A stretch of 64,000 bases of DNA from Muribaculaceae bacterium (GTDB taxonomy: Bacteria; Bacteroidota; Bacteroidia; Bacteroidales; Muribaculaceae): assembly GCA_017555085.1 (NCBI GenBank), contig JAFZHD010000039.1, positions 1 through 64,000 of the forward strand, given 5' to 3'. Both the position numbers and the translations under genes were made by a program. The number at the start of each line of letters is the position of its first letter. The stretch's first letter is position 1. The notes below the pieces were generated by a model. That model searched no databases and was not told where the DNA came from. It saw only the letters and a program-made list of their open reading frames with translations. This document shows, piece by piece, positions 1 to 64,000 of this stretch.

Positions 1-180
1 AGAAAGTTGTTCTATAGTCTGTTTACCCTCTACATAATCAGCTATTACTTGCGTTTTATCCCGTCTGCGACCTCCTAAAAATTGACGATTACAATCTTTG
101 CATTTATACATTTGTTTTCGGCTTCTCATGCCGTTTTTAACGACCTTATTTGAGCCACAAAAAAAGCATTTTTTTACCAT
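1..180 (-). CDS. Transposase N-terminus, partial (left window edge)
   Basis: The minus strand is open from an ATG at 180 to the window edge, giving 60 residues. The start carries a zinc-ribbon with two CxxC pairs (C5/C8 and C27/C30), followed by a basic stretch (GGRRRDK) and a helix-turn-helix-like segment ending near TIEQLS. This layout is that of the N-terminal zinc-binding region of IS1/InsA-like transposases and of the zinc-binding IS256 variants common in Bacteroidetes. The catalytic domain lies outside the window, so the family cannot be fixed and I cannot tell whether the element is intact. A promoter-like box at 198-205 fits its expression. The neighbouring lipoprotein gene is AT-rich and may be a recent arrival. 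Confidence 0.75.
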   Translation of the reverse strand, partial: MVKKCFFCGSNKVVKNGMRSRKQMYKCKDCNRQFLGGRRRDKTQVIADYVEGKQTIEQLS

Positions 181-197
181 ATCAATGAATTTCTTTA

Positions 198-226
198 CAA
201 AGATATGTATTTCAGCGCATTACAAA
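198..226 (-). promoter_or_regulatory. Predicted promoter of the transposase
   Basis: On the minus strand TATCTTTG (205-198) matches the Bacteroidetes -7 box TAnnTTTG, with TTTG at 226-223 seventeen bases upstream, slightly shorter than the usual 19-21. The transposase ATG follows about 18 bases downstream. The outer end of the insertion sequence should lie just right of this, but no terminal repeat can be defined because the other end is not in the window. Confidence 0.4.
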
Positions 227-367
227 GGTTTCATCCCACTTTTTGTCCACCCTGCCAGGCAATGCGAGAGCCTGAAGACTGGGATAAGCTAAAGTAGAAA
301 TTCCCACGTCTTTTTTTATTTGTATAATGGCTGAATTCGGGGATTATAGGCCAAAAAAATATTTATC

Positions 368-1039
368 ATGAGAATGCTTAAATCTCTATTCCTGAAATCA
401 TGCGGCATTTTTATTCCGTGTATGATTGCTTTAATGTTAGTTGGATGTAAGAGCACCCAGCCAATGACCCAAAAAGTTGATGAACTAGCTTCAACAGTGG
501 GCAAAATTAAAAATTTCCAATACTACGTTTCAAGAAACATTGTTTTAACAAAAACAGAAGACCCAGACATCGTAGGTAGAGTCAATGTTGATGGAAAATT
601 AAAAGTAACCCTAAACAAAGATTATGTCCAAATTACCAGCGCAACCGCAGGTGCACTTTTGAACACAACGACAGATGAGAGTGGTTATAAAGTTTATCAC
701 GTAGCCTTTGAAGAAGACAATGATAATTGCTTACGTTTTGTGCAAAAAAGCAGAGACAGAGAATCAAACATTTATCTGCTATATGACGATCCTCAAAATC
801 ACGCTGTATTATATGGCGGTGACGTATATATTGTAACATGGGACGGATTAGAAGGCATGAACAGTTCCAAAGCAAAAGCGAAATTTGACAACTGGAGTAG
901 CAAAATGAAAGGAGCTCTCAAAGGTGTTACTAATGACGAAAATGATGAACCATACCTCCTGGTTAAAATGAATGTAAAAGTAAAAGAAAAAGAAGAATAT
1001 CGAAAGGCTTCTGGTCGAAAAGTGCAAGTTACCGAATAA
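368..1039 (+). CDS. Hypothetical lipoprotein, DUF4292-like size, function unknown
   Basis: A 223-residue protein whose N-terminus is a lipoprotein signal: a hydrophobic stretch at residues 14-26 ending in the lipobox LVGC with Cys27. The mature part has no motif I recognise; it is rich in Lys and Asp and looks beta-rich in the middle (repeated alternating hydrophobic residues around 80-160). The size and a predicted periplasmic or outer-membrane location fit many Bacteroidales orphan lipoproteins. Codon choice is markedly AT-rich (many AAA, AAT, ATT) compared with parC next door, and an insertion sequence lies just upstream, so horizontal acquisition is plausible. A strong terminator follows at 1093-1123. 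The mention of DUF4292 is only a size comparison, not a family assignment. Confidence 0.7.
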   Translation: MRMLKSLFLKSCGIFIPCMIALMLVGCKSTQPMTQKVDELASTVGKIKNFQYYVSRNIVLTKTEDPDIVGRVNVDGKLKVTLNKDYVQITSATAGALLNTTTDESGYKVYHVAFEEDNDNCLRFVQKSRDRESNIYLLYDDPQNHAVLYGGDVYIVTWDGLEGMNSSKAKAKFDNWSSKMKGALKGVTNDENDEPYLLVKMNVKVKEKEEYRKASGRKVQVTE

Positions 1040-1092
1040 AAAACTATATATCATCATAATGCTATAGCGCCAAGATGAGAAACATTAAATTT

Positions 1093-1123
1093 AAAGCCCT
1101 GCAAACGCCGTTTGCAGGGCTTT
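1093..1123 (+). terminator. Rho-independent-type hairpin after the lipoprotein gene
   Basis: A perfect 13-bp stem (AAAGCCCTGCAAA paired with TTTGCAGGGCTTT) with a 5-base loop lies 54 bases after the stop codon. The T-run after the stem is short. Confidence 0.75.
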
Positions 1124-1302
1124 ACGCACTATATATTGCAACCAATTAAGGTTCCTTTCCATCGCCATTACAGCAAGGAGTTCTGGTTACATAATTGCTT
1201 GTAAATCCATATTGCCTGATGAATTTAATTGCGGTAAAACATTGCTGTCGTTGCGATAAAACACAAAGACACTGACTTTCTCCGTGAAAAATATTCATTA
1301 AC

Positions 1303-1336
1303 TTGATATTTTTTCGCGGTCTTCTTCGTATCTTTG
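1303..1336 (+). promoter_or_regulatory. Predicted parC promoter
   Basis: TATCTTTG at 1329-1336 matches the -7 box TAnnTTTG. A TTG at 1303-1305 could be the -33 box, but the 23-base spacing is longer than usual. The parC ATG is 63 bases downstream. Confidence 0.5.
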
Positions 1337-1399
1337 TAGGTGGTATGAATTATCGTGCCGTAAAATATCCTAACTAATATCATTCAGCAATAAAAATAT

Positions 1400-4075
1400 A
1401 TGAGCGACGAGTTGACTCCCATAGACCCCGAAGACGAGTTGTCACAACCCCAAGAAGCAATCGAAGAAACAGCGCATCATCATGTCGATACATCGGCCGA
1501 TGTTGTGAAAAATCTGCGTGGCATGTATCGCAGTTGGTTTTTGGACTATGCTTCTTATGTAATTCTTGAACGCGCAGTGCCTCACATTGACGACGGTTTG
1601 AAACCCGTTCAGCGACGCATTTTGCACTCAATGAAAACTCTTGATGACGGCCGTTTCAACAAGGTTGCCAATATCGTGGGTAACACCATGCAATATCACC
1701 CTCACGGCGATGCGTCAATTAACGATGCGCTCGTTGCGTTGGGACAAAAAGACTTGTTGGTAGAAACACAAGGTAACTGGGGTAATATTTTGACCGGAGC
1801 ATCGGCGGCGGCAGGCCGTTACATTGAGGCGCGATTGTCGTCGTTTGCACTCGAAACGCTATATAATTCCAAGACTACTGAATGGACACTCTCGTATGAC
1901 GGCCGCAAGAAAGAGCCTGTGACATTGCCTGTGAAATTCCCGCTTTTGTTGGCACAGGGTGTCGAAGGTATTGCCGTGGGCTTGTCGTCAAAAATTCTTC
2001 CTCACAACTTTAACGAAATCATAGATGCCGCGGTAGCATATTTGCGTGGCGATGAGTTTGTGCTCTATCCCGACTTTGTGACCGGTGGTTTCATTGATGT
2101 GTCAAAATATAATGACGGTGAGCGTGGCGGCGTGGTGAAGGTACGCGCCAAGATCGAGAAAATCGATAATAAAACCCTTGCTATTACCGAAATTCCGTTT
2201 GGCAAAACAACTGGAACGCTTATCGACTCTATCCTCAAAGCGTTTGAAAAAGGCAAAATCAAGATTCGTAAGGTTGACGACAACACAGCTGAGACTGCAT
2301 TGATTTTGGTGCATTTGTTGCCAGGTACATCATCAGACAAGACTATTGATGCATTATATGCATTTACCGATTGTGAGGTGAGTATTTCGCCCAACTGTTG
2401 TGTGATTTCTGACAAAAAGCCACATTTCTTGGGTGTGAGCGATGTGTTGCGACACAATGTTGACCGCACCAAAGACCTCTTGCGTCAGGAACTTGAGATT
2501 CAACTTGCCGAGGTGAGAGAGATGCTTCACTTTGCATCGCTTGAACGCATCTTCATTGAAGAACGCATCTATAAGGACAAAGGCTTCGAAGAAAGCCCCA
2601 ACATGGACGCTGCTGTGGCTCACATCGACAAACGATTGGAACCGTGGAAACCCAAATTGTGGCGTGAGGTTACATCTGACGACATTTTGCGCCTTATGGA
2701 AATCAAGATGGGGCGCATTCTCAAATTCAACTCAAAGAAAGCCGATGATATTATCGCTTCATATAACGACCGCATCAAGGCACTTAAACACGACTTGGAT
2801 CATTTGGTTGACTACACAATCAAGTGGTATGAAGACCTCAAAGAAAAATATGGCGAGGCCTATCCCCGTCACACGGTTATTCGCGGCTTTGACAGCATTG
2901 AGGCTGCAACTGTGGTTGAGGCTAACGAAAAATTGTATATCAACCGCGAAGAAGGCTTTATCGGTACTGGCTTGAAGAAAGATGAGTTTGTGTGCAACTG
3001 TTCAAACATTGACGATATTCTCATCATCTACAAAGACGGTAAATACAAAGTGGTGAAGGTTGCCGAAAAAATGTTTATCGGCAACGGCAAAAATGTGTTG
3101 CACATTCAGGTGTTCAAGCGCAATGACTCACGCACCATCTTCAACATCATTTACCAAAACGGCAAGGGTGGTGTTTATATGATGAAACGCTGTGCCATTA
3201 CCGGTATCACTCGCGACAAGGAATATGACCTCACTCCTGGCAAGCCCGGAACAAAAATAAATTGGTTCTCAGCCAACCCCAACGGCGAGGCCGAGGTGGT
3301 TAAAGTTACTCTCAAACCCAAAGCACGCTTGAAAACATTGCAGTTTGATGTCGATTTTGGCGAATTGGCAATCAAGGGCAAGCAGTCGCAAGGTAACATC
3401 GTGACCAAAAACGAGGTGCACCGCTTCTCGCTCAAAGAGAAAGGTGCATCGACGCTTGGCGGTCGCGAGGTGTGGTTTGACCACGATGTGTTGCGTCTAA
3501 ACTATGACGGTCGCGGTGAGTTTCTCGGAGAGTTCCAAGGTTCAGACCAAGTGCTTGTGGTGCTCAAAAACGGCGAATACTATATGTCGACATTTGAGCA
3601 AAGCAACCACTATGAAGATAACATATTGCGCATTGAGAAATTCCGTCCGGGACATGTGTGGACAGCCGTTCTTAACGATGCCGACCAAGGTTATCCCTAT
3701 CTCAAACGATTTACATTTGAGCCGACTGCCAAAAAACAACGCTTCTTGGGCGAAAACGAAAAGTCAACGCTCATTTTGCTTACCGACGAACCTGGTGCGC
3801 GCGTGGAAGTGACATTTGGCGGTAGCGATGCGTTCCGTGGTACATTAGTTATTGATGCCGCAGAGTTTATCGCAGTTAAGTCTTACAAGGCCAAAGGTAA
3901 ACGCGTGTCTAATTTTGAAATCGAATCAATCGTTGAAATCGAGCCTCGTGAAGTCGCTCCCGAAGAAACCGAAGAGCCAGAGGAAGAGACCGCAGGCGAA
4001 GAAGAGGGCGAGCCCGAACGCTCTGACGATGAAGTTCGCGACGAGATTAACGGTCAACAACGCATTTTTGATTAA
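1400..4075 (+). CDS. parC: DNA topoisomerase IV subunit A (ParC/GyrA family)
   Basis: This 891-residue protein is the DNA-cleaving subunit of a type IIA topoisomerase, which passes duplexes and decatenates daughter chromosomes in the cytoplasm. The N-terminal winged-helix and tower domains occupy about residues 40-500 (DGLKPVQRRILHSM near 65-78), with the catalytic tyrosine at Y141 in GRYIEARLS. The C-terminal part (about 530-850) has the repeating beta-pinwheel pattern. I find no GyrA-box-type QRRGGKG motif, which favours ParC over GyrA. The last 35 residues are strongly acidic (runs of Glu), a tail outside the catalytic core. No parE gene is visible in the window. The gene downstream starts 9 bases after the stop, so the two are probably co-transcribed. 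Confidence 0.93.
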   Translation: MSDELTPIDPEDELSQPQEAIEETAHHHVDTSADVVKNLRGMYRSWFLDYASYVILERAVPHIDDGLKPVQRRILHSMKTLDDGRFNKVANIVGNTMQYHPHGDASINDALVALGQKDLLVETQGNWGNILTGASAAAGRYIEARLSSFALETLYNSKTTEWTLSYDGRKKEPVTLPVKFPLLLAQGVEGIAVGLSSKILPHNFNEIIDAAVAYLRGDEFVLYPDFVTGGFIDVSKYNDGERGGVVKVRAKIEKIDNKTLAITEIPFGKTTGTLIDSILKAFEKGKIKIRKVDDNTAETALILVHLLPGTSSDKTIDALYAFTDCEVSISPNCCVISDKKPHFLGVSDVLRHNVDRTKDLLRQELEIQLAEVREMLHFASLERIFIEERIYKDKGFEESPNMDAAVAHIDKRLEPWKPKLWREVTSDDILRLMEIKMGRILKFNSKKADDIIASYNDRIKALKHDLDHLVDYTIKWYEDLKEKYGEAYPRHTVIRGFDSIEAATVVEANEKLYINREEGFIGTGLKKDEFVCNCSNIDDILIIYKDGKYKVVKVAEKMFIGNGKNVLHIQVFKRNDSRTIFNIIYQNGKGGVYMMKRCAITGITRDKEYDLTPGKPGTKINWFSANPNGEAEVVKVTLKPKARLKTLQFDVDFGELAIKGKQSQGNIVTKNEVHRFSLKEKGASTLGGREVWFDHDVLRLNYDGRGEFLGEFQGSDQVLVVLKNGEYYMSTFEQSNHYEDNILRIEKFRPGHVWTAVLNDADQGYPYLKRFTFEPTAKKQRFLGENEKSTLILLTDEPGARVEVTFGGSDAFRGTLVIDAAEFIAVKSYKAKGKRVSNFEIESIVEIEPREVAPEETEEPEEETAGEEEGEPERSDDEVRDEINGQQRIFD

Positions 4076-4084
4076 TAAAACGAT

Positions 4085-4936
4085 ATGAAACGGTTGTTGA
4101 TGATATTGGGCGTGTTGGCGGCTATTATCACAAGTAGGGCTGCTGAAACCGATTCGGTTGCACCGTTATGCCCTGTGCTCACAGTCTATACGGCTGAGGT
4201 TGGCGCATCAAAAATCACCGACACATATTTGTCGCCATTGAAATATGACGGACTGTATGCCGCGTTGCATTTTGAACGCATGCAGGCTATGAAATTTAAC
4301 CCCGACCGATGGGTTATGCAACTTAAATTTGATGCCGAGGTCGACCGTGTGTTAAGCCCGTCGCGCAATTCCGAGATGTGGTATGGCGGAGTAGATGCCT
4401 CGTGGGGAATGATGCACCGTTGGCAAGTGGCCAAGGGGTTGACTCTCGCGGCAGGAGGCAGCACGACATTAGATTTGGGCTGTCGTTACAGCATGCGCAA
4501 CGGCAATAACCCCGCATCGGCGCGAGCCGCATGGACGGTAAATGCAACCGGATATGCTGCGTGGAATTTCAATATTGGCTCATTGCCTGTCACATTGTGC
4601 TATCAACCCACCTTGCCCGTTGTCGGTGCGTTTTTCTCACCTGAATATGGCCAACTCTATTATGAAATATATTTGGGCGAGTGGAATGGATTGGCCCATG
4701 CAGCACATTGGGGCAACTACTTTGAAATGGAAAATGTGATAACCGCCGATTTGCGATTTTCGGCCACAAGCCTGCGCATCGGCTATCGCAACAACATATT
4801 ATCTACACACATTAATAATATCACAACACGCATGGCAACCCACGGCATAGTGTTCGGTTTGACACATGAGTGGATCAGCCTGTCATCGCACAAAAAACAC
4901 CATCCACAATCACGCATTATCTCGGCATTATATTAA
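4085..4936 (+). CDS. Outer-membrane-type protein, probably DUF3316 family
   Basis: A 283-residue exported protein with a signal peptide (about residues 1-19, ending ..TSRA). The rest is a series of alternating aromatic and hydrophobic stretches separated by short turns, as in a small outer-membrane beta-barrel; examples are the segments around residues 95-110, 145-165 and 215-230. From memory this resembles the DUF3316 proteins of Bacteroidales, which are often found beside parC; I could not verify this. No enzyme motif is seen. It begins 9 bases after the parC stop and has no promoter box of its own, so it should be read from the parC transcript, which is an odd pairing of a chromosome enzyme with an envelope protein. 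Confidence 0.7.
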   Translation: MKRLLMILGVLAAIITSRAAETDSVAPLCPVLTVYTAEVGASKITDTYLSPLKYDGLYAALHFERMQAMKFNPDRWVMQLKFDAEVDRVLSPSRNSEMWYGGVDASWGMMHRWQVAKGLTLAAGGSTTLDLGCRYSMRNGNNPASARAAWTVNATGYAAWNFNIGSLPVTLCYQPTLPVVGAFFSPEYGQLYYEIYLGEWNGLAHAAHWGNYFEMENVITADLRFSATSLRIGYRNNILSTHINNITTRMATHGIVFGLTHEWISLSSHKKHHPQSRIISALY

Positions 4937-5080
4937 TCTCGCAATGTGATTAATAGATTCTATTGTATAAAAAACTTGTGCAGAGCACGGGAAAGTGAAG
5001 CGATTGTTATAACTGTGCTTCGTCACCCGTCTTACAATCGGCAGAGCGCCGGCTTGAGTTTTGTTCGGAGCATAAACTAT

Positions 5081-5111
5081 TTTGTTGTTTCAAAAATATG
5101 TAATAACTTTA
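5081..5111 (+). promoter_or_regulatory. Predicted promoter of the S41 peptidase gene
   Basis: TTTG at 5081-5084, 19 bases, then TAACTTTA at 5104-5111, one mismatch from TAnnTTTG. The GTG start codon is 24 bases downstream. Confidence 0.5.
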
Positions 5112-5134
5112 CGATTAATAAATTCTGAACATAA

Positions 5135-6142
5135 GTGAGAAATATATTTATACTTTTATTGGTATTGACATTTGCTTCGTGTAACGATGTTGAGGAGTGG
5201 GCAGATAACCCTAGTGGCAATTTTGACGCTTTGTGGACTATTCTCGATGAGCATTACTGCTTTTTTGAGGAAAAGGGCGTTGATTGGGATACTGTGTATG
5301 AAAAATACAGCAAGAGAATTGGCAGCAAGATGAGTGATGAGGCTTTGTTCACAGTATGCTCCGATATGATTGACGAGTTGAAGGACGGCCACACCAATCT
5401 CTCTGCTCCGTTTGCCACATCTTATTATCGCCAATGGTGGAGCGACTATCCGCAAAACTATGATGAACGCGTGATTCAGCAATACTATTTCAACTACAAT
5501 TATCGTTCATTGAACACTGTTGACTATGGTATTTTGCCACAAAACATCGGCTATATGCACTATGACAGTTTCTCTACGGGTCTTGGTGAGGGCAATATTG
5601 ACTATATTTTGGCTCATTTTGCCACTTGTAACGCGCTTATTATTGACGTGCGTGATAATGGCGGCGGCAGTTTGTCAAATGTTGAGCCGCTCGTTCGCCG
5701 TTTCATAACCGAGCGCACTTTGGTGGGATATATCTCACACAAGACCGGTCCGGGACACGACGAGTTTTCTGCTCCTCATGAAATATACTATGAGCCTGCC
5801 GAAGAAGGTCGCATGATGTGGGGCAAACCGGTGGTGGTGATTGCCAACCGTAGCACTTTCAGCGCGGCAAACGATTTTGTGGCAACGATGAAGCATTTGC
5901 CGCAAGTGACTGTTGTGGGTGCAACCACAGGTGGCGGCAGCGGTATGCCGTTTTCGTCGGAGTTGCCTTGTGGTTGGGGAGTGCGATTCTCGGCTGTCCC
6001 CATGCTTGATGCACAAGGAGTGTTGACTGAAATGGGCGTTGAGCCCACCGAGGGCTGTGCCGTGGATATGTCGCCAGCCGATGCCATTAACGGTCGCGAC
6101 ACGATACTTGATTTTGCGATTGAGTATCTTACAAAGTCTTAA
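5135..6142 (+). CDS. S41 family C-terminal-processing-type peptidase lipoprotein
   Basis: A 335-residue lipoprotein of the tail-specific (S41) serine peptidase family. The start is a GTG chosen because it gives a clean lipoprotein signal (residues 1-15, lipobox FASC, Cys16); no ATG gives one. The N-terminal helical bundle typical of S41 proteins (FDALWTILDEHYCFF, about 30-45) is followed directly by the catalytic domain, with DVRDNGGG near 170 and the nucleophile region RSTFSAANDF near 240-248. No PDZ domain is evident, so substrate recruitment differs from CtpA-type enzymes. The substrate is unknown. The 3' end overlaps the convergent deacetylase gene by 14 bases. Confidence 0.85.
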   Translation: MRNIFILLLVLTFASCNDVEEWADNPSGNFDALWTILDEHYCFFEEKGVDWDTVYEKYSKRIGSKMSDEALFTVCSDMIDELKDGHTNLSAPFATSYYRQWWSDYPQNYDERVIQQYYFNYNYRSLNTVDYGILPQNIGYMHYDSFSTGLGEGNIDYILAHFATCNALIIDVRDNGGGSLSNVEPLVRRFITERTLVGYISHKTGPGHDEFSAPHEIYYEPAEEGRMMWGKPVVVIANRSTFSAANDFVATMKHLPQVTVVGATTGGGSGMPFSSELPCGWGVRFSAVPMLDAQGVLTEMGVEPTEGCAVDMSPADAINGRDTILDFAIEYLTKS

Positions 6143-6878
6143 ACTGATATCCCTTTGTTGATAATGAATCGATTATGGCCGGCAAGTGTCGATAAAACTT
6201 GTCGGTGCGCAACGGGTGTGTGCCTAAATGAATGAGCATAATCGCGCCGTTGAGGGTGTGCTGTCGTTCAAAGTCATACAGCAAATCGAGGAGTTCTTGC
6301 GATGAACGGTAGTTTTCCATGTCGGGGGTGGTGTAGTCGTCGCTTGTCCATAGTCCCGGAGTGAAATTTACCGTAACGAGTCCTGTGCTGTTGATGGCTG
6401 CCACATTTTGGGCGTTATACCACTCATAAGGCGGTAGATAGTAGGGCGCTGATTGGGCCGTGATGTTCCAACGGCTCAATTCCTCATAGTTGAGGTGTAG
6501 GTCGTTTAGGAGGCTGTCGTCGGCAACAAGGTTGGTGCGTGCTTTGTCCCAGTCGGCATATTGTAAATGTCCATCACTGTGTCCGCCCACATAATGCCCG
6601 TCGGCAATAATGCGGTTAATGATAGAGTCGTTTTCGGGCATGCGCAAAAATCGACCGGTAAAGAAAAACGAACCTTTGACATTTCGTTTTCTCATTTCAT
6701 CGAGAGCCATTGGTGCGCCCTCAAAAGCCGAGTCGGCCGAGAATACCAAGTGAATGGTTTTGTCGTTACTCATTCTCACGACAGCACCATAAGGGTCGGT
6801 GACCCTATGGTGTGTGGTGGAAGTGCATGCTGCGACTAATGCCGCCAAAGTTATCAAAACTGTGATGATGCGTGTCAT
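6129..6878 (-). CDS. Polysaccharide deacetylase-like (NodB fold) lipoprotein
   Basis: A 249-residue lipoprotein (lipobox VAAC, Cys18) with a NodB homology domain over about residues 40-245. Metal-binding residues are visible as D49 in FSADS and H100/H104 in HSDGH; a late LIHLG motif (about 215) would supply the last catalytic His. Two features differ from canonical chitin or peptidoglycan deacetylases: the first motif has only one Asp where TFDDG has two, and the YYLPPYEW motif lacks the usual Arg. A Bacteroidetes subfamily with the same PPYEWYN motif exists as far as I recall, so this may be its normal form. It is the last gene of the sbcD-sbcC operon, starting 2 bases after sbcC. Confidence 0.8.
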   Translation of the reverse strand: MTRIITVLITLAALVAACTSTTHHRVTDPYGAVVRMSNDKTIHLVFSADSAFEGAPMALDEMRKRNVKGSFFFTGRFLRMPENDSIINRIIADGHYVGGHSDGHLQYADWDKARTNLVADDSLLNDLHLNYEELSRWNITAQSAPYYLPPYEWYNAQNVAAINSTGLVTVNFTPGLWTSDDYTTPDMENYRSSQELLDLLYDFERQHTLNGAIMLIHLGTHPLRTDKFYRHLPAIIDSLSTKGYQFKTL

Positions 6879-6880
6879 GA

Positions 6881-9800
6881 TTATAATGTGCTTACTACTT
6901 TGATTTCGCTATGTGAGTTGTTGATGCAGTTGACCTGAATTTGAGTCGTGATGCGCTCTTTGAGGCTGTCGACATGGGAGATGATGCCCACTTTCTTGCC
7001 GCCCATGTTGTGCAACTGTTCAAGAGCGTTGATTACCGAGCTCAAATACTCGCTGTCGAGTGTGCCAAAACCTTCGTCGATAAACAATGTGTCCATAGCC
7101 ATCGCTTGGTTGCTGAGTGATGACAAGCCCAATGCGAGTGAGAGCGAGAGCAAGAAACTTTCGCCACCCGAGATGTTTGAAATGGGACGGTCAGAATCGG
7201 CCATCTCGTGGTCGATTATGGCAATGGCAAGTGTGCCGGGTTGGCCTTTCATCTCATAGCGCGGTATGAATTGTCGCAAATAGACATTGGCTTTGAGGAG
7301 CATATCATGGAGAATGAAACTTTGTGCAATAGCACGGAATTTCTTGCCGTCGGAACTGCCAAAGACGCTTGACAATCTTTCCCATGATATATACTCGGCT
7401 TTGGCAACCTCGATTTCTTTCAAGATTGATTCTAATTTGGCTTTATTTTCGGCATCTTGTTTCAATTGTTGACTGATTGCACCTTGCTTGGTGTGCGACT
7501 CGGTGATGATGGCCGATGCCTCGGCTATTTTGGCTGTCGCAGAGTCGATGGTTTCGCCTTCTACTGCTTGGGGACGCTCGCTTTCGAGTTTTTGGCGCTC
7601 GTTTGTAAGTGTTGTTTTGGTCGTGTTGATGCGAATGTTGGCTTCGTTGGCATCGTTGATTATCGCGCGATATTCTGCGATGTTGTTGCCGATGCCGATA
7701 AGTTCGCCAACGCGTTCGATTGATATGTTTTCAAGTTGGCTGAGACAGCGATTGATTTCGGCGGTCGCAGTCTTGTCTTGGTCCTTGTAGCGGCTGATAG
7801 AGTCGGAGATGCTTCTGACATCGGCCAAAAGTGAGGCAAAGCGGGTTGCGAGGTTGGGCTGCAAGTTGCGCGACACGGCCGATTTTGCCCAAATGGGACG
7901 CATTGATGCGATGTCGTTTACAAGTCCGTTGATGTTATTAATGTCTTGGCTGATAGATGCGAGGCGCGTTGCTATTGATGCCTGTTCCTCAACCATTGCA
8001 CGATAATTGTCGGCATCGCGCTGTAATTGTGATGCAAACTCATCGGCATTTTGTTGCCATGCTTGCATCCAAGATTCATCGCCAAAAATTGCAGTTACCT
8101 TGCCGATGTTGTCATTAACGGTTTGTCGTGCATTGGTGATGTTTTGTTCCTTGCTGTCTTTTTGGGCAGAGCCATGTGCGATACCCTGTTTTTTGGTGTT
8201 GATTGTGTTGCTGATTGCAGTTTTCGAACTTGTGATTTTGTCTTTTTCGGCTTGCAATTTATTGGCGGCAGTCAAAATTTCGCTGAGTTGTTTTTGCTTG
8301 GCGGCAATATCGGTTTGCTCGGCTTCGTTCTTCTCGATGTCTTTTGAAATTTGTTCGAGAGGATTTTCGCTATCGGCATAGTCTGCCCAAGTGGTATATC
8401 CATTAAGTTTGGCAATAATTGCATCGGCTTGCGCTTTGAGAGTGCCTAACTCTTTATCAGCCGAGGCAAGTGCTTGCTCTTTTGCTTTGAGCGTGATTTG
8501 GCATTTGTTGGCCTCGTTGCGTGCGGCAGTCTCATTAGCTTTGGCGCTTTCAAGTTCTTGGCGCAACGGCGCAACGATTTCCTCAAATTTTGCATCAGAG
8601 GTCAATTCGATGATTTTTTGGCCACACAAAGGACAAGTGTCATCATTGTGAAGTGTCGCACGAATGGTTTTGAGATAGTCGTCGGCGCTTTCTTTGAGTT
8701 TGTCAAATCGTGACTGAGCCTCATCAACTTTTGTCTCGGCTTGTTTGAGGCTTCCGCTCGCTTTGGCATTAGCCTCCTCGGCGACAGTGATATCAGCCTT
8801 GATGGTTGCAATGTTTTGCTCTTTGGCGGCTACATTGTCTCGCAAATCGCAGTATCGTGTATAATCTGTTTTCAACTCGCTTAAAACTTGGTTTGTTGTA
8901 ACTAACACACTGCGGCGTTGTGCCAGCGAATCTTGGTCAAATTGAGATGCTGCTCGTTGTTTCTCTTCGATTTCGGCTTGCTTTGCTTGCTCGTTTTGGG
9001 TGGCAGTCTCAAATTGTGTGTGGAGTTTGGCAATTTCGTTTTCTAATATTGCGATAGATTCTGCGAGCGACTTGCATTCTTGGTCTAATTGAACCTGCAA
9101 GTTCTCATTAGCCTTAATTGTTTTGATATGCTCTTTGATGAGCGCAACCTTTTCAAATACGGGTTTTTTAGACTCATTTTCGGCCAAGGTGCGCGATATG
9201 TTGGTATTGCGTTGGTCGAGCAAATCTTTGTCGGCTTCAAGAGAGAGCAATTCTCCTGTGAGGTTGACAAACGATTGCATTGCGTTGTTATCGTTTTGCT
9301 CGGTCATGGCAAGGCCGTTTCGTGCATCGGTCATTTGTGTGTGATGACGGCGCACTTCTTCGGTTTTATCCCAATCGCTAACGATGCCGCTTACTTGGCG
9401 GAACGATTCAGACTCTATTTTTTCTTTGAGTTGTTGTTCTTCTTGTGTGATTTGCTCCAATTTTTGGTTTGTTTGAACCATGCTCTCAAACCATTGCTTG
9501 GCTTGCTCATACGATTTTTTGAGGCTTTCTTGTTCGGCAATAGTTTTGGCGAGAGAGTCCAATTCTCCCTTCTTTTCGGCGATTTGGTCGTCGTCAAGAG
9601 GTGTGATATTGTTGGTTTGGAGTTCTAGTCGGGTTACTTCGCTTTTCTTCTCTGATGTGATTGCGAATATTTTTTTGCCGATTTCGCTGTATATGTCAAG
9701 ACCGGTGAGTTTTTCGAGAATTTCTGATTTTTCGTCATCTTTTGCACGAAGGAATTTTGTGAATTCGCCTTGCGCAAGCATTGATGTTCGGCAGAATTGG

Positions 9801-10273
9801 TCGAAAGACAAGCCGATGCGTCTCACGATTTCCCTACTTGTCTCAGTTTTCTTGTTGGTGATAATCGTGCCGTCGGGCTGTTCAAGGGTGTGTTTGACAT
9901 CTTGCATTTTTCCGCTAACTTTTTTGTTAGCGCGGTAAACATACCATTGCGCGATTACTTTGTTATCGTCTTTATCGAGAAATGTCACTCGACTCCATGC
10001 TTCGCCTGTGTTTTTACGCATCAGCGTGCGAGTGTCGGCGTCGTGTATTTTATTACCGTCGGCATCATCATATACGGCTCTATTCGCATTTTTCATGCGT
10101 GGAGTTTGGTCGTACAACGCGAGGCAAATGGCATCGAGAATAGTGGTCTTGCCCGAGCCGGTTTTGCCTGTGATGAGAAATTGCGATTCTTCGTTCAACG
10201 GGCCGTTTTCAAAGTCAATGACTGCATCTTTGATAGATGCGATATTGTGGATTTCGATTTTGAGAAGTTTCAT
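6881..10273 (-). CDS. sbcC: Exonuclease subunit SbcC (Rad50-like ATPase)
   Basis: A 1130-residue SMC-like ATPase, partner of SbcD in the complex that opens hairpins and trims protein-blocked DNA ends. The Walker A motif (GKTGSGKTT) is at residues 36-44. Two long coiled-coil stretches rich in Glu, Lys, Ala and Gln flank a zinc hook CPLCGQ near residue 547. The ABC signature (NISGGESF) is near 1032 and Walker B (TLFIDEGFGTLD) near 1064. The length and order match full-length SbcC, and no frameshift is seen. The long antisense open frames across the coiled coil are composition artefacts. It follows sbcD by 25 bases. Confidence 0.96.
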   Translation of the reverse strand: MKLLKIEIHNIASIKDAVIDFENGPLNEESQFLITGKTGSGKTTILDAICLALYDQTPRMKNANRAVYDDADGNKIHDADTRTLMRKNTGEAWSRVTFLDKDDNKVIAQWYVYRANKKVSGKMQDVKHTLEQPDGTIITNKKTETSREIVRRIGLSFDQFCRTSMLAQGEFTKFLRAKDDEKSEILEKLTGLDIYSEIGKKIFAITSEKKSEVTRLELQTNNITPLDDDQIAEKKGELDSLAKTIAEQESLKKSYEQAKQWFESMVQTNQKLEQITQEEQQLKEKIESESFRQVSGIVSDWDKTEEVRRHHTQMTDARNGLAMTEQNDNNAMQSFVNLTGELLSLEADKDLLDQRNTNISRTLAENESKKPVFEKVALIKEHIKTIKANENLQVQLDQECKSLAESIAILENEIAKLHTQFETATQNEQAKQAEIEEKQRAASQFDQDSLAQRRSVLVTTNQVLSELKTDYTRYCDLRDNVAAKEQNIATIKADITVAEEANAKASGSLKQAETKVDEAQSRFDKLKESADDYLKTIRATLHNDDTCPLCGQKIIELTSDAKFEEIVAPLRQELESAKANETAARNEANKCQITLKAKEQALASADKELGTLKAQADAIIAKLNGYTTWADYADSENPLEQISKDIEKNEAEQTDIAAKQKQLSEILTAANKLQAEKDKITSSKTAISNTINTKKQGIAHGSAQKDSKEQNITNARQTVNDNIGKVTAIFGDESWMQAWQQNADEFASQLQRDADNYRAMVEEQASIATRLASISQDINNINGLVNDIASMRPIWAKSAVSRNLQPNLATRFASLLADVRSISDSISRYKDQDKTATAEINRCLSQLENISIERVGELIGIGNNIAEYRAIINDANEANIRINTTKTTLTNERQKLESERPQAVEGETIDSATAKIAEASAIITESHTKQGAISQQLKQDAENKAKLESILKEIEVAKAEYISWERLSSVFGSSDGKKFRAIAQSFILHDMLLKANVYLRQFIPRYEMKGQPGTLAIAIIDHEMADSDRPISNISGGESFLLSLSLALGLSSLSNQAMAMDTLFIDEGFGTLDSEYLSSVINALEQLHNMGGKKVGIISHVDSLKERITTQIQVNCINNSHSEIKVVSTL

Positions 10274-10298
10274 ATTGTATAATGTTTTTATGTAGTGA

Positions 10299-11513
10299 TT
10301 AAGATTCGTGGTTGTTGATGATGTTGATTACTTCATTGAATTTGTCAGTCATGTCTTGGCTCATTTCAATGCCATTGACTCTTTTGTAGTGAAGTTCCGC
10401 GATTTCGAGAGGCGATTTTGTTAGCATTTCCTCTGTTGCGAATAGTACTTGCTGGCTGTTGCTTGTGGCTGTTTCCGGGCGTTCCCATTTGATGGTGCAA
10501 AAGCGCGCTTGCTTATCTTTGAGTGTCTCGATGGCTTGTTCTCTGATGAGTCGGGGAACACTGTCGTCAAACTTGATGTTGAGTCGCACATACATTTGTT
10601 CATCGTCACCAATGGCAGCCAACTCGTTGAGTGCGTCTTTATATGAAGCGGCATTCTTTGGAATGGTTCGGAGAGGTATGGGGTTGTCAATTTTTATTGT
10701 TTTGACTTTTGGCTCTGCTCCCGATGCGAGTTCTACGATTGACACAGAGTGGTCGTTAATTTCATCAAAACTTACGGGGATGGGAGTGCCGCAGTAGCGG
10801 GCAAACTTGCTTTCGCTTTTTATGTCTTGCGGACAGTGAATGTGGCCGAGAGCCATGTAATCATAATCAACAGTGATGCTGTCGATGGGAATGTAATCCA
10901 TGCCGCCGCGGCTTTCGTCGTGACCGTCAATTTTACAACCGGTAATAGCCATATGAGCCATCATCACAACAGGAAGTTTATCGGGATTGACTTGGTTGAG
11001 GCGGTTGTTGAGTTCTTGCCAAAATGCCTGTTGGCGTTGTTCGCGAGGGGTGTCTTCGCTCACAAGAGGGAAACTTTGAGGAAACACATGCGGCATGGCA
11101 ACAACAAAGCCGATGGTGTTGCCTTCGCTGTCGTTTACATTAATAATGTGTCGGTCAAAGTTGATTTCGTTATCTTCTTTTTCGATGCGACCAATCATTT
11201 CGATGTTAAATTTTTTCCACAAATTGCGCGTCATTTCAAGTCGTGCGCTGCTGTCGTGGTTACCTGCCGCAACAATGATTTTCATTGATGGACATTCATC
11301 TTGAATTTGAATCAAGTGGTCGGTAAAAAGTTTCATTGTGGTGTTTGACGGAGTAGCATTGTGATAGATGTCGCCACTTACCACCATAACATCGGGATTT
11401 TCATCGGCTACGATTTGTTTGAGTTGGTTAAGGAATGATGTGTGTTCCTCTGTTCGGTCATAAGAGTAGAATTCTTGACCGAGATGCCAGTCGCTAGTAT
11501 GAAGGATTTTCAT
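10299..11513 (-). CDS. sbcD: Exonuclease subunit SbcD (Mre11-like nuclease)
   Basis: A 404-residue metallophosphoesterase nuclease, the catalytic partner of SbcC. The phosphoesterase motifs appear in order: DWH (D8, H10), GDIYH near 47-51, GNHD near 97-100, MAHMAITG near 189, and GHIH near 222-225. These would bind two Mn ions. The C-terminal capping region (about 300-404) is where the SbcC coiled-coil base is held in the family. It is the first gene of the operon, read from the promoter at 11548-11579. Confidence 0.95.
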   Translation of the reverse strand: MKILHTSDWHLGQEFYSYDRTEEHTSFLNQLKQIVADENPDVMVVSGDIYHNATPSNTTMKLFTDHLIQIQDECPSMKIIVAAGNHDSSARLEMTRNLWKKFNIEMIGRIEKEDNEINFDRHIINVNDSEGNTIGFVVAMPHVFPQSFPLVSEDTPREQRQQAFWQELNNRLNQVNPDKLPVVMMAHMAITGCKIDGHDESRGGMDYIPIDSITVDYDYMALGHIHCPQDIKSESKFARYCGTPIPVSFDEINDHSVSIVELASGAEPKVKTIKIDNPIPLRTIPKNAASYKDALNELAAIGDDEQMYVRLNIKFDDSVPRLIREQAIETLKDKQARFCTIKWERPETATSNSQQVLFATEEMLTKSPLEIAELHYKRVNGIEMSQDMTDKFNEVINIINNHES

Positions 11514-11547
11514 ATTGATTAGATTTATAAAATGTGATTAATTATAT

Positions 11548-11579
11548 CAAAGTTACAAAAAAAATCCCGAATATGCAAA
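11548..11579 (-). promoter_or_regulatory. Promoter of the sbcD-sbcC-deacetylase operon
   Basis: On the minus strand TTTG (11579-11576), 20 bases, TAACTTTG (11555-11548): both boxes and the spacing match the Bacteroidetes consensus. The -33 box sits inside the hairpin that terminates the upstream gene. Confidence 0.75.
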
Positions 11580-11601
11580 TTTTTTGCACACTCGGGATTT
11601 A
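11556..11601 (-). terminator. Terminator of the NAGPA-type gene
   Basis: Reading the minus strand, the stem AAATCCCGA pairs with TCGGGATTT, with an inner TGCAAA/TTTGCA stem, followed by a run of eight T. It begins 20 bases after the stop at 11621 and overlaps the sbcD promoter. Confidence 0.85.
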
Positions 11602-11620
11602 TAAAGTTGGGAAATGGGAA

Positions 11621-14440
11621 TTATCGGATAGCGACTTTTGATGTGTGGATAGCGCCGTTGGCATCAACAGCCACTGCGATGTAAAGACCGTTGAGGCCTT
11701 CTACATTGAGGCTGTGTGAATTTTGTGCGGTGCGAACAACTGTGCCGTTGATTGAGTAGAGTGAGAATTCTTTAACCTCAATGCCTGTTGCCAAAAGGTT
11801 GCTACCATCGACAACAAATGCTGCTTTTTCGGCAGTTGCCACTTCTTCAACGCCTACCGATTCGCCACCTGCGTTGTGGCTATAATGTGCCACACCTTGC
11901 AATGCACAGCAAATCCAAATGTCGAGAATTCGACCGTTGTTGCGGGTTGATTGGGCGATAGACGACATGTTTTGGGCGTTGGCAGCTGAGCCGAGGCCGT
12001 TTACAGGGTAGCGGCAGTTATATCCTACTGTGATGTCAATACCATTGGTTGTGTTGCTGAGAGTGAAATAACCGTTGGTTTGGCCTGTTGTGTAGGCGAT
12101 AGCGGCAGAGTATTGTTTTTTGCCGTAGTTAAAGAATTTCAAAGCCGTACCATAGGGGTTGTTGTTGAGCGCACCGGCATTCATCGATTTGATAAATGTA
12201 CCTGATGCGTTGAAAAGGTAGGGGTAGGTTGATTGGCCGATAACCCAGAATGTGCCGTCATCGTTGGGCAATACTTCTGATGCACCGCGCGAACCTTTAA
12301 GTTCGAGTTGAGTGCCTGAAGCATCTTTGAGGGCGATGATGTTTGCAGTGGGGTTAACAGTGCCGTTGCTGATAGTGTAGTACAATACATTTTTACAGCC
12401 GTCGTCGGTAGCCCAGATGCGACCGTTTGTGAGGTTGCCGCTGATAGCAATATTTGAACCCATGATGAGGCCGCCGTGAGTGGCATCTTCAAGAATTTTT
12501 GTGGGGGCTGAACCTACACCGTTTTTCCAAGCATAAACAGTGAATGTGTGTGTTGCAGTTACTGCGTTTGCTCCAACGAGAACACCGTCTACAAAGCGAA
12601 TGCTTGAAAGAGCAGTCAAACCGCCCGATACGCCGGTGAGGTTAACATCGTTGCCTGTGTCAACACCTGTGTAGGCGTTAAGAATGTTGATTGTGGGAGT
12701 GCCATAGGGCTTACTGTTGAGCACATAGAGCAAACCGCCGTTTTCGGCAATAAAGCGTGTTGTTGTGCCTGATGAAGAGCCGTCAGTGATGTCAAGCCAA
12801 GGAGACAAAGTGGTGTTGCCACTGTAATTCCACACTTCGGTCATGCTGCTGATGCGGTCGTCAAATTCTTCTTCGGGAGTTTCGGGCTCTTCGGGTTTTT
12901 CAACAACCTCGGTGTTTGTACCCGAGAGAGTAACTGTTTTGGTTGTAGCTGCGTCAGATGTGATGGTCAATTTTGCAGAGTGTGAGCCAAATGCTGTGGG
13001 CTTGTATTTGATCGTGATTGAGCCGCTTGCAGCCGATTGGCTGATAGAAGAGCTTGAGATGCTGAATTGGTTGGCGTTAGTGCCTTCGAGAGTGATTTTG
13101 ATAGCGCCGCGAAGGTTAGTACCCGACACTGTAATGCTTTTTGACACTTCGGCGCTGTTGGTTGTTGTCAATGCAACCGATGATGCGCTTGTTGAGATAG
13201 TGGGAGTGGAGAGTTTCACGATAAACAAGCCGTCGGCAACCGAGCGAATTTGTCCTGTGCCGCTGTTGTTATTATATGTGTCGTTGATAACGCCGCCGCT
13301 TGAAGTCCAGAATGTAGATGAACCGCCACCGTCAAAGTTGAGGGCATCGCTACAACCGAGATTTTTCATGATGTCGCCGAGAATTTTACCGTTACAGCCG
13401 TCGCTATAACCCGAGTTGCGACCGTCAACAACGAGCATCACAAGTTTGGTTTTATCGGCATTGTAACCTACTGCTGTGCGAGGTTCAGCACCTGAAATGT
13501 TTCCTAATGAGTTGCTGTAAGACGAGATAGTGTTGCCGTTGTCGAGAATCATCATTGAGCCGCCCAAGGCTTGTGTAGCCACGGGAGTGGTGATGTTGCC
13601 GGCATTGTCCTTAATGTTGGGCGTGAGGTAAACAGTGATAACATCACCTGATTTAAGACCTTTGACATAAGCACCGTTTTGAGTGCCTTTACCAAACATT
13701 ACGATGCCGTTTGAGGGAATTGTAACATTGCCTGATGAGGGTGCGCTTGCAACCTTATATGAAAGGTATTTACCGGGAGTGAAGGCATTGCCATTGACGG
13801 GTGTGAGTTGAACGGCATAGCCGCCTGCACCCGATGTACCCGATGTTGAACTGTTGCTTTCGGGAGTGTAGAAAATAAGTTGCTCGCCAACACCACAGTT
13901 TGTTGCCAATGTTGATGTGATGTTGATGCCGGCATAACTTGTCCAACCTTCTGTTGTAGAACTACCGATGCTGCACCAACAGCCCATGCTGTTAAAGTAG
14001 CCGATGGTGGGGATATTGTTGTCGTCAAAAGTGATGGCTGAATAGCCGTCGCCACTAAAACCTTTGCGAGCATTGCCACCGATAACAGTGAAACCGCCGG
14101 GCTCGTCGGGAGAAAAGAAACCGCCGTTGATACCTACAAGGGGAGTAGCATCGGTAATTGTGCTTGCCATTGTTTTGACAGAAGCCACTGTTGTGAGTTT
14201 AGAACCGGCTGCCACTGTGCGAACTGCCACATTGGGGTTAGTGAGGTCGGTCACTGAATAGAAAATGCGCAAAGTGCGACTGCTGTTTGACACTTTGGCT
14301 GTTGTTACCACTGTACCAGCACCGAGGTCGGTTGTAGATGTGGTTGTAACGGTGTAAGAAGCGCCGTTAAGTGTCCATGTTGCGGCCATTGCAGTAAGTT
14401 GGAGTGCAAAAGCCGAAATCAAGAGTAAAATCTTTTTCAT
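11621..14440 (-). CDS. Secreted phosphodiester glycosidase-type (NAGPA domain) multidomain protein
   Basis: A 939-residue exported protein. A signal peptide (residues 1-19, ending TAMA) precedes a NAGPA-type domain at about 60-405, recognised from INGGFF near 105, PRTAVGYN near 320 and the run LNFDGGGSSTFW near 370; in the family this domain removes GlcNAc from phosphodiesters. An immunoglobulin-like domain follows (about 410-510), then a Pro/Glu linker (about 512-527), then a beta-propeller-like region (about 530-870), possibly DUF4623. The last 60 residues (EFSLYSINGTVV, then GLYIAVAV) look like a type IX-style sorting domain. The true substrate is unknown; a surface or extracellular glycan is likely. 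It is a single-gene unit with its own promoter and terminator. Confidence 0.8.
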   Translation of the reverse strand: MKKILLLISAFALQLTAMAATWTLNGASYTVTTTSTTDLGAGTVVTTAKVSNSSRTLRIFYSVTDLTNPNVAVRTVAAGSKLTTVASVKTMASTITDATPLVGINGGFFSPDEPGGFTVIGGNARKGFSGDGYSAITFDDNNIPTIGYFNSMGCWCSIGSSTTEGWTSYAGINITSTLATNCGVGEQLIFYTPESNSSTSGTSGAGGYAVQLTPVNGNAFTPGKYLSYKVASAPSSGNVTIPSNGIVMFGKGTQNGAYVKGLKSGDVITVYLTPNIKDNAGNITTPVATQALGGSMMILDNGNTISSYSNSLGNISGAEPRTAVGYNADKTKLVMLVVDGRNSGYSDGCNGKILGDIMKNLGCSDALNFDGGGSSTFWTSSGGVINDTYNNNSGTGQIRSVADGLFIVKLSTPTISTSASSVALTTTNSAEVSKSITVSGTNLRGAIKITLEGTNANQFSISSSSISQSAASGSITIKYKPTAFGSHSAKLTITSDAATTKTVTLSGTNTEVVEKPEEPETPEEEFDDRISSMTEVWNYSGNTTLSPWLDITDGSSSGTTTRFIAENGGLLYVLNSKPYGTPTINILNAYTGVDTGNDVNLTGVSGGLTALSSIRFVDGVLVGANAVTATHTFTVYAWKNGVGSAPTKILEDATHGGLIMGSNIAISGNLTNGRIWATDDGCKNVLYYTISNGTVNPTANIIALKDASGTQLELKGSRGASEVLPNDDGTFWVIGQSTYPYLFNASGTFIKSMNAGALNNNPYGTALKFFNYGKKQYSAAIAYTTGQTNGYFTLSNTTNGIDITVGYNCRYPVNGLGSAANAQNMSSIAQSTRNNGRILDIWICCALQGVAHYSHNAGGESVGVEEVATAEKAAFVVDGSNLLATGIEVKEFSLYSINGTVVRTAQNSHSLNVEGLNGLYIAVAVDANGAIHTSKVAIR

Positions 14441-14490
14441 TTGTACTTATTGGTATTTTGTTTTTGGTTATTTTCGTAGAAAATAGACCG

Positions 14491-14521
14491 CAAAATTACT
14501 TAAAATTCACCAAATTAGCAA
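14491..14521 (-). promoter_or_regulatory. Promoter of the NAGPA-type gene
   Basis: Minus-strand TTG (14521-14519), 20 bases, TAATTTTG (14498-14491), both fitting the consensus. The start codon is 50 bases downstream. Confidence 0.65.
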
Positions 14522-14560
14522 GTTTATGGAGTAAAGATAGAAATAGGTTGATTGGGACGA

Positions 14561-14590
14561 TTGTATTTTCGGCGAGAATAGTTAAATTTG
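14561..14590 (+). promoter_or_regulatory. xth promoter, giving a leaderless or near-leaderless mRNA
   Basis: TTG at 14561-14563, 19 bases, TAAATTTG at 14583-14590. The first ATG of xth begins at 14595, only four bases after the box, about where transcription should start. Confidence 0.7.
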
Positions 14591-14594
14591 CACT

Positions 14595-15350
14595 ATGATG
14601 AAATTAGTATCTTGGAATGTAAACGGGCTGCGCGCCTGTCGTGAAAAAGGCTTTGAGGATATATTTGCATCGCTCGACGCCGATTTTGTGTGCTTGCAAG
14701 AAACAAAATTGCAAGAGGGTCAGATTGATATGGCGTTTGAAGGATATCAGTCATATTGGGATTATGCCGAGAAAAAAGGCTATTCGGGAACGGTGATTTT
14801 CACCCGTCACGAGCCGTTATCGGTATCGCAAGGCATCGGTATTGAGCAACACGACCATGAGGGTCGCGTCGTTACGCTCGAAATGCAAGATTTTTATCTT
14901 GTGAATGTGTATGTGCCCAACTCTCGCGACGGCCTTGTGCGCCTCGACTATCGCATGGAGTGGGAAGATGCTTTTCGCCAATATGTCAAACACCTTGACG
15001 AGAAAAAGCCTGTGATAATTTGTGGCGACTTGAATGTGGCTCACAAGGAGATAGACTTGAAAAACCCCAAAGGCAACCGCCGCAATGCAGGGTTTACCGA
15101 TGAGGAACGCGACAAGTTTACAACATTGCTTAACGAGGGTTTTGTTGACACTTATCGCTATTTTTATCCCGACCAAGAGGGCGTTTACTCATGGTGGAGT
15201 TACCGTTTCAAGGCTCGCGAAAAGAATGCAGGCTGGCGTATTGACTACTTTGTGGTGTCGCAACGCCTGTGCCAGCGACTCGTTTCGGCCAACATTCACA
15301 CCGATATCTATGGCAGCGACCACTGCCCGGTGTCGATTGAAATTAATTGA
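14595..15350 (+). CDS. xth: Exodeoxyribonuclease III
   Basis: A 251-residue AP endonuclease and 3'-5' exonuclease of base-excision repair. The exonuclease-endonuclease-phosphatase motifs are all present: SWNVNGLRA (about 5-13), QETK (about 35-38), YVPNS (about 107-111), ICGDLNVAH (about 140-148), RIDYFVVS (about 216-223) and SDHCPV (about 241-246). Two adjacent ATG codons open the frame (14595 and 14598); either could be used. Because the promoter box ends at 14590, translation probably begins at or beside the mRNA 5' end. The 3' end overlaps convergent tspO by 8 bases. Confidence 0.95.
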   Translation: MMKLVSWNVNGLRACREKGFEDIFASLDADFVCLQETKLQEGQIDMAFEGYQSYWDYAEKKGYSGTVIFTRHEPLSVSQGIGIEQHDHEGRVVTLEMQDFYLVNVYVPNSRDGLVRLDYRMEWEDAFRQYVKHLDEKKPVIICGDLNVAHKEIDLKNPKGNRRNAGFTDEERDKFTTLLNEGFVDTYRYFYPDQEGVYSWWSYRFKAREKNAGWRIDYFVVSQRLCQRLVSANIHTDIYGSDHCPVSIEIN

Positions 15351-15807
15351 AAATCACGATATAGGTATTGAGATAGGTGGCGAGTATGAGCCATGCCGCA
15401 TAAGGCGCAAAAAGCCATGTGGCAACTCGGCTTATGTCTATGGCTCGCCACATATAGTAAATGACAAACACATCAAGAAAAATGATTGTGGCCAATGCTG
15501 TGGCTGGATTCATGAGGTAGAAAAATCCGTAACTCCACATAAAGTTGAGAAACAACTGTGTGCCGAAAATCAGCGACATTGGGCCGCGGGCCATTGACTT
15601 GGAGTCCCAAATGATGCCCATTGACAGTCCGCTGCACAGGTATATTATGGCCCACGCTATGGGGAATGCGATGTTGGGCGGGGTGAGTAGCGACATGTTG
15701 AGTGTCGGATACCATGTGTAGAGCGTTTCGGTCTGAAAATAGCGTGCCGACAAGCCGACCAAAAAGCCCAAAGCAATTGGGATGATAAAAGAAATGATTC
15801 GTTTCAT
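15343..15807 (-). CDS. tspO: TspO/MBR family tryptophan-rich membrane protein
   Basis: A 154-residue integral membrane protein with five hydrophobic segments, the TspO/MBR fold. Recognisable family motifs are TPPNIAFPIAWAIIY (about 42-56), the second-half TQLFLNFMWSYGFF (about 83-96), and the C-terminal APYAAWLILATYLN (about 134-147). In other bacteria TspO binds or degrades porphyrins and affects stress responses; the role in anaerobic gut Bacteroidales is unclear. Its start lies 9 bases past the A/T run of a hairpin at 15827-15855, so expression may depend on read-through from the glycosyltransferase gene. Confidence 0.88.
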   Translation of the reverse strand: MKRIISFIIPIALGFLVGLSARYFQTETLYTWYPTLNMSLLTPPNIAFPIAWAIIYLCSGLSMGIIWDSKSMARGPMSLIFGTQLFLNFMWSYGFFYLMNPATALATIIFLDVFVIYYMWRAIDISRVATWLFAPYAAWLILATYLNTYIVIFN

Positions 15808-15815
15808 AGCATATT

Positions 15816-15855
15816 AAAAAGAGTTAGACTTTGTTATTATCTCAATAACAAGGTC
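15816..15855 (-). terminator. Hairpin between the glycosyltransferase gene and tspO
   Basis: The stem GAC-TTGTTATT/AATAACAA-GTC (with one bulge pair) spans 15827-15855 and is followed on the minus strand by a T5 run. It may terminate the glycosyltransferase transcript or act as a control point for tspO, whose start is 9 bases further on. Confidence 0.5.
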
Positions 15856-15883
15856 GGGGCAAAAATGGTTTTATGGCTTGATG

Positions 15884-16864
15884 TTAAAGTCGCGACAGAA
15901 TGTGCAACGCGAGATAAAAACGGCGGTGGCGCGACAAGTGTTTACGGGTCTCGGCCATGATGTGGGCGGGAGTCAAGCCGGCAAGGGGAGTGAGAGGCAA
16001 CTGTCGGCCTATCCATTCAAGTGTTTTTGCACGCGATTTCAGTGGATTGCCAAGCATTCGAGCGGCCGATGTGATAAGGTCGTTTTCAAGCCCTTTGTCA
16101 AGTGCGGCTTGGTGATGTGGGGTGAGCGCATTGAGTTGGCCAAGCACTTCGCGGCAACGATGATACAAGTTGAGATTGTGTTGCCACAACTGTTGGGGCG
16201 AGTGTGCTGAGCCGCCACCCATTGTCCATCGGTAAATGTTGTTGTCAATCCATGCGAGTCGGGCATCAGATGCAAACACGCGTATGTTCAGAATCATGTC
16301 TTCGCCCATAAAGTTCTTTTCGGCGCAGGAAAACAGCTCGGCGAGCAGAGAGCGGCGGTAGAGCCGTCCCCATGCGTTGAGCGGAAAACTTGTCTTGTCA
16401 AGCATTAACGGCAGTAGTGATGCTGTTGAGTAGCAGTCGTTTGTGAGAATGCGTGACGGAATGAGAAAGGGCATGGGTATGTGCAATCGGCGTGACACAC
16501 GCTGCGCTCCGGCAATAACAATATCGCATTGCGATGATGCGGCTTTGTTGGTCAATAATTCAAGAGCATCGGGGATGATGGCGTCGTCGGCATCGAGGAA
16601 AAACACATATTCTCCGTGAGCCGCTTTCACACCGTTGAGGCGTGATTGGCTCAACCCCTGATTGGTGTCGTGAACGATTACCGAAATGCGGCTGTCCATT
16701 GCTGCCAACGATTCGATAGTGGCAAGAGTGCTGTCGGTCGAGGCGTCATCAACGACAATTAATTCAAAGTCGGCTATTGACTGCGCAAGGACCGATTTGA
16801 TGGCACGGGCAATGTTTTTTTGCTCGTTAAAGGCGGGTATGATGACACTCACAATGGTTTTCAT
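15884..16864 (-). CDS. Family 2 glycosyltransferase
   Basis: A 326-residue GT2-type (GT-A fold) sugar transferase, probably cytoplasmic and membrane-associated, making an unknown envelope glycan. The N-terminus has the nucleotide-binding strand VSVIIPAFNEQKNI (5-18), VVDDASTDST (37-46) and the metal-binding DAD at 91-93 in FFLDADDAI. A later GEDMILNIR-type acceptor region is near 188-196. I chose the ATG at 16864, not the one at 16882, because a TAnnTTTG box occupies 16877-16870, so the upstream ATG would lie before the transcript starts. No other glycan genes are nearby, so the pathway cannot be named. Confidence 0.85.
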   Translation of the reverse strand: MKTIVSVIIPAFNEQKNIARAIKSVLAQSIADFELIVVDDASTDSTLATIESLAAMDSRISVIVHDTNQGLSQSRLNGVKAAHGEYVFFLDADDAIIPDALELLTNKAASSQCDIVIAGAQRVSRRLHIPMPFLIPSRILTNDCYSTASLLPLMLDKTSFPLNAWGRLYRRSLLAELFSCAEKNFMGEDMILNIRVFASDARLAWIDNNIYRWTMGGGSAHSPQQLWQHNLNLYHRCREVLGQLNALTPHHQAALDKGLENDLITSAARMLGNPLKSRAKTLEWIGRQLPLTPLAGLTPAHIMAETRKHLSRHRRFYLALHILSRL

Positions 16865-16869
16865 GGCCT

Positions 16870-16877
16870 CAAAGATA
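16870..16877 (-). promoter_or_regulatory. Promoter box of the glycosyltransferase gene, near-leaderless
   Basis: Minus-strand TATCTTTG matches the -7 consensus and ends five bases before the ATG at 16864. No clear -33 box is seen at the usual distance. Confidence 0.5.
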
Positions 16878-16954
16878 GTCATTTATTGGTAAAATGAGGC
16901 TATTTTGGCTCAATTTATGTGGGGATGTACCAAGGTTAACTCGTTGTAAAATGG

Positions 16955-16984
16955 TTGATATATCCAAAAGTTTGATTAATTTTG
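16955..16984 (+). promoter_or_regulatory. Promoter of the 2-oxoacid:ferredoxin oxidoreductase operon
   Basis: TTG at 16955-16957, 19 bases, TAATTTTG at 16977-16984, a full match to the Bacteroidetes consensus. The leader is about 33 bases. Confidence 0.75.
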
Positions 16985-17021
16985 CAAAGCAAAATGCAAG
17001 AAAGACTAAAACAAAAGATAT

Positions 17022-17252
17022 ATGGCAAAAGTACAAGGTGCAGTAAAAGTAAATCAAGAACGGTGTAAAGGTTGCGATTTGTGTGTCGTTGCCTGTCCGC
17101 TCGATGTGTTGAAATTGCAGCCCAAAGAAGTGAACAATCGCGGTTATCATTACGCCTATATGCACAATCCCGAGGCTTGTATCGGCTGTGCATCATGTGC
17201 AATCGTGTGTCCCGACGGTTGTATCGAAGTTTACCGAGTAACAAACAAATAA
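17022..17252 (+). CDS. 2-oxoacid:ferredoxin oxidoreductase delta subunit (2x[4Fe-4S] ferredoxin)
   Basis: A 76-residue ferredoxin-like subunit. Two complete cluster motifs, CKGCDLCVVACP (about 14-25) and CIGCASCAIVCP (about 53-64), each give the CxxCxxCxxxCP pattern for a [4Fe-4S] cluster. In this enzyme class the delta subunit carries electrons from the thiamine-diphosphate site to free ferredoxin. It opens a four-gene operon in the order delta, alpha, beta, gamma, the order usual in Bacteroidales, and is separated from alpha by 10 bases. Confidence 0.93.
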   Translation: MAKVQGAVKVNQERCKGCDLCVVACPLDVLKLQPKEVNNRGYHYAYMHNPEACIGCASCAIVCPDGCIEVYRVTNK

Positions 17253-17262
17253 CAAAACATAA

Positions 17263-18351
17263 ATGGAAGAAAAAAGATTGCTGAAAGGAAACGAAGCGAT
17301 AGCACTTGCCGCCATTCGTTATGGTGCTGACGGCTATTTTGGCTATCCCATTACGCCCCAATCAGAAATACTTGAAACCCTTGAAGCCGAAATGCCATGG
17401 GAAACAACCGGAATGGTAGTTCTTCAAGCCGAGAGCGAAGTGGCCGCCATTAACATGGTGTATGCCGGCGCGGCTTGTGGCAAGGCGGTGTTCACATCAT
17501 CGTCATCGCCCGGTGTCAGTCTCAAACAAGAAGGCATATCATATATAGCCGCCGGCGAATTGCCCGCGTTGATTGTAAATGTGATGCGTGGCGGCCCCGG
17601 TTTGGGCACAATTCAACCCTCGCAAGCCGACTATTTTCAAGCGACAAAGGGTGGCGGTCACGGCGACTATCACCTCATTGTGCTTGCACCGTCGAGCGTG
17701 CAAGAGATGGCCGACTTTGTGTATCTAGGCTTTGACCTCGCGTTCAAATATCGCACTCCGGCAATGATTCTTGCCGACGGTATAGTGGGCCAAATGATGG
17801 AAAAAGTGGTGTTGCCTCCCGCAAGAGCGCGTCGCACCGACGAAGAAATTGCAGCACAATGCCCTTGGGCTGTTACAGGCAAAAACGGCCGCGGCCATTC
17901 TAATGTGATGACTACCCTCGAACTCAACTCCGAACTTATGGAGAAACACAACGAGCATTATCAGCAGACCTATCGCTTGATTGAAGAAAACGAAGTAAGA
18001 TATCAAGAATACTATACCGAAGATGCCGAATATGTGATTGTGGCATTTGGCTCAGTGGCACGCATCTGCCTCAAAGCAATAGAAGAAGCGCGCCAACAAG
18101 GCGTGAAAGTGGGACTTATTCGCCCCATCACTTTGTGGCCGTTCCCCACAAAACGCATTGCCCAACTTGGCGCTCAAACCAAGGGCATGCTCTGTGTCGA
18201 ACTCAATGCCGGACAAATGATTGAAGATGTGCGCTTGGCCGTAAACGGCACAGTGCCCGTTTATCATTTTGGCCGCATGGGTGGCATCGTGCCCACGCCT
18301 CAGGAAGTGCTTGATGCGTTTAATGAAAAGTTTAACGAAGCAAAAATGTAA
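17263..18351 (+). CDS. vorB: 2-oxoacid:ferredoxin oxidoreductase alpha subunit (VorB type)
   Basis: A 362-residue alpha subunit of a coenzyme-A-dependent 2-oxoacid:ferredoxin oxidoreductase, which oxidatively decarboxylates a 2-oxoacid to acyl-CoA with reduction of ferredoxin, or runs in reverse. The N-terminal pyrimidine-binding domain has GYPITPQSEI near 27-36 and the ESEVAAINMVYAGAACG run near 54-70; the C-terminal part (about 240-360) is the transketolase-C-like domain. Proteins of this type are annotated both as ketoisovalerate (VorB) and as 2-oxoglutarate (KorA) subunits; the sequence alone does not settle the substrate, and in Bacteroides-type metabolism 2-oxoglutarate is equally likely. 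Confidence 0.9.
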   Translation: MEEKRLLKGNEAIALAAIRYGADGYFGYPITPQSEILETLEAEMPWETTGMVVLQAESEVAAINMVYAGAACGKAVFTSSSSPGVSLKQEGISYIAAGELPALIVNVMRGGPGLGTIQPSQADYFQATKGGGHGDYHLIVLAPSSVQEMADFVYLGFDLAFKYRTPAMILADGIVGQMMEKVVLPPARARRTDEEIAAQCPWAVTGKNGRGHSNVMTTLELNSELMEKHNEHYQQTYRLIEENEVRYQEYYTEDAEYVIVAFGSVARICLKAIEEARQQGVKVGLIRPITLWPFPTKRIAQLGAQTKGMLCVELNAGQMIEDVRLAVNGTVPVYHFGRMGGIVPTPQEVLDAFNEKFNEAKM

Positions 18352-18357
18352 TTGCCC

Positions 18358-19128
18358 ATGACTCCCGAAGAAATAATGAAACCCGAAAACCTCGTTTATG
18401 CCAAGCCCCGCTTGCTAAACGATAATCACATGCACTATTGCCCCGGTTGTAGCCATGGCGTTGTGCATCGATTGGTTGCTGAGATTATAGAGGAATTGGG
18501 CATTGAAGACAGCACTATCGGCGTTGCTCCGGTGGGCTGCTCGGTGTTTGCCTACAACTATATAGATATCGATTGGATTGAGGCTGCCCATGGCCGTGCT
18601 CCGGCAGTGGCGACAGCCGTAAAACGCCTTAATCCCTCGCGCATGGTGTTTACCTATCAAGGTGACGGCGACCTTGCCGCCATCGGTACTTGCGAGACCA
18701 TTCATGCCGCCAACCGTGGCGAGAACATTGCTATCATATTTATCAACAATGCCATCTATGGCATGACAGGCGGTCAAATGGCGCCCACAACATTGGAGGG
18801 CATGAAAACCTCAACCACTCCCTATGGCCGTCGCGTTGACCTCAATGGCTATCCCCTTGAAATGTCAAAATTGCTCGCGCAGTTAGATGGCACTTGCTTG
18901 GTGACTCGTCAGGCTGTGCACACTCCCGCAGCGGTGCGCAAGGCAAAAGCGGCAATCAAACAAGCATTTATCAACTCAATGGAAGGCCGTGGCACATCGG
19001 TTGTGGAAATTGTCAGCACTTGTAACTCGGGTTGGAAAATGACACCTGCCCAATCAAACAAGTGGATGGAAGAGAATATGTTTGCTAAATACCCATTGGG
19101 CGAAATCAAAAACACAGTTAAGAAATGA
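18358..19128 (+). CDS. 2-oxoacid:ferredoxin oxidoreductase beta subunit (thiamine diphosphate-binding)
   Basis: The beta subunit binds thiamine diphosphate and Mg. The motif GDGDLAAIGTCETIHAA (about 102-118), continuing to FINNAIYGMTGGQM (about 129-142), is the cofactor-binding region. CPGCSHG near 26-32 is the conserved CxxC segment found in this subunit family. I use the ATG at 18358, giving 256 residues; an in-frame TTG at 18352 would add only two residues and sits one base past the alpha stop. Its end overlaps the gamma start in ATGA, so the two are translationally coupled. Confidence 0.93.
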   Translation: MTPEEIMKPENLVYAKPRLLNDNHMHYCPGCSHGVVHRLVAEIIEELGIEDSTIGVAPVGCSVFAYNYIDIDWIEAAHGRAPAVATAVKRLNPSRMVFTYQGDGDLAAIGTCETIHAANRGENIAIIFINNAIYGMTGGQMAPTTLEGMKTSTTPYGRRVDLNGYPLEMSKLLAQLDGTCLVTRQAVHTPAAVRKAKAAIKQAFINSMEGRGTSVVEIVSTCNSGWKMTPAQSNKWMEENMFAKYPLGEIKNTVKK

Positions 19129-19661
19129 AAGAAGAAATAGTAATAGCCGGATTTGGCGGACAAGGTGTGTTGTCAATGGGTAAAATACTTGCCTATGCAG
19201 CGTTGATGGACGATTTGGAGGTGACTTGGATGCCCTCTTATGGTCCCGAGCAGCGTGGCGGTACTGCTAATGTGACTGTGATTATCAGCGACAAGGAAAT
19301 CAGTTCGCCGGTATTGAACAGTTATGACACAGCAGTCATTCTCAATCAGCAGAGTCTTGACAAATTTGAGGCGTCAATCAAACCTGGCGGCACACTCATC
19401 TACGACTCTTATGGCATTCATCATGCTCCCCAACGCACCGACATCAATGTCTATCGCATCGATGCAATGGAAGCCGCGTTTGAAATGGAAAGCGCCAAAG
19501 CCTATAATATGATTGTGCTTGGCTCATTGCTCAAAATCAAACCCATCGTTCCCATTGAGAGCGTAATCAAAGGCCTAAAAAAGACCTTGCCCGAACGCCA
19601 TCACCACCTCATTCCCATGAATGAAGCCGCCATCAACCGCGGCATGGATTTGGTAAAATAA
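19125..19661 (+). CDS. 2-oxoacid:ferredoxin oxidoreductase gamma subunit
   Basis: A 178-residue gamma subunit, the last gene of the operon. The start has the family motif GFGGQGVLSMGKILAYA (about 8-24), followed by WMPSYGPEQRGGTANV near 37-52, which is the conserved gamma-subunit segment contributing to coenzyme A and subunit contacts. The start codon overlaps the beta stop by 4 bases. The strong hairpin at 19681-19722 ends the operon. Confidence 0.92.
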   Translation: MKEEIVIAGFGGQGVLSMGKILAYAALMDDLEVTWMPSYGPEQRGGTANVTVIISDKEISSPVLNSYDTAVILNQQSLDKFEASIKPGGTLIYDSYGIHHAPQRTDINVYRIDAMEAAFEMESAKAYNMIVLGSLLKIKPIVPIESVIKGLKKTLPERHHHLIPMNEAAINRGMDLVK

Positions 19662-19680
19662 CCGACCGACAAAATATAAC

Positions 19681-19722
19681 AAACAAGAAAGAGCAACCCC
19701 TGTGGGTTGCTCTTTCTTGTTT
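19681..19722. terminator. Bidirectional terminator between the ferredoxin oxidoreductase operon and the PhnA-like gene
   Basis: A perfect 19-bp stem with a 4-base loop; A-runs and T-runs at both ends let it work in both directions. It lies 20 bases past the gamma-subunit stop and 17 bases past the stop of the convergent gene. Confidence 0.9.
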
Positions 19723-19738
19723 AATGCTATGCTTGTTA

Positions 19739-20071
19739 TTATTTTTTCAAGAAGCAAGTTTTGAGAACGATGCTGCTGCCGTCGATTTTGCAGTCAACTT
19801 CTTCGGGGTTTTCGGTAAGGCGAATGCTTTTTACTTTTGTGCCGCGTTTGATTACCATAGACGAACCTTTCACTTTGAGGTCTTTGATAACTGTTACAGC
19901 ATCGCCATCAAAAAGTTCGGCACCATTGCTGTCCTTGGCCACTGTGTTTTCTTCTTCGGCCTCGCTTGCATCGGCGCTAAACTCGTGAGCACAGTCGGGG
20001 CAAACATAGAGTGAGCCGTCAAAGTAGGTGAATTCGCTGCCACACTTTGGGCATTTGGGAATATCTGTCAT
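19739..20071 (-). CDS. PhnA/YjdM-like zinc-ribbon protein
   Basis: A 110-residue cytoplasmic protein with an N-terminal zinc ribbon (CPKCGSEF near 7-14 and CPDCAHEF near 24-31), a short acidic linker, and a C-terminal SH3-like beta-barrel (GDAVTVIKDLKVKGSS near 54-70, then IKRGTKVKSIRL). This is the layout of PhnA/YjdM proteins. Despite the old name there is no evidence here for phosphonate use; no other phn gene is near. It is transcribed alone from a well-matched promoter. Confidence 0.88.
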   Translation of the reverse strand: MTDIPKCPKCGSEFTYFDGSLYVCPDCAHEFSADASEAEEENTVAKDSNGAELFDGDAVTVIKDLKVKGSSMVIKRGTKVKSIRLTENPEEVDCKIDGSSIVLKTCFLKK

Positions 20072-20132
20072 TTCTGTGGGTTATTAATGGGGAATGAATT
20101 GCCCCATGAGGTTTGAACTTGAATTATCACTG

Positions 20133-20163
20133 CAAAGTTACTGCTTTTGCGTCTAATATCAAA
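20133..20163 (-). promoter_or_regulatory. Promoter of the PhnA-like gene
   Basis: Minus-strand TTTG (20163-20160), 19 bases, TAACTTTG (20140-20133). Confidence 0.75.
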
Positions 20164-20243
20164 ACACGCAGGCGCAATGCCTGTCATTTGGCCGTTATTT
20201 ATATATGTATATATAAGTATATGGCTTGTGTTTTTTGCCGGGA

Positions 20244-20927
20244 CTATATGCTGCAAGAGTCGGGTGTGTGGCCATAGAGAGATGCCACCACGCGTGAGTA
20301 GAACGGCTGTTTTGCCTTCTTGGACTCGTGTGTTGCCGATTCGTTTTCGTTGAAGTCGGCATCATCGTCCTCATCGTTGGCAAACATTCCTTTGACCCAA
20401 TCGCTCATTTGTGCCGTCAAAGGCTTGGCGTTTCGCGCAGGTTGCTTTTTGTGGGAATTGTGAGCCTCATTTTCTTTGTCAAAATCGTTGGCAGAGTCAT
20501 CGACAAAAGCATTTGTGAATATGTTGGCGATTTGCTGCATTAATGTTGCCTTTTTGATGGTTGTTGGGGCTAGTGCGGGGATGTGAACATCGGGGCAGTC
20601 AGAAATGTGCATAATGTGGCTTTTCCATGACCAATATACCACGGGGCTGATGTCGCGTGCAACCTGATGGGGGTTAACGCCGCTAACTTTGTTTACCGAT
20701 TTCATTTTCAAGGCGAGTTCGTCGGCGCTCTTTGCAAAAACAAACAAGTGGCGCAAGTCGGTATCGACCAATTCTTCGCCGTCATAGATGTTGGCTGATT
20801 CAAATTTGAGCCCAACATAAACACCGTTTTTAGGGCTTTTGAGATGTGTGAGATTGATGAGGTCGGGCACTCCCGAAAACTTCACACCATAAACTTCAAA
20901 TTCGCGTGTTTTGTGAATTCCAATCAT
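20244..20927 (-). CDS. Hypothetical protein, function unknown
   Basis: A 227-residue soluble protein I do not recognise. There is no signal peptide. Residues 1-130 look like a mixed alpha/beta domain; residues 140-215 are low-complexity, very rich in Asp, Glu, Asn and Lys (for example DDDADFNENES), which suggests a disordered acidic linker. The C-terminal end is again more hydrophobic. It is read from a well-matched promoter (20969-21000) as a single gene, which supports it being real. A DNA- or protein-binding regulatory role would be a guess. Confidence 0.7.
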   Translation of the reverse strand: MIGIHKTREFEVYGVKFSGVPDLINLTHLKSPKNGVYVGLKFESANIYDGEELVDTDLRHLFVFAKSADELALKMKSVNKVSGVNPHQVARDISPVVYWSWKSHIMHISDCPDVHIPALAPTTIKKATLMQQIANIFTNAFVDDSANDFDKENEAHNSHKKQPARNAKPLTAQMSDWVKGMFANDEDDDADFNENESATHESKKAKQPFYSRVVASLYGHTPDSCSI

Positions 20928-20968
20928 AGTAGTGTCGGTTTAAAGTTTGTTTTTTGATTAATAATACA

Positions 20969-21000
20969 CAAAGATATATAAATAAATTCACAAAAGCAAA
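20969..21000 (-). promoter_or_regulatory. Promoter of the unknown gene at 20244-20927
   Basis: Minus-strand TTTG (21000-20997), 20 bases, TATCTTTG (20976-20969). Confidence 0.7.
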
Positions 21001-21114
21001 TAGGATGTGCCGTACTTTGGCATAAAATTTTGTTATGAGAATTTTTCGCAGGTTTTGTTGGCTGATTTATGCGTTGCTTGGCCGTCGTACGCCCAAAGAT
21101 TCAGGCCTAAAAAG

Positions 21115-21145
21115 TTGGAAATTAGGGGAAATTTGCGTATATTTG
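21115..21145 (+). promoter_or_regulatory. Promoter of the unknown gene pair at 21231-22214
   Basis: TTG at 21115-21117, 20 bases, TATATTTG at 21138-21145. The leader to the ATG at 21231 is about 80 bases. Confidence 0.7.
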
Positions 21146-21230
21146 TAATACAATTTCGTTTGATACCGAAAACACCGACTATTATAAATGCAAAAATGCA
21201 ACTTTGACACCATTAATTAGTACTGATATT

Positions 21231-21887
21231 ATGAAAGAGTCAAACAAATCAGCGACACCTATCCAAAACGATTTTCAGAACATCGAAAATGATAGCCAAC
21301 AGGTTGCTCTTGATTACATCAAGGCGTTGGCTGTGTTTGCTGTAGATAACACCGATGAGTCGGCACTCGCACAAATACCCCGAATGCTTGCCACGATTAA
21401 AGAAGGCGGTTATTTGATTTTGCCCATAGCAAGCCAAAATCAAGACTGCACGCAACACCTTTATATGGCAGTTAATATGTCGTTGGAGACTGTAAAGTAT
21501 TTCAGCAAACATTGGCATCAGGTATCGTTTGTGTGGAGTCAGCTAAATGAAGACCACTCAGTTTCTTCGCAATTTTGGGCGAAGTCAAATGAGTCGCAAA
21601 GCATGCAGTTGGCCGATTATATCATCAAAGAGGAATGTGTGTCGCCGACCGGTCAATGTGTGACCGAAGGAGTGTTTACCGTTGCAGGCAAGGAGTTTGG
21701 CTATCAAGTTGAATGTGGCATCTTGGCCGAACTAAACGCCAAAATGGGCAAAAACATCAGGCGAATAGTTGAGCGAGAGCAGGCCATTGGCAACACATTC
21801 ACCGAAGAGCAGATATTAGATTTTGCCATGAACAAAGTGGGGCAGTCGCCGTTACTCTACCGCAAGGCAATAATCAAAACCTGTTGA
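21231..21887 (+). CDS. Hypothetical protein, function unknown
   Basis: A 218-residue soluble protein without signal peptide or membrane segment. The ATG at 21231 is preferred over an in-frame TTG at 21204. No motif is recognised; the sequence is of balanced composition with predicted helices at 20-60 and 95-125 and several Cys residues in the second half (near 126, 134 and 157). It appears to be co-transcribed with the smaller unknown gene that begins 36 bases downstream. Confidence 0.7.
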   Translation: MKESNKSATPIQNDFQNIENDSQQVALDYIKALAVFAVDNTDESALAQIPRMLATIKEGGYLILPIASQNQDCTQHLYMAVNMSLETVKYFSKHWHQVSFVWSQLNEDHSVSSQFWAKSNESQSMQLADYIIKEECVSPTGQCVTEGVFTVAGKEFGYQVECGILAELNAKMGKNIRRIVEREQAIGNTFTEEQILDFAMNKVGQSPLLYRKAIIKTC

Positions 21888-21923
21888 GAAAATAGATATA
21901 ATAACCAATAAAACGAGATAAAT

Positions 21924-22214
21924 ATGTTAATGGTAACTGAAATTAGGTGCTTTGCTCATCAAGATGATGAGAAGCCTGTTAAAGTGTTTGATGTAAATGT
22001 GAGCAACGCAACTATGTTTGCTCATCACAATAAAATTCCCCAAATTAGGCCCAATTTTTTGGACTATATGCGCACCACCGATTACGATGAAATCGCGCGA
22101 TGGTATGAGGAGCGTAAGATGAAGGCAAACAAAGAAGAGTTTGAAGAATTCTTGAAAACGCGAGAACCATTTGCCCGCATCGAAATCGTCATCTATGAGT
22201 GGGAGTTTTATTAA
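21924..22214 (+). CDS. Hypothetical small protein, function unknown
   Basis: A 96-residue soluble protein, second gene of a two-gene unit. Features seen: a beta-rich N-terminal half, then an amphipathic charged helix (about 55-80, alternating Glu and Lys), then a beta strand ending EIVIYEWEFY. An ATG two codons further in would be an alternative start. No family is recognised; the pairing with the gene upstream suggests a joint function. Confidence 0.65.
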   Translation: MLMVTEIRCFAHQDDEKPVKVFDVNVSNATMFAHHNKIPQIRPNFLDYMRTTDYDEIARWYEERKMKANKEEFEEFLKTREPFARIEIVIYEWEFY

Positions 22215-22267
22215 TATTGAAATTGTCTTGGAGTAGGACTCTGGTTTGGGCTGATATTCGCCCCTTG

Positions 22268-22303
22268 TAAAAAAACAATAGCCTCGCTGATGCGGGGCCA
22301 TTG
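22268..22303 (-). terminator. Terminator of the tricorn-like protease gene
   Basis: On the minus strand a GC-rich hairpin (arms at 22276-22287 and 22292-22303, with mismatches) is followed by a run of seven T. It is 25 bases past the stop. Confidence 0.8.
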
Positions 22304-22327
22304 GCGTTATAGAGAATAGGAGAGTGT

Positions 22328-25300
22328 TTATTTCTTGTTGAGGTCGCGGAGGAGTGTTTCGACTGCTGTGCGCAACTGAGTATCTTCGCCTTTGACCACA
22401 GTTTCTGGGGCATTGAGGACATGAATGTCGGGTTCAAGTTGTTGGTTTTCGAGATAAGAGCCGTCGGGCAATTCATAGCCCACTACGGGAATGCCAAACA
22501 CCAACGAGGGGTCTTGCAGTGTGACCCAATTAACGCTTGTCATGGTTCCTGGTACGGGAGCTCCAACGAGTTTGCCGATACCGCGGTGTTTATACACCCA
22601 AGGAGTGCCGTGGGCGTTGCTATAATTGGCTTCACATTGCACCATGATGCTCGGTTTGTTCCAGCGGCGGCTCGGCATGTCGCAAGTTTCAACTCCACGC
22701 ACCACTTGTGTAAAGTATTTTTGTCCGCTAAACAAAATCTCGATGTCTTCGTGCAAGCGGCCGCCGCCGTTCCAACGGGTGTCGATAACGATACCCTCAC
22801 AGTGGTTATATTTGCCGAGAATGTCGGAATAAACTTTGCGGAAACTGTCGTCGCCCATTGATTGGATGTGAACATAACCCAATCGGCCGTTTGACCAGCG
22901 TTCAACATCGGCAGCGCGTTGTTTTACCCAACGGTCATAGAGGAGTGAGTTTTGTGCGCTTGATGTGATGGGGAGCACCACCTCGTCCCAACGCTCGCCT
23001 GTGGCGGGATTGTAGATTGAAACGAGAGTCTTTTTCTTGGCCATAGAGTTGAGCATAACGGTATAGTCGCTGTTGGCTTTGATTTCTTGGCCGTTGATTT
23101 TTTCAATTATGCAGCCGGCTTTCACTTTGCTGCTTGCACGGTCAAACGGGCCGCGCTCAATCACCTCATCGACTTTGAGGCCGTTGCCCGAGTAGGTGAG
23201 GTCATACAGAAGTCCGAGAGTTGCTGTAGGCTCTTTGGCGCCCGATGCATAGTAGCGGCCACCGGTGTGCGACACATTGAGTTCACCCAACCATTCGCTG
23301 AGCATTTCGGCAAAGTCATAGTTATTGTTGATGTGGAGGAAACGACGGTAGTCGGCAGTCATCTTGTCCCAATCAACGCCGTGCATTGATTTCACATAAA
23401 ACATTTCGCGTTCTTGGCGATATACATAGTTAAACATGTATTCGCGCTCGGCAGCGAGGTCGAGAGTCATGTTGGCCGAGTATGCGATGTTGGTCATCTT
23501 TTCGCTCTTGGCGTCCATTTTCTTCATAGAACGGCCCAAGAGGAAGATGTTTTTGCCGTCTTTATCCATTTCCATCACCATTGAGGGAGCATCGAGTGCG
23601 CTCACTTGCTTGTTTTCGTTCTTGCGAAGCGCGATTTTCCACAAGTTGTAGCCCTTGCCGGCCGATGTGAGGTAATAGAGAGTTTCGCCGTCTTGGGTAA
23701 CGATGGCGTTGCAGATGTCAGATGAATAAGGAGTGAGGCGCACCACGCGGTCGCAAATGCCGTCAAGTTCGACATTGATTTTCTTTACATCGTCAACCTT
23801 GGCTTTATCGTCCTTTTTGTCATCGGCTTTCTTATCATCTTTCTTGGCGTCTTTTTTGTCGTCGGCCTTCTTGGCTTTTTGTTCTTTTTCAACCTCTTTG
23901 TAGAGGGCATAGTCTTCCTCGTTTAAGCGATATTTGTCATAGGCATCTTGGTTGAGGAAAACCATCATCACATCGGCTTCCGAACCCCACGAAGCATGGT
24001 TGCGCATGCCATATCGGTCGGTGAGGAAAATGATGGCATTGCCGTCGGCAGTCCAGCGGGGTGATTCGTCAAAATAGCCTGTTTGGGTGAGGTTGGTGAA
24101 ATTTTTGCCTTGGGCATCGATGATTGCCACATCGCTATATGGGTCGTGCTTATTGTCAACAACCGACATTACAAACCATTGACCGTCGGGCGACCATGAA
24201 TAGTCAAAACCGCCGTTGCGGCGCGAGTGGGTAGAGCCGTCGGTGATTTGGCGCACCTTTTTGCTCTTTACATTCATGACCATGAGGCGGTTGCGGTCTT
24301 GGATAAACGCAATCTCGTTGCCGTCGGGCGAGAACGAGGGATAGGTGCGTTCAATGCCGTCTTTGCCGTCAAAGAGAGCCTCTTCGTTGATGAGTGTGGC
24401 GTTGGGGAAATTGAGGTCTTCTTCGCGGGCTATTTCGGCCTTATAGATGTTCCAATGGCCGTCGCGTTCGCTTGTGTAGATAATGGTGCGATTGTCGGGC
24501 GCCCATGAGATTTGACGCTCGGCAGCGGCAGTGTGAGTAATCTGTTTGGTAGTGTTATATTCAACCGAAGTGACAAACACCTCGCCGCGTTTCACAAATG
24601 CTATCTGCTTGCCGTCGGGCGAAACTGTTGCGCCTGTTGCGCCGCTGTTTACCGCAATGTTTTCGAGCAGATTTTCGTCATCGAGAGTAATGTCGATAGC
24701 CACTTTCTTGGGAGCGGCTTTGCCCGCTTTGGTGTAAATCTCGCCGTTGTAGGTAAAAGCGAGAGTGCCGTTATCGGCTTGCGAGAGAAATCTCACGGGG
24801 TGGGTTTTGAACGAAGTCACGGCAGTAACCTCTTTGGGATTGGCCAACGGGAATGAATACACATTCATTGACTTGCCGTTGCGTTCGCTGAGGAAATAAA
24901 CGGTTGCGCCGTCGGTGCCCAACACAGGGTTGCGGTCTTCGCCGGCGTGATCGGTAAGGTTGGTGTGCTTGCCGGTGGTGAGGTCACAACTCCACACATC
25001 GCGTGCTATTGACGAGGTGTGATGTTTGCGCCACTCGTCTTCCATGCCTTTTTGGTCTTGGTAAAGGAAGAAATTTCCAGCCTTGTTGAAACACATCATT
25101 TGGGCGGGTGAGGCAATCACCTGAACGCTTTGGCCGCCTTTGGTAGCAACCTTATACACCTCGGTCAATCGGCCCGAGGGGAACATGGCGCTCGATGCCG
25201 GGTCTTGAATAGCGGCAGAGAAATATATCCATTTGCCGTCGGGCGAGAACGCTTCGGGAGTTTCGGCTGCCGAGTTGAAAGTGAGTCGGGTAGCCTGACC

Positions 25301-25588
25301 GCCGTTGGCGTTCATCACATAAATGTCGGTGCCGCCGTTGCGGTCGCTTGTAAAGGCAATTTTTTTGCCGTCGGGCGACCAGATGGGGGTTGCTTCATAA
25401 GAAGGTTGAGTGGTGAGGCGAGTGGCAGTGCCGCCGGTAGAGGCAACAGAGTAGATGTCGCCCTTGTAGGTAAAAGCGATGTTGGCGCCGTCAGGCGAAA
25501 TTTTCACATCGCGCAGCCATAGCGGAGTCACAGCCGATGCCGACAACGACAAGCCCGCAAGAGCAATGAGAGTCAGAACTTTTTTCAT
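22328..25588 (-). CDS. Tricorn-like S41 protease with PD40 beta-propellers
   Basis: A 1086-residue exported protein. The start at 25588 gives a signal peptide (residues 1-19, ending LSASA) and lies downstream of the promoter box; the frame extends 18 codons further up but that part precedes the promoter. Residues 20-540 and part of 620-700 carry PD40-type propeller blades, with SPDGK-like motifs at least six times. A Lys/Asp-rich linker spans about 575-610. A PDZ-like region (about 850-930) and the S41 catalytic domain (about 930-1080, with DTRWNGGGRLHEDI and the nucleophile region NYSNAHGTPW) complete the tricorn layout. In the archaeal tricorn protease peptides are degraded after the proteasome; here the location is periplasmic. 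Confidence 0.93.
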   Translation of the reverse strand: MKKVLTLIALAGLSLSASAVTPLWLRDVKISPDGANIAFTYKGDIYSVASTGGTATRLTTQPSYEATPIWSPDGKKIAFTSDRNGGTDIYVMNANGGQATRLTFNSAAETPEAFSPDGKWIYFSAAIQDPASSAMFPSGRLTEVYKVATKGGQSVQVIASPAQMMCFNKAGNFFLYQDQKGMEDEWRKHHTSSIARDVWSCDLTTGKHTNLTDHAGEDRNPVLGTDGATVYFLSERNGKSMNVYSFPLANPKEVTAVTSFKTHPVRFLSQADNGTLAFTYNGEIYTKAGKAAPKKVAIDITLDDENLLENIAVNSGATGATVSPDGKQIAFVKRGEVFVTSVEYNTTKQITHTAAAERQISWAPDNRTIIYTSERDGHWNIYKAEIAREEDLNFPNATLINEEALFDGKDGIERTYPSFSPDGNEIAFIQDRNRLMVMNVKSKKVRQITDGSTHSRRNGGFDYSWSPDGQWFVMSVVDNKHDPYSDVAIIDAQGKNFTNLTQTGYFDESPRWTADGNAIIFLTDRYGMRNHASWGSEADVMMVFLNQDAYDKYRLNEEDYALYKEVEKEQKAKKADDKKDAKKDDKKADDKKDDKAKVDDVKKINVELDGICDRVVRLTPYSSDICNAIVTQDGETLYYLTSAGKGYNLWKIALRKNENKQVSALDAPSMVMEMDKDGKNIFLLGRSMKKMDAKSEKMTNIAYSANMTLDLAAEREYMFNYVYRQEREMFYVKSMHGVDWDKMTADYRRFLHINNNYDFAEMLSEWLGELNVSHTGGRYYASGAKEPTATLGLLYDLTYSGNGLKVDEVIERGPFDRASSKVKAGCIIEKINGQEIKANSDYTVMLNSMAKKKTLVSIYNPATGERWDEVVLPITSSAQNSLLYDRWVKQRAADVERWSNGRLGYVHIQSMGDDSFRKVYSDILGKYNHCEGIVIDTRWNGGGRLHEDIEILFSGQKYFTQVVRGVETCDMPSRRWNKPSIMVQCEANYSNAHGTPWVYKHRGIGKLVGAPVPGTMTSVNWVTLQDPSLVFGIPVVGYELPDGSYLENQQLEPDIHVLNAPETVVKGEDTQLRTAVETLLRDLNKK

Positions 25589-25630
25589 GATTATATTTGT
25601 ATTTGTGATTATGCTTAACCGATTATTCTG

Positions 25631-25638
25631 CAAAGATA
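25631..25638 (-). promoter_or_regulatory. Promoter box of the tricorn-like protease gene
   Basis: Minus-strand TATCTTTG, a full -7 match, 42 bases before the ATG at 25588. No clear -33 box. Confidence 0.5.
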
Positions 25639-25735
25639 CCACAAATTACCGAAAGCAGAAAAACCACAGCCAAAAACCGTGATTTTTGAGAACGTGATAA
25701 GGAAAATAATGAAGCATTTTTTTGTGCTTTTTGGG

Positions 25736-25764
25736 TTGCACTCCAAAAAGTTTTGTTATTTTTG
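25736..25764 (+). promoter_or_regulatory. Promoter of the OmpA/PD40-GSCFA-murF/alr operon
   Basis: TTG at 25736-25738, 18 bases, TATTTTTG at 25757-25764. The leader is about 75 bases to the ATG at 25842. Confidence 0.65.
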
Positions 25765-25841
25765 TAATATGGAAAATAACGGCTTGATTGTTGCGTTATA
25801 AAAGTTAAAGTACTCACTTTAATTCAGTGCAAAATTATTAT

Positions 25842-27809
25842 ATGAAAAGAATTCTCTTATATGCGATAATAGTGGTTTCGATGGTGTTAAGCAGTTGCGG
25901 AGGAGCCAAAATGTCGGTTGCCGACGAACAAATGGCCCGCGGCGAATATTTTGATGCCTCAAAGACCTATCGCAAGGTTTATAACAAACTCACCAAGCGC
26001 GAGGAACGCCCCACGCGTGGCGTGGCCGCATACAAGATGGGAGAGTGCTATCGTCAACTTAACATGAGCAGCCGTGCATCGGCAGCCTATCAAAATGCGT
26101 TGCGATATGGTTATCCCGATTCGATGGCGATTCTCTATTTGGCGCAGTCGTTGCATGCCGAGGGAAAATATGCCGCGGCCAAAAAGTCGTATGAAAATTT
26201 CTTGGCACTCAACCCGAGCAGTGATTTGGCAAAAACAGGCTTGATAGGCTGTGACTTGGCTTTGCGCTACAAGGAAAAGAAAACGCGCCACATTGTTAAG
26301 CAGTCAAAGTTGTTTAACTCGCGCCGCAGCGATTTCTCGCCCATGTATCAAGACAAGACTCTTGATGTGATTTACTATGCCACCACCAACGAGAAGGTTA
26401 CCGGCACCAAAAAGAGCGAAATCACCGGCATGAAAAAGGCCGATATATGGTTCTCAAAGAAAGATGAGCAAGGTCAATGGACTCGCCCCGAGGCTGTCGC
26501 TGGCGAATTGAATACCGAACTTGACGAGGGCATCATATCGTTTTCGCCCGACGGAACAACTATGTACTTGACAAAAGCACGCCGTGAGTTGCACTCAAAC
26601 ACCGGCGTGGAGATATATACCTCGCAACGCAGCGAAGCGGCTTGGAGCGCACCTGTGAAATTTGAGATTACATCTGACACGGTGTCGAGTTATGGTCACC
26701 CGGCAGTGTCGCCCGACGGCGAGTATCTCTATTTTACATCTGATATGCCCGGCGGTTTTGGCGGCAAGGACTTGTGGCGCATCAGCCTGAAAGACCGTGC
26801 CGGCTCGCTTGAAAATCTTGGCGAGTTTATCAATACCGAGGGCGACGAAATGTTCCCCTACATGCGTAGCGACAGTGTGCTGTATTTTTCATCAGACGGT
26901 CATCCCGGCATGGGTGGCCTTGACTTGTTTCGCGCTCAAATGACTGTGTCGGGCGGTTGGAAAGTGGAGAATATGGGCATGCCCATGAACTCGGCCGCCG
27001 ATGACTTTGGTATCACTTTTGGCGAGGGCGAGTCGGGCTTTTTTACATCAAATCGCGGTGACGGTCGCGGATATGACCACATCTACTCATTTGAATTGCC
27101 CGAGTTGCAGATATGGCTCACCGGTTGGGTTCTCGACAAAGATGAAGAGCCAGTGCCCAATGCCGTTATTCGCATCGTGGGCAACGACGGTTCAAATCAG
27201 AAAGAGATTGCCCGCAACGACGGCTCGTTCAAGTTCAAACTGCAACGCGGCGTGAGTTATGTGATGCTAGCAGGCGCCAAAGGTTATCTCAACGCCAAGC
27301 AAGAGTTTACATCTGACACGGCCGAGGAAGATGCCGAGTATGGCGTTGACTTTATTCTCGCATCAATGACCAAGCCGGTTGTGATTGAAAACATTTTCTA
27401 TGACTTTGACAAGGCTACTTTGCGTCCCGAGTCAAAGGCCGCTCTCAATGAAATGGCGCAGTTGTTGAGCGACAACCCCAATGTGACTATTGAGATGGCC
27501 TCGCACACCGACCGCAAGGGTAGCGAGAAATATAACCTTGATTTGTCGCAGCGTCGTGCCAAGTCGGTTATCGACTATCTGATTGAAGCCGGCATTTCGG
27601 CTGACCGCCTGCAACACCAAGGTTATGGCGAGTCGCGCCCCAAAGTGATTACCAAGAAACTTGCACGCGAATATCCACAGTTTGCCGAAGGCACCGAACT
27701 CACCGAGGAGTTTATCAACACACTCTCGCCCGAGGACCAAGAAGCGGCCGACCAAATTAACCGTCGCACCGAGTTTCAGGTATTGTCAATCGATTACATG
27801 CAATACTAA
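25842..27809 (+). CDS. OmpA family lipoprotein with TPR and PD40 repeats
   Basis: A 655-residue outer-membrane lipoprotein (lipobox LSSC, Cys19). I use the ATG at 25842 rather than a GTG at 25827, since it starts the signal peptide. Order of parts: TPR-like helices (about 25-135), PD40 propeller strands (about 160-425, with FSPDGTTMYLT and VSPDGEYLYF), a carboxypeptidase regulatory-like beta domain (about 430-520), and a C-terminal OmpA peptidoglycan-binding domain (about 530-655; the FDKATLRPES and ASHTDRKGS motifs are visible). This layout is shared with PorE-type and related Bacteroidetes cell-wall linkers. It ends in TAATG, overlapping the next gene by one base. Confidence 0.92.
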   Translation: MKRILLYAIIVVSMVLSSCGGAKMSVADEQMARGEYFDASKTYRKVYNKLTKREERPTRGVAAYKMGECYRQLNMSSRASAAYQNALRYGYPDSMAILYLAQSLHAEGKYAAAKKSYENFLALNPSSDLAKTGLIGCDLALRYKEKKTRHIVKQSKLFNSRRSDFSPMYQDKTLDVIYYATTNEKVTGTKKSEITGMKKADIWFSKKDEQGQWTRPEAVAGELNTELDEGIISFSPDGTTMYLTKARRELHSNTGVEIYTSQRSEAAWSAPVKFEITSDTVSSYGHPAVSPDGEYLYFTSDMPGGFGGKDLWRISLKDRAGSLENLGEFINTEGDEMFPYMRSDSVLYFSSDGHPGMGGLDLFRAQMTVSGGWKVENMGMPMNSAADDFGITFGEGESGFFTSNRGDGRGYDHIYSFELPELQIWLTGWVLDKDEEPVPNAVIRIVGNDGSNQKEIARNDGSFKFKLQRGVSYVMLAGAKGYLNAKQEFTSDTAEEDAEYGVDFILASMTKPVVIENIFYDFDKATLRPESKAALNEMAQLLSDNPNVTIEMASHTDRKGSEKYNLDLSQRRAKSVIDYLIEAGISADRLQHQGYGESRPKVITKKLAREYPQFAEGTELTEEFINTLSPEDQEAADQINRRTEFQVLSIDYMQY

Positions 27810-28771
27810 TGCTTGATATGGATTTTCGCACCATTGTAACGCCAACCCTTCGCCAAGGCCTCATCGCTCACGACCGACCGATGTTGATGCTCGGCTCGTG
27901 CTTTACCGACAATATCGGTGCGCGATTAAACGATGCGTTGTTTGATGTGTGCATAAATCCGTTTGGCACTCTATACAATCCCGCAAGTGTGGCATCGGCG
28001 TTTCGCGATGTGAGCGACTGCCGCAAGTTTGGTGCTGATGACTTGTTTGAACATCAAGGCCGTTATCACAGTTTCAGCCATCACTCAATGTATTCGGGCG
28101 TTGACAGCACACAAGTGCTTGACCGCATAAACGGCTCGGTTGTCGAGGCTCACGATTTGCTCAACCGCAATGCTGTGGTGATAATCACATTTGGCACTGC
28201 CTATGTGTTTGAAAAAGACGGTTGCGTGGTGTCAAACTGCCACAAATTGCCGGCGGCAACATTCAACCGCCGTCGCATGAGCGTTGATGAAATAGTGGAA
28301 ACTTGGAGCGAGATTTTGTCGCAACACAAGTCAAAGTTTATATTTACGGTAAGCCCCATTCGCCATTTGGCCGACGGCGCACACGACAATCAGTTGAGCA
28401 AGTCGATATTGCTGCTTGCAGTTGAACAGTTGTGTGAACGGTTTGAAAACGCGGTGTATTTTCCGTCTTATGAAATCATGATGGACGATTTGCGCGACTA
28501 TCGTTTTTATGCCGCCGATATGACTCACCCGTCAGACGTGGCGGTCGAATATATATACAAGCGATTTGTCTATGCAATGATGACTATAGATACTTGCATG
28601 TTGGCTCAGCAATGCGAGAAACTATCGCGCCGCCTTGCCCATCGCTTCAAAACCGATGATGAGCAGGCCATATCACGATTTGAACAGACCACAACCGACC
28701 AGGCCCGACAATTATTGTTGTCAAACCCTTGCCTCAAAAGGGCTTTGGAAAAAAGAAACATTAAACTATGA
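27809..28771 (+). CDS. GSCFA domain protein
   Basis: A 320-residue soluble protein named for its motif, seen here as LGSCFTDNIG (residues 28-37). A later run ITFGTAYVFE (about 129-138) and FTVSPIRHLADG (about 178-189) are shared with the family. The fold is related to SGNH-type esterases or lipases by family descriptions, but the activity is unknown. The start codon overlaps the upstream stop by one base and the end overlaps murF/alr by four, so this gene is translationally locked between a peptidoglycan-binding lipoprotein and a peptidoglycan precursor enzyme. A role in cell-wall or envelope acyl or ester metabolism is an inference from this context. Confidence 0.9.
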   Translation: MLDMDFRTIVTPTLRQGLIAHDRPMLMLGSCFTDNIGARLNDALFDVCINPFGTLYNPASVASAFRDVSDCRKFGADDLFEHQGRYHSFSHHSMYSGVDSTQVLDRINGSVVEAHDLLNRNAVVIITFGTAYVFEKDGCVVSNCHKLPAATFNRRRMSVDEIVETWSEILSQHKSKFIFTVSPIRHLADGAHDNQLSKSILLLAVEQLCERFENAVYFPSYEIMMDDLRDYRFYAADMTHPSDVAVEYIYKRFVYAMMTIDTCMLAQQCEKLSRRLAHRFKTDDEQAISRFEQTTTDQARQLLLSNPCLKRALEKRNIKL

Positions 28772-31239
28772 AATATCAGATATCACAAATAGCCGAAATT
28801 TTGCAGTTGCCCCGTGTTGCCAACGAGGCAATGGTTATTGACACCTTATTGACCGACAGCCGTTCGCTCACATATCCCGAGACAACGCTGTTTTTTGCGA
28901 TGCGTAGCCGTCGCAACGATGGTCATCGTTATTTGCAAAGTCTGTATGACCGTGGCGTTCGCAATTTTGTGGTTGAATATATACCCCAATCAATGCAGTC
29001 GTTGACCGATGTTAATTTCTTGACGGTTACTAATGTGACGGCGGCATTGCAGTCAATAGCAAGTTTTCATCGCAACTCGTTTGCCATTCCAGTTGTCGGC
29101 ATCACCGGCAGCCGTGGCAAGACAACTGTGAAAGAGTGGCTATACAACCTGCTTCAAGACGATTATAACATTGTGCGCAGTCCGCGCAGTTACAACTCGC
29201 AGATAGGTGTGCCCATGTCGATATGGGAAATGACCGGCGAGAGCCAGTTGGCAATTTTTGAGGCCGGAGTGTCGTTGCACGGCGAAATGAAGGCGTTGCA
29301 AAAGATGATTCGCCCCAATGTGGGCATCTTTACCAATGTGGGCGATGAACATAGCGATGGCTTTGAGTCGTTGCGCGGCAAGTGTGAAGAAAAAGTGCAA
29401 CTGTTTGGCGGTTGCGATTGCATCATATATAATGGCGACGATGAGTTGATTGCCGATGTTGTGGCACAAAAGTGTGACAATGTTGATAAACTTGCGTGGT
29501 CGCGCAGCAACCGTGAGGCGCGACTATATGTGTCGTCGGTTGAAACATCGCTTGGCGGCAGTGTCATCACTTATATCTATGGCGGTGTGAGTGGCGAAGT
29601 GAAGATTCCGTTTGCGGCACAATATGACATTGAAAATGCTGTTCATTGCTTGGCAATGATGCTATATTTGCAGTTGTTACCCGAGGTAATTGCCGAACGC
29701 ATGGCCCGATTGGTGCAAGTGGGCACCCGATTAAATGTAATTGAGGGTGTGAACAACTGCTCGCTTATTTATGACAATTACACGGCCGATTTACACTCGC
29801 TATTGCCCGCAATCGAGTTTATGGAACGCCGTGCTACCTCATCACAGTCGCTCACGGTGATATTGAGTGATGTGTATCACGAGGCTATGACTCCCGATGA
29901 TGTGTATGGCGCAATGGCACAAATGATGGCGCGCAAGAATGTGCGTCGCGTGATAGGTGTCGGCGAGGAAATAGCTCGTTACTCCGATTTGTTTGGCAAT
30001 GGAGCAACATTCTATCGCTCGACCAATGAGTTTTTGTCGGCAATGTCGCCCAACGATTTTGAGAGCGAACTGATATTGGTGAAAGGTGCATCGCGATTTG
30101 GCTTTGGCCGCATAGTTGATGTGCTTGAAGCCCGTCAGCACGAAACGGTGCTTGAAGTGAATCTCGATGCCGTGGTGCACAATTATAACATTTACCGCTC
30201 GCTTGTCAAGCCCGAGACAGGCGTGGTGTGCATGGTAAAAGCGTCGGGCTATGGCGCCGGCTCTTATGAGTTGGCCAAGACATTGCAATCGCAGGGTGCG
30301 GCCTATCTTGCAGTAGCAGCCTATGACGAGGGTGTGGACTTGCGCAAAGCCGGAATCACAATGCCCATAATGGTGCTTAACCCTCGCGTGGTGAATTATC
30401 GCATGCTCTTTGACTATAACCTCGAACCTGAAATATACAGTTTCGACATTTTGCGCGAGATTATCAGCGAGGCACAGCGTTATGGCACTCACAATTATCC
30501 CGTTCACATCAAACTTGATACCGGTATGCACCGTTTGGGCTTCTTGGAGCAGGATATTCCGCAGATAGTGGAAATGCTTAAAAATCAAGATGCAATCGCG
30601 CCACGCTCGGTGTTCTCTCACTTGGCGGCTGCCGATTGTCCCGATATGGACGACTACACCCGTCAGCAATTTGACTACTTTGACCGATGCTGTGAGCAGT
30701 TGCAGCAAGGCTTTGACCACCACATCTTGCGCCATGTGCTTAACTCTACGGGCATCACTCGCTTCCCCGAGCATCAGTGTGACATGGTGAGATTGGGCAT
30801 TTGCCTCTATGGCATTCCCACAATGAACGACGGGTCGCAGTCAAATCTTCGCCCGGTGTCATCGCTTCATTCGGTTATATTGTCAATCAAGGATTGGCCA
30901 GCCGGAACAACTGTGGGCTATTCGCGCCGCGGGGTGTTGCATCGCGATTCGCGCATCGCAACCATTCCCATCGGTTATGCCGACGGTATCGACCGACACC
31001 TTGGCAACGGTAATGCGTGTGTGTTTATCAACGGACACCGCTGTCCGACGATTGGCAACATCTGCATGGATGTGTGCATGATTGATGTTACCGATGTGGC
31101 TTGTCAGCCCGGTGACCAAGTGGAGATTTTTGGCGACAATATCCCGGTAGTGGAGTTGGCCGAAAAACTCGACACAATTCCCTACGAAATTCTTACTTCC
31201 ATATCATCGCGCGTCAAGCGTGTGTATTATAGAGAGTGA
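28768..31239 (+). CDS. Bifunctional UDP-MurNAc-tripeptide:D-Ala-D-Ala ligase / alanine racemase
   Basis: An 823-residue fusion of MurF and Alr, a Bacteroidetes hallmark. The MurF half (about 1-460) has the ATP-binding loop GITGSRGKTT (111-120), with Arg where Asn is more usual, and NVGDEHSDGF near 190. The Alr half (about 465-823) has the PLP lysine near residue 490 in VCMVKASGYGAGSYE and the GYSRRG catalytic-tyrosine region near 717. The enzyme would make D-Ala from L-Ala and add D-Ala-D-Ala to the muropeptide, both in the cytoplasm. It is the third gene of a tightly coupled envelope operon. Confidence 0.95.
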   Translation: MKYQISQIAEILQLPRVANEAMVIDTLLTDSRSLTYPETTLFFAMRSRRNDGHRYLQSLYDRGVRNFVVEYIPQSMQSLTDVNFLTVTNVTAALQSIASFHRNSFAIPVVGITGSRGKTTVKEWLYNLLQDDYNIVRSPRSYNSQIGVPMSIWEMTGESQLAIFEAGVSLHGEMKALQKMIRPNVGIFTNVGDEHSDGFESLRGKCEEKVQLFGGCDCIIYNGDDELIADVVAQKCDNVDKLAWSRSNREARLYVSSVETSLGGSVITYIYGGVSGEVKIPFAAQYDIENAVHCLAMMLYLQLLPEVIAERMARLVQVGTRLNVIEGVNNCSLIYDNYTADLHSLLPAIEFMERRATSSQSLTVILSDVYHEAMTPDDVYGAMAQMMARKNVRRVIGVGEEIARYSDLFGNGATFYRSTNEFLSAMSPNDFESELILVKGASRFGFGRIVDVLEARQHETVLEVNLDAVVHNYNIYRSLVKPETGVVCMVKASGYGAGSYELAKTLQSQGAAYLAVAAYDEGVDLRKAGITMPIMVLNPRVVNYRMLFDYNLEPEIYSFDILREIISEAQRYGTHNYPVHIKLDTGMHRLGFLEQDIPQIVEMLKNQDAIAPRSVFSHLAAADCPDMDDYTRQQFDYFDRCCEQLQQGFDHHILRHVLNSTGITRFPEHQCDMVRLGICLYGIPTMNDGSQSNLRPVSSLHSVILSIKDWPAGTTVGYSRRGVLHRDSRIATIPIGYADGIDRHLGNGNACVFINGHRCPTIGNICMDVCMIDVTDVACQPGDQVEIFGDNIPVVELAEKLDTIPYEILTSISSRVKRVYYRE

Positions 31240-31270
31240 TATCTTAAATAAACTTTATACCTTTATTATT

Positions 31271-32113
31271 ATGAAAAATTTGAGCGCGTTGACCATTTTT
31301 GCGGCTATGGCCTTGGCTTCGTGTGTGGGTAATAATGTTCAAGAAGATTCACAAGAGATTGTCTTGTGGGAAAACTGCACCCAAGATGTGTTTGTCGATT
31401 CGGCAAAGGCGTGTTTTGAAATTGATAGTGTCCACACCTTTCGCCGTAATAAAAATGGTCAGGAATATAATGTGGCTTTTGATGATAACTTGGGGCACTG
31501 GCTTGCGAGCGATTCAAGTACTATGGAAAGCGATTTGGCCAAATTGGTTGAGGCCGGTGTGCTTAATTATGTAGAGTCTGACGACCATAAATTGCGCATT
31601 TATAATTGGGGCGCGTTTCCCGACTATAATAGGTATGTGTCGTGGAGCAATGTGATTCAAACCAAATGCGACGGCCGTTTTAGCGGTTATGTTCAATCAG
31701 TCTTCTGCAAGGTACACGATTGTGGCGAGCAAAGTGAAGAAGGCGAGCCTGTTATGCAGATTTTCACAGTCAACGATGCTGATGACCGCGTGCACTATCT
31801 TGTGGGAATTAAACAAAATGAGATTGATTTTACAACCCGATACTGTCTTCACTCGTTTGAAATCAAAAATGGTTTATTGGAGCCCGACGGGTTGATAGAT
31901 GCTTGTGTGGTTTTTGATGCCAATGATGAAAAGGCAAGCCAATATGTTTCGCAAAATGGATATGTCTATCGTTATGACGCACAGTCAAAATGCTTGTATG
32001 TTCCAGAAACGGTAGAAGGACTATATACAGGAAAAAGCCGAGTGTATGAATTTGACGGCAGAAAATTTGTCGACAAAGGAGTGTGTGAAAATCAACACAA
32101 GGTAACCGATTAA
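31271..32113 (+). CDS. Hypothetical lipoprotein
   Basis: A 280-residue lipoprotein (lipobox LASC, Cys18). The ATG at 31271 is chosen over an ATG at 31220, which lies inside murF/alr and gives no signal peptide. The mature part is acidic and beta-rich with several aromatic residues, and no motif is recognised. It follows murF/alr by 31 bases without a promoter box, so it may be a fourth gene of the envelope operon. Its stop codon interleaves with the stop of the convergent MATE gene. Confidence 0.7.
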   Translation: MKNLSALTIFAAMALASCVGNNVQEDSQEIVLWENCTQDVFVDSAKACFEIDSVHTFRRNKNGQEYNVAFDDNLGHWLASDSSTMESDLAKLVEAGVLNYVESDDHKLRIYNWGAFPDYNRYVSWSNVIQTKCDGRFSGYVQSVFCKVHDCGEQSEEGEPVMQIFTVNDADDRVHYLVGIKQNEIDFTTRYCLHSFEIKNGLLEPDGLIDACVVFDANDEKASQYVSQNGYVYRYDAQSKCLYVPETVEGLYTGKSRVYEFDGRKFVDKGVCENQHKVTD

Positions 32114-33408
32114 ACTTTGACTTTTCGGGCGCGGAGCGTCAACACTATGCCGCGCACAATGAGATAGGACAGGAATGCTGCCCACAGTGCGTTGTTGCCG
32201 TAAAGGTCAAATGCGAGGAAATAAATGGTAAAGAACACAACCGATGCGGTGAACATTGACAGCAATAACGAGCGAGTGAGGGTGGCGCCGATGAATATGC
32301 CGTCCCATGTAAATGCCACAAAGCCCGATAGGGGAATGGCTGCTGCCCACAAGTAGTATTGTTGCGAGGCTTCAATAACGGCCATGTCAGAACTTAACAG
32401 CGACAAGAAACCTTGTCCGCCTATGGCATATATTAATGTGAAAACGACAGCCACAAGTGCGCCCCAAAGCAAAAGTGCTTTGATGCATTGTTGCAGGCGG
32501 TCGTTGTTGCGTTCGCCGATAAATCGGCCGGCAAGTGCTTCGCCGGCAAATGCAAATCCGTCCATGAAATAAGAGAACAACAAGAATAACTGCATGAGCA
32601 AGGTGTTGACCGCAAGAATGGTGCTGCTTTGCTGTGCTCCGGCGCGAATAAACGACAGTGTGACTATGACAAGGCACATTGTGCGGAAAAAGATGTCGAT
32701 GTTTACCGAGAAGAAACGGCGCAATTTGTCCCAATCAAATATGTTGCGCGCAATAGGGCGGTGGTGGTTGTAGCGTTTGCTGCGACAAAGAACCAGTCCG
32801 ACGGCAAATCCCACCCATTGCGAGATGAGTGTGCCCGATGCTACACCTATGATTCCCCAGTTACATATATATACAAGGACAAGGCTTGCCGATATGTTGG
32901 TAATGTTGATGACGAGCGATACATACATTGCTGCTTTGGAATCTTGCATACCCAAGAACCATCCCGATAGGGCAAATGTGCCCAAGAATGCCGGTGCGCC
33001 CCAAATGCCGATGCCGAAGTAGGTGAGAGCAATGTCCACCACATCGCTGTCGGGTTTGAGAAATCGCATCAAGCCGTGGCTGACGGGATATTGCAAGGCT
33101 ATCAATAAGATGCCCACAAGGGCCGAGACGATGAGCGAGCGGACAAGTGTGAGTGTAGTCTCGTCAAAGTTTTTTGCCCCATAGGCTTGGGCGGTGATGC
33201 CGCTTGTGCCCATGCGCAAGAATGCAAATAGCCAATAGAGCAGATTAAACATTCCGCCGCCAATGGCTATGGCCGCTATATACACCGCACTGCCCATGTG
33301 CCCGGTTATCGCCACATCAACCAACCCCAATAGCGGGGTGGTGATGTTGGTGATAATTGCCGGAATGGACAGTGCGAGTATCTCTTTATGTATAAGAGCG
33401 GTTTTCAA
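32110..33408 (-). CDS. MATE family efflux transporter (DinF-like)
   Basis: A 432-residue integral membrane protein with about twelve hydrophobic segments, typical of MATE sodium- or proton-coupled antiporters of the DinF branch. The start region SIPAIITNITTPLLGLVDVAITGHMG (shown in parts: SIPAIITN at 13-20, DVAITGHMG at 31-39) is the family signature of helix 1. The substrate is unknown. The start codon is odd: the frame begins with TTG directly after the stop codon of the OPT gene, in the same frame with no spacer, and there is no ATG before residue 38. Translation probably relies on reinitiation. Confidence 0.85.
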   Translation of the reverse strand: MKTALIHKEILALSIPAIITNITTPLLGLVDVAITGHMGSAVYIAAIAIGGGMFNLLYWLFAFLRMGTSGITAQAYGAKNFDETTLTLVRSLIVSALVGILLIALQYPVSHGLMRFLKPDSDVVDIALTYFGIGIWGAPAFLGTFALSGWFLGMQDSKAAMYVSLVINITNISASLVLVYICNWGIIGVASGTLISQWVGFAVGLVLCRSKRYNHHRPIARNIFDWDKLRRFFSVNIDIFFRTMCLVIVTLSFIRAGAQQSSTILAVNTLLMQLFLLFSYFMDGFAFAGEALAGRFIGERNNDRLQQCIKALLLWGALVAVVFTLIYAIGGQGFLSLLSSDMAVIEASQQYYLWAAAIPLSGFVAFTWDGIFIGATLTRSLLLSMFTASVVFFTIYFLAFDLYGNNALWAAFLSYLIVRGIVLTLRARKVKV

Positions 33409-35397
33409 TTAGTTTTTCAACTTTTGGGCACGAGTGCTATCCCAGTAGAGATAAGCGATGAGCAAGCCATACATTACAAGACCCAAAGTCTGTGTCAAGT
33501 TTTCAGACAAGGGGTTGGTATATTCAAATCCGAGGAAGCGAGTCAATGCCGCGAATACGCCAAACAATGCGCCACCGGCAATGAGACCCGATGAAATGAG
33601 TGTGCCTCGTTCGCTGCGTGCGTTGCTGACTTCTTTGTCTTTTGAACTCTTGGCTACGAAGTAGGCGATAGCACCACCAACGAGCATGGGAGTGTTCAAG
33701 GGTAGGGGAATGAACATACCCAAGCAGAAGGCCAATGCGGGAACGCCGAGCCAGTTAAGAATCAATGCGAGAATAGCACCTACCATGTAGAGAATCCAGG
33801 GAGTTTCGCCGCCCATCATCAAGGGCTCGATAACTTTGGCCATAGCGTTGGCTTGGGGAGCAACGAGAGCGTTGTCGCCTGTGAAGCCATATACATCGTT
33901 AAGCACGAGAATCACACCGCCAACAGTGGCAGCCGACACGAGTGTGCCGAGGAATTTCCATGATTCTTGTTTGCGGGGAGTAGAACCGAGCCAATAACCG
34001 ATTTTCAAGTCGGTAACAAAGCCTCCGGCCATTGAGAGCGCTGTACACACAACACCACCGATAATCATTGACGCAACGATGCCCGATGTGCCGCTGAGGC
34101 CGATAGCAACGAAGATTGCCGATGCAACGATGAGTGTCATCAATGTCATACCCGATACGGGGTTAGAACCTACGATTGCGATAGCGTTGGCTGCAACGGT
34201 TGTGAAGAGGAACGAAATTACTGCTACAACCAACCATGCAACAACTGCTTGCCACAATGTGTTGATAACGCCCAACCAGAAGAACAAAAGCACAACGACT
34301 AATGCCAATGCGATGAAGAACACAACATGCTTCATTGAGATGTCGAGTTGCCAACGGATGGCTTTCTTCTCGCCGCTGCCGCCTTTGAATTCGCGACCGG
34401 CAAGACCTACTGCCTGACGAATGATGGGCCATGATTTAACAATGCCGATAACACCGGCCATTGCAATACCGCCGATACCGATGAGACGCGCATATTCGCT
34501 GAAAATAGCATTGGGAGCCATAGCGGCAATCTCTGCTGCACCATAAGTGCCCATGAGGGGAATGATCACCCACCACACAAAGATTGAGCCGGCAAAGATA
34601 ACAAATGCATATTTAAGACCTACGATGTAGCCAAGACCGAGCAATGCTGCGCCCGAGTTGCAACTAAACACGAGTTTGGTTTTTTCGGCGAGGGTTGTAC
34701 CCCATGATGTGGCAGTAGAAGTGATGGTTTCGGCCCACCAGCCAAATGTTGCCACGATGTAGTCATAGATACCACCGATGAGCGATGCAAAGATGAGGGT
34801 TTTGGCTTGGCCACCACCGCTCTTGGCTTGTGCGCTCACAAGTACCTGTGTGGTTGCAGTTGCTTCGGGGAAAGGATACTTGCCGTGCATGTCCTTAACA
34901 AAATACTTGCGGAAAGGAATGAAAAACAAGATACCCAACACGCCGCCTAACAACGAACTGAGGAATATCTGCAAGAAGTTAACTGTGATTTCGGGATATT
35001 TTGCTTGGAGAATGTAGAGCGCGGGGAGTGTGAAAATAGCACCGGCCACAATTACGCCCGAGCAAGCACCGATTGATTGAATGATAACATTTTGTCCGAG
35101 AGGATTGTCTTTTTTCAAAGCGCCGCTCAATCCCACAGCGATGATTGCGATGGGAATTGCCGCTTCAAACACTTGTCCCACTTTAAGACCGAGGTAGGCT
35201 GCTGCCGCACTGAAAATAACGGCAAGCACCAAGCCCATTGTAACAGAGTAGGGGGTAGCCTCTTTGTATTGACGGGTGGGGTGCATAACGGGGCGATATT
35301 CTTCGCCTTCGTTTAACTCGCGAAACGCGTTTTCGGGCAGACCAGTGGGGTCGGCATCAACGATAACGGGTTCGTTTTCGGGTTTATTCTGTTGCAT
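33409..35397 (-). CDS. OPT family transporter
   Basis: A 662-residue integral membrane protein with about fourteen to sixteen hydrophobic segments, of the oligopeptide/metal-chelate transporter family. N-terminal TPYSVTMGLVLAVIFSAAAAY (seen at about 49-69 in parts) and KYPFPEATATTQVLVS (about 174-189) are typical of bacterial OPT members; later GSNPVSGMTLMT is near 415. Substrates in the family include small peptides and metal chelates such as nicotianamine complexes; none can be named here. It follows a His-rich lipoprotein gene by 15 bases and precedes the MATE gene with no gap, so the three form one unit. Confidence 0.88.
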   Translation of the reverse strand: MQQNKPENEPVIVDADPTGLPENAFRELNEGEEYRPVMHPTRQYKEATPYSVTMGLVLAVIFSAAAAYLGLKVGQVFEAAIPIAIIAVGLSGALKKDNPLGQNVIIQSIGACSGVIVAGAIFTLPALYILQAKYPEITVNFLQIFLSSLLGGVLGILFFIPFRKYFVKDMHGKYPFPEATATTQVLVSAQAKSGGGQAKTLIFASLIGGIYDYIVATFGWWAETITSTATSWGTTLAEKTKLVFSCNSGAALLGLGYIVGLKYAFVIFAGSIFVWWVIIPLMGTYGAAEIAAMAPNAIFSEYARLIGIGGIAMAGVIGIVKSWPIIRQAVGLAGREFKGGSGEKKAIRWQLDISMKHVVFFIALALVVVLLFFWLGVINTLWQAVVAWLVVAVISFLFTTVAANAIAIVGSNPVSGMTLMTLIVASAIFVAIGLSGTSGIVASMIIGGVVCTALSMAGGFVTDLKIGYWLGSTPRKQESWKFLGTLVSAATVGGVILVLNDVYGFTGDNALVAPQANAMAKVIEPLMMGGETPWILYMVGAILALILNWLGVPALAFCLGMFIPLPLNTPMLVGGAIAYFVAKSSKDKEVSNARSERGTLISSGLIAGGALFGVFAALTRFLGFEYTNPLSENLTQTLGLVMYGLLIAYLYWDSTRAQKLKN

Positions 35398-35412
35398 AAT
35401 GATTGATTGTGA

Positions 35413-35844
35413 TTAATGTTCGTGATTGTGACCTTCGTGGTTGTGTGAGCAACCCATGTCGCCGATTTTTACGGCAGTAACCGATTCGTGATGGTGGTTG
35501 CCGTGGTGGTGATGGTCAATGAAAATGGTTACGGTGTCGCCGGGAATCCAAGCCGCGATTTTGTCGGGGTTTGACTTTGAGTAGTCGTAAGTAGCAGTTT
35601 CTCCACCGTGCATCTTGACGATAGTGATTTTGCCCTGCTCGGCATTGCCTTCTTGTGCGATACCCACCACCTTCACTGTGTGGCCGTGCTCGGCACATTG
35701 GCCGTCGGCGTGGTTGTGGCCTTCGTGGCTATGCTCGGTGCATTGACCGTCGGCATGGTTGTGACCTTCGTGAGCGTTGTCGGCCTTGCTTGTGCATGCT
35801 GCCAATGCCATAGAGATAGCGGCAACTAAAAACAATTTTTTCAT
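35413..35844 (-). CDS. His-rich lipoprotein, probable metal-binding protein
   Basis: A 143-residue lipoprotein (lipobox LAAC, Cys17; the ATG at 35844 is chosen because it starts the signal peptide). It has 22 histidines, about 15 percent. The N-terminal part has two copies of HEGHNHADGQC (about 25-35 and 40-50), the centre is a beta-rich region (about 55-110), and then come HHHHGNHHH and a C-terminal CSHNHEGHNHEH. Such clusters chelate Zn, Ni, Co or Cu. It sits 15 bases ahead of an OPT transporter gene, so a metal-capture or metal-chelate role feeding or guarding that transporter is likely but unproven. The family of the central domain is not recognised. Confidence 0.8.
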   Translation of the reverse strand: MKKLFLVAAISMALAACTSKADNAHEGHNHADGQCTEHSHEGHNHADGQCAEHGHTVKVVGIAQEGNAEQGKITIVKMHGGETATYDYSKSNPDKIAAWIPGDTVTIFIDHHHHGNHHHESVTAVKIGDMGCSHNHEGHNHEH

Positions 35845-35859
35845 ACTGTGGTGATATTC

Positions 35860-35899
35860 AAAAAAGTCCTTCTTCACTTGGCGCAAAGAAGGACTTTTT
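35860..35899 (-). terminator. Terminator hairpin after the TPR lipoprotein gene, before the His-rich gene
   Basis: A 14-bp perfect stem (35861-35874 with 35886-35899) followed by a T-run on the minus strand, 14 bases past the stop at 35914. It ends 16 bases before the His-rich lipoprotein start, with no promoter box in between. Confidence 0.85.
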
Positions 35900-35913
35900 A
35901 GTGATGATTGTTA

Positions 35914-37605
35914 TTAGAGGTTCAAAACCGATGCAAGGTTGAACTTGGCAAATTCGAGGTCAGTGAGAGCGTTTTGTGCCATTTCTTTGTCGAGTTTAGA
36001 CACTTGACGCAAGTTAGAGTAAACCATTTGCTCGTTGTTAGTGCGAGCGCCGAGAACAGCCATGAGGTAGTAGGTTGTTGCATCGGGGTTGTTGATAGCC
36101 GAGAGAGTAGATTTTGCTTTGCTGTAATCTTTGTTGAGGATTTGAGCGAGAGCAGCGTTGTTTGATTTGCTGTCGCCAAATGCTTTGAGAGCGGCTTTGT
36201 TGTCACCGAGCATCAAGTAGTAAGTACCCATTGCTTCGTTGAGTTCTTCGAGACCTGCTGCGCTACCAAATTTTTGACCTGCTTCGGTGTAGTTCTTTTC
36301 GATGAGAGAAGTGAGACCGAGGTTCATTTGGGGCTCTGCTTTGTCGCTAGCCAATTTTGCAGCTTGTTCAAAGTTTGCTTTTGCTGCGTCATAGTCTTGG
36401 TCGATGTATTGGCACACACCCAAGTTGTTGTATGTGCGGTAGTCGTTGGGATAGAGTTCGGCAGCAGTACTGTAAATGTTGAGTTTTTGCTCGTTGTCGT
36501 TAGTGAGAGTAGCGAAGTAAAGAATTTCGTCAACTGTGAGCGCTTTGGGGTTCAATTCATAGATTTGAGCAATTTCTTCGTCGCTCTTACCGATAACATT
36601 GATTGATGCAGTGATGCGAGAGTAACGGAGTTGGGGGAGAATTTCGTCAGCGAGTTGGTCAAACACTGATGAAAGGTTGCGGATTTCTTTTTCGCGTTGT
36701 TCGGGGTCTTTGTACATTGAAAGCACGCTCAAAATGAGTTCTTTATCTTGAATGTTGCTTTGTGAAACAAGGCGTTGGAAACCTTCCCAGTCTTCGGCAG
36801 TGAATTGAGCAGTCAATTCGCCAAATTCAGTGATTTTGTCTTTTTTGAATTTGTCTTTGAGATATTTTGAAGTAGATTGTTCGCGTTTTTCGGCGAGTTT
36901 GGTGTTGAAGTCAAGACCACCTTCGGGCGAAGCGTATGATGAAATGTTCACTTCTTCGATTTCGAGGTTTTCGTCGTCGTTAGCTTCTGCGATTTTGCTG
37001 TGGAGAGCAGCCATCTCGTCAGTAGTCAATTCGCCTTTGCGAATGTTTGATTGGTTAACGAGGAACTTGATTTCGGCAGCATATTTTTCGTTGATAACGC
37101 GTTGGAACTTGTCGGGAGCGATAGCGGGAGTAACTGTACCAGCATCGGCCAAAGCGGCTGTTGCGATAACACCTGTTGCCACTGACACGCGGGGCAATGC
37201 ATATTGTTTTTTGCCTTGTGTTACATTAAACGCGAGTTGGAGGTCGCTTTGAGCCATCTCGGGAGCGTAGAGATACATAACGGGGATTGTAACAGTACCG
37301 CCGTTTTCGTAGTTGATTACTTGGTTGTTGCCGCGCACTTTTTCGCCCTGAACAGTGTAGGGTTGAGATGCTGTTTCAGTATCGCTGTAAACGAGGTAGG
37401 GAGTAACTGTAACCTCTGCATCTTTTACAAAGAATTTAGCGGGAATTTTGGCTGTAACTGTTGCGGGAACTTTGTCACCTACAACTTCGAGGGGATTGGG
37501 GTTTGCAGTGAAATAATCGGCTGCAAAGGGGTTGACTTTCTTGCTACAAGAAGAAAAAATCAACAAACCGCCCATTGCGAGGGCTAAACTGATTTTCTTG
37601 TTCAT
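35914..37605 (-). CDS. TPR-repeat outer-membrane lipoprotein
   Basis: A 563-residue lipoprotein (lipobox FSSC, Cys20). The N-terminal third (about 25-200) is beta-rich, resembling conserved Bacteroidales envelope proteins; the middle (about 190-300) has an OmpA-like segment containing YASPEGG, and the C-terminal part (about 360-560) has TPR helices (for example NDYRTYNNLGVC and EPQMNLGLTSL). This type of protein is abundant in Bacteroidales outer membranes. No enzyme motif is seen; a scaffold or assembly role is likely. Codon use looks biased toward that of highly expressed genes, consistent with a strong single-gene unit. Confidence 0.8.
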   Translation of the reverse strand: MNKKISLALAMGGLLIFSSCSKKVNPFAADYFTANPNPLEVVGDKVPATVTAKIPAKFFVKDAEVTVTPYLVYSDTETASQPYTVQGEKVRGNNQVINYENGGTVTIPVMYLYAPEMAQSDLQLAFNVTQGKKQYALPRVSVATGVIATAALADAGTVTPAIAPDKFQRVINEKYAAEIKFLVNQSNIRKGELTTDEMAALHSKIAEANDDENLEIEEVNISSYASPEGGLDFNTKLAEKREQSTSKYLKDKFKKDKITEFGELTAQFTAEDWEGFQRLVSQSNIQDKELILSVLSMYKDPEQREKEIRNLSSVFDQLADEILPQLRYSRITASINVIGKSDEEIAQIYELNPKALTVDEILYFATLTNDNEQKLNIYSTAAELYPNDYRTYNNLGVCQYIDQDYDAAKANFEQAAKLASDKAEPQMNLGLTSLIEKNYTEAGQKFGSAAGLEELNEAMGTYYLMLGDNKAALKAFGDSKSNNAALAQILNKDYSKAKSTLSAINNPDATTYYLMAVLGARTNNEQMVYSNLRQVSKLDKEMAQNALTDLEFAKFNLASVLNL

Positions 37606-37651
37606 GAGATTGATGTTTATATTATATTTATTATTATTCTAAAATTAGGTG

Positions 37652-37659
37652 CAAATATA
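37652..37659 (-). promoter_or_regulatory. Promoter box of the TPR lipoprotein gene
   Basis: Minus-strand TATATTTG, a full -7 match, 47 bases before the ATG. No clear -33 box. Confidence 0.55.
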
Positions 37660-37764
37660 ATCAAAAAAACGCGGTTGAACGATAAAAAAAGTCGCCGAAT
37701 GAAATAAATTGTGTTTTTTGGAATTAAAAGTCGGCTTTTTATGGCAAAAGAGCGGAATAATGAT

Positions 37765-37772
37765 TATTTTTG
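37765..37772 (+). promoter_or_regulatory. Promoter box of speA-truA
   Basis: TATTTTTG, a full -7 match, 58 bases before the chosen ATG at 37830. No clear -33 box. Confidence 0.55.
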
Positions 37773-37829
37773 TCGTCAATTTATAAATTAGCAGTAGTAT
37801 TAACAATTAAAAATAATCAGTTTAAGCCG

Positions 37830-39728
37830 ATGAGAAAATGGCGTATTGAAGACAGTGCCGAACTGTACAATATCAACGGTTGGGGATTGAAATATTTCTC
37901 AATCAATGACAAGGGTCATGTTGCTGTGACTCCTCGCGAGGGCTATGCCTCGGTCGATCTCAAAGAGATTATGGACGAACTTCAAGTCAAGGATATTGCT
38001 TCACCCGTTCTCTTGCGTTTCCCTGATATTTTGGACAACCGCATTGAGAAGATTTCTAATTGTTTTAAGCAAGCCGCTAAGGAATATGACTACAAAGCGC
38101 AGAACTATATAATTTACCCCATCAAGGTAAACCAAATGCGTCAGGTGGTTGAAGAAATTGTGACTCATGGCAAGAAATTCAACCTCGGTCTCGAAGCCGG
38201 TTCAAAACCTGAATTGCACGCCGTATTGGCAACCAATATTGCCGAGAACGCGTTGATTATTTGTAACGGTTACAAAGACGAAAACTATGTGGAACTTGCC
38301 CTTCTCGCACAAAAGATGGGCCGCCGCATTTTCCTCGTAGCCGAAAAACTTAATGAATTGAAACTGATTGTAGAAATCGCAAAACGACTCAAAATCACGC
38401 CTAATGTGGGTATCCGCATCAAGATTTCAAGCTCAGGCTCGGGCAAATGGGAAGAATCGGGTGGCGACCAATCAAAATTTGGTCTCAATTCAAGCGAATT
38501 GCTCGAAGCTCTCGACTTCCTCGAACGCAACAAGATGACCGAATGCTTGCGATTGATACACTTCCACATCGGCAGTCAGATAACAAAAATCCGTCGCATC
38601 AAGAATGCCCTCCGCGAGGCTACACAATTTTATGTGCAGTTAACAAAGATGGGTTTCAACATCGACTTTGTCGATATCGGTGGCGGTCTTGGCGTTGACT
38701 ATGACGGCACTCGCAGTTCGGCAAGCGAAAGCAGCATGAACTATTCTATCCAAGAGTATGCCAACGACTCGGTGTCGGCACTTGTAGACGCTTGTGTGAA
38801 AAACGATTTGCCTCAACCCAACATCATCACCGAGAGTGGCCGTTCGCTCACTGCCCACCACTCAATTCTCGTGTTTGATGTGCTCGAACGCACCACATTG
38901 CCCATTTGGAACGAGAAAGAGGAAATCGATGAAGATGCTCACGAACTTACCAAAGAATTATATCAGATTTGGGACCGCCTCAATCAGCCCCGATTGATTG
39001 AAAGTTGGCACGACGCATTGCAGATTCGAGAAGATGCACTCGACTTGTTCAGTTTGGGTATGCTCGATTTGCGTACACGCGCTCAAATCGAAAAACTTTT
39101 CTGGTCGGTAGCTCGCGAGGTCGCCGAAATGGCCGCTTCGATGAAACACCCGCCCGAAGAATTGCGCAAGGTGGCCAAGATGATACCTGACAAATACTTC
39201 TGCAACTTCTCGTTGTTCCAATCATTGACCGATTCTTGGGCTATCGACCAAGTGTTCCCCATTATGCCCATCGCGCGCCTCGAAGAGAAACCCCAACACA
39301 CCGCCACTTTGCAAGACATCACCTGTGACTCTGACGGTAAGATTGCCAACTTCATCGCTCACCACGGTACAGCAACCTCATTGCCCGTGCACTCGTTGAA
39401 ACCCGGCGAACCCTATTATTTGGGCGTGTTCCTCGTAGGTGCTTACCAAGAAATTCTCGGCGATATGCACAATCTCTTTGGCGACACCAATGCCGTTCAC
39501 ATTGATGTGTATAAAGACCGTTATGAAATCGACCAAATCATTGAGGGCGAAACCGTTGCCGATGTGCTCGATTATGTTCAGTTTAGCCACAAACGCCTCG
39601 TTCGCAATGTTGAAACTTGGGTGACAGCATCAATGAAGGCCGGAACAATCACTCCCGAAGAAGGTCGCGAGTTTTTGAGCAACTACCGCTCGGGCCTTTA
39701 TGGCTACACCTATCTTGAAAGAGAATAA
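37830..39728 (+). CDS. speA: Biosynthetic arginine decarboxylase
   Basis: A 632-residue PLP enzyme that converts arginine to agmatine, the first step of a polyamine route. The ATG at 37830 is chosen because an upstream TTG at 37770 overlaps the promoter box; MRKWRIEDSAELYNINGW is a typical SpeA start. The PLP lysine is K99 in YPIKVNQ. Further motifs are HFHIGSQI near 268-275, VDIGGGLGVDYDG near 297-309 and ITESGRSLTAHHS near 346-358. No agmatinase or agmatine deiminase gene is nearby. The stop is 2 bases ahead of truA. Confidence 0.95.
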   Translation: MRKWRIEDSAELYNINGWGLKYFSINDKGHVAVTPREGYASVDLKEIMDELQVKDIASPVLLRFPDILDNRIEKISNCFKQAAKEYDYKAQNYIIYPIKVNQMRQVVEEIVTHGKKFNLGLEAGSKPELHAVLATNIAENALIICNGYKDENYVELALLAQKMGRRIFLVAEKLNELKLIVEIAKRLKITPNVGIRIKISSSGSGKWEESGGDQSKFGLNSSELLEALDFLERNKMTECLRLIHFHIGSQITKIRRIKNALREATQFYVQLTKMGFNIDFVDIGGGLGVDYDGTRSSASESSMNYSIQEYANDSVSALVDACVKNDLPQPNIITESGRSLTAHHSILVFDVLERTTLPIWNEKEEIDEDAHELTKELYQIWDRLNQPRLIESWHDALQIREDALDLFSLGMLDLRTRAQIEKLFWSVAREVAEMAASMKHPPEELRKVAKMIPDKYFCNFSLFQSLTDSWAIDQVFPIMPIARLEEKPQHTATLQDITCDSDGKIANFIAHHGTATSLPVHSLKPGEPYYLGVFLVGAYQEILGDMHNLFGDTNAVHIDVYKDRYEIDQIIEGETVADVLDYVQFSHKRLVRNVETWVTASMKAGTITPEEGREFLSNYRSGLYGYTYLERE

Positions 39729-39730
39729 TC

Positions 39731-40483
39731 ATGGCGCGATATTTCATGCGATTGGCCTATAACGGCGCCTCGTTTCACGGATGGCAGTCACAACCCAATG
39801 CTGTGAGTGTGCAATCGACAATCGAGGATGCGCTTGCAACAGTGTTGCGCAGCGAGGTGAAAATCACCGGCGCTGGCCGCACCGATGCCGGGGTCAATGC
39901 TCGCATGATGATAGCCCATCTTGATTTGCCCGACGATTATAAGTCGCCCGAGTCGCTTGTGCGCGCTCTCAACTCGTTGGTGGGCAAAGATATCGCCATA
40001 TACTCATTAACAAAGGTGCACGATGATGCCCACGCACGCTTCGATGCCTCATCGCGCACCTATCATTATTATGCCCACATAGGCAAATCGCCGTTTCATT
40101 ACAATAGCAGTTGGCAAGCGCCCGACAATCTCGATTATGAGAAGATGAACCAAGCCGCGCGCCTGCTGCTCGATGTTGACGATTTTACCTCGTTTGCAAA
40201 ACTGCATACCGACGCAAAGACTAATATATGTAATGTGACCGAAGCCTGTTGGAAACCCCTTGGCGAGGGCCGATGGGTGTTTGTCATTACCGCCGACCGC
40301 TTTTTGCGCAACATGGTGCGCGCCGTGGTCGGAACATTGGTAGAGGTGGGCCGTGGTAAAATGACGCTTGAACAATTCAAGCAGGTGGTTGAGGCCAAGG
40401 ACCGTTGCGCTGCCGGGACATCAATGCCAGGCCATGCATTATATCTATGGAATGTTACATATCCCTATTGTGAAAATGCGTAA
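39731..40483 (+). CDS. truA: tRNA pseudouridine synthase A
   Basis: A 250-residue enzyme that makes pseudouridine at positions 38-40 of tRNA anticodon arms. The catalytic Asp is D52 in GAGRTDAGVNA (47-57). Other family segments are YNGASFHGWQSQ (about 10-21), the FDASSRTYHYY run (near 98-108) and RFLRNMVRAVVGTLVEVG (near 194-211). Length fits the family. It is 2 bases after speA and shares its transcript. The only A-T-rich stretch after it leads into acpP. Confidence 0.95.
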   Translation: MARYFMRLAYNGASFHGWQSQPNAVSVQSTIEDALATVLRSEVKITGAGRTDAGVNARMMIAHLDLPDDYKSPESLVRALNSLVGKDIAIYSLTKVHDDAHARFDASSRTYHYYAHIGKSPFHYNSSWQAPDNLDYEKMNQAARLLLDVDDFTSFAKLHTDAKTNICNVTEACWKPLGEGRWVFVITADRFLRNMVRAVVGTLVEVGRGKMTLEQFKQVVEAKDRCAAGTSMPGHALYLWNVTYPYCENA

Positions 40484-40654
40484 AAAATCAATAGAGAAGC
40501 ATAAAATTCTGTAACACGATTGTAACATTGAGGATATGGAGAGCCAAGTGTAAAATGTAGAAAAATAAGGCAAAAACAATGCTTAAAAACACTTTTTTGT
40601 CTCATTAGCACAACTTAACCCCCCTAAAAGTTTTATCAATTCAAATAAAATTGC

Positions 40655-40662
40655 TTACTTTG
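40655..40662 (+). promoter_or_regulatory. Probable acpP-fabF promoter box
   Basis: TTACTTTG differs from TAnnTTTG by one base. It lies 40 bases before the acpP ATG. No clear -33 box, so this is a weak call. Confidence 0.4.
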
Positions 40663-40702
40663 CATCGCAAAATCAAAAATTACTAATCTAAAATTTAAAA
40701 TT

Positions 40703-40936
40703 ATGTCTGAAATTGCATCTCGAGTAAAAGCTATCATCGTAGACAAACTCGGTATTGAAGAATCTGAAGTAACAGAAGCAGCTGAATTCACAAAAGACCT
40801 CGGCGCTGACAGCCTTGACACAGTAGAACTCATCATGGAATTTGAAAAAGAATTCGGTATCACAATTCCCGATGACAAAGCAGAAGGCATCCAAACAGTT
40901 GGTGACGCTATCTCTTACATCGAAGCTAACAAATAA
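40703..40936 (+). CDS. acpP: Acyl carrier protein
   Basis: A 77-residue acidic four-helix protein that carries acyl chains on a phosphopantetheine arm during fatty-acid synthesis in the cytoplasm. The attachment serine is S37 in [10 protein letters not shown]. It has the usual length and charge pattern, with an acidic helix 2. It sits 40 bases before fabF, its partner enzyme, in the standard Bacteroidales order. Confidence 0.98.
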
Positions 40937-40976
40937 TAAAACCCTCCCTTTTTTACTTCATCATTAATAATTCATA

Positions 40977-42242
40977 ATGGAATTAAAGAGAGTAGTTGTA
41001 ACAGGACTCGGCGCAATCACTCCCCTTGGCAACGATGTGGCTACCACATGGCAAAATGCTATTAACGGAGAAAGCGGTGCGGGCCCTATTACTCATTTCG
41101 ATGCCTCAAAGTTCAAAACACAATTTGCTTGCGAGGTTAAAGGCTTCAATGCTGCGCAACACTTTGACCGCAAAGTGTTGCGCACACTCGACCTTTATGC
41201 ACAATATGCAATCGTTGCTGCCCGTCAGGCTGTTGACGATTCAGGTCTTGAAGCAAAAGAAGACCTTGACAAGACTCGTGTTGGTGTAATTGTAACAGCA
41301 GGTATCGGTGGCCTTCACACATTTGAAGAAGAAGCCGGTTACTATGCAACTCACCAAGAACAAGGCCCGAAATACAATCCCTTCTTCATCCCCAAGATGA
41401 TTGCTGACATTGCATCGGGTCACATCTCAATGCAATATGGTTACCATGGTCCTAACTATGTAACACTTTCAGCATGTGCATCATCTAACCATTCAATCAT
41501 TGATTCGTTTAACCTTATTCGTCTTGGCAAAGTTGATGCAATGGTAACAGGTGGTGCTGAGGCTGCTATCTACCCTGCTGGTGTAGGTGGTTTCAACTCA
41601 ATGCACGCACTCTCTACTCGCAACGACGATCCCAAGGCTGCATCACGACCTTTCAGCGCTTCACGCGACGGTTTTGTGATGGGTGAAGGTGCTGCCGTTC
41701 TCGTTCTCGAAGAATATGAACACGCAGTGGCACGCGGAGCCAAGATTTATGCCGAAGTCGTTGGTGGTGGTATGTCGGCCGATGCTTATCACATCACTGC
41801 AACACACCCCGAAGGTCTCGGTGCAAAACTTGCAATGACAAATGCTCTTGCCGACGCAGAAATGAAAGCCGAAGAGATTGACTATATCAACACTCACGGT
41901 ACATCAACTCCCGTTGGTGATGTTAGCGAGATGAAAGCCATTAAAGAAGTTTTTGGTGAACACGCCTACAAATTGAATGTAAGTTCAACCAAGTCAATGA
42001 CTGGTCACCTCCTCGGTGCTACCGGTGCACTCGAAGCCATTTTCAGCGTGAAGGCTGTGCAAGAAGACATCGTTCCTCCCACAATCAACCACGAAGAAGG
42101 TGATAATGACGAAAACATCGACTATAACATCAACTTCACTTTCAACAAGGCACAAAAACGCACTGTTAACGCTGCATTGTCAAATGTATTTGGTTTCGGC
42201 GGTCACAATGCAACAATCATCGTGAAAAAATTTGTGAAGTAA
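40977..42242 (+). CDS. fabF: 3-oxoacyl-ACP synthase II
   Basis: A 421-residue condensing enzyme that elongates acyl-ACP with malonyl-ACP. The catalytic triad is C167 in LSACASSNHS, H307 in NTHGTSTPVGD and H344 in TKSMTGHLLGATGA, with K339 close by. The thiolase-like fold is complete and full-length. It is co-transcribed with acpP; a terminator follows at 42268-42301. Confidence 0.97.
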   Translation: MELKRVVVTGLGAITPLGNDVATTWQNAINGESGAGPITHFDASKFKTQFACEVKGFNAAQHFDRKVLRTLDLYAQYAIVAARQAVDDSGLEAKEDLDKTRVGVIVTAGIGGLHTFEEEAGYYATHQEQGPKYNPFFIPKMIADIASGHISMQYGYHGPNYVTLSACASSNHSIIDSFNLIRLGKVDAMVTGGAEAAIYPAGVGGFNSMHALSTRNDDPKAASRPFSASRDGFVMGEGAAVLVLEEYEHAVARGAKIYAEVVGGGMSADAYHITATHPEGLGAKLAMTNALADAEMKAEEIDYINTHGTSTPVGDVSEMKAIKEVFGEHAYKLNVSSTKSMTGHLLGATGALEAIFSVKAVQEDIVPPTINHEEGDNDENIDYNINFTFNKAQKRTVNAALSNVFGFGGHNATIIVKKFVK

Positions 42243-42267
42243 GAAACTCTTATTCACAACATCACAT

Positions 42268-42301
42268 AACTCCCTGGTTCAACCGAGCCGGGGAGTTTTT
42301 T
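42268..42301 (+). terminator. Terminator of acpP-fabF
   Basis: An imperfect GC-rich stem (AACTCCC..GG with CC..GGGGAGTT) followed by a run of T, 26 bases after the stop. Confidence 0.85.
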
Positions 42302-42417
42302 ATCAGGTAATTAAATTATGTCGATTGTTTAGGAAATAATAGGCAACAAACGGGTTGCCCCGCAGTGGTGTGGGGGATGGGCAAGTGTGGGAATTGGGTA
42401 ATAGCGGGGATCTAATG

Positions 42418-42495
42418 CTATAAATTGTCTTTGCCGCCAAAGAGATAGCCGCCAGCCGAGAGTAAAAGTCCGATGAAAATAGTAACTGCCAACAT
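42418..42495 (-). CDS. Possible single-span membrane peptide, 25 residues
   Basis: A short frame starts with ATG at 42495, preceded by AGGAAAACAA, a fair ribosome site, and encodes MLAVTIFIGLLLSAGGYLF followed by GGKDNL. The first 19 residues form one hydrophobic helix, and the end is polar. It resembles in character the tiny accessory membrane peptides of respiratory and transport complexes, but no family is recognised. No TAnnTTTG box is found upstream, so expression is uncertain and the frame may be chance. Confidence 0.35.
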   Translation of the reverse strand: MLAVTIFIGLLLSAGGYLFGGKDNL

Positions 42496-42631
42496 TTGTT
42501 TTCCTATTTTGATTAAAACTGTGGTTTGGTGTGTTGTGACAGCCGCAACAAACAGTCGGGGCTGCCAATGTTTTCACAAAAAAAGCAAAATTTTTGAATC
42601 TGATGCATTATTGCTGATAAGATATGTGAGT

Positions 42632-42663
42632 TTTGCACTTGACAAGTAATATTTGTAACTTTG
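42632..42663 (+). promoter_or_regulatory. Promoter of the helicase-FKBP unit
   Basis: TTTG at 42632-42635, 20 bases, TAACTTTG at 42656-42663, a full consensus match 21 bases before the ATG. Confidence 0.75.
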
Positions 42664-42684
42664 TAACAGAAAGCATTTGAAACG

Positions 42685-44001
42685 ATGAAAGAATCTGAAA
42701 TCATAAAGAATATCAAGTCGCGGTTGGGTATTGAGCAACTCAACGATATGCAGCAGCGCATGTGTCGCTGTCAGTCGCAAAGTGTGTTGTTGCTATCGCC
42801 CACAGGCTCGGGTAAGACCGTGGCGTTTACCATTCCGTTGCTCAAATCGTTGCGTCAGCCCGTGGGCCGCGTGCAGGCTGTGGTTATTGCGCCCTCGCGC
42901 GAATTGGTGCAGCAGATTGCATCGGTGGTGCGTGCCGTGGCTATCGGCTATAAGACCGTGGCATTTTATGGCGGTCATTCAATGGTCGACGAAACCCGCT
43001 CGTTGAGCGTGACTCCCGACATTGTGATTGCCACTCCCGGCCGTTTGCTCGACCACATCAACCGCAATAACATTGATTTGTCGGCAGTAGGTTCGCTTGT
43101 GCTTGACGAGTATGACAAGTCGCTTGAACTCGGTTTCCATGACGAGATGCGCCGTGTGGTGCGTGCTATGGGACAATTCCGCCTTGTGGTGCTCACATCG
43201 GCAACCCGACTCGATGAAATGCCCTCGTTCTTGCCGTTGCGCAAGCCCGAAATGGTTGACTTTACCGTCAACGATGACAATCCTCGCGAACGCATGGATA
43301 TTGTAGAGGTTGAAAGTGCAGTGCGCGACAAGATTGATATTGCCATTGATTTGTTGCGCTCGTTGCCCGACGGTAAAGTGATTGTGTTTGCCAACCATCG
43401 AGAGAGCGTTGAGCGCATATATCAGATGATGCGCAAAGCACATTTACCAGTGGGAATGTATCACGGCGGATTGGAGCAATGGGATCGCGAAAAAGCCATC
43501 GATATGCTAAACAACGGCTCTACCCCCATATTGGTATCTACCGATCTCGGTTCGCGTGGCCTTGACATCGATGCCGTTCAGGCAGTTGTTCACTATCACA
43601 TGCCCCCGAGTGCTGAAAGTTGGACTCACCGCAACGGCCGCACAGCCCGTATGGGTGCACACGGAACAGTGTATGTAATCACTGCCGAGGGCGAGAACAT
43701 TCCCGACTATGTTGACTGTGACCGCAAATATGTGCCAACGGGGCAGAACGAAAATCCGATAAAGGCCCATTGGGCAACTTTGCATTTCAATGCTGGTAAA
43801 AAAGAGAAGATTTCGCGTGGCGATATTGTAGGCTATCTTGTGAACAAAGGCGGACTTGAAGGCACGAATATCGGCAAAATTGTGGTCAAAGACCATGCCG
43901 CGTTTGTGGCAGTGCCAAGTGATGTTGCGCGCGATGTACTTGCCGCCATTGCACCCCACAAAATCAAAAATACCCGCGTTAGAGTAACTATCGTTTCATA
44001 A
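42685..44001 (+). CDS. DEAD-box-type RNA helicase with DbpA-like C-terminus (DEYD variant)
   Basis: A 438-residue superfamily 2 RNA helicase, probably acting in ribosome assembly. Motifs in order: SPTGSGKT (38-45, motif I), APSRELVQQ (69-77, Ia), TPGR (117-120, Ib), DEYD (141-144, motif II), SAT (motif III, near 172), STDLGSRGLDID (motif V, near 288) and HRNGRTARMG (motif VI, near 317). Motif II reads DEYD instead of DEAD. The last 75 residues resemble the DbpA RNA-binding domain. The FKBP gene follows 15 bases later. Confidence 0.9.
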   Translation: MKESEIIKNIKSRLGIEQLNDMQQRMCRCQSQSVLLLSPTGSGKTVAFTIPLLKSLRQPVGRVQAVVIAPSRELVQQIASVVRAVAIGYKTVAFYGGHSMVDETRSLSVTPDIVIATPGRLLDHINRNNIDLSAVGSLVLDEYDKSLELGFHDEMRRVVRAMGQFRLVVLTSATRLDEMPSFLPLRKPEMVDFTVNDDNPRERMDIVEVESAVRDKIDIAIDLLRSLPDGKVIVFANHRESVERIYQMMRKAHLPVGMYHGGLEQWDREKAIDMLNNGSTPILVSTDLGSRGLDIDAVQAVVHYHMPPSAESWTHRNGRTARMGAHGTVYVITAEGENIPDYVDCDRKYVPTGQNENPIKAHWATLHFNAGKKEKISRGDIVGYLVNKGGLEGTNIGKIVVKDHAAFVAVPSDVARDVLAAIAPHKIKNTRVRVTIVS

Positions 44002-44016
44002 ATAAAAGTCAGAACT

Positions 44017-44418
44017 ATGAGCAAGAAAGAATATATGATGCAAAACGAGGCCTATCTGCAAGAGGTGGCCGCTCGCGAAGGCGTAAAACCATTGCCCTCG
44101 GGATTGTATTACGAAGTGATTGAAGAAGGCGAAGAAAGCGCAGCCAAACCTCGCCCCACAAGCGTGGTGACAGTGTTTTATAAAGGCATGCTTATCAACG
44201 GCAAAGTGTTTGACGACAATACCGCGCAAGGCTATCCCGATGCATTCCGTTTGACCGAACTCATCAGCGGTTGGCAAATCGCCTTGCAACACATGAAAAT
44301 CGGTGACTACTGGCGCATCTACATCCCCGCCAAGCATGGATATGGCACTCGCGGCACCGACGGCATCCCCCGCAACTCAACCCTCATTTTTGAAATAAAA
44401 TTAATGGGCATTGCATAA
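44017..44418 (+). CDS. FKBP-type peptidyl-prolyl cis-trans isomerase
   Basis: A 133-residue FKBP-fold protein. The domain covers about residues 35-133, with the VFDDN, GWQIALQHMKIGD and PRNSTLIFEIKLMGI segments that line the FKBP pocket. There is no signal peptide, so unlike many FKBPs of this phylum it should act in the cytoplasm. It is co-transcribed with the RNA helicase 15 bases upstream. Confidence 0.9.
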   Translation: MSKKEYMMQNEAYLQEVAAREGVKPLPSGLYYEVIEEGEESAAKPRPTSVVTVFYKGMLINGKVFDDNTAQGYPDAFRLTELISGWQIALQHMKIGDYWRIYIPAKHGYGTRGTDGIPRNSTLIFEIKLMGIA

Positions 44419-44457
44419 ACTATTCATCTGATTAAGTAATCATATATAAACCTATCC

Positions 44458-44487
44458 AAAGGCCAAGGGTTAAAACTCTTGGCCTTT
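44458..44487. terminator. Hairpin shared by convergent genes (FKBP and small basic protein)
   Basis: The 10-bp stem AAAGGCCAAG/CTTGGCCTTT lies 40 bases past the FKBP stop, followed by T-rich sequence. On the minus strand it overlaps the last codons of the small gene, with that gene's stop in the loop. Confidence 0.75.
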
Positions 44488-44661
44488 GTGTTTTGTTTTG
44501 CGGGTGTAGTTTTTGGCGGAGCGGTGCACGCGATGTGTCGAGTGAAAGCCCGGACCTTTGATTTCTTGTTCGGCTTGGCGATTACCGCTACGGGCGGCTT
44601 TGATATAGTCGTCGAGGGTGATTTTCTTTTGTGATTTTTGTTTTGAACGAGGTGTTTTCAT
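44470..44661 (-). CDS. Small basic protein, function unknown
   Basis: A 63-residue very basic protein (many Lys and Arg, with KQKSQKKITLDDYIKAARSG near 7-26). The start at 44661 is chosen because the longer frame to 44916 runs into the neighbouring promoter and a divergent gene. The pattern of a short ITLDDY-type helix and basic tails resembles small conserved proteins of Bacteroidales that I cannot name. A nucleic-acid or ribosome contact is plausible from charge alone. The coding 3' end forms half of the hairpin at 44458-44487. Confidence 0.65.
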   Translation of the reverse strand: MKTPRSKQKSQKKITLDDYIKAARSGNRQAEQEIKGPGFHSTHRVHRSAKNYTRKTKHKGQEF

Positions 44662-44756
44662 ATCAATTTGTGTGTTAGTGGTGTGTATAATAAAAGCGGT
44701 TGTTTTTGTGCCGTTGTTTATGGGGTGGCAAATGGTTATTATCGGCAGAATTTGAT

Positions 44757-44764
44757 TAACTTTG
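44757..44764 (+). promoter_or_regulatory. Promoter box of the ABC importer operon
   Basis: TAACTTTG, a full -7 match, 18 bases before the ATG at 44783. No TTG at the usual -33 distance. Confidence 0.55.
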
Positions 44765-44782
44765 CAAAGATAACAATTTTTT

Positions 44783-45901
44783 ATGAAAAGAGTGGGTTTG
44801 ATAACAATCGTTGCGGCGTTGTTGCTGCTGGTGTCTTGTCGGTCGCGAGGCAGACAAGATGCTGTGCTTGTGGGTGGCGACACTCTCACAGTGCAGTCGC
44901 AGTTGCTTACTCTCACTCGTTTTGATAACTATGTGGTGGCCGATGTTAACGACCCGTGGAACGATGGCCGATTGTTGAGCCGCTATGTGCTTGTTGGCGA
45001 TAGTTGCGACTCGGCGCAGTTGCCCGACGGAGTGGTGGTTAATGTTCCGCTCGGCTCGTCGTTGGTGTATTCGTCGGTGCATGCCGGTGTGATAAATGAG
45101 TTGGGTTGCGTTGATGCGGTTACAGCCGTGTGTGATGCCCAATACTACTCTATGCCGAGCATTGTTGACCGATTGGCAAATGGCTTGGTAGTTGATGCCG
45201 GCTCGTCGATGTCGCCTGATGTTGAGAAGATAATATCACACAATCCGGCTGCCATTCTTTGCTCGCCGTTTCAAAATGCGGGCCATGGCGCGATTGAGCG
45301 CTTGGGCATTCCCGTGATAGAGTGTGCCGACTATATGGAGGCATCGCCGTTGGGCCGTGCCGAGTGGGTCAAGTTTATCGGTTTGCTCTATGGCCAATAT
45401 AACAAGGCCGACTCTATTTATAACGCAGTTACGATGGCTTATGACAGCCTCAAAAATATGGTGGCAGATGTACCTGTGCGCCCCTCGGTAATCAGCGAAA
45501 TGGTAACCGATGGCGTGTGGTTTATGCCCGGCGGCGGCAGTTATATGGCGCGCGTGTTTGCCGATGCCGGTGCCGACTATATGTGGGCCGATGATAACTC
45601 TACCGGCTCGCTCCAACTCGACTTTGCCACTGTCTATGACCGCGCCCACGATGCTGATTTTTGGCTGATAAAAACTTTTGGCCGTGACTTGACCTTGGCG
45701 CAGTTGGAATCGGACTATGCCTTGCATGCACGCATGGCGGCATTTGCCCATGGTGGCGTTTATTCGTGTAACACGGGCGCAACTTCTTTGTTTGAAGATT
45801 TTCCCTTTCACCCCGAGGTGTTGTTGAGGGAATATGTAAAGATATTTCACGGCAATATGTTGCCCGACTATGAACTCAAATACTATAAATCGGTAAAATG
45901 A
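44783..45901 (+). CDS. ABC importer substrate-binding lipoprotein (metal-chelate or corrinoid type)
   Basis: A 372-residue lipoprotein (lipobox LVSC, Cys19) of the BtuF/FhuD class III substrate-binding proteins. Two lobes (about 80-210 and 235-360) are joined by a long helix, as seen in that class; SPDVEKIISHNPAAIL near 144-159 and ECADYMEASPLGRAEWVKFIG near 176-196 (shown in part) are typical. The ligand could be a siderophore, heme, or cobalamin; no TonB receptor or cobalamin riboswitch is found nearby to decide. The stop overlaps the permease start by 4 bases. Confidence 0.88.
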   Translation: MKRVGLITIVAALLLLVSCRSRGRQDAVLVGGDTLTVQSQLLTLTRFDNYVVADVNDPWNDGRLLSRYVLVGDSCDSAQLPDGVVVNVPLGSSLVYSSVHAGVINELGCVDAVTAVCDAQYYSMPSIVDRLANGLVVDAGSSMSPDVEKIISHNPAAILCSPFQNAGHGAIERLGIPVIECADYMEASPLGRAEWVKFIGLLYGQYNKADSIYNAVTMAYDSLKNMVADVPVRPSVISEMVTDGVWFMPGGGSYMARVFADAGADYMWADDNSTGSLQLDFATVYDRAHDADFWLIKTFGRDLTLAQLESDYALHARMAAFAHGGVYSCNTGATSLFEDFPFHPEVLLREYVKIFHGNMLPDYELKYYKSVK

Positions 45902-46947
45902 ACAGCAATCACACATCGGTAAATTCGCCTCGCCGTTATTATATTGTCATGTGGTCGATGGCGGTTGTCATGGTCATGCTGTTTGTCGCATGCTTGGTGT
46001 TTGGTTCGGTTGACATTCCGTTGGGCGATGTATTAGGCTCGCTTACTGGCGGCGAGGTGTCGCGCGCCACATCGCGAGTGATTGTGCTTGAAACGCGTTT
46101 GCCCATGGCATGCACTGCGATGCTTGCCGGAGCGGCATTGTCGATAGCCGGATTGTTGATGCAGACAACATTTGACAACCCCTTGGCCGGACCGTCGATT
46201 TTGGGTATATCTACCGGATCAAGTCTCGGCGTTGCCATAGTGATGCTTGCGCTTGGCGGCTCGATAGGCGGTGTGCTTGGCTCGTCGTTGAGTGCGCTCA
46301 TCGGTGCGTTGCTCGGTGCTGGTGTGATAATGCTTGTGTTGCTCGCATTCTCATCGATTGTGAAAAACTCGGTGATGTTGCTCATTATAGGTATAATGGT
46401 GAGTCACTTGGCATCATCGGCCATTTCGTTGCTCAATTTCTTTTCAACCCAAGAGGGAGTTCACTCTTATGTAATATGGGGCTTGGGCAATTTCTCGGGC
46501 GTTACGCTCGAACGATTGCCGATATTTGCCATATTGGTTATAGCGAGTGTGTTGCTGTCAATGATGCTCGTTAAGCCGTTAAATGCCTTGTTGCTCGGCG
46601 CTCGTTATGCCGAAAACTTGGGCGTAAACATTCGCGGCACACGCAACCGTTTGTTGGTGCTTTCGGGCATTCTCACTGCGGTGGTGACAGCATTTTGTGG
46701 CCCTATCGGCTTTATCGGGCTGATTGTTCCCCACATTGCACGCTTGTCGTTGCGCTCGTCAAATCATATTGTTTTGTTGCCGGCCACAGCCCTTGCCGGC
46801 GCGGTGGTGGCGTTGCTGTGTACGCTCATCAGCGTAGTTCCCTCGGCCTCGGGCATTATTCCCATTAACGCAATCACACCCATAATAGGTGTGCCCATTA
46901 TAATCTACATTATTGTAAACCGCAAGCGAATTGCTTATTTCAACTAA
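45898..46947 (+). CDS. FecCD-type ABC permease
   Basis: A 349-residue inner-membrane permease with about ten hydrophobic helices, of the BtuC/FecCD type. Recognisable segments are RLPMACTAMLAGAALSIAG (about 62-80), NPLAGPSILGISTGSSLG (about 89-106), and the coupling-helix loop GPIGFIGLIVPHIARL (about 264-279). It would work as a dimer with the ATPase encoded next, moving ligand from the binding lipoprotein. The overlap with the upstream stop indicates coupled translation. Confidence 0.93.
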   Translation: MNSNHTSVNSPRRYYIVMWSMAVVMVMLFVACLVFGSVDIPLGDVLGSLTGGEVSRATSRVIVLETRLPMACTAMLAGAALSIAGLLMQTTFDNPLAGPSILGISTGSSLGVAIVMLALGGSIGGVLGSSLSALIGALLGAGVIMLVLLAFSSIVKNSVMLLIIGIMVSHLASSAISLLNFFSTQEGVHSYVIWGLGNFSGVTLERLPIFAILVIASVLLSMMLVKPLNALLLGARYAENLGVNIRGTRNRLLVLSGILTAVVTAFCGPIGFIGLIVPHIARLSLRSSNHIVLLPATALAGAVVALLCTLISVVPSASGIIPINAITPIIGVPIIIYIIVNRKRIAYFN

Positions 46948-46951
46948 ACCG

Positions 46952-47944
46952 ATGGCGGCAGTGAATGACATATTATCGACTCAAAATCTTGCAGTGGGCT
47001 ATCGCAACGGCAAGCAGGAAAACTGCGTGCTGTGTGACTTGCAACTGACATTGCGACAGGGTGAGTTGGTGTGTCTGCTTGGATCAAACGGTATCGGCAA
47101 ATCGACATTGTTGCGTACTTTGTCGGGTGTGCAGCGACCGCTGTCGGGCACGGTGATGCTCAACGGCCGCGATTTGGCCGACTACACAAAGCGCCAACTG
47201 TCGCAGTTGATAAGTATTGTTTACACCGACCGCACTCTTGCTGGTGCGCTCACCGTTCGCGAACTTGTGTCGCTTGGCCGACATCCTTATACGGGCTTTT
47301 TCGGCCGTCTTGACAGCGAGGACGAGCAGGTGGTGGCCGATGCGATGATCACAATGGGCATTGCTCACAAGGCCGGTTGCCATGTGGCTACATTGTCGGA
47401 CGGCGAACGGCAAAAGGCTATGATTGCGCGTGCTCTTGCACAAGAGACACCAATTATTTTGCTTGATGAGCCAACGGCATTTCTTGATGTGGCGAGCCGC
47501 ATTGAGACTATGAAATGTTTGCATCGCTTGGCAGTTGAGAAAAACAAGGCGATATTGCTGTCGTCGCACGATGTGAGTCAGTCGCTTGCACTTGCCAATC
47601 GTTTGTGGCTATTGCGCAGCGACCGCAAAATGGTGCAGGGCGTGACCGAAGATTTGGTGCTTGGTGGCCAACTTGACCGTCTGTTTGACGGCCGACAGGT
47701 GCAGTTTGACTCAATGGTGGGCGATTTTGTCGCGTTGGCCGATGTGAGACAATCGGTTGCTCTCGATTGTGCCGATGAATTGTTGCGCCATTGGATAGTG
47801 AACGCATTAGCCCGTGAGGGTTATGTCGTGGCGACTGATGCTGCTATAAAAATTACCGCCACATCATCAACCGTGATTGTGGTTGACAACAAGGCGGTAA
47901 ATTCGATTTCGGCCATGATTGGCTATTTGTCCACTATGGCTTAA
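46952..47944 (+). CDS. FecE-type ABC ATPase with C-terminal extension
   Basis: A 330-residue ATPase. Walker A is at 44-51 (GSNGIGKST region), the signature is LSDGERQK near 148-155, and Walker B is IILLDEPT near 168-175; a Q-loop-type TDRTLAGALTV region is near 92-102. The ATG at 46952 follows the permease by 4 bases and is preferred over a TTG at 46931. The last ~90 residues (about 240-330) lie beyond the ATPase core and look like a separate small alpha/beta domain. The end overlaps the convergent LOG gene by 11 bases. Confidence 0.9.
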   Translation: MAAVNDILSTQNLAVGYRNGKQENCVLCDLQLTLRQGELVCLLGSNGIGKSTLLRTLSGVQRPLSGTVMLNGRDLADYTKRQLSQLISIVYTDRTLAGALTVRELVSLGRHPYTGFFGRLDSEDEQVVADAMITMGIAHKAGCHVATLSDGERQKAMIARALAQETPIILLDEPTAFLDVASRIETMKCLHRLAVEKNKAILLSSHDVSQSLALANRLWLLRSDRKMVQGVTEDLVLGGQLDRLFDGRQVQFDSMVGDFVALADVRQSVALDCADELLRHWIVNALAREGYVVATDAAIKITATSSTVIVVDNKAVNSISAMIGYLSTMA

Positions 47945-49046
47945 AGTCCATGATAGTGTTGATAATGTCGTCGATGTTGTCGGATAGTGACAGCAGCAGA
48001 TTTTTGTAACGGCCGGTTTTCACCATATTTTGCAGTAACGAGTAGGCGGGCAGTTGTTGTGTCCAATAGTCAGTGCCGAGAAACGCCATGGGGCTTGCAT
48101 ATCCAAACGATATGTAGTGGTTTTGTGCCGCATCTTGAAATATCTCTTGCATTGTGCCCGCGCTGCCCGGAGTGTATATCACGCCGCCTTTGGCAATGGT
48201 GAGCAAGTGGTCTTCACGCAATGCGTTGTCAAAGTATTTGGCAATGAGTGTGGCAAAGGGTGTGGCGGGTTCATGGCCATAGAGCCATGTGGGAATGCCG
48301 AGGCTCACATATTTTTCTTGTGGGTATCGGCCCATGACTTCAAATGCCGATTTCAACCACAACGGACTGTTAAACGATGTGCTTGCTTGCAGTGTGGTAA
48401 GTGCCTGTTCAACTTCGCTATTGTCGCGGCCTGCCATCCATGCGCCCACATGGGCCGCTTCCATAGCGCCCGGACCGCCGCCCGTAACGATGATTTTGCC
48501 GCGCTCGGTCAATGCCTTGGCTATATAAACGATGTCGCGATAATGCTTGTCGTTGCGCAACAGCGCGTGTCCGCCCATAACGGCCACGATGTCTTCCTCG
48601 CGATAGTTGGAGAGAAAGTCGTGCATGGCATCACTCATTGAGTGGTCGTGCAAAGTTCGTGCAAGCGTTTCGTTGATGTCGTTTGCGCGCTTGCCTGTTG
48701 CGAGAAAGCGTTGATACACTTTGCTGTCATAGCACATGCCGATTGATGCATCGTCGTCGGGGTTATAGGCATCATAGAGTGATGCTGCATTGTAGAGACA
48801 CGAGCGGAATGTCTGATAAGGCACATTCATTGCCGATAGAATGGTATTGCTGTTGTCGAGGCGGGTGAGCATATAAGATGGTAGTTTGCACCCGATAAAC
48901 AGGCAGTCGGTAAACTCCACAAAATACCATTCGGTGAGAACTTTGTTAAAGTCAATCGACTGAAAAGCGCAAAGCGAGATTTTGTTGTTGCCTTTGATGA
49001 GGTCTCGCGCTTGTTCAACAGTTTCTATTTCGGAATAATAACGCAT
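47934..49046 (-). CDS. LOG family (lysine-decarboxylase-like Rossmann) protein
   Basis: A 370-residue protein with a LOG-type nucleotide-binding domain over about residues 150-360. GGGPGAMEAAH is near 187-197 and PGSAGTMQE near 293-301; in most family members the second motif is PGGxGTxxE, so one Gly is Ser here. Family members release bases from nucleoside monophosphates (cytokinin-activating phosphoribohydrolase); this longer form with about 150 extra N-terminal residues is common in Bacteroidetes and has no assigned function. It is 17 bases from oxyR and may be read with it. The name lysine decarboxylase used in some databases is wrong for this family. Confidence 0.85.
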   Translation of the reverse strand: MRYYSEIETVEQARDLIKGNNKISLCAFQSIDFNKVLTEWYFVEFTDCLFIGCKLPSYMLTRLDNSNTILSAMNVPYQTFRSCLYNAASLYDAYNPDDDASIGMCYDSKVYQRFLATGKRANDINETLARTLHDHSMSDAMHDFLSNYREEDIVAVMGGHALLRNDKHYRDIVYIAKALTERGKIIVTGGGPGAMEAAHVGAWMAGRDNSEVEQALTTLQASTSFNSPLWLKSAFEVMGRYPQEKYVSLGIPTWLYGHEPATPFATLIAKYFDNALREDHLLTIAKGGVIYTPGSAGTMQEIFQDAAQNHYISFGYASPMAFLGTDYWTQQLPAYSLLQNMVKTGRYKNLLLSLSDNIDDIINTIMDFKP

Positions 49047-49063
49047 CGCGTAGGGGAGAGGAC

Positions 49064-49990
49064 TTAAATTGCGATTTGAGTGCTTTTGAGTCTGTGCATG
49101 TCTTTGGGAACCGAAGCCTTTATCTCGTCGATAACCATGTTGAGAATGGTGTTGCGAACATAGTTGCGGTTTGTGGCGATGATAAGGTGTCGCGATGGGG
49201 TGGGAATGGCAAACGGTTTGACAAGTTTTTTGTTGCTATCACCCATTTGCATCACGGCAAGTTCGGGAATGAATGTAACGCCTTTGCCGCTCTCAACCAT
49301 ACGCATGAATGTTTCCATGCTGCCGAGGTTGTAGGCGAGTTTGCTTGATTGGGCATTTTTGAGTTGGCAGAATTTCACTATTTGGTCGCGGAAACAGTGA
49401 CCCTCGTCGAGCAACCACAATTCTTGATTGAACAGGTCAGAGGTCTTGACTGTGGCTTTTTCGTGCAAGGGGTTGGTTTCGGCCACATAGGCATAAAACT
49501 GCTCGTAGAAAAGGCTGTGGCATGAGTATTCCGACAAGCCGTCAAGGTCGGCAAGAATGCCGGCATCGATTTCGCCTGAGAGCAAAGCCGCTTTGATTTC
49601 TGAAGTCTTCATATCTCTCACTCTGATGTCGAGTTGAGGATATTTGTTCATGAGTTGCGGCAAGAAGCGTGGTAACAAATATGGGGCGATGGTGGGGAGA
49701 ATGCCCACAATGAATTGTCCGGTTATTGTTTGTTTTTCTTCGGCAACCAAATCTTTGATTTTTTGAGCCTGAACCAAAACAACGCGTGCTTGTTCTATAA
49801 TAAGTCGTCCGGCAGCGGTGGGAACAATAGGCGATTTTGAACGCTCAAATATGCGCACTTCAAGTTCATCTTCAAGTTTCTGAATCATGGCGCTCAAAGT
49901 GGGTTGAGTGACGAGGCATTGCTCGGCCGCTTTTGTGAAACTGCCCAATGATTCGACTGCTGTGATGTATTCTAACTGTTGTAAAGTCAT
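49064..49990 (-). CDS. oxyR: Hydrogen peroxide-sensing LysR-type regulator OxyR
   Basis: A 308-residue LysR-type activator. The winged helix-turn-helix is at 1-60 (MTLQQLEYITAVESLGSFTK shows the family start) and the sensing domain is at about 90-300. The peroxide-reactive cysteines are C199 and C208 in GHCFRDQIVKFC, the same positions as in E. coli OxyR, which supports true OxyR function. The gene is divergent from dps. The intergenic tandem site at 50017-50052 is the probable operator for both genes. LOG follows 17 bases downstream. Confidence 0.95.
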   Translation of the reverse strand: MTLQQLEYITAVESLGSFTKAAEQCLVTQPTLSAMIQKLEDELEVRIFERSKSPIVPTAAGRLIIEQARVVLVQAQKIKDLVAEEKQTITGQFIVGILPTIAPYLLPRFLPQLMNKYPQLDIRVRDMKTSEIKAALLSGEIDAGILADLDGLSEYSCHSLFYEQFYAYVAETNPLHEKATVKTSDLFNQELWLLDEGHCFRDQIVKFCQLKNAQSSKLAYNLGSMETFMRMVESGKGVTFIPELAVMQMGDSNKKLVKPFAIPTPSRHLIIATNRNYVRNTILNMVIDEIKASVPKDMHRLKSTQIAI

Positions 49991-50016
49991 GGTAGCAAGT
50001 ATGTTAGATATGCTTA

Positions 50017-50052
50017 ATAGATTTTGTCTATGTAAAGATAGGAATTATCTGT
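50017..50052. promoter_or_regulatory. Predicted OxyR operator between oxyR and dps
   Basis: Two tandem units fit ATAG-N7-CTAT: ATAG at 50017-50020 with CTAT at 50028-50031 (exact), and ATAG at 50038-50041 with CTGT at 50049-50052 (one mismatch). The units repeat every 21 bases, two helical turns, close to the E. coli arrangement of 22. The site ends at the -33 box of dps. Confidence 0.7.
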
Positions 50053-50083
50053 TTGACAAGCAAGCATTCTGCCATTAACTTTG
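50052..50083 (+). promoter_or_regulatory. dps promoter
   Basis: TTTG at 50052-50055, 20 bases, TAACTTTG at 50076-50083. It abuts the OxyR site, as expected for an activated promoter. Confidence 0.75.
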
Positions 50084-50130
50084 CATCAAAAAGAAAAAAC
50101 AACGATAATAACTTAAAAACAAATAGAAAT

Positions 50131-50619
50131 ATGAAAACTTTGAATTTCCTCCACCTCGATGAAAAAATGGCACAAAATGTAGTAGCATCATTGCAACAAC
50201 TCCTTGCCGATTATCAAGTTCACTACACCAACCTCCGCGACTTCCACTGGAATGTCAAGGGTCACGGCTTCTTTGTTCTCCACGAAAAGTTTGAAAGTCT
50301 CTATGACGACGCTGCTGCCAAAATCGACGAAATCGCCGAACGCATCCTCACTCTTGGCGGCACTCCCGAAAACCGTTTCAGCGAGTATCTCAAAATTGCG
50401 AAAATCAAAGAAACAGCCGGTGTAAAATGTGGCCATGATGCAGTTGACCATGTGCTTGACGCTTACGGTTACCTCATCGGCGAAGAACGTCGCCTCATCA
50501 AGTTGGCCGAAGAAGCCGGCGATGCTGTGACAGTCGACATGATGACAGGTTACATTGCTGAGCAAGAAAAAATGGTGTGGATGCTTGTGGCTTACAGCAC
50601 TCCCGCCTGCCAAAAATAA
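50131..50619 (+). CDS. dps: Dps/ferritin-like DNA-binding protein from starved cells
   Basis: A 162-residue ferritin-like protein that oxidises Fe(II) with peroxide and stores iron in a dodecamer, protecting DNA. The ferroxidase residues are visible in DFHWNVKGHGFFVLHEKFESLYDD (H and E/D residues near 33-56, shown in parts: DFHWNVKGHGFF, FESLYDDAAAKIDEIAER). I use the ATG at 50131 because the upstream frame runs through the promoter and operator. The short N-terminus has only a modest basic charge. OxyR control is predicted from the adjacent operator. Confidence 0.95.
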   Translation: MKTLNFLHLDEKMAQNVVASLQQLLADYQVHYTNLRDFHWNVKGHGFFVLHEKFESLYDDAAAKIDEIAERILTLGGTPENRFSEYLKIAKIKETAGVKCGHDAVDHVLDAYGYLIGEERRLIKLAEEAGDAVTVDMMTGYIAEQEKMVWMLVAYSTPACQK

Positions 50620-50672
50620 TCAAGTGATACTAGGGTTAATATCACATAAATGTTAGTTAGAGCCAATAATAA

Positions 50673-50703
50673 CAATGGCGAGCCTGTGACAGACTCGCCA
50701 TTG
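50673..50703. terminator. Bidirectional hairpin between dps and the GH10-like gene
   Basis: The 10-bp stem CAATGGCGAG/CTCGCCATTG with an 11-base loop lies between the two convergent stop codons. T-runs are weak on both sides. Confidence 0.7.
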
Positions 50704-50727
50704 TGCTATTTTAGGGGTTGGCTTATA

Positions 50728-53487
50728 TTAGAGTGATGCTTTCACTGTCTTGCGGCCGTCGGCTGTGTCAACGATGATGACAAACAAACCTTTGCCGAGA
50801 CGAGACAATGAGATTGTTTGAGTGCCGTCAATGTTACTGTCAAACAATGTGCCGAGTTCGGCACCTGCGGCATTGATAGCCTTAACAGTTACATTTGAAC
50901 CGTTGTTTGTAACAACAAGGTTGCCGTCAACAACTTTGACAGAATTGTCGTTGTTGTCAATGCTTTCAATGCTTGTTCCTTCGCCGCGATATACAGCAGA
51001 GATAACGGGTGAATAGTCGGTTTTAGCCGAGCCGTCAACGGTGTTGTAAGTACCGATAACGCGCATGTAGTAAGTGGTGCCCTCAATGAGGTTTTTGCTT
51101 GCCACTTTCATTTCACCTGACTTAACCTTAACTTGCCAAACGGCGGGAGCGCAGTCTTCAAAGTAGCGGTTGCGGTTAAAAGAAGTGCTGTTGTTTACCT
51201 CGATAGTCACTTTGTAGATGCCTTCGGTGGGTGTTGCTTTAACGATATCTTCTGAACGGAATTCGCCGCCGTCAACAGGGAAGAGGATAGTTGGTGTTTG
51301 AGGAATCATTGCCTCGGTTGTGAAGGTGGTGACATCGCTGAAAATCTGTTCGTTTCCGCGCCAATAACTCAATCGTGCGTAGTATGTAGTATACGCGCCG
51401 AGTTTGCATGCGGGCACTTTTGCCGAGATTTTGTAGGTCCAACTTGTGTGAATAATAGCACCTTCTTCAAATGTGGGTGATGTTGAGATTTGCATCTTCA
51501 CTTCGCGGCCTTCGGTTACAAAATTCCAAGAAACTTCGGGGGCGAGTTCAACATTTGTTGCTCCGTGAGCGGGATATACGATAGACAAAATCAATGGTGT
51601 AACGCCTCTCACTTGTGAGATACCGTCGCTATAACCGTTGCCGCATGAGCGAACACGCCAATAGAGTTTTGTGTCAACGGGTACATGTTCCAACTCGGTT
51701 GTTGAGCAAGAGTTGGTGTGGCACAAGCGAGTGTAAAGCAATTTCTTGAAATCTTTGTCGCTTGCAACTTCGAGAATGTAGGCCGATGCATTTTCAACTG
51801 CTTCCCATTGGAATTCAAAAGGTGCTTCCAATGTTGCGTTGTCGGCAGGGTATGTAAGTGCGGGAGCGGGCATTGCTTGCACAGGTTTGTCAATGAAGAT
51901 AGGTGAATATTCGTTGCCGTAGCGGTCGAGTACGCACACTGCATAGGTGTATCCGCTGAGGAGTTTTTCGGGAATAGTGTATGATGTTTCATAAGTTGTG
52001 CCCAACAAATACTCTACATCGCAACTGAAATTCATGATAGGGAGTGAAGTGGGGACAGCATACACTGTGTAGCGCACATTGTCAAAACCTTTCCACATCA
52101 ATTTATCTCCGTCGCGAGTGAATTCACTGATTGAACCAGGGTTGTAGCCGGGCTTGAATGTCATGGCAGGAACCAATGCGGGAGTGTTGAACACTGTGGT
52201 TTTGAGATAGTGAGCAAAGAGGGGCGAATTTTTGTAAAGATATTTACAAGAGTAGAAGATTGAGCCGGGAGCACCATCAACCGATGATGAACGGTTGAGG
52301 CGAACTTGGTTGGCAAATTCCTCATAAGAACTGCTGTTCGGACCTGATGCTTTGGGTTGGAGAGTTTCGTTGATGTTCATTTCGCGGAGACTCATTGATT
52401 GGGGAGTATAGCCGGCATCGTTCTTAGTGAGAGAAGAGATAGAATGGCTTGAATAGAAGTGGCGATTAAATTTAGCCGCAATCTTACCCCACCAAGGAGC
52501 GATTTTACCGTAGTCGGTAGAGTAGCCTATTGTCCAATAGATTTGGGGAGAGATATAGTCGATAGTTTGGCTTGCAAGCCATGCGATGGGGTCAGAGAAG
52601 ATAGAGTTGTATTGCCAGTCGCTGCCAGAAGGACAAGGTGTGATGCCATATTTAGAGGCATGAGTGGTTGATGTACAAGATACGCCGGCAGGTGAGATAC
52701 CAAAACGCACCCAAGGCTTTTCTTCTTGAATCATATTGTAAACGGCAGCAACCATTTTGTTTACATTTTCACGGCGCCAATCGTTGTGTGAGAGTTTGCC
52801 GCCAGTGGCTTTGTAAGCATCATAAAGGTCTCCGTCACCGCTTGAATCTTTGGGGGTGCCTGAAAGGTAGAAGTAGTCGTCAAACAACACGCCGTCGATG
52901 TCATAGTTTTGAACGATTTCGCGAATAACTTTCACAATTTGGTCGGTAACTTCGGGGATACCAGGGTTGAGGATACTTGCACCATCAACATCAAGCAGCC
53001 ATTCGGGATTGGTTTCGCGATAGCATTTGGGTGTGCCGTCCCATTGGTTTACAACCGATTCATAACGGTAGGGGTTTACCCATGCGTGACATTCCATACC
53101 GCGTTTGTGACACTCGGCAACAACCCATTCGAGGGGGTCCCAACCGGGATCCATGCCGCGCTCGCCAACCAAGTCGGTTGACCAAGGCTCATAACTTGAT
53201 TTATACATAGCATCACAACGGCTGCGCACTTGAAAGTTGATGGCATTCATGTTGTTGATAGCAAGAGAGTCGAGCAAAGCGGTCATTTGCGCTTTCTGTT
53301 GAGAGATTTGCAACGCGTTACCAGTTTCGGTAACAGTGGTGCTTGGCCAGTCAAGTTGCCACACAGTAGCAACCCATGCGCTACGCATTTCGCGTTTTAC
53401 GGGGGCATCGGCAGCCATTACTTGGGCCGATGTTGCTGTAATTGCCAATGCTGTAAGCATGGCGGTCAAGATGTTTCGAAGTTTCAT
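50728..53487 (-). CDS. Secreted GH10-like (GHL10/DUF187) glycoside hydrolase
   Basis: A 919-residue exported protein. The ATG at 53487 gives a signal peptide (residues 1-25, ending QVMA); a further ATG at 53532 overlaps the promoter box. Residues 33-400 form the glycosyl-hydrolase-like 10 domain: REMRSAWVATVWQLDWP, FQVRSRCDAMY, and HAWVNPYRYE mark it, with DGVLFDDYFY likely containing catalytic acids. Fibronectin-like domains follow (about 420-840), and the last 80 residues resemble a type IX-style sorting domain (ending ..KGLFVIIVDTADGRK). The target polysaccharide is unknown. It is a single-gene unit. Confidence 0.88.
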   Translation of the reverse strand: MKLRNILTAMLTALAITATSAQVMAADAPVKREMRSAWVATVWQLDWPSTTVTETGNALQISQQKAQMTALLDSLAINNMNAINFQVRSRCDAMYKSSYEPWSTDLVGERGMDPGWDPLEWVVAECHKRGMECHAWVNPYRYESVVNQWDGTPKCYRETNPEWLLDVDGASILNPGIPEVTDQIVKVIREIVQNYDIDGVLFDDYFYLSGTPKDSSGDGDLYDAYKATGGKLSHNDWRRENVNKMVAAVYNMIQEEKPWVRFGISPAGVSCTSTTHASKYGITPCPSGSDWQYNSIFSDPIAWLASQTIDYISPQIYWTIGYSTDYGKIAPWWGKIAAKFNRHFYSSHSISSLTKNDAGYTPQSMSLREMNINETLQPKASGPNSSSYEEFANQVRLNRSSSVDGAPGSIFYSCKYLYKNSPLFAHYLKTTVFNTPALVPAMTFKPGYNPGSISEFTRDGDKLMWKGFDNVRYTVYAVPTSLPIMNFSCDVEYLLGTTYETSYTIPEKLLSGYTYAVCVLDRYGNEYSPIFIDKPVQAMPAPALTYPADNATLEAPFEFQWEAVENASAYILEVASDKDFKKLLYTRLCHTNSCSTTELEHVPVDTKLYWRVRSCGNGYSDGISQVRGVTPLILSIVYPAHGATNVELAPEVSWNFVTEGREVKMQISTSPTFEEGAIIHTSWTYKISAKVPACKLGAYTTYYARLSYWRGNEQIFSDVTTFTTEAMIPQTPTILFPVDGGEFRSEDIVKATPTEGIYKVTIEVNNSTSFNRNRYFEDCAPAVWQVKVKSGEMKVASKNLIEGTTYYMRVIGTYNTVDGSAKTDYSPVISAVYRGEGTSIESIDNNDNSVKVVDGNLVVTNNGSNVTVKAINAAGAELGTLFDSNIDGTQTISLSRLGKGLFVIIVDTADGRKTVKASL

Positions 53488-53529
53488 TCTGATATGATAA
53501 TAGTTTAAATTATTTTTCGGTTTTAACTG

Positions 53530-53537
53530 CAAAGATA
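53530..53537 (-). promoter_or_regulatory. Promoter box of the GH10-like gene
   Basis: Minus-strand TATCTTTG, a full -7 match, 42 bases before the ATG at 53487. No clear -33 box. Confidence 0.5.
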
Positions 53538-53611
53538 GTCATAAATATCGGTAATATAGTGAAATATAGCCGAGTTAACCAAAATTAATTAAGGCGCACG
53601 GTGTAGTTGTT

Positions 53612-53645
53612 AAAAAAAAAGACAACGACCGTAGGGCCGTTGTCT
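53612..53645 (-). terminator. Terminator of the orphan membrane protein gene
   Basis: Stem AGACAACG/CGTTGTCT (53620-53627 with 53638-53645, extended by further pairing) then a run of T on the minus strand. Nearly the same hairpin occurs at 54472-54504. Confidence 0.8.
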
Positions 53646-53667
53646 ATATTGGTGAATAGGATGTAGA

Positions 53668-54318
53668 TTAGTAATCCCAAGTAAGAGGCTCGGCTATTTC
53701 AAATGTGAAAATTGGATTGCCTTCTTGAAAAACAGGGACTTGGATTTTTATGGATTTGGCTGTTTTAGCCCGATTGATAAACTTAGATGCGTTTTGGATA
53801 AACAAAGTTTCAGTGCTTCCATCTGATGGGTGTTTTGTGTGGAATTTTATTGGCTCATCATCGTCAAATCTTACTGAAATACGTTGAGAAACATTGTACT
53901 CGCTTGGGAGAAGTTGACCATTTGTGATAGTTAATATAACATCTGTTCCATATTTTTGCATATAACGAACAGTTATTTTTAGTGATGAACCGCCTTGATA
54001 TGGAAAGTCAAAATCAAATTCATTATCACTCATGATTGTTTTCCACACATTTTTTGTGTCAGTCATTTGGTCGATAGACTCAGATTCTTCCCATTTAGAA
54101 CCGTCATTTGAGTTTATCTTAGCAGGAACTTCAGCGACGGTTTCTTCAGATTCAGAACTTGATACATTTTCATCACAAGTTGCAATCATCGAAAGGGCAA
54201 TTGTAACAAATACAAAAATTGCAATGGCACCTAAACAAGATTTACCTTTTGATTTTCTTTTTGCCTCAGAACAAGACTGTGGCTTGTTTTCGTTTTCTTG
54301 TAGCATGTTTATACTCAT
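53668..54318 (-). CDS. Hypothetical membrane-anchored protein, AT-rich orphan
   Basis: A 216-residue protein. The start at 54318 is chosen because an ATG at 54369 is upstream of the promoter box. A Lys-rich cytoplasmic N-terminus (about 1-26) precedes one hydrophobic span (about 28-46), then an acidic Ser/Glu linker (about 50-80), then a beta-rich domain (about 85-216) with VRFDDDEPIKFH and IKIQVPVF. This looks like a signal-anchored periplasmic domain. The pattern recalls small proteins found on mobile elements, but no family can be named. Base composition is clearly more AT-rich than neighbouring glnA, and near-identical terminator hairpins flank the gene on both sides. Confidence 0.65.
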   Translation of the reverse strand: MSINMLQENENKPQSCSEAKRKSKGKSCLGAIAIFVFVTIALSMIATCDENVSSSESEETVAEVPAKINSNDGSKWEESESIDQMTDTKNVWKTIMSDNEFDFDFPYQGGSSLKITVRYMQKYGTDVILTITNGQLLPSEYNVSQRISVRFDDDEPIKFHTKHPSDGSTETLFIQNASKFINRAKTAKSIKIQVPVFQEGNPIFTFEIAEPLTWDY

Positions 54319-54342
54319 AATAACTATGATTAAATTAAATAT

Positions 54343-54377
54343 GTGAAAGTTTTGTGCAAATGTACACAAACTTTCAC
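54343..54377. promoter_or_regulatory. Inverted repeat over the orphan gene promoter, operator-like
   Basis: The left arm GTGAAAGTTTTGTG and right arm CACAAACTTTCAC are complementary except for one extra T, and the centre contains the predicted -7 box TACATTTG (minus strand, 54364-54357). A transcript starting here would contain only half the repeat, so a protein-binding operator is more likely than a terminator. Confidence 0.5.
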
Positions 54378-54471
54378 CCCCCCCTAATTTTTAACATACA
54401 TTAACTTCGTGTGATTATTATGTGCGAAATCTTAATTTGTGATTGATGTGATATTTGTCCATTTTTGCCAC

Positions 54472-54504
54472 AAAAAAAGACAACGACTTTGTGGGCCGTT
54501 GTCT
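54472..54504 (-). terminator. Terminator of glnA
   Basis: Stem AGACAACG/CGTTGTCT (54478-54485 with 54497-54504) then a run of seven T on the minus strand, 31 bases past the stop. It is very similar to the hairpin at 53612-53645. Confidence 0.8.
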
Positions 54505-54534
54505 ATGATGAATGATGTGCTTTGTTGCAAAAGA

Positions 54535-56037
54535 TTATCCGCAGTGGAAATAGCGTTTAACAAGTTTGAGCATTTCTTCTTGGTTGCCTTCAACTTCGCT
54601 GCGGAGAGTTTTGTCGCCATAAGAGCGCAATTTCTTGATGATGCCGTCAATCATTGCGGGAGAGAACACATTGTAGGCTTCGAAGATGGCGCGTTGGCTG
54701 TTGAGGCAGTCGGCCGATGCTTCGCAACTGTCGGGGAGTTGTGCGAGGCCTTTGAGTTTGTCTTCGTTCTCTTTTTGGTGAATGTTGACATTAACATAAG
54801 TTTTTTCGGCGATTTCGAGTGCGTTGTCAAGTTCGAAGCCGTGGCGGCAAGCAACAGCAAGACCGGCGATGAGTTGGTAGATGTCGGCCGAGCCGTCGGG
54901 CGAACGCATTTCTACTGTCTGTTTTTGTGTAGTGTCGTAGTTGCTTGGTGCTTCAAGCGGGTTGGCAATTTGACACATGTCGCTCTTAGCAGCCCAACCA
55001 AGGGGAACGCGCACCAATACAGAGCGGTTGCGGTCGCCCCAACAAATGTTGGTGGGTGCTTCTTGGTGGGGAACAAGGCGGAAATATGATGTGGGGTTGG
55101 TGTTGCCAAATGCTGTGATTGAGGGCGCAAGTTGCATCATGCCGGCGATGGCGCGGCGAGCAGTTGCAGAGAGAATGCCGTTGTCGAGCATTTGGTTTTG
55201 GCCGTCTTTAACAATGCGCATGTGAACATGCAAGCCCGAACCGGCTTTTCCAGCAGTGATTTTGGGTGCAAAAGTGATGTCGTAGCCTAATTGATATGCA
55301 AGGTTGCGGATAATCCATTTTGCAATCATTAATTGGTCGGCAGCATCTTCGGCATTGACGGGGAGGAATTCGATTTCGTTTTGCTCATAAATCATGCCGT
55401 CGATAGTGAAGTTGCCCACTTCTGAGTGGCCATATTTGATTTGGCCGCCTGCTTGTGCAATGTAGGCCATACATTGAGTGCGAAACTCGTTAAACTTGGC
55501 ATAAGGTGCCGATTCGTGATAACCTTTTTGGTCGGTTGCGGCAAACATTTCGTCGTCGGGAGCAATTACATAGTATTCCAATTCGCCCATGGCTTGGAAC
55601 TCCATTCCGGTAACCTGTTTGAAGGCGCGGCATGCTTTGCGAAGGGTGTTTTCGGGTGAACTTTCAAGGGGTTCGCCGTCTTTGTTGAAATATGAGCAAA
55701 GCATTGAGAGCGTGGGAATTTCGGCAAACGGGTCGAAAAACGCAGTTGAGAAACGGGGAAGTACATAGAGGTCGCTACTACCGGCTTCGATGAAGGGGAA
55801 GAGGCTTGAACCGTCAACGCGTTCGCCACATGTGAGAATGGCGTCGAGATATGCGAGGTTGTTGATGACGAAATTAAGGGTTTTCAAACGGCCGTCGGCT
55901 GCAGGATACATAAAATTGACCATCTGAATTTGATTTTCAGTGATAAATCTTATAATATCGGCCTTTGTAAATTCTTTGGCGGGTTTGCCCAAATAAGCGA
56001 CAACCTTATTGGGGTTTAGTGCTAATTCTTTGTTCAT
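54535..56037 (-). CDS. glnA: Glutamine synthetase (type I fold)
   Basis: A 500-residue glutamine synthetase, ligating ammonia to glutamate with ATP. The beta-grasp N-terminal domain spans about 15-110 and the catalytic domain 115-495. Metal-ligand and substrate motifs include MGELEYYVI near 146-154, NEIEFLP near 221-227, KITAGKAGSGLHVHM near 263-277 (the His-containing ammonium loop), NRSVLVRVP near 341-349 and the late VEMRSPDGSADIYQLIAG near 376-393. Length and motifs fit the GSI-like enzymes of Bacteroidales rather than the ~730-residue GSIII. It has its own promoter and terminator. Confidence 0.92.
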   Translation of the reverse strand: MNKELALNPNKVVAYLGKPAKEFTKADIIRFITENQIQMVNFMYPAADGRLKTLNFVINNLAYLDAILTCGERVDGSSLFPFIEAGSSDLYVLPRFSTAFFDPFAEIPTLSMLCSYFNKDGEPLESSPENTLRKACRAFKQVTGMEFQAMGELEYYVIAPDDEMFAATDQKGYHESAPYAKFNEFRTQCMAYIAQAGGQIKYGHSEVGNFTIDGMIYEQNEIEFLPVNAEDAADQLMIAKWIIRNLAYQLGYDITFAPKITAGKAGSGLHVHMRIVKDGQNQMLDNGILSATARRAIAGMMQLAPSITAFGNTNPTSYFRLVPHQEAPTNICWGDRNRSVLVRVPLGWAAKSDMCQIANPLEAPSNYDTTQKQTVEMRSPDGSADIYQLIAGLAVACRHGFELDNALEIAEKTYVNVNIHQKENEDKLKGLAQLPDSCEASADCLNSQRAIFEAYNVFSPAMIDGIIKKLRSYGDKTLRSEVEGNQEEMLKLVKRYFHCG

Positions 56038-56070
56038 ATTAATATAATGTTAGGTTTTGTGTTATGCTTG

Positions 56071-56078
56071 CAAAGTTA
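56071..56078 (-). promoter_or_regulatory. glnA promoter box
   Basis: Minus-strand TAACTTTG, a full -7 match, 33 bases before the ATG at 56037. No clear -33 box, which can mark an activator-dependent promoter. Confidence 0.5.
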
Positions 56079-56110
56079 CAATAATTTGTGAAACAATAAT
56101 AGTATAACAA

Positions 56111-56368
56111 TTATAAATTGACTTTGGCATATATGACTAATGCGATGTGGACGATGATGAGCAGCGGAATGAGAATTGTAAATTTCTTGTGGCGGGTTTT
56201 GTGGCGAAATGTTTTCATCGCAGTGTATGCACCGATGCTTCCGCCTATTGTGGCGAGTAGCAACAGCGTGTTTTCAGATATGCGCCACTTGCTGCGTCTG
56301 GCCTTGTATTTGTCGATGGCAAATGCAGAAAAGGCAATGAGGTTGATTATAATAATGTAAAAGACCAT
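56111..56368 (-). CDS. DUF1294 family small membrane protein
   Basis: An 85-residue protein with two to three hydrophobic helices (about 2-18, 33-52 and 63-82) joined by a basic loop (DKYKARRSKWRIS near 19-31). The pattern FAIDKYKARRSKWRISE followed by LLLLATIGGSIGA is the DUF1294 signature; in some proteins this domain is fused to a cold-shock domain, here it is alone. Function unknown. It is on the same strand as rubrerythrin but separated from it by a hairpin. Confidence 0.85.
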   Translation of the reverse strand: MVFYIIIINLIAFSAFAIDKYKARRSKWRISENTLLLLATIGGSIGAYTAMKTFRHKTRHKKFTILIPLLIIVHIALVIYAKVNL

Positions 56369-56386
56369 TATGGGCTAATGATATTG

Positions 56387-56428
56387 AAAAGCGACACCAG
56401 TCCGAGGTGTGTCGGTCGGGTGTCGCTT
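56387..56428 (-). terminator. Hairpin after the rubrerythrin gene
   Basis: The 10-bp stem AAGCGACACC/GGTGTCGCTT (56389-56398 with 56419-56428) lies 22 bases past the stop, with a short T-run. Confidence 0.65.
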
Positions 56429-56449
56429 GTGTCGAATGTTGACTATCTA

Positions 56450-56989
56450 TTAATAGTTTTCGGCTTTGATTTGGAAGTATGCTTGGGGGTGTTTGCACAC
56501 GGGGCACATAGCGGGGGCTTTTTTGCCGATAACGATGTGGCCGCAGTTAGAGCATTCCCACACACAGTCGCCTTCGCGAGAGAATACGAGTTCGCCTTCT
56601 ACATTAGCGAGGAGTTTGCGGTAGCGTGCTTCGTGTTCTTTTTCGATTTTACCTACCATGTCAAAGAGAGCAGCGATTTTGTTGAAACCTTCTTCGCGTG
56701 CTTCTTGTGCCATGCGGTCATACATGTCGGTCCATTCATAATTTTCGCCTTCAGCTGCATCAAGGAGGTTTTGAGCAGTTGTGGGGATACCTTCGTCATG
56801 GAGAAGTTTGAACCAGATTTTAGCGTGTTCTTTTTCGTTGTTGGCAGTTTCTTCAAAGATGTTAGCGATTTGAACATAACCTTCTTTGCGGGCTTGTGAT
56901 GCATAGTAAGTGTATTTGTTGCGGGCCATAGATTCGCCAGCAAATGCATCTTGGAGATTTTTTTCGGTTTTTGAACCTTTCAATTCCAT
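56450..56989 (-). CDS. rbr: Rubrerythrin
   Basis: A 179-residue peroxide reductase found in anaerobes. A ferritin-like diiron domain (about 1-140) with ExxH motifs (NNEKEH near 51-56, KIEKEHE near 114-120) is followed by a C-terminal rubredoxin domain, whose iron ligands are C146, C149, C162 and C165 (CSNCG and CPVC). It detoxifies peroxide using electrons from reduced NAD or ferredoxin carriers. It complements the OxyR/Dps genes nearby in oxygen defence, although it is not adjacent to them. Confidence 0.96.
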
Positions 56990-57030
56990 AGTTTCTATTT
57001 TTTATTGGTTAATATTGGGTTGATTTTTGT

Positions 57031-58293
57031 TTATGGCTGATAATAGATAGGAATGCAGCGCATGAGGTAGTCGCGCGCTTTTTCCCAGGGAATGTAAATG
57101 CTATTGTCGTTGGGTAATATCTCAACGGGCTGTTCGTTGTGGTCGATGCGAACATAGTGTTTACCATTGGCGGTACTGAACAATATGATTTGCAAGTTGG
57201 CCGACATTGGTACAACATTAAAGTCTTTCCAATGTTTGGCAACGGTGTCAAAATAATTTGTCTTGTAGTTGCAACTGTTCAGACGCATGAGCGAGAGCAG
57301 AGGCATGAGCGTTTCGGCGTGGCCAAATCGCAACACTGCTTTTTCGCCGATAGTGCCGTCAACAGCGGCATCGGTGGTGCTGATGAGGTCAAGCAACAAT
57401 GGTGATGCTATGTCGGCCGGAATGGTTGAGAGTGTGGTAGATGTGCGTTGCAGATATTGTCGCAAGTTGAAGCACGACCAAAGGCGGTTGTACTCGTCGG
57501 CACTGAAAAATTGTGATGCGTCACAATCGATCATCATCGCGCTCATGCCGGCGATTACATAGTATTGTGCGAGCGCCAACGACTCTGACTCTTTATCGCT
57601 TAGCAGATAGTTGAAGCCAAGAACGCGGCGGAGCGGTTCGAGAGGAATGGCTTTGGCGATGTATTGGTCGTAGGGCTGCTTATAGATGGCTTCTTCGCTG
57701 AATTGCTGATACTCGGGGTCAACATCAAATGGTCGCATGAGCGGCGAGGTGCTGCGGCCCGATGTGGCGGTCAACTCAATGCGGTTGTTTAGGCGTGTGA
57801 GTTGATGAGTAAATGAGTTCATACTCATGATGCATCGCGGCGAGTATGATGATATGGCTTTGATGTTTGCGCCTTTGAACACCGACTGATAGCGGGCATA
57901 CATGCGTGAAGCAATTCCGCGTTGTTCGGCCATGCCGAGCGAGTCGAGTGCGCCCCATTGACCGCGGCTGCGCTCAATGGCAAGACTGGTGTAGCGGAGC
58001 ATCGTGCGTCCGAGAGGGGTGATGGTGCCCAATGAGTCGGCCGCTTCAAGCGCGAGTTTCATCATTGTGCAGTGGGTTGCCGATGCAGGGTAGCGCGAAC
58101 CGTGACGGCCCACATGGTTGATAAATACGGGCGTGAGCGAGTCGGGATAGGCAACGGTTTGCTGCGGAGCGGGATATGGTCGCAAACTGCCCTGGCAACA
58201 GTCGTTGTTGTAGGCTGTGGCGGTGGGGTCAATGGCGTGGCCAATGACTACCGACATAATTGTGCAGGTTATGAAAAATAAAACGCGACGCAT
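57031..58293 (-). CDS. MINPP-type histidine phosphatase (phytase-like)
   Basis: A 420-residue exported phosphatase (signal peptide about 1-20). The phosphate-binding motif is RHGSRYP at 63-69 and the proton-donor region reads FGHAETLMPL near 325-334, with HAE in place of the HD of classic acid phytases. RHGxRYP plus HAE is the mark of multiple inositol polyphosphate phosphatases, such as that of Bacteroides thetaiotaomicron. It should release phosphate from phytate or other inositol phosphates in the periplasm or on the surface. The length fits the bacterial group. It is a single gene read from a promoter that overlaps a divergent gene. Confidence 0.87.
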   Translation of the reverse strand: MRRVLFFITCTIMSVVIGHAIDPTATAYNNDCCQGSLRPYPAPQQTVAYPDSLTPVFINHVGRHGSRYPASATHCTMMKLALEAADSLGTITPLGRTMLRYTSLAIERSRGQWGALDSLGMAEQRGIASRMYARYQSVFKGANIKAISSYSPRCIMSMNSFTHQLTRLNNRIELTATSGRSTSPLMRPFDVDPEYQQFSEEAIYKQPYDQYIAKAIPLEPLRRVLGFNYLLSDKESESLALAQYYVIAGMSAMMIDCDASQFFSADEYNRLWSCFNLRQYLQRTSTTLSTIPADIASPLLLDLISTTDAAVDGTIGEKAVLRFGHAETLMPLLSLMRLNSCNYKTNYFDTVAKHWKDFNVVPMSANLQIILFSTANGKHYVRIDHNEQPVEILPNDNSIYIPWEKARDYLMRCIPIYYQP

Positions 58294-58315
58294 ATTCGTT
58301 ATATAATATATCGCT

Positions 58316-58345
58316 CAAAATTACAAAATGGCATTGGACTTACAA
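58316..58345 (-). promoter_or_regulatory. Promoter of the MINPP-type phosphatase gene
   Basis: Minus-strand TTT(T)G boxes: CAAA on the plus strand at 58343-58346 is the -33 box, 19 bases away from TAATTTTG (58323-58316). The -33 box lies inside the first codons of the divergent TPR gene. Confidence 0.7.
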
Positions 58346-58603
58346 AAAATTAATGCATTTATTTGTGAAAATCGTATCGAAGATGCGATAAACGTGCTCA
58401 ATCAGCACATCGCCGAACATGGCGATGATGATGTGGCATTGTATGAGCGTGGCAAGTTGTATTGGCGCATTGGCGACCGTCGCAGTGCTATTACCGACTA
58501 TAACGCGGCCGTCGCAGTCAATCCCGATAGCCCTGCGCGTCGGGCTTTGGAAATGTCAACCGATATCATGAATTTTTTTAACCCCGATTTGTTGAACCCA
58601 TAG
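58328..58603 (+). CDS. Small TPR protein
   Basis: A 91-residue soluble protein made of about two tetratricopeptide-type helix pairs (residues 7-36 and 41-74; the run DDVALYERGKLYWRIGD is a typical repeat). It has no signal peptide. Such small TPR units mediate protein contacts; no partner can be inferred. It is divergent from the phosphatase gene, and no clear promoter box is seen for it. Confidence 0.8.
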   Translation: MALDLQKINAFICENRIEDAINVLNQHIAEHGDDDVALYERGKLYWRIGDRRSAITDYNAAVAVNPDSPARRALEMSTDIMNFFNPDLLNP

Positions 58604-58636
58604 GGGATAAAGGTTTGTCGGGAGTGTGGTGTGTGT

Positions 58637-58885
58637 TTACCACAATGTGAGTTGCACCGATGGTGTGGCTGCTTTTTGGAAATATATGGCTTGTTCTTGT
58701 GCCCAACCTTGGGTGCGGTTGCGGATGTGAAGTTTAATCAACCCCATTTTGTCGCTGAGTTTTTCGCGAAGTTGTTTGATGATTTGTGCAATAGAGGTGA
58801 TGCCGCTGAATTGCATTGAAAGAATTGTGTTGCCTTGTTGTTGAACGGTAGCAAAGATGATGTCGGTGTTGTTGATGGTAGCCAT
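58637..58885 (-). CDS. Conserved small hypothetical protein
   Basis: An 82-residue soluble protein. The start at 58885 is chosen because the frame extends to 58930 but the promoter box lies at 58920-58913. It has a beta-hairpin pattern at the start (NTDIIFATVQQQG), an amphipathic helix (about 33-50) and a final strand ending LTLW. No family is recognised, but its own promoter and compact fold suggest it is real. Confidence 0.7.
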   Translation of the reverse strand: MATINNTDIIFATVQQQGNTILSMQFSGITSIAQIIKQLREKLSDKMGLIKLHIRNRTQGWAQEQAIYFQKAATPSVQLTLW

Positions 58886-58912
58886 ATTGTATTGTTTTTT
58901 TTGATTGTGGTA

Positions 58913-58920
58913 CAAATTTA
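58913..58920 (-). promoter_or_regulatory. Promoter box of the small protein gene
   Basis: Minus-strand TAAATTTG, a full -7 match, 27 bases before the ATG at 58885. It rules out an upstream start at 58930. Confidence 0.5.
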
Positions 58921-58986
58921 GGTATACCATTGGGCAAGGTTGTTTCGCTTGTCAGTAAAGAAAAGTTAAAAACGCAATTTTCGGGA

Positions 58987-59018
58987 CAAAAAAGAACGCC
59001 ATCGGTGTGATGGCGTTC
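58987..59018 (-). terminator. Terminator of adk
   Basis: Stem GAACGCCATC/GATGGCGTTC with a 5-base loop (58994-59018), then a run of T on the minus strand, 29 bases past the stop. Confidence 0.85.
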
Positions 59019-59046
59019 GGGGATAGTATTGTGTTTTGTAGGTCGA

Positions 59047-59625
59047 TTATTTCACCTTTTCGTTTACGGCGTTGATGATTGTAGCCGAGATTTGCTCGAT
59101 TGTACCTGTACCGTCGATTGCGAGATATTTGCCTTCGGCAATGTAGTAGTCGCGTAAGGGTGATGTTTGGTTGTGGTAAACATCGAGGCGTTGTTTGATA
59201 GTTTCGAGGTTGTCGTCAGAGCGGCCTGAATCTTGTCCGCGCTTGATGAGTCGCTCAATGAGGAGTTCGTCGTCAACTTCGAGACCTACTACTGCGTGAA
59301 CTTTTGTGTCGCGTTTAGCGAGCATTTCTTTGAGTGCTTTGGCTTGGTTGATTGTGCGGGGGAAGCCGTCAAAAATCACACCGTTTGCAGTTGCGGGGTT
59401 AGAGTCGAGTTCGTTAGCGAGAATTTCCACCATCATTTCATCGGGAATGAGGTTGCCTTTTGAGATGATGCTTTCAACTTGTTGTCCGAGTTGGCTGCCG
59501 CTTGCAATGATGCGACGGAGCACATCGCCCGTAGAGATGTGGAAGAGCGAGTATTCTTTTACGATGTGTTCGCTTTGAGTGCCTTTGCCGCTGCCGGGGC
59601 CGCCAAAAATTACTAAATTCAACAT
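59047..59625 (-). CDS. adk: Adenylate kinase
   Basis: A 192-residue phosphotransferase that interconverts AMP, ADP and ATP. The P-loop FGGPGSGKGTQ is at 7-17, STGDVLRR near 31-38 forms the AMP-binding part, and GFPRTINQA near 86-94 and RRxxD-type residues complete the site. The short length shows the compact LID type without a zinc finger. It follows hpt on the same strand and has its own promoter box. Confidence 0.96.
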   Translation of the reverse strand: MLNLVIFGGPGSGKGTQSEHIVKEYSLFHISTGDVLRRIIASGSQLGQQVESIISKGNLIPDEMMVEILANELDSNPATANGVIFDGFPRTINQAKALKEMLAKRDTKVHAVVGLEVDDELLIERLIKRGQDSGRSDDNLETIKQRLDVYHNQTSPLRDYYIAEGKYLAIDGTGTIEQISATIINAVNEKVK

Positions 59626-59653
59626 TGTGCTATAATACTTTATATAATTGTTT

Positions 59654-59661
59654 CAAAATTA
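59654..59661 (-). promoter_or_regulatory. adk promoter box
   Basis: Minus-strand TAATTTTG, a full -7 match, 28 bases before the ATG at 59625. No clear -33 box. Confidence 0.5.
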
Positions 59662-59664
59662 ATG

Positions 59665-59691
59665 TTCCACGCAATCGGCGACTGCGTGGAA
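59665..59691 (-). terminator. Hairpin after the hpt gene
   Basis: The 9-bp perfect stem TTCCACGCA/TGCGTGGAA with a 9-base loop, 35 bases past the stop. T-run is weak. Confidence 0.65.
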
Positions 59692-59726
59692 TATACTATT
59701 AAATGATGTGCAGTGTATAATGCCGA

Positions 59727-60272
59727 TTATTGAGCGTCGTTGTCAATGACCCAAATGTCGGGGAGGTTGCGGGCTTTCTCGTCAAGGTCAAGGCCGTAGC
59801 CGATGATGAACTTTGAAGGGATGGGGAAGCCAACATAGTCGAGTTTGAGGTCACATTCCACAGAATCGGGTTTGTAGAGCAAAGTGGCAACTTTGACTTC
59901 GGCGGGATTTTTTGCTTTGAGGTCGTCGATGAGTTTGGCCATAGTGCGACCAGTGTCAACGATGTCTTCAATAACGATTACTGTACGTCCGGTAATGTCT
60001 TCGGTCAAGCCTGTTACTTCTTTGATTTTGCCGGTAGAGCCTGTGCCGCTATAACTTTTGAGACGGATAAATGCGATTTCGGCATCTATCTCGGTTGCGC
60101 GAAACAAGTCGGCGGCAAATGCAAATGCTCCGTTGAGAACACAAAGGAACAAAGGACATGTGTCGGCACAGTCGCGTGAAATCTCTGCGGCAAGTTCTTT
60201 GACGCGTTTAATGATATCTTCGTTTGAGATATATTGCTTAAAAGTAAGCCCGTTGTATGTAACCTTTTTCAT
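59727..60272 (-). CDS. hpt: Hypoxanthine phosphoribosyltransferase
   Basis: A 181-residue purine salvage enzyme, making IMP from hypoxanthine and PRPP. The PRPP-binding motif VIVIEDIVDTGRT is at 98-110, and the family segment VLNGAFAFAADL near 45-56 lies in the substrate hood. Length and order are typical. It lies divergently from the NAD(P)HX repair gene and one position ahead of adk, so the two salvage or energy-charge enzymes sit together but appear to have separate promoters. Confidence 0.94.
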   Translation of the reverse strand: MKKVTYNGLTFKQYISNEDIIKRVKELAAEISRDCADTCPLFLCVLNGAFAFAADLFRATEIDAEIAFIRLKSYSGTGSTGKIKEVTGLTEDITGRTVIVIEDIVDTGRTMAKLIDDLKAKNPAEVKVATLLYKPDSVECDLKLDYVGFPIPSKFIIGYGLDLDEKARNLPDIWVIDNDAQ

Positions 60273-60290
60273 CGTTTAAGTTTATAGGTG

Positions 60291-60298
60291 CAAAATTA
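60291..60298 (-). promoter_or_regulatory. hpt promoter box
   Basis: Minus-strand TAATTTTG, a full -7 match, 18 bases before the ATG at 60272. Confidence 0.5.
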
Positions 60299-60393
60299 AT
60301 AAAAATATTGTGTAGTCATAGCGTTCGCGCCGATTTTTATGAATATTAAGGAATCAATTTGTGCTAAAATGTGGCAAAACCGAATATAATTAC

Positions 60394-60401
60394 TATATTT
60401 G
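60394..60401 (+). promoter_or_regulatory. Promoter box of the NAD(P)HX repair gene
   Basis: TATATTTG, a full -7 match, 60 bases before the ATG at 60462. No clear -33 box. Confidence 0.5.
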
Positions 60402-60461
60402 TAACACAAATAACATTTTTATTAATCAGTCTAATCTATAAAATAACACATCAACATTGCA

Positions 60462-61976
60462 ATGAAAATATTTACAACAGAAAATATCAGAGAAATTGAC
60501 CGCTACACGATTGAGAAGGAAGGCGTGTCGTCGTTGGAGTTGATTGAGCAGGTTGCACGCGGTGTGGCTTGCGAAATTATGTCGCGTTGGCGTCCCAATA
60601 AGCGTATTGCCATTTTTGCCGGCTCGGGTAATAACGGTGCCGATGCGTTGGCCACTGCGCGCATGCTCATCGAAGAGGGTTATCGCCCCGAGGTGTTCTT
60701 GTTTAACATTGGTGGCAACCGTTTGAGCGGCGATTGCATCATCATGCGTAACCGTTTGCTCGAGATGAACTATTCGCAATTTGTGGAGGTGCGTGGCAGT
60801 TTCTCATTCCCCGACCTTAACCGCTCGCATGTGGTTATCGACGGCTTGTTTGGCTCGGGATTGCGCGAACCGCTTACCGGCGGCTTTATGTCGTTGGTGC
60901 GCTACATCAATGAGTCGGGCGCAACTGTGGTGTCGATTGATGTTCCCTCGGGAATGTTCTGCGATTGGAATCGCGGCTCAATTAACCGCAACATTATCCA
61001 TGCTCATTTGACTCTCGCCGTTCAGTTTCCACGCTTAGCGTTCTTCATTGGCGATAATGCCGACTTGGTGGGCGAGTGGAAATTGCTCGATATTGATTTG
61101 AGCGAAGAGAAAGTGCGCAATACCCCGTCTGACTATTATCTTGTTGAAAAAGAAGATGTTCGCCGTGTGTTGCGTCCCCGTCGCGATTTCACATCAAAGG
61201 CCGACTATGGCTCGGCAATGATTATTGCCGGTAGTTATGGCATGATGGGTGCAGCGGTGTTGGCCGCTCGCGGAGCATTGCGTGGCGGTGCCGGAAAGGT
61301 GTCGGTTCACTCGGCTCGCTATGGCTACACAGTGATGCAAGCATCGGTTCCCGAGGCATTGTTTGATGCCGACAATCATGAAACAATTGTTACCAACATG
61401 CTCATGCGCCGTTCTTATTCGTCAATAGCGATTGGCCCGGGCATCGGTACAAACGAAAATACGGTGAAGGCTCTTGGCGCGTTCCTTGCTTCATCAAAAC
61501 AGCCTGTGGTGCTTGATGCCGATGCGCTCAACTGTATCGCTTTGCAACCCACGCTGCTCAACCACATTCCGTCGTTGTCGGTAATCACACCCCACGAGGC
61601 CGAGTTTGACCGCTTGTTTGGCATTCAGCCCAACGCCGAATCGCGTCTCATCAAGGCTCTTGAAATGTCAAAGCACTATAACATTATTATTGTGCTTAAA
61701 GGCTATTATACCGCAGTTGTGCGCCCCGACGGCCGCGTTTATTTCAACTCGTCGGGCAATCCCGCAATGGCAACAGCCGGCAGCGGCGATGTGCTCACCG
61801 GCGTGATTGCGGCATTTATTGCACAAGGCTATAACCCCGAAATCAGTGCCTTGTTGGCAGTGTATGTTCATGGTGTAGCCGGCGACATTGCTGCCGAAGA
61901 ACATGGTCAGTATGGCGTTACGGCAGGCGATATTGCCGATAATATCGGTAAAGCTATTGCCAAAACAATGAAATAG
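60462..61976 (+). CDS. nnrD: Bifunctional NAD(P)HX epimerase / dehydratase
   Basis: A 504-residue repair enzyme that restores hydrated NAD(P)H. The N-terminal epimerase (about 1-220) has AGSGNNGADALATARML (53-69) and IDGLFGSGL near 126-134; the C-terminal ADP- or ATP-dependent dehydratase (about 228-504) has AGSYGMMGAAVLAARGALRGGAGK near 252-275 (in parts) and AGSGDVLTGVI near 433-443. This is the full two-domain form (also called Nnr or YjeF-type). It is divergent from hpt. Confidence 0.95.
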   Translation: MKIFTTENIREIDRYTIEKEGVSSLELIEQVARGVACEIMSRWRPNKRIAIFAGSGNNGADALATARMLIEEGYRPEVFLFNIGGNRLSGDCIIMRNRLLEMNYSQFVEVRGSFSFPDLNRSHVVIDGLFGSGLREPLTGGFMSLVRYINESGATVVSIDVPSGMFCDWNRGSINRNIIHAHLTLAVQFPRLAFFIGDNADLVGEWKLLDIDLSEEKVRNTPSDYYLVEKEDVRRVLRPRRDFTSKADYGSAMIIAGSYGMMGAAVLAARGALRGGAGKVSVHSARYGYTVMQASVPEALFDADNHETIVTNMLMRRSYSSIAIGPGIGTNENTVKALGAFLASSKQPVVLDADALNCIALQPTLLNHIPSLSVITPHEAEFDRLFGIQPNAESRLIKALEMSKHYNIIIVLKGYYTAVVRPDGRVYFNSSGNPAMATAGSGDVLTGVIAAFIAQGYNPEISALLAVYVHGVAGDIAAEEHGQYGVTAGDIADNIGKAIAKTMK

Positions 61977-62028
61977 GGGTGTTACCACCTAACTAATTAT
62001 AGTCGAAATTTCCGTAAAGCAGAAAGAT

Positions 62029-63120
62029 ATGAAACGAAGCAAAATATGGTCGGTTGCATTGGTGGCAATGTTGTCGGTTGCCGGAGTGTCGGCCCAAACA
62101 ACACAAAAACTGACAGCGACAAAGGCTAACGAATATGGCTTGATATATAGTTTGCCCAAAACGGTGCTTGATATAACCATCGAGGCCGAGAAAGAGGTTA
62201 AAAAGCCGGGCGAGTATTTCAAGTATGCCAAAAAATATCTTGATTCTGACAATGCTATTGCGCAGACATCGCAGCAGTGGACATTGAAATCGATAACCGT
62301 AAATGTTCGTGCGGTTGCCGATGCCGATGAGCGTTATTTAGTGCAGTTCAAAAAAGGCACAACGCCCTATATGTATGTCAACGACCAAAATTTCCCGTTG
62401 GCAATCAACACCGAGAAAGTATATGAGGTGGAAGCGCCTGTGCTTCCCGAAGCAAAGGCTGCTGAGCCCACACCGCTCGAAACAGCGGCTGCCACACAAG
62501 TGATTAGTCAGGAAATGTTGCAAAGCCAGTCATCGGCCAAGCGTGCCGAGTTGGCTGCCAATCAGATATATGCATTGCGTCAGAGTCGCACCGACCTCAT
62601 TACAGGTCAGGCCGACCAAATGCCGCCCGATGGTCAGGCAATGCAGTTGGTGCTTGACAATATCGCGGCACAAGAAGCAGCGTTGACAGCAATGTTTATG
62701 GGCACAGTGCAACACTCAACCGATGTCAAGACATTCACTATCGTGCCCGACTCGTTGGGCGGCGAGAGCATCGTGGCGCGATTGTCGGCATTGAACGGTA
62801 TTGTTGACAGCGACGATTTGTCGGGCTGTCCCATATATGTAAACATTGAGGTTGCTGAGCGCGGACAGTTGCCTGTTAACGAAGCAACCGGACTTGTAAA
62901 GACATTCCCCAAAGGCGGCATAGCCTATCGCATTCCCGGCAAGGCTAAAGTGGCGGTGGAATATGACGGCCAAAAGGTGTATGACAAAACAATTGACATG
63001 GCTCAGTATGGGGTGGTATTTGGCATCGACCCTTCAATGATAACCAACACTAAAGCACCGGCTTATGTGGTCTTTGACCCGCTTACCGGCGCGATAAAAG
63101 AACTCGGAACAAAACAGTAA
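62029..63120 (+). CDS. DUF4831 family exported protein
   Basis: A 363-residue exported protein (signal peptide about 1-22, ending GVSA). The start after cleavage, YGLIYSLPKTVLDITIEAEKE (in parts about 37-56), is the DUF4831 signature of Bacteroidales proteins as I recall it. The rest is beta-rich, with an Ala/Gln-rich helical middle (about 150-220). Function unknown; abundant envelope protein likely. It follows the repair gene by 52 bases, possibly on the same transcript. Confidence 0.85.
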   Translation: MKRSKIWSVALVAMLSVAGVSAQTTQKLTATKANEYGLIYSLPKTVLDITIEAEKEVKKPGEYFKYAKKYLDSDNAIAQTSQQWTLKSITVNVRAVADADERYLVQFKKGTTPYMYVNDQNFPLAINTEKVYEVEAPVLPEAKAAEPTPLETAAATQVISQEMLQSQSSAKRAELAANQIYALRQSRTDLITGQADQMPPDGQAMQLVLDNIAAQEAALTAMFMGTVQHSTDVKTFTIVPDSLGGESIVARLSALNGIVDSDDLSGCPIYVNIEVAERGQLPVNEATGLVKTFPKGGIAYRIPGKAKVAVEYDGQKVYDKTIDMAQYGVVFGIDPSMITNTKAPAYVVFDPLTGAIKELGTKQ

Positions 63121-63137
63121 TAAAACGGCAAAAATAT

Positions 63138-63170
63138 AGCCCCATCTCTGGCAGTGAGGTGGGGCTTTTT
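63138..63170. terminator. Terminator between the DUF4831 gene and the thioredoxin-fold gene
   Basis: An 11-bp stem AGCCCCATCTC/GAGGTGGGGCT with a 7-base loop, followed by a run of five T, 18 bases past the plus-strand stop. It lies 10 bases past the stop of the convergent minus-strand gene. Confidence 0.85.
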
Positions 63171-63179
63171 GTGTTTGGA

Positions 63180-64000
63180 CTATTTGAGCGAGTTGAGAAT
63201 GTGGCGAATTTCCATGCCCGAACTTGGACGAGGTGCTTCGGGGTAGAGCAGTCGGCCCTCTTTGTCGTAAATGAGGAATCGGGGAATGCCTTGCACATTG
63301 AGTAATGTGGCGAGGGTTTCGTTGCCGAGAAATTGGTTGCCGGTGAGGTTGTGGCGTTTGATGGCGGCTTTCCATGCGTCAGCGTCTTCGTCTATCGAGA
63401 TTGACACAAACACCACTTGGTCATTGCCGAGAGTCTTTTCAAGTTCTTTGAGATAGGGTATCTCTTGGTTGCAGGGCCCGCACCACGATGCCCACATGTC
63501 GATGTAAACATATCGGCCTTTGAACTCGCTGAGGCGGTGTTCGTTGCCTTGCGGGTCGATGATTGACACATCGGGCATTTCGCCACCGACGCGGCTGTAA
63601 CTGTCGATGCGTTCTTGCTCGGTGAGTTGCTGCTCAATGATTGCAACGAGGGCGGTGTCGGCAACAGCCGCTTTTACACGATTGAGGCGGCTTTCAAGAT
63701 TTGAGCCTATGGCAATTTCCTGAATGACGAGCGGTGCAGTGGCTTGGCGAAAGTATTTAAGTCCGGGCATCATCACAAGGTCTTGTGCACTCATGCAGCC
63801 GACGAGCGCTTCTGTCGGAACTCTGATGAGCGAATATCTGAATTTGCTTGTTGTCATTGCCCGGTTGAGGTGGGCATAGTATTGCAGAAAATCTATTGCA
63901 TCACGGTTTTTCATTGTCATCGATATGCTGTCGGCGCCCGATGTGATGGCCGGCAAGATGTATTGCAGTGGCTTGCGGCTGCTGAACAATCGGGGCAGAA
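63180..64000 (-). CDS. TlpA-like thioredoxin-fold protein, N-terminus cut by window edge
   Basis: The frame is open to the right edge, so at least 273 residues are present and the true start and signal peptide lie outside the window. The C-terminal 140 residues form a TlpA/ResA-type thioredoxin domain: the CGPC redox motif is in WASWCGPCNQEIP, and FVSISIDEDADAWK and GIPRFLIYDKEGR follow. The region before it (about the first 115 visible residues) is helical and specific to Bacteroidetes exported TlpA proteins. It should reduce or exchange disulfides in the periplasm. The apparent TTG start at 63989 is not trusted. Confidence 0.88.
   Translation of the reverse strand, partial: LPRLFSSRKPLQYILPAITSGADSISMTMKNRDAIDFLQYYAHLNRAMTTSKFRYSLIRVPTEALVGCMSAQDLVMMPGLKYFRQATAPLVIQEIAIGSNLESRLNRVKAAVADTALVAIIEQQLTEQERIDSYSRVGGEMPDVSIIDPQGNEHRLSEFKGRYVYIDMWASWCGPCNQEIPYLKELEKTLGNDQVVFVSISIDEDADAWKAAIKRHNLTGNQFLGNETLATLLNVQGIPRFLIYDKEGRLLYPEAPRPSSGMEIRHILNSLK

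Follow-up and report, generated by a model that had tools for sequence, protein, structure and literature searches.

Within a 64,000-nucleotide stretch of a Muribaculaceae bacterium contig (the window, meaning the whole of the DNA analyzed here), genes for an OxyR-type regulator and a Dps-like protein diverge from a 140-bp intergenic region (49991-50130), in which two ATAG-type repeat units stand in tandem. This raises the question of whether these units constitute an OxyR operator and, if so, which of the two genes it serves. We propose, with a probability of about 85%, that they form a shared bidirectional operator, from which OxyR would activate dps and at the same time cover the oxyR promoter in an autorepressive fashion.

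In Bacteroides and Prevotella, dps has already been placed under OxyR control. In Prevotella intermedia induction of dps and ahpCF requires OxyR and is abolished by its loss (PMC7999485), and in Bacteroides fragilis OxyR governs dps, ahpCF, katB and tpx (PMC6158253); in the genome studied here dps and ahpC are likewise preceded by predicted OxyR operators. In P. gingivalis dps is OxyR-dependent, yet peroxide does not induce it (PMC6231650); lineages may therefore differ in the signal to which dps responds. A study of a B. fragilis oxidative-stress locus has been published (Gene 2003, as listed in PMC12632263), and our literature search, under the phrases tried, found no paper on the oxyR-dps intergenic region itself.

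Anatomy of the oxyR-dps locus

The regulator has the HTH and substrate domains of the LysR type. Its cysteines at positions 199 and 208, in its own numbering, correspond to the redox pair C199 and C208 of OxyR, and further cysteines occur at 25 and 157. Its top NCBIfam match is the OxyR model, with a score under the E. coli-type cut-off of that model, and the nearest solved structures are the OxyR regulatory domains 3ho7, 3uki and 3t22, with which the GHCFRDQ..FC segment is aligned. The divergently encoded ferritin-like protein scores under the cut-offs of the NCBIfam DpsA and Dps models.

Table 1. Features of the oxyR-dps locus, in positions of the window; conserved columns refer to the alignment of 31 non-redundant loci
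Feature	Position	Strand	Description
oxyR	49064..49990	-	308-aa LysR-type peroxide regulator; Pfam HTH_1 and LysR_substrate
Predicted OxyR unit 1, ATAG-N7-CTAT	50017..50031	+	ATAG 50017-50020, CTAT 50028-50031; contains T-N11-A; columns 1-5 and 11-15 conserved
Spacer GTAAAG, 6 bp	50032..50037	+	GCAAAG in most relatives
Position of oxyR -7 box within operator	50033..50040	-	TATCTTTA here; TATCTTTG in most relatives
Predicted OxyR unit 2, ATAG-N7-CTGT	50038..50052	+	ATAG 50038-50041, CTGT 50049-50052; period 21; columns 22-25 and 32-36 conserved
dps -33 box TTTG	50052..50055	+	columns 36-39 conserved
dps -7 box TAACTTTG	50076..50083	+	20 bp after TTTG; columns 60-67 conserved
dps	50131..50619	+	162-aa ferritin-like DNA-protection protein; Pfam Ferritin 1.8e-28; ATG at 50131

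Direct reading of the intergenic region confirmed the two units with a period of 21 that a sequence-only reading of this DNA had described between the dps gene and an oxyR gene encoding C199 and C208 (Table 1). That reading had the operator abutting the dps -33 box, named here, like the -7 box, after the Bacteroides promoter consensus TTTG / TAnnTTTG (PMC7366714). The two are indeed adjacent, but the last T of CTGT is also the first T of TTTG, so that the operator overlaps this -35-equivalent of the promoter to be activated by one base. The tandem scores 15/16 in the 140-bp region; in 3000 shuffles with dinucleotide composition preserved and spacers of 4-10 permitted, no tandem exceeded 13/16.

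Conservation and spacing of the tandem

The OxyR relatives examined came both from named genomes and from samples of the genus and the order, and in many of them, with OxyR identities from 100% down to 39%, a divergent dps adjoins oxyR. The tandem scores at least 13/16 at spacer 6 in 44 of the 48 distinct Bacteroidales oxyR/dps intergenic regions, and a spacer of 6 is the best choice in 43 of the 48 and tied for best in the other five. Across 31 non-redundant loci conservation in the intergenic region is strongest over the 36-bp site together with TTTGACA; past TTTGACA the information content is low over a gap of variable length, about 17 bp, and rises once more at the -7 box, with 22-23 bp separating the operator end from the dps -7 box in 30 of these 31 loci. 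These comparisons indicate that the tandem between oxyR and dps is a real element conserved across gut Bacteroidales, and they strongly support the earlier prediction that it is placed for the activation of dps by OxyR. In loci from other Bacteroidota (L201-L227) the tandem beside oxyR is mostly weak or absent, with a dps-like match in only one of them, and we accordingly restrict the claim to Bacteroidales.

The motif had also been described as E. coli-like. This is true of the single units, the tandem in the window agreeing with the E. coli type at 15/16 positions, but not of their arrangement: the spacer is 6 bp and the period 21 bp in Bacteroidales, as opposed to 7 and 22 bp in E. coli. 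By the same counting, the best tandems of E. coli K-12 have a spacer of 7 at oxyRS (14/16), ahpC (13/16) and grxA (13/16), and the published OxyR consensus, as quoted in PMC10580950, has a 7-nt spacer. Simple consensus counting found no clear tandem at E. coli dps or katG, and the comparison with E. coli thus rests on three promoters and the published consensus.

At the E. coli oxyR-oxyS operator OxyR activates the outward gene and represses oxyR. The Bacteroidales locus resembles that operator in having tandem ATAG-N7-CTAT-type units, here with predicted OxyR binding, beside a divergent oxyR promoter; it differs in its outward gene, which is dps rather than the small RNA oxyS, and in its Bacteroidota -33/-7 promoter type as against -35/-10 in E. 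coli. Two turns of B-DNA correspond to 21 bp, and the one-base difference in spacing raises the question of how the OxyR tetramer is seated on DNA in Bacteroidales as compared with E. coli. The Bacteroidales sites would be overlooked if a search assumed the 7-bp spacer of E. coli.

Candidate targets elsewhere in the genome

The genome search that the sequence-only reading had recommended did recover further tandems. Only two sites in the 2.34-Mb genome match the full tandem with zero mismatches, the dps and rubredoxin promoters, and the ahpC promoter is among the few sites with one mismatch. Two-mismatch matches are largely noise (control pattern 4 vs 16) and were not counted as targets, with the exception of one at a PepSY-like gene. 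A pattern derived from the comparative consensus finds the ahpC and rubredoxin sites and, with one mismatch, the PepSY-like site; the dps site, which departs from this narrower pattern at two positions, is absent from its matches.

Among 39 distinct regions preceding ahpC, 35 have a spacer-6 tandem that scores at least 13. The operator end lies 32-34 bp from the -7 box at nearly all ahpC genes, versus 22-23 bp at dps and rubredoxin, which places the ahpC operator one helical turn further out and fits the expectation for a face-dependent activator. The ensuing Bacteroidales OxyR motif, ATAG-N7-CTAT-N6-ATAR-N7-CNRT, which is situated either at the -33 box or one helical turn ahead of that box, is precise and testable and permits regulon prediction in uncultured species of this large group of gut anaerobes.

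The perfect rubredoxin tandem (contig C41 of this genome, 42195-42230; L128) precedes the gene for a 54-aa rubredoxin, shows the same -33/-7 layout as dps, and is kept in most congeners with few exceptions. The PepSY-like gene (contig C21, 2532-3005) is preceded by a weaker 6-bp-spaced tandem (C21, 3095-3130; L135, L228), which stands about 34 bp ahead of a -7 box, that is, at the ahpC-type distance, and whose units are kept in a sister species (L229) though the flanks differ. This makes the PepSY-like gene a possible further OxyR target, as a candidate only. Both it and rubredoxin would be candidate additions to the OxyR targets given for B. fragilis in PMC6158253, among which rubredoxin does not appear.

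In several congeners and in Bacteroides, ahpC lies just 3' of oxyR. In the genome studied here it is found on a separate contig from oxyR with its operator retained. Species of the genus thus seem to differ by a rearrangement of the oxyR/ahpC locus.

The oxyR side of the operator

The operator had been read as acting on the dps side only, an assignment that stands for dps but appears incomplete in light of the spacer sequence. The spacer is GCAAAG in 18 of the 31 non-redundant loci and ACAAAG in four more, and GCAAAG followed by the ATA of unit 2 gives, on the reverse strand, TATCTTTGC, a perfect -7 box directed at oxyR. A perfect TAnnTTTG is found at this position in 23 of the 31 non-redundant dps loci, against about 0.5% expected from base composition, and in none of about 43 ahpC and rubredoxin sites; in almost all loci the embedded box is located at a normal promoter distance, about 27-66 bp ahead of the oxyR start. 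As the spacer of most relatives holds an oxyR -7 box, both genes are most likely served by the operator. The box reads TATCTTTA, one base off TAnnTTTG, in the window and in a sister with 95% identity, and this makes the embedded-box claim weaker for this species than for its relatives; a -33 box for oxyR is likewise not seen in the window, nor in conserved form across the 31 non-redundant loci.

In certain species of the genus (L009, L011, L013 and L014) the operator units are kept, but the embedded oxyR -7 box has been lost, as has the TTTG of the dps -33 box; their oxyR promoter must lie elsewhere.

The most serious competitor of a shared operator is one that serves dps only, in which GCAAAG is kept by a preference of OxyR or of DNA bending and the oxyR promoter is situated elsewhere. 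The want of a conserved oxyR -33 box is in keeping with it, as are the congeners that keep the units without the embedded -7 box; however, the ahpC and rubredoxin spacers bear no relation to GCAAAG and in many cases are rich in G/C, so the hexamer is not demanded by OxyR, and neither the skewed occurrence of the box (0 of about 43 vs 23 of 31) nor its normal promoter distance from oxyR is as expected of a purely dps-directed element. We regard this explanation as unlikely. Much less probable still is that a different LysR-type regulator binds the site and that its adjacency to oxyR is incidental. The idea draws on the T-N11-A box that ATAG-N7-CTAT forms, boxes of this kind being common among LysR-type regulators. 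Against it, the site recurs at the peroxide-defence genes ahpC, rubredoxin and dps, it stays beside oxyR when the opposite gene changes, and in relatives the expression of dps and ahpCF is lost when oxyR is mutated (PMC7999485; PMC6158253).

Short and AT-rich as they are, ATAG and CTAT might be thought to have come together by accident in AT-rich promoter DNA. The probability of this is negligible, given that none of the 3000 shuffles attained the observed score and that 48 distinct loci conserve the site down to an OxyR identity of 39%; a chance origin of the tandem is refuted by the comparative data.

For the shared operator, the following mechanism can be envisaged. An OxyR tetramer, composed of two dimers, would sit on the two 15-bp units, two helical turns apart, and peroxide or oxygen would oxidize the C199-C208 pair. 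The downstream dimer on unit 2 would then lie against RNA polymerase at the -33 box, which the unit overlaps, resulting in dps activation, and the same tetramer would hide the oxyR -7 region, by which OxyR might cap its own synthesis. We infer that OxyR binds here, that its redox switch operates in this organism, and that oxyR is autorepressed. We further lean, with less assurance than for the shared operator itself, toward a Bacteroidales-specific operator geometry (21 bp, not 22) that functions as a bidirectional switch holding the oxyR -7 box, opposite which varied peroxide-defence genes have been placed. This kind of switch is familiar, well supported and ordinary; the lineage-wide spacing difference and the probable second, oxyR-side function in most relatives set it apart, and its geometry makes it modestly interesting.

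The gene opposite oxyR varies by lineage, being dps, Fe-superoxide dismutase, rubrerythrin, AhpC-type peroxiredoxin or ferritin, and the OxyR-type tandem stays (L050, L063, L073, L077, L079, L119, L122, L124, L125). Unlike the locus in the window, the Prevotella-type loci examined have no dps in this place; superoxide dismutase, ahpC or rubrerythrin stands opposite oxyR, and a greater distance separates the operator from the oxyR -7 box. Among distant Bacteroidales, the operator with its embedded box recurs between oxyR and a peroxiredoxin gene (L122, L124, L125) or a ferritin gene (L119), and a weaker form of the composite occurs opposite thioredoxin (L110).
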